Source: a virus. Taken from it: a stretch of 22,617 nt of DNA. The notes beneath the pieces were generated by a model that was given only the letters and a program-made list of their open reading frames with translations, was not told the origin of the DNA and searched no databases. Below are positions 1 to 22,617 of this stretch, in pieces (the stretch's first letter is position 1; each line of letters starts with the position of its first letter). Where the stretch lies: positions 1 to 22,617 of IMG/VR virus record IMGVR_UViG_3300009168_000124; one strand, 5' to 3'. The translations under genes and the position numbers were made by a program.

Positions 1-2328
1 CACCCGGTCGCCTTCCAGTCGGTACTGGCACGGCTGGTACCCGCTGCCGTAGTTGGCCCACCCCGCGGAGAACGGCAGTGCCGTCCACGCCGTCGTGCCC
101 GCCGCCGAACCTGGCGGCCCCTGCGCTCCCTGCGGACCACCGACCGGCGTGATCGACAGGTACGAGCGCGACGCCTGGAAGTTCCGGGTGGCGTCGGCGG
201 CGATGTGCGGCGAGATGTAGTCGCCCTGGCGCAGATAGCAGACCAGTTCGCCGTCGTGGGAGAAGTAGTCCCCGGTGACGCCCGAGCGGTAGCCCGAGCC
301 GATCGGGTTGGACGACGCCAGGATCGTGGAGAACGTGACCGGGTCGCGGACCTCGATGTAGGTGTCGGTGTACTGCGTCGCCGTGGTGGCGGTGAAGGCG
401 GCGTGCAGACCGATGCGGTAGTACCCGGCGACGTCGCACACGACCACGGTGCCGTTGGCGTGGCGGTAGAAGCCCGCCGACTGCGTGGGCGGGTTCGGGG
501 TGAGCTGTATCTTCCCGGCGCCTCCGGTGATCGAGGACGGGCCGCTGAAGTTGCTGAACCAGAAGCCCATCGCGGCGTTGCCTGGGTCGCCCTTGTCGCC
601 CTTGGCGCCGCCGACCGGGGTGATGACGATGGCGCTGCGACCGTCAATCTGTGCCGCCTGGTTGGGCGTCACGAAGCACGTGATCATGTCGCCCACGGCG
701 AAGTCCATGATCGCCACGGCCTGGGGCTGCGTGTACCAGTTGAGGCTGGTGCCCGGCCCGACGTGGGTGGACGCTTCGAGCAGCGTGCCGCCGGTGTTGT
801 ACTTGCGAAGCTCGATGATCTCGTAGGCCGAGGCGCCCGTGATGTGGACCAGCGAGAGGCTCACATCAATCGCGTAGCGACCCGCGAGGTTGCAGACGAT
901 GGCCGACGTGTTGGCGTGGCGAGTCCAGCCCGACGCCCGCAGCGCTGGCCCCCAGTAAATCTGCGCCCCGCTGGTGGGTACGGCATTGCCGCCCGCGCTG
1001 GTGACGCCGGACGTAGCGCTGTACCAGTAGCCCGACAGACCACCGCCACCAGCGGAGGACACGGCCTCCCAGGAGTCGCCGTCCCAGAACTTCATCACCG
1101 GAGCGGACGGGACCGTTGTGTCCACCCAGAGCTCAGGCTCGCCCGCGGTCACGGTGGGCGGCGTGGCCGCGATGCGGACCTCGTCGGGTCCGGTCGTGCC
1201 CGGCACACCCTGTGGTCCCTGCGGCCCCTGGGGGCCTTGGACGCCGGGGATGCCCTGGGCGCCGGTCGCGCCGGTCGGTCCCGCCGGGCCGGTGTCGCCC
1301 TTCGCTCCGCCGATCGACCAGACGACCCACGACGAGCGGGTCTCCGTCTTCACGCCCGTCACCGGAGCCTGGGCCGAGCAGTAGAGGTAGTCGCCCGCCT
1401 TCATGTCGAACTGAGCGTGGAGACTGCCCTGGGCGAAGGTGTTGCTCGCGATGTTGTCGACGCCCTCCATCACTCCGTCGACCGCCTTGATGAGGGTGCC
1501 GCCGCGGTATTGCTGCATGCGGAGGATGACCCAATCGCTCGCCGCGCCCGTCACCGTGAGGTTCATGGCCGAGCCGTACACGCCGTCCGCATCGACCGTG
1601 TAGAAGGTCATGTCGTGCGTCCAGCCCCGGATGAGGTACGGGTCGTTCCACGACAGCGCCGCCATTGTGACGCTGGAGATGGCGGCATTTCCGATGGCGG
1701 TGGTGGCGAAGTAGCCGGTGCCCGCCATCGAGACGACGGGACCGGCGTCGACCCAGCCGCCCGCGCCGCTACACGACCAGAGGATGCCGTCGATCACCCA
1801 TGCGGTGCCGGGCGTGCAGGGCAGCGCCGGTAGCTCGCTCGGGTCGTCCAGCTCTCCGAGGATGACGAGGCCAGCTCCTTGCGGACCTTGCGGTCCGGTC
1901 GCTCCGGTCGCTCCGGTCGGACCCTGCGGACCCTGAGCACCGGGCGGTCCCTGTGGACCAGGCACGGTCGAGGCCGGGCCAGTCGGACCCTGCGGGCCGG
2001 TCGGGCCAGCGGGACCAGTCGGACCAGCAGGACCCATCGGGCCTTCCGGGCCAGGCTCGCCACCACCGCTCGGGGGCGGGTCGGGGATGGGGCTGTAGAC
2101 CCACGACCCGTCTGGCTGCTGGGTGGCGATCTGGCCGAGACAGACGACGAGGTAGCGCGCGCCGTCCGGGGCGTCGGCGGGAAGGTCTTCGGTGCAGGGG
2201 ACGGAGCCGAAGGTGGTGTCGCGCCACTGCATGTCGCCCATCGGGCGGCGCTCGACCCACGCCAGGCGGGTGTTCAGGTTCGTGAGGTAGGCGGGCAGCG
2301 ACTGCTTCCGCTGAATCTCCTGGTGCAT
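1..2328 (-). CDS. Tail fibre / receptor-binding protein with collagen-like and C1q-like modules (partial, runs off left edge)
   Basis: The frame is open from ATG 2328 to the window edge (776 codons seen), so the C-terminus is missing. Residues 1-85 are a tail-attachment-like head. Residues about 90-153 are Gly-X-Y collagen-like repeats rich in GPQ, GPT and GAT. Three beta-rich modules of about 140 residues follow (roughly 199-340, 433-575 and 590-730). They resemble C1q/TNF-like jelly rolls; the last two end in ITPVGG and the first in SIGG, and a new Gly-X-Y run starts at about 341-381, 574-587 and 730-740. From about 746 there is a motif ([15 protein letters not shown]) common in receptor-binding ends of phage tail proteins. 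ATG follows the upstream stop by one base (TGAGATG). Phage collagen-like fibres are usually trimers, and host adsorption is the inferred role. Family and role are fairly sure; the exact fold is inferred from pattern. Confidence 0.85.
1870..2061 (-). repeat. Gly-X-Y (collagen-like) coding repeat 1 of the tail fibre
   Basis: About 64 residues of near-uninterrupted Gly-X-Y triplets. The DNA holds short direct repeats such as GGTCCGCAGGGT-like units and a triple GACCGGAGC-type unit near 1900-1922. A second, shorter run lies at about 1186-1308. Such repeats can expand or contract by recombination and set fibre shaft length; this role is inferred. Confidence 0.85.
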
Positions 2329-2329
2329 C

Positions 2330-3439
2330 TCAGGTCGGTTCCACTCGGACGTTCGGGGCGCTGATGGCGGTGAAGCTGACCGTCTCTCCGTTGGGCGCCG
2401 ACTCGTTGACGACGACCTCGTGGATGCGCTGCCACTCCGTCACAGAGCGGCACAGACGGGTGACGGTGACGGGAAACCAGGCGCCGGGGATCAGTTGCTC
2501 GATGTGCCACGGCGCGCCGGGGAGCAGGGTGGTGTTGGCCGGGATGATGACCTGCACCGGGGCGGGGACCGAGTCCTCGATGTTGTGGGCAGCAGTTTCG
2601 GTCCACTGCTGCAAGTCGCCGGTCGATGGCTGCGATGTACTGGTGCCCTCGGTCGTGTTCGAGATGAGCAGGTCGATCCAGCCGTACTCGTCGAACCAGT
2701 CGGCGTTCTGGGCCACGCCCGCGTAGCCCTTGCCGTTGGTCACGAAGCCGCGCGTGTAGCACTGGTAGCCGTACTCGACCACCCGAGGGAACTGGCTCAT
2801 GTACTGCTCGTCGAGCGTCGGCAGCTCGGTCCACGCCAGATGAATGTCGAAGTAGAAGACGTCGCGGTTGACGACGCAGTAGTCGGTGCCCATGTCCTCG
2901 GCGTACTTGTCGAAGTCCTCCCACACGTACATCTGGAAGGCGTTGATGATGCGCGAGGTTCTCGGGTCGGCCGGGTGGTGGAGCGGATGCAGGTGCGACA
3001 GCATCTTCCACGGATCGCCGTTGAGGGCGTAGCACTGGTTCCGCAGCAGCCAGTCCATGCGGCTCACGGCGTTGCCGATGTTCGGGTAGCTCTGGTTGTA
3101 GCCCACGGTCAGCACTGTGCGCTTCGCCACCCACAGAATGTCCTCGGCGTACACCCGCACGGTGTCCCACTCGTACTCCAGCCGGACGATGGGTCCTTGC
3201 CACACCACGACGTCGTTGCGGAAGATATGCAGCTCCATCGCGATCGTGCGGAGATCGCCCAGCAGCTCGCAACACTCGTGCGTCGGCACGACGACTTCGG
3301 CGGTCGATACCTCGTCACGGATTCGCTGCCAGCGCACGGCCGTGAGCGGCGTCAGCTCCCCGAGGAAGTCCTCGCCGCCGCGCGCGTAGATCATGGCGCG
3401 GTGCGTGCCGCAGGTGAACCCGGTGTCGAGCGTGCTCAT
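2330..3439 (-). CDS. Minor tail protein, tail-tip (Tal-like) candidate
   Basis: 369 residues. ATG 3439 overlaps the stop of the upstream minor tail gene as ATGA, showing translational coupling. The protein begins [18 protein letters not shown] and continues with a beta-rich region that looks like the second minor tail protein found after the Dit-like gene in actinobacterial siphophages. It is rich in aromatic residues and has no membrane segment or signal peptide. In this position such proteins form the baseplate hub or tail-associated base that the fibre attaches to. I see no peptidase or lysozyme motif. The minor tail protein call rests on position and general resemblance; Tal-like is an inference. 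Confidence 0.75.
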
Positions 3440-4854
3440 GACACCGAGACGGCGGACGCCCGCAGCAGGAGCCGAACGGCCTTGTCCACCTCCTGGTCGA
3501 TGGTCAGCCGATAGTTGCCGTGCGGGACCGAGATGTACTTGATGGGGTCGCCGCGCCAGTCGCGCACGAACGCACCGAGGCGGCGTATCTCGCCGCTGTG
3601 GTTGACGATGGCCACGCGCCGGGAGTTGTCGATGGTGAGGATCGTGTTGGGCGGGATGAAGGGGATGAGCCAGCCCGCCAGACGCACGTCCCCGGCCCAC
3701 AGCCCGATCCGAACCTGCTCTGCTTGTTCGGAGTAGCTGACGATCTGGATGACAGGCGCCTTCTCGCTGAAGGAGCGGCCCTCGGGGGCGTGCCACGGCA
3801 GTTCCCTCCGCAGCCACTGCATCGCCGGAGTGAACGCCGGTAGCGGCTCGGTCCGGGTGAGCGTGCGGGCGAGCGAGCGCATGGAGGTCACGCCCGGAAG
3901 GTCGAACGGGTCAGGGGTCGGTTCGACCACCGGATCGGGCGGGTCGGTGATGAGCACACCGCCGCTGTCGGGCGGCAGCGGCGAGAAGGGATCGGGAAGC
4001 GTGTGCTTGGCCGGGTTGGCGGCCACGATGGTCAGCTCGAACTCGGCCATCGCTCCCGACGTGTTCATCTTCGGGTGCTGGATGACGGTCGGCCCCCCGG
4101 TGATCATGGCGTTGTAGTACTGGCGGAGGTACGGCACCACGCAGGAGTGCGCGCAGCACGACCACGACGGCGGACCGGCGTTCAGGTCGTTGTAGATGCG
4201 CGGCCACAGGCACCACGGCCCGAGGGACGGGTCGGGGCCGAGGATCAGCTCGTCGTAGGTCGCGGGCCACAGGTTGTCGGTGTCGCACGCCGGGCCTGCG
4301 TTGAAGCTGTCGTAGTCGTTCGGCCAGCACTGGCCCTCTGCATCGTCGTCCTCGCACATGCAGGGGCAGCAGTCGAAGAAGGTGAGGTTGTCGCCCAGGC
4401 ACGGCTCCTCGGGGTTCCCGGCGAAGAAGTTGAGCCACTCGAGACCAGCCGTCAGCGAGCACTCGTCGACGGCGACCGCCAGGCAGCGCACCACGAGCGT
4501 GCGCGGGCCGAAGTAGGGCGGGCCGAGGACGCCGCCGAAGGTGACGGCGTTCGACACGGTGACGGCGCGCGTCGAGGTGAAGTCGCCCTGCACGTCGAGT
4601 CCGACGACACCGAGGAAGCCCCACGTGTCGGGGTTGTCGGGGTCGAACCACGGCGCATGGTCCTGGCCCGGTGACGTGTAGACGCCGCCGCCGGGGAGCA
4701 CCTGGTTCGCCGTCTCGCAGTCCTCGCATTCCTGGAGCCAGCAGATGCCCATGTTGCGGGCGTAGGCGAAGACGCGGGCGTTGTTGACGATCTCGATGTA
4801 CGGAGCGCCGTAGATCGGGTCGCCCGACCCGAGCGCCAGCCATCCGGGGTACAC
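3436..4854 (-). CDS. Minor tail protein, distal tail (Dit-like) candidate
   Basis: 472 residues. The start is GTG 4854, preceded by TAGGAGG five to six bases upstream; this overlaps the stop of the tape measure C-terminal ORF. The start MYPGWLALGSGDPIYG, then a segment on varying naming of time-ordered residues ending YTSPGQDHAPWFDPDNPDTW, is typical of the first minor tail protein after the tape measure gene in actinobacterial siphophages. The middle (about residues 125-235) is very Cys-rich, with a cluster FFDCCPCMCEDD and SWSCCAHSC, which could bind metal or form disulfides. A Pro-rich linker (about 295-325) separates this from a C-terminal beta-rich domain with VRIGLWAGDVRLAGW. The C-terminal part resembles a fibre-docking domain, but I do not recognise it with certainty. 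Confidence 0.8.
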   Translation of the reverse strand: MYPGWLALGSGDPIYGAPYIEIVNNARVFAYARNMGICWLQECEDCETANQVLPGGGVYTSPGQDHAPWFDPDNPDTWGFLGVVGLDVQGDFTSTRAVTVSNAVTFGGVLGPPYFGPRTLVVRCLAVAVDECSLTAGLEWLNFFAGNPEEPCLGDNLTFFDCCPCMCEDDDAEGQCWPNDYDSFNAGPACDTDNLWPATYDELILGPDPSLGPWCLWPRIYNDLNAGPPSWSCCAHSCVVPYLRQYYNAMITGGPTVIQHPKMNTSGAMAEFELTIVAANPAKHTLPDPFSPLPPDSGGVLITDPPDPVVEPTPDPFDLPGVTSMRSLARTLTRTEPLPAFTPAMQWLRRELPWHAPEGRSFSEKAPVIQIVSYSEQAEQVRIGLWAGDVRLAGWLIPFIPPNTILTIDNSRRVAIVNHSGEIRRLGAFVRDWRGDPIKYISVPHGNYRLTIDQEVDKAVRLLLRASAVSVS

Positions 4855-4862
4855 GGCGCCTC

Positions 4863-5795
4863 CTAGCTCGCCATCGCCGCGGCGCGGTTGATCACCTGAG
4901 CGGCTACGGCCACCGGATCAGCCGACACCGGCGTGATGGTCTGGTACACGTTCACCTGCTTGTTGATGGCGGCGCCAGGCTGGCCGCTCTGCGTCGGCAG
5001 TGTCTGGCCCCGCAGCAGCGCGGCCATTGCCCGCACGCTCGGGTCCACGAGGTTGAGCGGGCGGTCGAGCGGGATGACCGCCTCCCGGCCCGCCTCACCG
5101 ATGATCTTGGCCGTGGGCGAGGCGTAGACGCCGCCCTCGGCGTCGAAGGGGTTGAGACCGCTGACGGCGCCGCCGATGCCGCTGAGTATGTCGCCGGGGC
5201 TGGGGATGAAGCTCTTGATCTTCGACGTGATCGCGCTGCCCATCGAGCCGATGCCCTGGAGGATGAAGTCGACGATGGAGCGACCCACGCCGACAAGCGA
5301 GCTGGCGGCGCCGCTGATGGCGCTGGCGACCTGACCGGGTAGCCCGCGGCCCCACGCCAGGAGCGATTCGACGGCACTGGTGATGCCGCTCATGATCCAA
5401 CCCACGAGCGACTTGCCGACGGCGGTGATGACGCCGATGCCGGTGGAGATGGCGGCGACGATCTGCCCCGGTATGGCGGTGAAGAAGGCGACCACCTCGA
5501 GAGCCCAGCCCGCCAGCGTGGACATGACGGACGCGGCCATCTCCACGAACCACCCGACCACCATCGCGATCAGCTGGCCGCCCAGCCCGGCGAGCATCCC
5601 CGGTAGGCGTAGGAACCAGTTCACGATCCCGTTGATGAGGTCCGGGATGATGCTGTTGCCGATGAGGCGGTTGAACAGGTTCACGAACCAGTCGATGACG
5701 CCCTGGACCCAACCCGCGACGATCCCGATGACCTTGGCCAGTACGCCGCCGAACTCGGCCAGGATCGAGGCCAAGGCGTCCGCTACGACGCCCAC
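4863..5795 (-). CDS. Tape measure protein, C-terminal fragment (separate ORF after frame change)
   Basis: 310 residues from GTG 5795. Many amphipathic and hydrophobic helices (residues about 1-200) are followed by a Gly-rich segment and IIGEAGREAVIPL (about 235-247), a signature of the end of siphophage tape measure proteins. The GTG has only a poor ribosome site. Reading upstream in the same frame gives VEALTDLV, which joins smoothly to the end of the preceding ORF. This is therefore best read as the second part of one tape measure protein split by a one-base frame change near 5813-5818. The alternative is a truly split gene with independent initiation. Confidence 0.8.
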   Translation of the reverse strand: MGVVADALASILAEFGGVLAKVIGIVAGWVQGVIDWFVNLFNRLIGNSIIPDLINGIVNWFLRLPGMLAGLGGQLIAMVVGWFVEMAASVMSTLAGWALEVVAFFTAIPGQIVAAISTGIGVITAVGKSLVGWIMSGITSAVESLLAWGRGLPGQVASAISGAASSLVGVGRSIVDFILQGIGSMGSAITSKIKSFIPSPGDILSGIGGAVSGLNPFDAEGGVYASPTAKIIGEAGREAVIPLDRPLNLVDPSVRAMAALLRGQTLPTQSGQPGAAINKQVNVYQTITPVSADPVAVAAQVINRAAAMAS

Positions 5796-5803
5796 AAGAT
5801 CGG

Positions 5804-7927
5804 TCAGCGCCTCGACACAGTGCCGATGGCGCTGGAGAACCCGGCAAGGGCGCCGTTGATGGTCAGCAGCAGCGGAGTGAGGGCGACGAGGACCTCGTTG
5901 GTCAGTTGCAGCAAGACCGTCAGCAGGGGCGCGAAGGCGGTCAGCAGCTGCGCCCCCACGGTGACGAGCTGGAGGCCCGAGGTCACCAGGACCGGCAGCA
6001 GCGGGGCCATGACGAGCAGGACCTGACTGACGAGCTGCATGAATACCGGGATCAGGGGCGTGAGGGCCTTGAACAGTTCGTCGAAGACGTCGACCACGAG
6101 GGGCAGCTGCTCGGCGAGCTCCTTGGTCAGTAGGTCGATGACGGGCGAGAGAACAGGCTCCAGCTGCGTGAAGGCATCGACCAGGAACTCGACGGCCCGG
6201 ACGAACAGGTCCGCGATGATCGGCACGAGCGGGGCGACGGCCCGCAGAAGCTGCCCGAGCAGCCGACCGACGGCGTTCAGCAGGGGCTGAAGTGCGGTCA
6301 GGGCTTCGGCCAAGGTCTCACCGATGACGGTGGCGATCTGCTTCAGCGGGACAAGCAGCGGCTGTATGGCCTCGGCGATCTGCGCCAGCGCCTGCGCCAG
6401 CAGCTGGAAGACGCTGATGCGGCCGGAGATGTTGAACAGCTCCCCCAGCACGGGCAGCATCGCCCCGAGGTTCGTGGCGATGTCAGCGATGGCCGTCAGG
6501 GTGTTGGGCTGAACGAGGTTCTTGAAGAAGCCGACCGCCCCTTCGAGGAGGGGGGTCAGGTCCGACAGCAGTTGGCGCCCGGTGGCGAAGAACTGGAGCA
6601 GGGCGTCCTGGCCGGGGCCGGTGTTCAGCCACTCGTTGAACTTGCCCACGATGTCGGAGAGCTTCTGCACCAGGCCGGTGCCGCCTTCGGCCCCCGCCTG
6701 GAAGATCGTGAAGAGCGTCGCGCCGATGTTCTTCAGCAGGTCCCACCACGTCGAGAGCGCGGAGAGGCCGTCCTGGAGGAAGTCGTTGATGGCGCCGCTC
6801 TGCTGGCCCGCCGTGACCATCGCCAGAAGGCTCTCGGCCGACAGCTTCAGCATCTCGGCCAGGCGGGTGGCGGCCGGGGTGGCGGCCGTGAGGAACGGCC
6901 CGATGGACTGGACCACCGTCGAGATGGCGTCGCTCAGGCTCGCCATAGCGGGAGTCAGTCCGCCGACAAGCTGCGAGAAGTCGATGGTCTTCAGCGCGGC
7001 GACCAGGTCCTTGCCGAATGTGTTCGCCTGTCCGGCGGCGATCACCAGGGCCTCGCCGACGTCGGGGATCACGTTGGTGGCGAGGTCACGCAGGACGTCA
7101 CCCATCCCGGCGAACAGGGCCTCCTGTACGGCCTCCTGGATGCCGTGCAGCTGGGGCAGGATTTCCGAGAAGGCCACGGCGGTGTCGCGGGCGGCCGGGG
7201 TCAGGTCCTTCAGCGCCTTCTGAATGTCCTCGGCCTGGAGGTTGAAGGCCCGGCCCTCTTCCAGAGCGGTGGCGAACTCGGTGTTGATGGCCTTGAAGGC
7301 GGTGACCATCCCCTTCGACCCGACCAGCACGGCAGCGACCCCGGCGCCGAGGCCGAACAGCAGGGGCGTGAGCGCGCCGATGGACCCACCGAGGGCCTGG
7401 AGGGCCGAGCCGAGTACCTGCGTGATGACGGAGGCGAGCCCTTCGAAGATGGCGACGAGCGGCTCGCCCAACTCGACGATCCCGGCGAGGATCAGCTTCA
7501 TCCGGCCGCTCAGCCCGCGGCCGAACCCCTTGCCGAAGGCGTCGCCGGACTTGTTCCCGCTGTCGCCCATGCCGCCCTCGATCTCAGAGCGGGCAGAGGC
7601 CAGTTCCGTCTCGTCCACATCGACGCCGACCTCGGCCTCGATGCCGGACAGACCCTTGTTGATCTGGGCCTTGGCCGCCTTGATGTCGGCGGTGTCCGCC
7701 TCGATGTCCAGGTCGACGTCGATGTTCTTGAGCTGCTCCTCGACCTGCTTCTTGATGAGGGCGATCTTCTTCTTGAGCTGGGAGCCGTCGACCTTGCCCA
7801 GCTCGGAGTCGATCTGATCGGCGGCGCCCTTGCCCGCCTCTTTGCCCGCCGCCGTGACCTGAGCCTTCAGCTTGCCGGTGTCGGCATCGACGGTTACCTC
7901 GATGTGACCGACAGTCGGCCCGGCCAT
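5804..7927 (-). CDS. Tape measure protein, N-terminal part
   Basis: 707 residues. ATG 7927 overlaps the chaperone T stop as TGATG, with GGAGGT six bases upstream. Residues about 1-125 are charged and helical, probably coiled coil (QLKKKIALIKKQVEEQL). A Gly-rich patch (about 128-145) leads into hydrophobic helices (about 145-215), then long repeating Leu/Pro/Val-rich helices with recurrent P-L-L-P-V or P-L-(L/I) patterns, typical of tape measure proteins. The protein sets tail length and is ejected with DNA, forming a channel in the membrane. It ends abruptly at GTVSRR, just before the C-terminal fragment in the -1 frame. Together the two parts give about 1,020 residues; the usual rule of about 1.5 angstrom per residue suggests a tail near 150 nm (inference). 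Confidence 0.93.
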   Translation of the reverse strand: MAGPTVGHIEVTVDADTGKLKAQVTAAGKEAGKGAADQIDSELGKVDGSQLKKKIALIKKQVEEQLKNIDVDLDIEADTADIKAAKAQINKGLSGIEAEVGVDVDETELASARSEIEGGMGDSGNKSGDAFGKGFGRGLSGRMKLILAGIVELGEPLVAIFEGLASVITQVLGSALQALGGSIGALTPLLFGLGAGVAAVLVGSKGMVTAFKAINTEFATALEEGRAFNLQAEDIQKALKDLTPAARDTAVAFSEILPQLHGIQEAVQEALFAGMGDVLRDLATNVIPDVGEALVIAAGQANTFGKDLVAALKTIDFSQLVGGLTPAMASLSDAISTVVQSIGPFLTAATPAATRLAEMLKLSAESLLAMVTAGQQSGAINDFLQDGLSALSTWWDLLKNIGATLFTIFQAGAEGGTGLVQKLSDIVGKFNEWLNTGPGQDALLQFFATGRQLLSDLTPLLEGAVGFFKNLVQPNTLTAIADIATNLGAMLPVLGELFNISGRISVFQLLAQALAQIAEAIQPLLVPLKQIATVIGETLAEALTALQPLLNAVGRLLGQLLRAVAPLVPIIADLFVRAVEFLVDAFTQLEPVLSPVIDLLTKELAEQLPLVVDVFDELFKALTPLIPVFMQLVSQVLLVMAPLLPVLVTSGLQLVTVGAQLLTAFAPLLTVLLQLTNEVLVALTPLLLTINGALAGFSSAIGTVSRR

Positions 7928-8307
7928 CAGCTACCTCCGGTGTCGCTCCTGGCTGAGCTGCTGTCGGGCGATGGTACGCCCTCACTCGCCGGGAGGGTGC
8001 CCTGACGGATGGCGGGCGCCGCTCCCATCGCTGCGGCGAAGGCCATGAAGGACGCGCCGTCCTGCTCGAGATCGCCCTCGGTGACGACCTGCGTGTGGCC
8101 CGGCGGCGGGCGCTCCAACTCGAAGTTGAAGCGGTCCGGGTCCTTCACGCGCTGGATGGCCCAGTACCAGATCGTGTTGAACCACGACTGCGGCGGCAGG
8201 GCCCAGAGGTCTACGCCGTTGCAGCTGGCCTCGCCGTCGATCGCCTGCCAGTGGTCGGCCGCGATCGCGACGAGACGACGGCAGGTGTAGTAGGGCGCAC
8301 CGACCAC
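7927..8307 (-). CDS. Tail assembly chaperone T (downstream part of a G-T frameshift product)
   Basis: The frame from GTG 8307 gives 126 residues. It overlaps the end of the G ORF by 97 bases in the -1 register, and its stop overlaps the tape measure start (TGATG). The core LPPQSWFNTIWYWAIQR, followed by DPDRFNFEL, looks like the T domain of siphophage tail assembly chaperones, normally made only as a G-T fusion by programmed ribosomal slippage. The GTG has no convincing ribosome site of its own, which favours translation by frameshift. The position just before the tape measure gene is diagnostic. The C-terminal tail (about 100-126) is Ser/Pro-rich and probably disordered. Confidence 0.82.
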   Translation of the reverse strand: MVGAPYYTCRRLVAIAADHWQAIDGEASCNGVDLWALPPQSWFNTIWYWAIQRVKDPDRFNFELERPPPGHTQVVTEGDLEQDGASFMAFAAAMGAAPAIRQGTLPASEGVPSPDSSSARSDTGGS

Positions 8308-8603
8308 TCCTCGATCAGCGCCTCGATCAGCTCCACGATCAACTGAATGTCGAGGCCCTGCTGTAGATCGGCATGGATGACCGCGTAGTCCTCGTCATCG
8401 AGCACGCCTTTGAGGAAGTCGAACAGCGCTCCCAGCGACTCCAGGCGGAAGTTGCCGTCGACCATGTTGGACAACAGCAGCGCCAGCTGGCCGCTCGATG
8501 GGGCGTGGGCGGTGAGGGTCTCCTCGTCCCACTGGAACTGAATGTCGACGGCGTTGGGAACAGCGGGGCTGCCGCGGTGGGCCGCGGTCTTGAACTGTTT
8601 CAA
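8211..8603 (-). CDS. Tail assembly chaperone G
   Basis: 130 residues from TTG 8603, chosen because AGGAGG lies seven bases upstream and no other start fits. The protein is acidic and helical (residues about 40-100), ends its ordered part with LIEALIEEW and has a disordered Arg/Ser/Thr/Pro tail, as is usual for chaperone G. It coats the tape measure before the tail tube polymerises. The -1 frame opens at about 8395, so slippage to the T frame could happen anywhere between about 8395 and 8211. No standard X-XXY-YYZ heptamer is visible there. The best weak candidate is C-CCT at 8295-8292, which would join SVRP to YYTCRR. Confidence 0.8.
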   Translation of the reverse strand: MKQFKTAAHRGSPAVPNAVDIQFQWDEETLTAHAPSSGQLALLLSNMVDGNFRLESLGALFDFLKGVLDDEDYAVIHADLQQGLDIQLIVELIEALIEEWSVRPTTPAVVSSRSRPTTGRRSTARPAATA

Positions 8604-8629
8604 GGTGGGACCTCCTGTGGCGCCGGAGG

Positions 8630-9079
8630 CTAGATCCGTCCGGCGGTGCCGCCGGTAGCCGCAGCGACAGCTGAGTTGGTGGCGTGCTGGAGCACGTGTC
8701 GGCCCGAGTAGCCGCGGGTGCCGAACCGGGCCACTCGAATCCGACCTTGCCAGCGCGTCCAAGAGAAACGCTCCCAGCTCTCCGAGGGCGCGCGGCCGTA
8801 CTCGACGAACTCGGCGTGGTCGCTGTCGTTGATGACGGTGAGACGCACGCGATGCTGGTTCGACCCGGCGCGGCTGAACCGCCAGGACGCCTTGTACGTG
8901 CCGACGATGCCGCCACGGTGCATGGCGTTGAGCGGGTCGTTGACGGGCGACAACCCGCGTGCGGCGTTCACGATGGCGTTGCCCAGATCGTCGCGCCACT
9001 GGAACACGGCGCGGCCGGGAGCGTTCAACGCCGAGATGATGGCGGCGTCGTTGACGTCGACGTCGACCCTAGAGGCCAA
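8630..9079 (-). CDS. HK97 gp10-like neck / tail-completion protein
   Basis: 149 residues from TTG 9079, overlapping the upstream stop by 11 bases. No ATG or GTG is available nearby, so the TTG is taken as the start. The sequence AIVNAARGLSPVNDP, followed by a Gly-rich strand and HAEFVEYGRAP, is the pattern of the HK97 gp10 family (a head-closure or tail-terminator-like neck protein): N-terminal helix, SP.(D/N) turn, beta strands with VEYG, and an Ala-rich C-terminal helix. Its place between the connector and the tail chaperones agrees. The start codon is less sure than the product class. Confidence 0.72.
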   Translation of the reverse strand: MASRVDVDVNDAAIISALNAPGRAVFQWRDDLGNAIVNAARGLSPVNDPLNAMHRGGIVGTYKASWRFSRAGSNQHRVRLTVINDSDHAEFVEYGRAPSESWERFSWTRWQGRIRVARFGTRGYSGRHVLQHATNSAVAAATGGTAGRI

Positions 9080-9563
9080 GGTAGGCGATCCAGAATCCGC
9101 CGACGCAGCCGCCCTCGGGGCCGATTGGCTGGAAGCGCTCGACCGTCATCTGGGGCGCATCGCAGCACACCAACGCCCGGTACATCGCCTCGGTGTCAGC
9201 GGCTTGGTTCAGCGTGACCTCCAGCATCTGCGCGGGCGTCAGAATCTCGCCGTCGCCGGGGATGGGCATGCAGCGCACAGCGCCGACTTCGATCTGCCAC
9301 GCCAGCGGCTTGTTGCAGTTGGCGTCGAGTGTGGCAATAGGGAAGGTGTCGTAGGGGAAGACCCCGGCGGCGCGCACCCACCCCATCCCGCACGCCGTCT
9401 CGGCGCAGTTGTCGCAGTACTCCAGGCTCACCAGGAAGCCAGGGATGACGCCGCACCAGCACGGTTCGCCCGCGCCCGTCTCGGTGAGTTCGGTGCACAG
9501 GCAGTCCGACAGCGCCGCCAGGTACGGCATGATCGTCGGCGCCGGAAGCTCGACGGTGGTCAC
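9069..9563 (-). CDS. Head-tail connector protein (Cys-rich)
   Basis: 164 residues from GTG 9563, which overlaps the adaptor stop as GTGA; this coupling decides the start. The N-terminal TVELPAPTIMPYLAALSDCL and the later GWVRAAGVFP and QIEVGAVRCMP resemble a connector-type protein found after the adaptor gene in actinobacterial siphophages. It has about 12 Cys in 164 residues, including DCLC, PCWC, YCDNC and VCC, unusually many for a cytoplasmically assembled virion protein. The likely role is to join the portal-adaptor ring to the tail terminator. Assignment is by position and general resemblance; no catalytic motif is seen. Confidence 0.65.
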   Translation of the reverse strand: MTTVELPAPTIMPYLAALSDCLCTELTETGAGEPCWCGVIPGFLVSLEYCDNCAETACGMGWVRAAGVFPYDTFPIATLDANCNKPLAWQIEVGAVRCMPIPGDGEILTPAQMLEVTLNQAADTEAMYRALVCCDAPQMTVERFQPIGPEGGCVGGFWIAYLGL

Positions 9564-10348
9564 GGCGGCGTCGGCTGCGATCGGAACGTCTCGTAGCGGT
9601 GCCTCTGCGAGGGCATGTCGGGCGACCACACCATCGGCGGCGTCAGGTGGTGGTATGGGTTCACGGACATGGTGTAGGCGTCGACCTCGCGGATGCCGGT
9701 CATCCCGTCCACGAACATGGCCGACTGCATCTGGAAGTTCACGCCTTGACGAGCGATGGACGTGACGGCCGCGGGAAGACGGCACTTGCCGCCCGAGCAC
9801 GCCTTGGCGAACTCGCACGCCAGCACGCCCGCCGCCCACAGGCCCGAGCCGTTGGGAACGATGCCGGGTGTGTAGGTGATGACGACGGTGCCGGGGTCGC
9901 CGGGCGGCGCGCCCATGTTCTGACACGACGGCCAGCACTCACCGTCCTCGCGGACGAGGATGCTGCCGTTGTCGACTCGGTAGCTGTGGGGAGCGAGCAC
10001 GGCGCCCGAGACGGTGATCTCGTTGATGACGGCGACCGGGCCGGGGAAGGCGATCTCGCACAGGCGCTCGCAGCTGCACTCGGGGCGCCCGCAGGCACAG
10101 TTGACCCACTCCCCGGCGATGAGGACGGGGTTCATCCAGCCCTGCCCCCACCAGCCGATGCAGCAGTCGCACGGCCCGGTGAGGCAGGGGCGCATGACGA
10201 CCGGACAGGAGCCGACGCGGCCCCCGGTCAGCACCTTCATGGTGTCCCACGCCAGATCGGTCGCGCGCTCCTGGAGCGTGGGGTCGAGCGCGTCCCAGCT
10301 ATCGCAACACGCGCTGTCCAGGTCCCAGGGCACGCATGTCTCGGCCAT
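9560..10348 (-). CDS. Head-to-tail adaptor (Cys-rich)
   Basis: 262 residues from ATG 10348. The opening WDLDSACCDSWDALDP and the helix ERATDLAWDTMKVLTGGRVG are typical of head-to-tail adaptors of actinobacterial siphophages (HK97 gp6-like position and role: the ring below the portal). About 18 Cys are present, clustered as CDCC, NCAC, ECSC and CWPSC, suggesting metal sites or disulfide cross-links. The C-terminal part has VDAYTMSVNPYH, consistent with contact to the next ring. No clear ribosome site precedes ATG 10348, so expression may depend on read-through from the major tail gene 14 bases upstream. Its stop overlaps the next start. Confidence 0.75.
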   Translation of the reverse strand: MAETCVPWDLDSACCDSWDALDPTLQERATDLAWDTMKVLTGGRVGSCPVVMRPCLTGPCDCCIGWWGQGWMNPVLIAGEWVNCACGRPECSCERLCEIAFPGPVAVINEITVSGAVLAPHSYRVDNGSILVREDGECWPSCQNMGAPPGDPGTVVITYTPGIVPNGSGLWAAGVLACEFAKACSGGKCRLPAAVTSIARQGVNFQMQSAMFVDGMTGIREVDAYTMSVNPYHHLTPPMVWSPDMPSQRHRYETFRSQPTPP

Positions 10349-10362
10349 GGGCGGAGGCTAGA

Positions 10363-11286
10363 TCACGGTGCGACGCCAGCGACCCATGCCGTGCCGTTCC
10401 AGTACGCCTGACCGGCGGCGCCGGACGTGGCGGTCTGCACGTACGAACCTGCGCCCCAGGCCGTGGTCGGGGAGGCGACGAAGGTGTTGGGCGTGCCCGC
10501 GATCAGGTTGGGCACATTGGCCGGGGGCTGGTTGCCGGACGGCGTCCAGTTACCGGCGGCCCCAGCGACCTCGGTGGCTCCGGTGGCGAACGGCGTGGTC
10601 GGGGTCAGCTCGACGCAACCTTCGGTCGGCTCCGGTGGGGCGACGGTGGTGAAGGCGACGTAGAGGTGGTCGTCGGGATCGAGCGGGTCGGGCAGCGGAC
10701 CGGGGTTGCCGGTGGCATCGCCCATCACGTCGTTGTACGGGCCGGTTCCCCAGCCATTGCCGTCCTTCGTGGTGGCGCCGGTGATGGTGAAGGTGACGGC
10801 GGCGTTCTCGATGGTGAAGTCGCCGATGACCCCGCCCTGGAGGCAGGGGAGCAGGAGGTAGCCGAAAGCACCGGCAGCGCCGGAGCAGGCCACGCCGGGG
10901 ACGCCCATCCAGACCTCGAGAGCGAAGCCACGGTCGCAGGCGCTGATGCCGGAGTTCATGCGGAAGCCGATGGCGTCGCCATCAGCGTTGAGCACGACGG
11001 GCTGGCCGGTGATGAGCGAGAAGAGGCAGGGCGTCACGTCGCAGAAGGTCAGCTCGACGCCGTAGCCCTGGAACTCCGGGCAGCCGGTGTCGCGCACGCA
11101 GGTCTTGCCGTTGGCGTTGGTGACGACGATCTCATCGGGCGTGTTGACGGTGGCGGTGAGGGCGACCGAGACGAAGCCCTCGGTGACGACCGAGTTGTCC
11201 GGTCCGTAGGCGGGCGTGCAGCACCCGTCGAGGCCCGTCACGCGCATCGTGCGGCCTCGGACCAAGGGGAAGGACGTGGCAGCCAT
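10363..11286 (-). CDS. Major tail protein with extra C-terminal domain
   Basis: 307 residues. ATG 11286 has AGGAGG five bases upstream. Residues about 8-225 (RGRTMRVTGLDGC, ELTFCDVTPCLFSLITG, GGVIGDFTIENAAVTFTITG) match the tail-tube protein of actinobacterial siphophages as I know it. The tube polymerises around the tape measure. Residues about 236-307 form an added domain, rich in Gly, Ala, Thr and Trp, ending YWNGTAW. It is clearly similar to the end of the major capsid protein in this window. Such extra domains usually sit on the particle surface and may aid adhesion or stability (inferred). About 10 Cys are present in the tube domain. Confidence 0.88.
   Translation of the reverse strand: MAATSFPLVRGRTMRVTGLDGCCTPAYGPDNSVVTEGFVSVALTATVNTPDEIVVTNANGKTCVRDTGCPEFQGYGVELTFCDVTPCLFSLITGQPVVLNADGDAIGFRMNSGISACDRGFALEVWMGVPGVACSGAAGAFGYLLLPCLQGGVIGDFTIENAAVTFTITGATTKDGNGWGTGPYNDVMGDATGNPGPLPDPLDPDDHLYVAFTTVAPPEPTEGCVELTPTTPFATGATEVAGAAGNWTPSGNQPPANVPNLIAGTPNTFVASPTTAWGAGSYVQTATSGAAGQAYWNGTAWVAGVAP
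10366..10581 (-). other. C-terminal surface-type domain, copy in major tail protein
   Basis: Encodes residues 236-307 of the major tail protein. It shares GAT, (F/W)TPSG, PPA, TAW..G.YVQT, GAAG and YWNGTAW in the same order with residues 577-641 of the major capsid protein. DNA is also alike in places (a shared run GTGCCGTTCCAGTA on the plus strand). This indicates duplication and transfer of the module between two virion genes. Confidence 0.85.
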
Positions 11287-11301
11287 GAGTTCCTCCTGGG
11301 G

Positions 11302-12096
11302 TTAGCCGCAGTTCACTTCGAGCTTGCCCACGAGGCAGTCGAAGACAGGGACGTAGATGCGCTCAGCGAGAGCGCGGGGCGGATGGGTCGTCCCGTCCGT
11401 CTCGACCATCGAGGGGACGGAGAACGTCATGACCGGGCCACGCAGGAGCGTGATGTGCCCGGTGACGAACATGGTGGCCTCGCTCGTCTGATCGAACGGG
11501 ATGGTGACGGGCGTCGAGAACGGGGCGGCGTCGGAACCGGCGCAGGTGGTCAAGGTGCCGTCGAGCTTGGGTAGAAGACCGCCGCACGAGCAGGCGCACT
11601 CCACGACGAGACGCGGGATGAGCAGCGTCGGCACGCCGCCGTACACCGTGGCGGCCCATGCCTCAGCCGCGCCGATGCCGGACGGGATGGGGACCGAGCC
11701 ACCCAGGTCGATCACGTCGATCTCGGTGCCTGCCGTGAGCATCGTGTAGACGTGGAAGTCGACGGCGCGGTTCTCGGCGTAGGCGAGACGACGGGCGGCG
11801 CGAGCCTTGCCCTCTTCCATCGTCTGCATGTCGCATTCGACACCCGCGTAGACGGCGAAGGGATCGCCGGACACCCACTCGGGCGACTCATCGAACCACT
11901 TCTCCTCCTCGCCGGTCACCGTGCACCACTGGTCCCACTCGCGGGCCTCGGCGCAGGCGTCGGTCGCCGCCTCCACGCCCAGCAGTTCGTGGCCGGTGAC
12001 GTCGACGACGGTCGCGACGGAGAGGACACCGCCGCGGATCAGTTCGGGCGGCTGAAGTTCGTATGGCGCTCGTGGAGCGATCCCTGTGGTGGCCAT
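11302..12096 (-). CDS. Putative virion structural protein of unknown function
   Basis: 264 residues. ATG 12096 has GGAGGAGG about six bases upstream, the strongest ribosome site in the region, so high expression is expected. It lies between the major capsid and major tail genes. An Ala/Glu-rich helical segment (about 90-115), then AEAWAATVYGGVPTLLIPR (about 142-160), a Cys cluster (ECACSCGG) and a beta-rich end follow. The YGGV...IPR stretch recalls a family of proteins located next to capsid genes in actinobacterial phages. I cannot name a function: decoration protein, second capsid subunit or connector are all possible. It has no membrane segment or enzyme motif. Confidence 0.6.
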   Translation of the reverse strand: MATTGIAPRAPYELQPPELIRGGVLSVATVVDVTGHELLGVEAATDACAEAREWDQWCTVTGEEEKWFDESPEWVSGDPFAVYAGVECDMQTMEEGKARAARRLAYAENRAVDFHVYTMLTAGTEIDVIDLGGSVPIPSGIGAAEAWAATVYGGVPTLLIPRLVVECACSCGGLLPKLDGTLTTCAGSDAAPFSTPVTIPFDQTSEATMFVTGHITLLRGPVMTFSVPSMVETDGTTHPPRALAERIYVPVFDCLVGKLEVNCG

Positions 12097-12130
12097 CGGC
12101 TTCCTCCTCCCTTCTGCTGGTCATGTCGCC

Positions 12131-12171
12131 CCGGGAGAACCGGCAGGGGTCCCACCTTCCGGTTCCCCCGG
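12131..12171 (-). terminator. Long hairpin after the capsid gene (attenuator, terminator or RNA-stability element)
   Basis: Arms 12131-12143 and 12159-12171 pair over 13 positions around a 15-base loop. On the plus strand, 12136/12166 is an A-C mismatch. On the minus-strand RNA it becomes a U-G pair, so the stem is unbroken only in the operon transcript. No U-run follows, so a classical intrinsic terminator is unlikely. It lies in the gap between the capsid stop (12193) and the next ribosome site, as would suit partial attenuation or protection of capsid mRNA. Confidence 0.65.
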
Positions 12172-12192
12172 TACGACGCTGATGGTGCCGAG

Positions 12193-14118
12193 TTACGGCG
12201 CGGCGCCCTGTGTCCAGGCGGTGCCGTTCCAGTAGCTCCGTCCGGCAGCACCGGCGGTGCCCGTCTGGACGTACTGGCCCGTCGTCCACGCCGTGTTGGG
12301 CGAAGCGGTGAGGCCGGTCATGGCCGCGGGGCTGGCCGGGGGCGTCGAACCAGACGGAGTGAACGTGCCGGGGATTCCGGCCGTGGCTCCGGTGGCTGCT
12401 ACAACGCCGCCCCCACCGCTAGGGAATGTGGCGCACTCGGTGATGTCCGCAGCCGCGGTCCGGCCGCTGACGCAGATCGGGATGGTCACGAGGCAGGTGT
12501 GGGTGCAGCGCTGGACGGCGAGGATGCCCTCTTCCATGAACAGCGCCGTAAACACGTTCTCGGCCAGACCGGCGGAGTCGTAGACGGCGTCGATGTTGAT
12601 GACATCGGCGCGGCCCCGGACCCAGGTCCCGGCCGGGTACATGAGCGCGTCGACGGTGGCGGGCACCGTCACGGCGCACAGGTCGACGGCCAGGTCCTGC
12701 CAGTCGTAGACCCACTGAACGTGCATGTTGCGGGAGCTGAACCAGCCATCCAGCTCGGCGTCGCTGATGTTCCGGTTCGTGTTGAATGCCCGGCGGCCCA
12801 GGTCGCCGCGGATGAGCGGCTTCACCCAGAAGGGCAGGACGACCTCGATCGTCTGCGTCTGGCTCATGCGGTAGCGGTAGCGCATGCCCACCGCCAGCAA
12901 CTCCAGCATCTCCATGCTGATGGTGAGCGCCCCGGCGTCGTCGAGCACGACCGGGGCGCCGGTCGAGGCCGCCATCGTGTCGAGGACGTACTTGTTGACC
13001 TTGTGCTGCTGGGCGACCAGCGCGCCCTCCATGAACCGGCGGACCAGTTCGGGGTAGGCCGAGTTGGTCAGCAGCGGCGTCTTGACGCACAGGCCGATGG
13101 CATCGAGGCGAATCTCATCGAAGGGCGGGCACTCGACCATGCAGCAGTCCTTCTGCGCCGTCCCCGCGATGGCCTCTGCCTCGGTGAGGAAGAAGCCGCA
13201 GGCGTCGTAGATGTCGCTGAAGTCGGGGCCGGGCGTCCAGCGGATGCCGCCTCGGGTGATGTTGACCTCGGGGGCGTCGAGGATGCCGTCGACCGTCTCG
13301 AACTGGCAGAGGTCGTACAGCGTCTCGGACGGAGCGCACCAGCCACCGGCTGCGGTGAGCGACCCGCCGGGCAGGCGAGCCTCGCTCCCCGCCGCCCAGA
13401 CCAGGCCGTAGTCGTCGTGGACCTTGGCGTCCTGCGACAGGTCGTCGAAGCCACCGAGGCGGATCGTGGCGGCGCCGTACCGATTGCGGATCGGCGTGCT
13501 GCCGATGCGGCCGGTCGGCAGCGCTCGCATGCGGGCCATGACCGCAGCGCACACCGCATCGAGGCCGTCGAGCGGAGCGCCGGTGGGGATGCCGGGAACG
13601 TCGGCAGCGGCGGTCAGCGTGGCCACGGCGGGAGTACGAGGCGGGGCCGCGACGGTGGTCGTGGCGTTGGCCGCGGCGCGCCGGGCAGGCGACTGACGGG
13701 AGGGCGCAGCCGAGGCGGGAACCAACTCGGGCGTCACCGTCTCGACGGCTGCCGGGGCAGGCTCGGCGGCGGGAGCGGGGGCGGGAGCAGGAGCCACGGT
13801 CTCCGTGGCGGTCGACTCGGGCGGGGGGGCGTTGGGATCGGGCGGTGGATCGGGCGGCTCCTGGGGCGACTGCGCCTCGACCACGTTGACGAGGTTGGAG
13901 ATGCGATCGCGGCGGCCGACAGCGTGAGCCTCGGCGACGCGCAGCGCTTCCCGCGCTCGGGTGATGAGCGGCGCGATCCGCTCGCCCTCGGCCAGCACGT
14001 CGTCGGGAGACGCGTCGCTGATGTCGAGAGTACGGAAGGCATCGAGGCCAGCGTCGATGAGCGCCTGGAGATCGGCGACGGACAGCTGGTCAAGGTTCTC
14101 CGGCAGTTCGAACGGCAT
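12193..14118 (-). CDS. Major capsid protein with N-terminal scaffold-like region and extra C-terminal domain
   Basis: 641 residues. ATG 14118 is chosen because GGAGG lies eight bases upstream. Residues 1-80 are helical and charged, like a scaffold (delta) domain. Residues 85-165 are a Pro/Ala-rich linker. About 185-560 is the capsid body, with features of the HK97-fold capsid proteins of actinobacterial phages (helix with RRFMEGALVAQQHKVNKYVL, then WVKPLIRGDLGRRAFNTN and a beta-rich end). Residues 577-641 are an added domain shared with the major tail protein. No separate scaffold gene is seen, so the N-terminus probably serves and may be removed by the protease encoded two genes upstream (inference). 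About 14 Cys are present. Confidence 0.88.
   Translation of the reverse strand: MPFELPENLDQLSVADLQALIDAGLDAFRTLDISDASPDDVLAEGERIAPLITRAREALRVAEAHAVGRRDRISNLVNVVEAQSPQEPPDPPPDPNAPPPESTATETVAPAPAPAPAAEPAPAAVETVTPELVPASAAPSRQSPARRAAANATTTVAAPPRTPAVATLTAAADVPGIPTGAPLDGLDAVCAAVMARMRALPTGRIGSTPIRNRYGAATIRLGGFDDLSQDAKVHDDYGLVWAAGSEARLPGGSLTAAGGWCAPSETLYDLCQFETVDGILDAPEVNITRGGIRWTPGPDFSDIYDACGFFLTEAEAIAGTAQKDCCMVECPPFDEIRLDAIGLCVKTPLLTNSAYPELVRRFMEGALVAQQHKVNKYVLDTMAASTGAPVVLDDAGALTISMEMLELLAVGMRYRYRMSQTQTIEVVLPFWVKPLIRGDLGRRAFNTNRNISDAELDGWFSSRNMHVQWVYDWQDLAVDLCAVTVPATVDALMYPAGTWVRGRADVINIDAVYDSAGLAENVFTALFMEEGILAVQRCTHTCLVTIPICVSGRTAAADITECATFPSGGGGVVAATGATAGIPGTFTPSGSTPPASPAAMTGLTASPNTAWTTGQYVQTGTAGAAGRSYWNGTAWTQGAAP
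12196..12390 (-). other. C-terminal surface-type domain, copy in major capsid protein
   Basis: Encodes residues 577-641 of the capsid protein, after a Gly-rich hinge (SGGGG). The same motif order occurs at the end of the major tail protein (10366-10581). It is likely exposed on the capsid surface; that is an inference from its terminal position and flexible linker. Confidence 0.85.
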
Positions 14119-14234
14119 GAGGGCCTCCGACGGGTTCCGAGGGTGGACAGGGGGAACCGCCAACCACACCGGCCCTTCGGGGCCTGGACGCTCGGGAGCT
14201 TCGCTCTGAACCGGGCGGGTTGCTGGGCGGGACT
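14119..14234 (-). promoter_or_regulatory. Leader region of the capsid gene with small GC hairpin
   Basis: This 116-base gap before the capsid ORF is one of the longer gaps in the window. It holds a perfect 5-bp GGCCC/GGGCC stem with a four-base loop at 14171-14184 and the GGAGG site of the capsid gene. No convincing -10/-35 pair is visible. It may carry a capsid-gene promoter or a processing site, but the sequence alone does not show this. Confidence 0.3.
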
Positions 14235-14504
14235 CTACGCAGAGTCATCCCCGGGGGCAAGCTTCTCCTCCAGCTCAGGCGTCGGCATGAGCGCCAGCAT
14301 CCCCGCCAGGGCGGCGGCCACACCGCTCACGGCAGCGAACACCAGGGCCAGCATCGAGACGTGGCTGACGAACTCCACCTTGTCGAGCCAGCCGTTCATG
14401 GCCGCCATGATCCAGATGATGGCCGACGCCATGAGCATGAGGGCGTTGACCACAAGGCTCGTCACGGCGATCGGCAGCGCCAGTCGCCGGATGAGCTGGA
14501 GCAT
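14235..14504 (-). CDS. Small two-helix membrane protein of unknown function
   Basis: 89 residues from ATG 14504, directly after the TAG of the previous small gene, with AAGGTC about five bases upstream. Two hydrophobic stretches (about 9-36 and 48-73) are joined by a short polar loop (NGWLDKVEF). The C-terminal tail is acidic (ELEEKLAPGDDSA). This is a holin-like topology, but the gene lies between the protease and capsid genes, far from any lysis gene, so a holin call is not supported. It could act in superinfection exclusion or membrane docking of procapsids. I do not recognise the family. Confidence 0.7.
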   Translation of the reverse strand: MLQLIRRLALPIAVTSLVVNALMLMASAIIWIMAAMNGWLDKVEFVSHVSMLALVFAAVSGVAAALAGMLALMPTPELEEKLAPGDDSA

Positions 14505-14642
14505 CTAGACCTTGGCGAGTTGGTACCGGCCGCCCTCGGCCCGCACGACGGCCAGCGCCGCCGACAGCGAGTCGACCTGCTTGGTCGCGCCCGCCTTGGT
14601 CGTCACGATGTAGACACGCTTCTTGCCGCAGCCGCAACCCAT
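14505..14642 (-). CDS. Small Cys/Lys-rich protein of unknown function
   Basis: 45 residues from ATG 14642. A GGGTGAG site five bases upstream overlaps the stop of the large fusion gene (14647). It starts MGCGCGKKRVYIV, then TTKAGATKQVDSLSAAL and a short end ...YQLAKV. Tiny proteins opening MGCGCG occur in actinobacterial phage structural operons. The CGC pair could bind a metal. The stop abuts the start of the membrane protein (TAGATG), so the two are probably translated together. The ORF is supported by its ribosome site and tight packing. Function unknown. Confidence 0.72.
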   Translation of the reverse strand: MGCGCGKKRVYIVTTKAGATKQVDSLSAALAVVRAEGGRYQLAKV

Positions 14643-14646
14643 CGGC

Positions 14647-17004
14647 TCACCCTACGGTTTCGAGCAGGCGACGGGCACGCTCGGCGCGGAGGGCGTCGGT
14701 GATCCGGGCGGCGCGGGCGTGGCGGTCCCGCTTGTCCAGCGCGGCGGTGACGCCCTTCTCCACGACCAGCTCGATACGGCCGTAGCTGACGTTGGGATCG
14801 ACGGTCACGATGGCCGCCGCCGTGAGCGACAGAACCATGTCGCCCGAGGCCGCCATCGACACGCGGGGGATGGGAAAGCCGGGGACGTTCACCACCAGCG
14901 CTCCCACCAGCTCGAGGTTGCCAGCGATGCGCCGCCAGTCGCCCGAGAGCGCTCCCGCCTTGACGGCGTGGACCTGGGCCTCGGTGACGCCGGGACGCGT
15001 GGCGCCCGCGACCCAGATGCCGAACTGGTCCTCGCCCGCGGCGACGTCGGCCACGACCGTGCCGGTGTGGTCGTAGTGGCGCACCGTCTCGTTGGGGCTG
15101 AGGTCGTCCCCGGCGTGGCCGGTGTTCATGGTGATGTTGCCGACCGACACCGGGCCGCCCGCCGTCTCGACCTCGCCGGTGCGGAAGTAGGCGTAGTCGT
15201 GGGTCGAGCGCGGCGCCGTGACGCACTGCTTGTCGATGCCGACGTGGCAGGTGTCCCACGTCGCCAGATGGCCGCTGACCTGACCGTCGGCCGAGATGGT
15301 CAGCGGCATGGGGCCGTCGAATCCGGGGTCCTGGAACCATTCGATGGGCGGGAGCATGGTGTCCTCCAGTTCGTCGGCCGCTGAGAAGGCGGCGAGCACA
15401 GCTAGTAGCTCGGGCGAGTCGAGCTGGACGTCGATGGGTTCGAGAGCGGCGGCCGACAGGCGATGCCCACGATGGCCGTGCTTGCCCTTGTGCGGACCCT
15501 GGTTGGGCCAGAAGCCGAGGGCGACGTAGTGCAGGTTGGCGCAGGTGCCGTCCAGGTACGCCTTGTTGTGGATGTACTTGCCCAGCTGGCGGCGGCAGCG
15601 GTTGAAGTCGCCGGGCGCGCCCCAGCCGATCTTGGCCACGCCCTTGCCGCGTGTCCAGTACGTCCGCAAGCGCTGCGTCTCGCGCGGGTTGGTGATCCAG
15701 CCCGGGGCGTCGTGGGTGTTCACCGGGCCTACCGCCACGAGGGCCTCGTCATCGAGGGAGGCGGCGAGCGAGTCGGGCGGCTCTTCCTTCAGCTGCGAGT
15801 AGAGGCCACGCAGCGCCCGGCGGGCCTTGGCCTTCTGCTCAGCGGGTGCGTTCACGCCGCCGCGGGCGCCAGCCAGAGCAGCCGCGGCGGCGTGAACACC
15901 GGCCCGGTTCACGGTCCCGGTCGGGGTCCGCACCGGAAGCTTGCACTCGCCCTTGGACGTGGGCGCGCCGCTGTGCAGATGGATGAGACAGGCCCTGTGC
16001 CACTGCTCGATGGAATAGTCAGCGGCTGACCACTTCGACCACGGCTCCTCGGAGATGGCGGCGGTCACGTGATCGTCGCCCCACCACAGCTCCACGCCGT
16101 CGAGCATGACCGAGCGCGGCGCGCTGTCGGGCGGGTCGATGCCGTAGCCGAGCGTCATGTGTGGGGTGAAGTGCGGATGCTTGCCGTCGGGCGTGGCCAC
16201 GCCTTCGAGCGAGCGGCGCAGCGCTTCCAACTCGGGCGACTCCAACAGCAGCACCGTCGCCTGCGGGTCGTCGTCGCCCATGCGGGCCACGCCGCCGACG
16301 CTGGCCTCGGCCATCAGCGACTGGTTGCTGACCCAATGCGCCAGCGTCTCGCGCAATTGCTGCGACTGCTCGCCGGTGTGGCCGAAGAAGCCGAGGGTGG
16401 CGTGCAGGCCCTCGGGCGGCAGCCCTCCTGCGACGGCGAGACGATCGGCGTCGGCCACGCGCGCTACGACGGCGATGCCGTCGCTGGGTCCGGCAGCGGC
16501 GGCCAGTTGGTCGGACGCGGCCACGTCGAGGCGGCACCGGCAGTTGATCCACACGTCGGGCGGACCGACCGGCTGACCGGGGTACATCAGCGGGTAGCCG
16601 CCGACGTCGAAGGGCACACCGGCGGCGGTGGTCGTGCCGTGCAGCGGCACGTGCATCTCACGCACGCGGTCGTCCTGCATCGTGCGCCAGATGAAGCGGG
16701 CGCCGGGTTCGGCGGCGGCGACGGTGGCGGCGTTGATGGCAGCGGTGACGATCCACTGCGCGACGAGTTCGGGATCGGACTCGTCGGTGGTGGCGTCCAC
16801 GGCGCCGATGATGGAGGCGGCGAAGCGGTCGACCTCGCCCTGAATGTCCTCGGGTCCGCTGGACGGATCGAGTTCGTCCCACGCCGAGGCGAACAGTTCC
16901 TCGGCGATGAGGTGGAGGGCGGCGCGGCGCTCCTCCGCTTCGGTCGCGCCGATGGCGCGGGTGACCATCGGCGTGATGCGGCGCACGGCCCTGTCGTTGT
17001 CCAT
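14647..17004 (-). CDS. MuF-like minor head protein fused to 2H phosphoesterase and capsid maturation protease-like domains
   Basis: 785 residues. ATG 17004 is preferred over GTG 17007 because AGGAGG (17009-17014) is too close to the GTG. About 1-160 is MuF-like (RTMQDDRVREMHVPLHG, then PPDVWINCRCRL). About 175-330 has the two motifs of the 2H phosphoesterase superfamily: H201-A-T203-L and H282-M-T284-L, about 80 residues apart. About 340-410 holds KLPVRTPTG and LAGARGGVNAP; about 427-505 has THDAPGWI and WGAPGDFNRCRRQLGKYI; neither has a known function to me. About 550-720 resembles capsid maturation proteases of actinobacterial phages (GHLATWDTCHVG, TGHAGDD, VKAGALSGDWRR); H630 and S687 are catalytic candidates. 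The C-terminus is an Arg-rich helix. It follows the portal gene, as expected. No stop or frame break separates the domains. Confidence 0.82.
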   Translation of the reverse strand: MDNDRAVRRITPMVTRAIGATEAEERRAALHLIAEELFASAWDELDPSSGPEDIQGEVDRFAASIIGAVDATTDESDPELVAQWIVTAAINAATVAAAEPGARFIWRTMQDDRVREMHVPLHGTTTAAGVPFDVGGYPLMYPGQPVGPPDVWINCRCRLDVAASDQLAAAAGPSDGIAVVARVADADRLAVAGGLPPEGLHATLGFFGHTGEQSQQLRETLAHWVSNQSLMAEASVGGVARMGDDDPQATVLLLESPELEALRRSLEGVATPDGKHPHFTPHMTLGYGIDPPDSAPRSVMLDGVELWWGDDHVTAAISEEPWSKWSAADYSIEQWHRACLIHLHSGAPTSKGECKLPVRTPTGTVNRAGVHAAAAALAGARGGVNAPAEQKAKARRALRGLYSQLKEEPPDSLAASLDDEALVAVGPVNTHDAPGWITNPRETQRLRTYWTRGKGVAKIGWGAPGDFNRCRRQLGKYIHNKAYLDGTCANLHYVALGFWPNQGPHKGKHGHRGHRLSAAALEPIDVQLDSPELLAVLAAFSAADELEDTMLPPIEWFQDPGFDGPMPLTISADGQVSGHLATWDTCHVGIDKQCVTAPRSTHDYAYFRTGEVETAGGPVSVGNITMNTGHAGDDLSPNETVRHYDHTGTVVADVAAGEDQFGIWVAGATRPGVTEAQVHAVKAGALSGDWRRIAGNLELVGALVVNVPGFPIPRVSMAASGDMVLSLTAAAIVTVDPNVSYGRIELVVEKGVTAALDKRDRHARAARITDALRAERARRLLETVG
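15850..15897. repeat. Perfect 16-bp inverted repeat inside the MuF fusion gene
   Basis: Arms 15850-15865 and 15882-15897 (GTTCACGCCGCCGCGG and its exact reverse complement) flank a 16-base spacer. The arms are in codon phase with each other: on the minus strand one encodes Val-His-Ala-Ala-Ala and the other Arg-Gly-Gly-Val-Asn. It could form a strong hairpin in the operon RNA. No U-run follows. Confidence 0.9.
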
Positions 17005-17012
17005 CACGCCTC

Positions 17013-18812
17013 CTATTCGACGGGGGCCAGCGCCACCGGCCGGGAACCGATGAGCGCCGCCATCACGACCTGGCTGTGGTCGCGGTGGCTCCCCAGCAAC
17101 CCTCGCACGTAGAAGTCGAGCGTGGCGATGACGCCATCGGCGTCATCGGTGTACGGCTCCAGCACGGCGAAGGCGCAGTCCCACGCCCCGGCGAGCAGAT
17201 GGTCGGGATCACCGGCCAGGTGCTTGTAGACGTCGGTGGGCGCCATCTTCGTCGTGTCGGTACGGGGATGAGCGTTGCGGAGGCGGTTCCCGGCGCGCTC
17301 CAGCGCGCGGTACACGAGCACGTCGCACGCCGCCGCCAGGCTCGACTGCTCCCGGGTGGCGCGCTCCTCGGCCCGACGGCGCGACGGCGGGTTGCGGTTG
17401 GGCAGCTCGGGCGTGACGTCGGTTCGCTGGTCGTCGGGCGGCGGTCGGTTGGCTCCCGAGTCGGGGAGCAGACCCAAGTCGGCTCCGAGGAGGTGAAGCG
17501 CGGCCTGGGTCTGCTCCGGGCTGGTGGAACCCGTAGCGATCTTCCGCAGCAACCAGATACGCACCTGCTCGTCGCCCGGCGCGTCCTCCTGCTGGAAGCC
17601 CGTCTCCCGGCGCAGGGCGATGCCACTCAGCTCGCCCCGGTCGTAGAGCTCGATGGCTTCCTGGCTCCGGTTGGGCCGCAGACGGATGCCGGACGTGTCG
17701 GCGATGACGAAGTAGTCCTCGGCGTCGGGGACGAGTCCCTTCAACGCCGGTTGCAGATACTGCTCGGTCAGGGCGTAGGCGATGATGGCGAGCTTCGGCT
17801 CCAGGTGGGCCTTGACGGCGGACTCCTCGCTCAGCCAGGCGTTCCAGTGGTTGGCGTCGGCAACGCCCAGCAGGACCTCGGGCGGTACGTCGAGGCCGAG
17901 CGCCAGCCGCTTGATGGCGGCGTCGCGCATCTCGACGACCTTCTCGTCCAGGTCGGTCCAGAACTTGATCCACTCGTTCTTGCCGAGCGAGTCGGTCGGG
18001 ACCATCGCCACGATGGGCACGAGCGCCGAGGGGTCCTCGGGGTTCTCGATCGGCGTCATCATCGCCTCGGCCAGCATCTTCATGAAGTGCGTGGCCGGGG
18101 AGGCGGCAGGGTCGGCGCCCGCGGGGACCGGGAAGTCGACCTCGTTGGACAGGAACAGGATGCCGTTGCCCGCCAGGCGGGACCGGACCTGGGCGTTGAT
18201 GTGGGCGTCGTAGCTGCGAATCTGCCCGAGGGTGTTCAGGTTGGCCCGTACCGGACTGTCGGGCCGGGTGGGGTCGCGGGGATGCGGCGTCCAGGTGCGG
18301 ATGACGAGGTCCTGGGGGCTGAGCGACTCCGGCCCGCCCTCGGTGCCGAAGTCGGCCTGGAGGCGCACCGTGCCCGATGCGCCGTTGCCGAGCTGGGTGA
18401 CCTTCCCGGCAGCCAGGCAGTTCCAGTCGTCGCGGGCGGCGCGGTTGACGATGTAGACCTCACCGGCGACGGTCGTGTGGATGCCGAACAGCTGGAGCAT
18501 CTGGGCCTGGCCCTGTGGCCCGCCGTACAGCGCTTCCATCGCCTCGGTGGCCGGGTCCTTGGCGTCCATGATGGGCACCAGCATCCGGCCCTCACGCTTG
18601 GCCGGGACGAGGTTGGCCCGGGACAGGACGTTGCCGGTCCATTGCGCCACATAGCGCAACTCACCCGTCGTCTCCCAGAAGTTCCACGCCTGGTTCTGCC
18701 ATCCCTCGGGACGGCCCGCCATGTTCCGCGAGGAAGTGGGGAGTCGCACGGCCGAGGCCACGAAGCCGCTGGGAACCTTCAGCGGCGCTTCCGGTGTCCG
18801 GGTGCGCGCCAT
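17013..18812 (-). CDS. Portal protein
   Basis: 599 residues from ATG 18812, which begins 25 bases after the methyltransferase stop and has no clear ribosome site. The protein has the pattern of siphophage portals: an N-terminal helical segment with WNFWETTGELRYVAQWTGN, a beta-rich wing with VAGEVYIVNR and PQDLVIRTWTPHPRDP, then DAAIKRLALGLDVPPEVLLG, HWNAWLSEESAVKAHLEP and LTEQYLQPAL, typical of the stem/clip and crown-side helices of actinobacterial phage portals. The C-terminal quarter (about 460-599) is charged and Arg-rich. It forms the dodecameric DNA channel. The gene lies after the large terminase (with a three-gene insert) and before the MuF fusion. Confidence 0.93.
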   Translation of the reverse strand: MARTRTPEAPLKVPSGFVASAVRLPTSSRNMAGRPEGWQNQAWNFWETTGELRYVAQWTGNVLSRANLVPAKREGRMLVPIMDAKDPATEAMEALYGGPQGQAQMLQLFGIHTTVAGEVYIVNRAARDDWNCLAAGKVTQLGNGASGTVRLQADFGTEGGPESLSPQDLVIRTWTPHPRDPTRPDSPVRANLNTLGQIRSYDAHINAQVRSRLAGNGILFLSNEVDFPVPAGADPAASPATHFMKMLAEAMMTPIENPEDPSALVPIVAMVPTDSLGKNEWIKFWTDLDEKVVEMRDAAIKRLALGLDVPPEVLLGVADANHWNAWLSEESAVKAHLEPKLAIIAYALTEQYLQPALKGLVPDAEDYFVIADTSGIRLRPNRSQEAIELYDRGELSGIALRRETGFQQEDAPGDEQVRIWLLRKIATGSTSPEQTQAALHLLGADLGLLPDSGANRPPPDDQRTDVTPELPNRNPPSRRRAEERATREQSSLAAACDVLVYRALERAGNRLRNAHPRTDTTKMAPTDVYKHLAGDPDHLLAGAWDCAFAVLEPYTDDADGVIATLDFYVRGLLGSHRDHSQVVMAALIGSRPVALAPVE

Positions 18813-18837
18813 TGGGCGACGAGCGTAGACCCGACGC

Positions 18838-19473
18838 TCAGGCCGTCAGGGCACCGAGTAGTTGTTCGCCGAGGAAGGCGGTGTAGGCGGGCGGGATGGC
18901 CTGGGTCATCTCGTCGCCGGTCATCCAGTGTGTGCCCATCGCCGCCGCGCTCAGCTCCCGGCGCACCCGGTAGGTGCCGACCTCGACGGTGAAGCGGGGG
19001 TTGGGCCGGTTGCTGGCCGGGGGGAAGGCGCGCTCGCGGGGATGGCTGCACACCGAGCCGACCAGGGCGACGTTGGACTCGAACAGGCGGTGACGCCGCA
19101 CGTACAGGCCGAAGCTCGACCCGCACAGCTGCACCGGATTGACGAGCGGGGCACCGGGGACGTTCTCGATCACCCACACGTGGGCCCGGGCCATGAGCAT
19201 CCGCCGGGTGATCCAGATGAGGTCGACGGCGTTGCGGTTCACGCCCCGGCGGCGCCGGTAGGCCGACCATGCCTGACACGGCGGCGAGGCGTGGACGACG
19301 TCGAAGTCGGCCAGGAACTCAGGGCGCCTGAGAATGGCGAGGGCGTCGGCGCGGATGAAGTCGTAGGGGTAGCGGGGCTGGTCGACGTGGTCCACGCCCA
19401 CCACCTCGAAGCCCGCTCGGGCGTAGCCCACCGACGCCCCGCCCGCCCCGCAGAACAGGTCGAGCAGCCTCAC
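18838..19473 (-). CDS. DNA (cytosine-5-)-methyltransferase
   Basis: 211 residues from GTG 19473, which overlaps the stop of the 45-residue gene as GTGA; this and motif I at residues 4-12 decide the start. Motifs are in order: I LDLFCGAGG; IV SPPCQAWS with catalytic Cys66; VI VIENVPGA (Glu103); VIII-like LYVRRHRLFE; X QAIPPAYTAFLGEQLL. It transfers a methyl group from S-adenosylmethionine to cytosine C5. At 211 residues it is shorter than classical enzymes (300-400), with a very small target-recognition region, as in other phage-encoded forms. No partner restriction enzyme is nearby, so it is probably an orphan enzyme protecting phage DNA from host restriction. Target sequence cannot be read from the sequence. 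Confidence 0.9.
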   Translation of the reverse strand: MRLLDLFCGAGGASVGYARAGFEVVGVDHVDQPRYPYDFIRADALAILRRPEFLADFDVVHASPPCQAWSAYRRRRGVNRNAVDLIWITRRMLMARAHVWVIENVPGAPLVNPVQLCGSSFGLYVRRHRLFESNVALVGSVCSHPRERAFPPASNRPNPRFTVEVGTYRVRRELSAAAMGTHWMTGDEMTQAIPPAYTAFLGEQLLGALTA

Positions 19474-19607
19474 CGGAACAGCTTCCCGCACGCCGTGCAC
19501 TCGCTGGCGTAGCCCATGAACCGTTCGTCGCCGTGGATGAAGCGGATGGCCCACGAGGGATGGGGACACTGACGCTGGTACCGGCGCCACCGCCACCAGC
19601 CGAACAT
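19470..19607 (-). CDS. Small zinc-ribbon-like protein
   Basis: 45 residues from ATG 19607, which shares its A with the stop of the DUF1360-like gene (TGATG). It begins MFGWWRWRR and has CPHPSWAIRFIHGDERF and then ECTACGKLFR. The C-P-H and C-x-x-C pairs could form one zinc site. Small proteins with the IHGDE core are familiar from actinobacterial phages but have no known function. Translational coupling on both sides argues that it is real. Start within the longer upstream frame was rejected because the overlap-coupled ATG fits better. Confidence 0.75.
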   Translation of the reverse strand: MFGWWRWRRYQRQCPHPSWAIRFIHGDERFMGYASECTACGKLFR

Positions 19608-19951
19608 CAGCCCCTCGCGTCGGGGGGAATGTCGCGGGCGCACAGGAACGCCGCCAGCCACGCCACCGCGAACCACGTGTTGGCGAACCACCACGTCCAG
19701 TGCAATCCCGTGCCCCACGCCCACGCCAGGTCGATGAGCGACAGCCACGGCGAGATGCACCAGGGGCACTCGGCCAGACCCTCCCACCTTGTAGGGACGT
19801 GGGACACGTAGAACTCGCGAACTTTCACGATCGGCGGGAAGTCGTCGTCGATGAGCAGACGGGTGGCCCGGGCCACGGCCAGCACGCCGACCACGAAGGC
19901 GGCGACGATGGTGACGGGCTGGTCGAGCGTGACGGTGACGTCGGCCAGCAT
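19607..19951 (-). CDS. DUF1360-type membrane protein
   Basis: 114 residues from ATG 19951, with GGGGGTG about eight bases upstream. Hydrophobic stretches are at about residues 12-32 and 68-106. The core ECPWCISPWLSL, preceded by a KVREFY segment, is characteristic of the DUF1360 family, present in many actinobacterial phages and in Bacillus. Function is unknown. The CPWC pair might be redox-active or bind metal. It heads a three-gene coupled cassette (membrane protein, zinc-ribbon-like protein, methyltransferase) set between terminase and portal genes. Confidence 0.8.
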   Translation of the reverse strand: MLADVTVTLDQPVTIVAAFVVGVLAVARATRLLIDDDFPPIVKVREFYVSHVPTRWEGLAECPWCISPWLSLIDLAWAWGTGLHWTWWFANTWFAVAWLAAFLCARDIPPDARG

Positions 19952-20003
19952 CTGTGTCACACCCCCGGCGTATGGTTCACGGCCAGGCGGGAACGCAGCG
20001 GGC

Positions 20004-20126
20004 ATGAGCGAACAGCAGACCCCGCAGACGCCCGACCCCAACGAGACGCCCGACGAGCGCCGCGAGCGCGAGCAGCGTGAGCGGGAGCAGCGGGAGCGCC
20101 CCGGCCAGTCACAGTCGCAGTCGTAG
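20004..20126 (+). CDS. Possible small disordered protein on the opposite strand
   Basis: 40 residues from ATG 20004: a polar start (MSEQQTPQTPDPNETPDE), an Arg/Glu/Gln-rich middle and a Gln/Ser end. It fills the only sizeable gap without a minus-strand gene (19952-20126). Nearly all third codon positions are G or C, as in real genes here, while the opposite strand in this gap reads as Cys/Arg-rich nonsense. Its stop (20124-20126) directly abuts the large terminase stop (20127-20129) in convergent order. Against it: no good ribosome site and no clear promoter. If real, it is the only plus-strand gene in the window. Function unknown. Confidence 0.4.
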   Translation: MSEQQTPQTPDPNETPDERREREQREREQRERPGQSQSQS

Positions 20127-21512
20127 TCACGACGCCACCACACTCAGCCCGGCCGACTCCGCCCGCTGGCGCAGCGACGCAGGCGTGGCGATGTCGGCGC
20201 GGGCGTGGCGCCCGAGCAGGTTCGTCGCGCCGTGGACCAGGGCGTCGAGGCGGTTGGGGCTGAAGTTGTCCTCATACGGCCGCCAGGAGGTCATCTCCTC
20301 CTCGAGCTCAGGGAAGATGCCGACGTGGTGGACCTTGTGCTGCTCGTAGACCCCCACGATCGGCTCGGCCCGGATGGCCTTGCCCCGCCGTGACGTGACC
20401 AGGATGATCCGCTTGGTGACACCGGCCGACTGCAACGTGTGGCGCACCATGTCGCCGCCGTAGTTCTTCTCGGCGACCACGGCGTCGGCGGCGAACTCGT
20501 CGTAGACGGCGTCGACGGCCTTGGCCCACCCCAGCGGCGAGTAGCGCCCGCTGCGGTCGGCCAGCACGTAGAGATGGCCCTCCAGGAAGCCGACGACGAT
20601 GATGCCGGTCTCGTCGGAGGTCTTGTTGGCGGTACCGGCGGGGTCCACCGCCACCACCACGCGGGTCAGCTCGGGGGCGAAGGGCAGGCGGTCGGGTTCG
20701 ATGAGGTCATACGTCCACAGCGCGCCCTCGATGTCGTCGAGCAGCTCGCCGTGAATCTCCTGGCGCCCCAGGCGGGTGCCCTCGTAGCGGGCGATGACGA
20801 TCTCGGCGAAGGTCGGCGCCAGGTTGTCGATGTTGTCGTAGGTGCTGGCGGTGGCCAGGCGCGTGCGGGGGTCGGCGGTGACCTCCTTCATCCACTTGCG
20901 GGGCTTGGGCGTGGTGGTGGCGCAGATGCGGGGGCGGCGCCCGATCCGCAGGCCGAACAGCAGGTTGTCCCACGCCTCCTGGATCAGGGCCCAGTGGGCC
21001 GGTTCGTCGATCCAGGCGTAGCCGTGCTCGGGGCCGCGCAGGCGGTCGGGTTCCTCGGCCGAATACGTCGTCCCCACGGCGCCGTTGGGCCACGTCAGCC
21101 GTCGCTTGGACGGCTCGTAGGCGGGGCGGAAGTCGGGGGCGGCGATGGTCAGCAGGCCGCTTTCGCCTTCGAGCATGATGTCGCGCACGTCGGCGCCGGT
21201 GGCCCCCACGATGGCCAGGCGGTGGGTCACGTTGGCCATGCGGTGCGTGTACTCCGACCCGGCCCGGGTCTTCCCGGCGCCCCGGCCCGACTTCAGCAGC
21301 CACACCAGCCAGTCGGCGTCGGTGGGCGGGCGCTGGTCGGCCCGGGCGTGGTTCCACTCCCACACGTCGTGGGGCTTGCCGTTGCAGGCCGCATCGGGGC
21401 AGTAGAACGGGCGCCACGCCTCGTTGCGGGCGGCCTGGAGCTTCTCCAGGGCCTTGGCCTGGGCCGCCGGGGACCACCCCTTGTACGCCTGCGGGTCGAC
21501 GGCGGTGGTCAT
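20127..21512 (-). CDS. Terminase large subunit
   Basis: 461 residues from ATG 21512, with GAGGAGG a few bases upstream and an ATGA overlap with the previous gene. Walker A is GRGAGKT (residues 76-82), Walker B is YAWIDE with Asp169-Glu170, and the coupling motif is CATTTPKP (197-204). The nuclease domain has VVVAVDPAG (Asp290), VVAEKN (Glu348) and NRLDALVHG (Asp423), the acidic residues expected for the RNase H-like fold. The protein cuts concatemers and pumps DNA into the procapsid through the portal. Length and motif order fit a full, active enzyme. A longer upstream extension of the frame was rejected because it runs across the previous gene. Confidence 0.96.
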   Translation of the reverse strand: MTTAVDPQAYKGWSPAAQAKALEKLQAARNEAWRPFYCPDAACNGKPHDVWEWNHARADQRPPTDADWLVWLLKSGRGAGKTRAGSEYTHRMANVTHRLAIVGATGADVRDIMLEGESGLLTIAAPDFRPAYEPSKRRLTWPNGAVGTTYSAEEPDRLRGPEHGYAWIDEPAHWALIQEAWDNLLFGLRIGRRPRICATTTPKPRKWMKEVTADPRTRLATASTYDNIDNLAPTFAEIVIARYEGTRLGRQEIHGELLDDIEGALWTYDLIEPDRLPFAPELTRVVVAVDPAGTANKTSDETGIIVVGFLEGHLYVLADRSGRYSPLGWAKAVDAVYDEFAADAVVAEKNYGGDMVRHTLQSAGVTKRIILVTSRRGKAIRAEPIVGVYEQHKVHHVGIFPELEEEMTSWRPYEDNFSPNRLDALVHGATNLLGRHARADIATPASLRQRAESAGLSVVAS

Positions 21513-21862
21513 GGTGCCTCCTCGGGTGCCCAGATGCCATAGTGCCCCAGCCACTCCCGCTGCTCGGGCGGCACCCCCTCCATCATCAGGGCGTAGGCGG
21601 TGGCCGCCCGCATGAACCGCACCACCGTCAGGTCCCGGCGCTTGGCGTGGTCGCGGAGGATGACGAACTCGCCCAGCGGTACCTCCATCGACACCCGGCG
21701 CCGCCCCGGCAGCTGGCTCACGATGGTGGACGGGTCCCCGCCCAGCACCCGGTAGCGCCAGTACCGGACCCGGTCGGTGGCGGCGTCGAGGCGCCCGTCG
21801 ATCCACGCTTGCAGGTCGTCGCCGTCGACCACGCCGGGCAGGTGCTCATCAGGCGTCGACAA
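21509..21862 (-). CDS. Putative ribbon-helix-helix protein between terminase genes
   Basis: 117 residues if it starts at TTG 21862 (overlapping the upstream stop). GTG 21832 is an alternative, and neither has a strong ribosome site. The middle (about 54-95), RRRVSMEVPLGEFVILRDHA then VVRFMRAATAYALMMEG, looks like a strand followed by two helices, the ribbon-helix-helix DNA-binding pattern. The C-terminus is WLGHYGIWAPEEAP. It overlaps the large terminase start as ATGA. It could be a DNA-recognition partner of the terminase or a transcription regulator. Its genuine coding status is supported by the coupled stop and codon bias. Confidence 0.65.
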   Translation of the reverse strand: MSTPDEHLPGVVDGDDLQAWIDGRLDAATDRVRYWRYRVLGGDPSTIVSQLPGRRRVSMEVPLGEFVILRDHAKRRDLTVVRFMRAATAYALMMEGVPPEQREWLGHYGIWAPEEAP

Positions 21863-22364
21863 CGGAGGACTCGGTGTCCACGACGGTGGCCTCCAGCGCC
21901 CGCAGGTCGGCCAGCGACGTGGCCGTCATGCCCGCCACCCAGGAGTCGATCTCGGCGGTGGTGGGCGAGTGGACCACCACCTCGGCGGGGGCGTCCAGCC
22001 CGTACAGGCGCACGTGGCGGTCGATGATGGCGAGCGCCACCTTGGCCGCCGGGAGGTGCTCGGCGTGGTCGGGGTTGGTGGCCTTGCCCCACACCCCCCG
22101 CAACAGGCGCTCCAGGCGCCCGGCCTCCTCGGAGCGCAGCTGCTCGCGGCAGTGCGCGGTGGCGCTGGCGGCCAGCGTCGTCTCCACCGCGCTGCGGGCG
22201 GCCTTGGCGTCGGCGAAGGCCAGGGCGTCGGCGATCTCGGCGTAGCTGGCCCCGGCCAGGCGCAGGGCGACGGCGGCGTTGCCCGAGCGCTCCCGGCGCG
22301 ACGGCCCCCGGGCCTCGCCGGGGTCGTACATCGCCAGTTCCTCGGCCCGGGTGGCGTCATCCAC
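21849..22364 (-). CDS. Putative terminase small subunit
   Basis: 171 residues from GTG 22364, overlapping the previous stop by eight bases. The N-terminal region (about 25-65) has GNAAVALRLAGASYAEIADA, then a helix with AARSAVETTL, a helix-turn-helix like those of small terminases that bind the packaging site. A helical central part (LRSEEAGRLERLLRGVWG, then HLPAAKVALAIIDRHVRLYG) would oligomerise. A short acidic end follows. The gene sits just upstream of the large terminase, with one small gene between. Family membership is inferred from pattern and position. Confidence 0.68.
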   Translation of the reverse strand: MDDATRAEELAMYDPGEARGPSRRERSGNAAVALRLAGASYAEIADALAFADAKAARSAVETTLAASATAHCREQLRSEEAGRLERLLRGVWGKATNPDHAEHLPAAKVALAIIDRHVRLYGLDAPAEVVVHSPTTAEIDSWVAGMTATSLADLRALEATVVDTESSVVDA

Positions 22365-22548
22365 TGTTGGTCTGCTCCAGACGGGTGGTGGCGCTGGCGT
22401 CGCGCTTGAGTTGCTCGCCCAGGGCGTAGGAGGCGTAGCCGGTCATCGACCACCCCCGGGCGGCCGCGGCCCGGGCGGCACCGAGGTAGGTGTCGATCGG
22501 CACCCGCACAGTCAAGCGGCGTCTGGTCCCCTTCGACGGCATCGGCAC
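22357..22548 (-). CDS. Small ribbon-helix-helix-like DNA-binding protein
   Basis: 63 residues. GTG 22548 is preferred to ATG 22542 because AAGGTG lies five bases upstream of it. A basic start (SKGTRRRLTVRVPIDTYL) forms the predicted strand, followed by two helices (AARAAAARGWSM, GYASYALGEQL), the ribbon-helix-helix (Arc/MetJ-like) layout. It is the first gene of the visible operon and may be an autoregulator or a terminase-associated DNA-binding protein. Small size and overlap with the next gene support it as real. Confidence 0.65.
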   Translation of the reverse strand: MPMPSKGTRRRLTVRVPIDTYLGAARAAAARGWSMTGYASYALGEQLKRDASATTRLEQTNSG

Positions 22549-22586
22549 GACCGCACCTTACCCGCCGCGAAGCTGCGGCACCTTCT

Positions 22587-22608
22587 CCCTACGGGTGGCC
22601 CCCTACGG
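22587..22608. repeat. Short direct repeat upstream of the operon
   Basis: CCCTACGG occurs at 22587-22594 and 22601-22608 (14-base spacing) in the 69-base stretch before the first gene. GGCACC also occurs twice nearby (22577 and 22607). It could be an operator or terminase-binding site, but two 8-base copies in GC-rich DNA are weak evidence. No promoter is obvious in this short stretch. Confidence 0.3.
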
Positions 22609-22617
22609 CACCCGCCA

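Follow-up and report, generated by a model that had tools for sequence, protein, structure and literature searches.

Candidate self-excising 2H phosphoesterase cargo in a phage head protein fused to a predicted maturation protease

Why would a phage place a phosphoesterase in the middle of a head protein? The question arises from the window analyzed here, the whole 22,617-nucleotide stretch of IMG/VR record IMGVR_UViG_3300009168_000124, in which one long open reading frame follows the portal gene. An earlier sequence-only reading had described this frame as a 785-residue protein, immediately downstream of the portal, with a 2H phosphoesterase domain embedded between a MuF-like and a protease-like region. 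We agree on the frame, which runs from 17007 to 14650 on the minus strand and encodes 786 amino acids from a GTG or 785 from the next codon, an ATG, and the embedded position of the 2H domain is supported by Pfam, PHROG, AlphaFold, and Foldseek. That reading numbered residues from the ATG, and numbers counted from the GTG are one higher. In a full-length AlphaFold model, the protein consists of ordered domains and low-confidence linkers. The genes and domains under discussion are as follows.

17013..18812, minus strand: portal protein, directly upstream of the fusion frame (phrog_776, E 3e-143)
14650..17007, minus strand: fusion of MuF, 2H, a linker domain, a phrog_6439-like domain, and a C-terminal head-protease-type domain (profile matches and AlphaFold)
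16528..16773, minus strand: MuF domain, residues 79-160, ending WINCRC (PF04233 and PHROG)
16063..16485, minus strand: 2H phosphoesterase domain, residues 174-314 from the ATG (PF13563, AlphaFold, Foldseek)
16393..16404, minus strand: first catalytic motif HATL, His202 from the GTG or His201 from the ATG (H and T invariant, 62/62)
16150..16161, minus strand: second catalytic motif HMTL, His283 from the GTG or His282 from the ATG (H and T invariant, 62/62)
15478..15684, minus strand: small conserved phrog_6439 domain, residues 442-510 (PHROG E 1.7e-21)
14854..15339, minus strand: C-terminal domain annotated as head maturation protease, with conserved His631, His644, and Ser688 from the GTG (phrog_18402, E 1e-58)
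12193..14169, minus strand: major capsid protein, presumed main protease substrate (phrog_777, E 7e-152)

This domain order was computed directly from the window. The Pfam MuF family PF04233 scored 26.6 bits at residues 79-160, just short of its cutoff of 29.6. At E<=0.1, it was matched by all 11 of the relatives aligned, and two PHROG head morphogenesis families supported the assignment at 2e-14 and 6e-12. Judged by these profiles, the product classes as a phage MuF protein, with its MuF domain encoded in a gene adjoining the portal.

The case for the 2H domain is stronger. Two HxTL motifs had been predicted about 80 residues apart and lie exactly there, with 81 residues from histidine to histidine, and the span first proposed for the domain, 16015-16482, is close to the modeled one. 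Pfam 2_5_RNA_ligase2 (PF13563) matches residues 199-295 with an E value of 5e-9 and 36.8 bits against a cutoff of 27. The proposed fold was borne out by AlphaFold, which used 60 sequences to model a 163-residue segment enclosing the domain and reached a mean pLDDT of 90.2 and a pTM of 0.84. A Foldseek search of this model against the PDB gave 19 matches at E<=0.001, every one a 2H enzyme; the top five are all Acb1 structures (E 1e-5 to 9e-5), and LigT/ThpR come next (E 1e-4). The nearest viral predicted structures are long actinophage proteins named "RNA ligase" or "capsid morphogenesis protein".

Histidines that vary freely among relatives had been named as grounds for dropping the 2H assignment; instead, the His, Thr, His, and Thr of the two HxT motifs are invariant across 62 aligned 2H domains, and both motifs are kept in 12 of 12 members of an earlier, differently found set. 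Most of the 62 sequences were retrieved with the HMTL-type second motif as search pattern, which makes its invariance partly circular; the independent evidence comes from the first motif, conserved in every one of the 62, and from both motifs in the 12. Motif conservation and fold nevertheless exclude a chance origin by a wide margin, and with two HxT motifs and a predicted 2H fold the domain can be placed in the 2H superfamily on sequence and model. Across ten pairs, its dN/dS ranges from 0.16 to 0.75, below 1 in all ten and higher than that of the protease in eight. By this measure the domain is under purifying selection, but it usually changes faster than its neighbors. We consider it very probable that this is a working 2H enzyme.

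Further MuF-2H fusions, which the sequence-only reading had suggested looking for in other phages, are readily found. The order MuF-2H-(phrog_6439)-protease is common to the cultured Arthrobacter phages Beagle and AWGoat and many IMG/VR contigs. In a homology-biased sample of 69 non-redundant viral 2H domains, MuF is encoded in the same reading frame in 30 cases and the C-terminal protease type in 35; at 8 further loci, 2H is joined to a different, HK97-like protease (phrog_80). A profile search of bacterial contigs with the full-length fusion alignment recovered 29 loci with the C-terminal protease-type domain, nearly all actinobacterial and mostly from Streptomyces, Gordonia, Rhodococcus, Nocardia, and other actinobacteria. 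At 13 of them the same frame includes a 2H domain, whose position varies: N-terminal, immediately ahead of the protease, or following it. The bacterial-contig search with the 2H alignment alone returned no relatives, and a plasmid search gave a single weak match, in Streptomyces. One relative of the window protein (L013), about 70% identical elsewhere, has no 2H domain, and its MuF runs straight into a short linker domain. This relative and the recurrence of the fusions indicate that 2H is an optional module that has repeatedly been joined to head-protease chains.

Several features of these relatives deserve mention in their own right. Most fusions conserve the phrog_6439-like domain, which other Mycobacterium and Gordonia phages also encode as a hypothetical protein of its own, close to the end of the genome. 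Four relatives (L014, L017, L007, and L009) have a second, HK97/S78-like domain (GHDGxVxVGRI, RGVSVD, IPAF) between MuF/2H and phrog_6439; it is absent from the window protein, so that a pair of protease-like domains may occur in certain chains only. In Gordonia phage Gray, positions 5665-7745 (L008) contain a standalone 2H gene, annotated "RNA ligase", directly before a gene for a VIP2-like ADP-ribosyltransferase, and the portal gene upstream of the pair has a MuF match at its end. This is another virion-gene cluster, with enzymes that are likely injected. The families phrog_2659, phrog_755, and phrog_14859 are likewise labeled "RNA ligase" yet match the 2H phosphoesterase region, and such labels hide the enzyme type in many annotations of head-gene fusions.

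Part of this picture has already been published. In two papers, Iyer et al. describe 2H domains fused to MuF or portal proteins, predict that they are packaged and injected, and propose for MuF-2H either RNA processing or the countering of nucleotide-signaling defense (2017, PMC5512222; 2022, PMC9503650), so that both the fusion and the idea of injection against nucleotide signaling date from 2017 and 2022. According to the 2022 paper, Nudix domains too are found in fusions with MuF, with portal, and with the capsid serine peptidase (PMC9503650). Our search found no literature joining MuF with anti-CBASS activity. Compared with the fusions in the accessible text of those papers, the window protein differs in having a head protease in the same chain, and the wider set differs in having two protease types, several domain orders, and linker motifs matched to the capsid protein. 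Also related are the capsid maturation protease/MuF-like fusions annotated in actinobacteriophages (Beagle gp25, mycobacteriophages), which agree with the window protein in gene position and in their C-terminal domain. A 2H domain is likewise present in Beagle gp25 and AWGoat gp18 but goes unnamed in their annotations. Packaging and injection are consistent with MuF biology and with the published predictions (PMC5512222, PMC9503650), and we are fairly sure that the 2H domain is associated with the virion.

The C-terminal domain is named a protease by PHROGs and by actinophage annotators, and its gene lies between the portal and capsid genes. Across 89 non-redundant relatives, the serine of an SGDWR motif and the histidine columns are invariant or nearly so. 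The profile phrog_18402 is multidomain and also spans a 2H region, so its protease name is not proof of function. The domain had no solved-structure match in the PDB, a Foldseek search of the full-length model matched only the 2H domain, and a profile comparison with the HK97-like protease type gave no match, with an S78-like positive control failing as well. We treat the domain as a putative protease, in line with its sequence annotation.

Candidate processing sites for such a protease are the following.

13594..13617, minus strand: LTAAADVP at the prodomain/mature boundary of the capsid protein, the presumed maturation site, conserved in about 50 diverse relatives
16489..16506, minus strand: LAAAAG, degenerate candidate site in the MuF-2H linker (low-confidence linker 164-173)
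16051..16068, minus strand: VTAAIS, candidate site just past 2H, with the capsid-derived motif (start of low-confidence linker 315-322)
15442..15459, minus strand: LSAAAL, degenerate candidate site before the C-terminal domain (inside low-confidence linker 506-527)
14809..14826, minus strand: LTAAAI, candidate site C-terminal to the protease-type domain (inside low-confidence segment 708-751)

The capsid proteins of the roughly 50 diverse relatives have a common [LI][TV]A[AG]AD(V/L/I)P at the prodomain boundary, and a related motif recurs in the linkers of the fusions. We defined this linker motif as [LIVM][TVF]A[AGS] and, as with all our motif definitions, did so after inspecting the data. 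Of 21 non-redundant MuF-2H-protease fusions, 18 have it between MuF and 2H, 17 upstream of the protease domain, 16 downstream of that domain, and only 6 downstream of 2H. Composition-preserving shuffles averaged 1.5, 1.5, and 2.7 for the first three of these linkers, and 0 of 2000 reached the observed count in any of the three. In the Beagle and AWGoat fusions, the motif takes the forms TITAAA / LTAAA and SLTAAG / LTAAA, and it is also present in prophages with a different domain order. Beside the 2H domain, it occurs in 40 of 47 C-terminal-type fusions, taking all arrangements together, and in 0 of the 7 clear HK97-type fusions. ExK[AST] has the opposite distribution, at 7/7 of the HK97-type and 1/47 of the C-terminal-type fusions, although the seven HK97-type cases are closely related and so represent few independent events. 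The capsid proteins of the HK97-type fusion phages carry E-x-K-[ST]LG or EGKS, and the cut in HK97 falls between K103 and S104 (PMC10275583). If these motifs are cleavage sites, the linker version should change with the type of protease and agree with the capsid protein of the same phage, as observed here. This matching appears to be the new point here, no such rule having been found in the accessible text of the literature on MuF-2H fusions.

In the window protein, strict motifs follow the 2H domain (VTAAIS) and the protease (LTAAAI, the best motif score in the protein), and the sites before 2H and before the protease are degenerate. In the full-length model, all four sites fall within low-confidence segments or at their margins. 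The sequence-only reading had proposed that the 2H domain is released by the protease of the same chain; the linker motif, which matches the capsid boundary and changes with protease type, speaks indirectly for that proposal, and the identity of the putative protease comes from annotation. The proposal resembles HK97 capsid maturation (gp4 protease, delta domain, K103/S104) in the presumed removal of a capsid prodomain by a head protease, and the HK97-like fusions share an ExK-[ST] motif with HK97. The window phage departs from HK97 in its different protease-type domain and its LTA-A type motif.

Two lines of doubt about this cargo have to be weighed, one over cleavage and one over catalysis. 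The linkers are rich in alanine, and their motif might mark the junctions of recombination modules or a compositional habit, with 2H acting while tethered in an intact neck protein. The degenerate copy upstream of 2H in the window would suit such an origin, as would copies in folded parts of the protein (residues 38, 87, and 665). Composition, however, does not reproduce the counts in the three linkers, the motif recurs at the prodomain boundary of the capsid protein, and fusions with the other protease use another motif that is again the one in their own capsid protein. We regard a non-cleavage origin as unlikely, if still a serious contender, and lean toward excision by the head protease, for which the linker sequences offer fitting candidate sites. 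The second doubt is that 2H might be a non-catalytic structural remnant used in assembly. Inactive enzyme-like domains are sometimes kept in phage virion proteins. Iyer et al. 2017 report an inactive PBECR domain in Mu gpF (PMC5512222). The invariance of both HxT motifs in 62 diverse members stands against a remnant, as does the close relative without 2H, which implies that the domain is not needed for assembly, and we think a remnant very improbable.

We infer protease activity, cleavage, packaging, ejection, and substrate, and would connect them as follows. The fusion frame would encode a head-assembly polyprotein in which MuF anchors the chain at the portal, the C-terminal domain acts as the head maturation protease of the phage, and 2H is enzymatic cargo flanked by cleavable linkers. 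As the head matures, the protease would cut the capsid prodomain and, at similar sites, the linkers of its own chain, so that the 2H enzyme would be set free within the head as a small protein. At infection, the free enzyme may exit with the DNA and hydrolyze a phosphodiester bond in host RNA or in a nucleotide signal, with a CBASS-type cyclic nucleotide as the leading candidate. Ejection into the cell seems to us about as probable as excision. That 2H is both packaged and released by the protease as an enzyme, leaving its substrate aside, is an evenly balanced proposition. The general form of the proposal falls slightly short of that: actinobacterial phages may load injected effectors as substrates of capsid maturation, with linker sites that suit the protease family, so that the fusion would serve as a self-excising cargo slot.

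On the substrate, the Acb1-like and ThpR-like lines of evidence conflict. Acb1 cleaves cyclic di- and trinucleotides 3' of adenosine. Its structures (T4 57B, FBB1, BCSR5) are the top Foldseek neighbors of the window domain and share the HxT/HxT tetrad, a short sequence match to the PDB favors Acb1, and most 2H relatives have an aromatic residue or a histidine six positions before the second catalytic His, comparable to Acb1 F107. The best PDB matches of the family profile are to the penguinpox cGAMP phosphodiesterase, followed by LigT-type proteins and Acb1. Unlike the window domain, Acb1 is a free protein made during infection, and its His-His spacing is 69 (T4) rather than 81. Other described features of Acb1 are the adenine-contacting Glu141, Trp147, and a C-terminal lid (PMC9117128), and a poxvirus counterpart is known (PMC11410667). 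Formal membership in either family was rejected. The Pfam Acb1 profile reached 17.2 bits with the whole protein and 21.6 with the domain alone against a cutoff of 27, and profile comparison was weaker for Acb1 than for ThpR; the ThpR/LigT equivalog TIGR02258, though the best NCBIfam match, gave 28.3 bits against a cutoff of 65.7. PADLOC returned no match.

Given this conflict, we place cyclic (oligo)nucleotide defense signals first among the substrates, as a tentative choice that falls below an even chance. Next comes the possibility that 2H is an RNA end-healing cargo, a ThpR/LigT-like 2',3'-cyclic phosphodiesterase that would heal RNAs, such as tRNAs cut by anticodon nucleases, right on entry. 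The domain belongs to the same superfamily, its best Pfam family is 2_5_RNA_ligase2, its spacing is close to the 82 of ThpR, and profile comparison puts E. coli ThpR (94%, E 1e-7) ahead of T4 Acb1 (76%, 2e-5), even if TIGR02258 stays far under its cutoff. The idea of self-contained RNA repair is weakened because 18 related phage records, among them several possible fragments, yielded neither an ATP-grasp RNA ligase (PF09414) nor RtcB, although host ligases could still finish the repair. The window also lacks a tRNA gene, the annotation of the examined part of the Beagle genome lists no RNA ligase, and Iyer et al. 2017 likewise never encountered this 2H type together with RNA ligases (PMC5512222). 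We hold RNA healing to be rather unlikely, and still less likely is an injected RNase that would cut host RNA or CRISPR RNA to the benefit of the phage, in the manner of the Usb1-type 2H exonuclease. The same paper suggests such a role for MuF-2H by analogy with MuF-RNase (PBECR) fusions (PMC5512222), but Foldseek matches to Usb1 are much weaker (E 6e-3 or worse) than those to Acb1 or LigT.

If the preferred reading of 2H as excised cargo is right, it would supply a concrete mechanism for freeing a MuF-linked effector to enter the cell. Agreement between linker sites and the capsid cut site of the same phage would also become a sequence rule for finding hidden cargo in other phage head polyproteins. 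The cultured phages Beagle and AWGoat, which have Arthrobacter globiformis as host, allow direct tests of the packaging, excision, and counter-defense activity of a virion-borne 2H domain, and would carry the prediction of 2017 into experiment.

Two other features of the window concern neighboring genes. The major capsid protein, at about residues 580-658, and the C-terminus of the major tail protein (10363-11286, minus strand) contain similar modules of ~70 residues with the pattern TAW..G.YVQT..GAAG..YWNGTAW..G.AP, and a phmmer search with the capsid protein matched a downstream frame of the same phage at 592-658. The shared module looks like a common surface decoration domain. Between the portal and terminase genes, 18838-19596 on the minus strand encodes a C5 cytosine DNA methylase-like protein (PF00145, E 3e-12), possibly an anti-restriction gene; Beagle and AWGoat also have a DNA methyltransferase gene adjoining the terminase.
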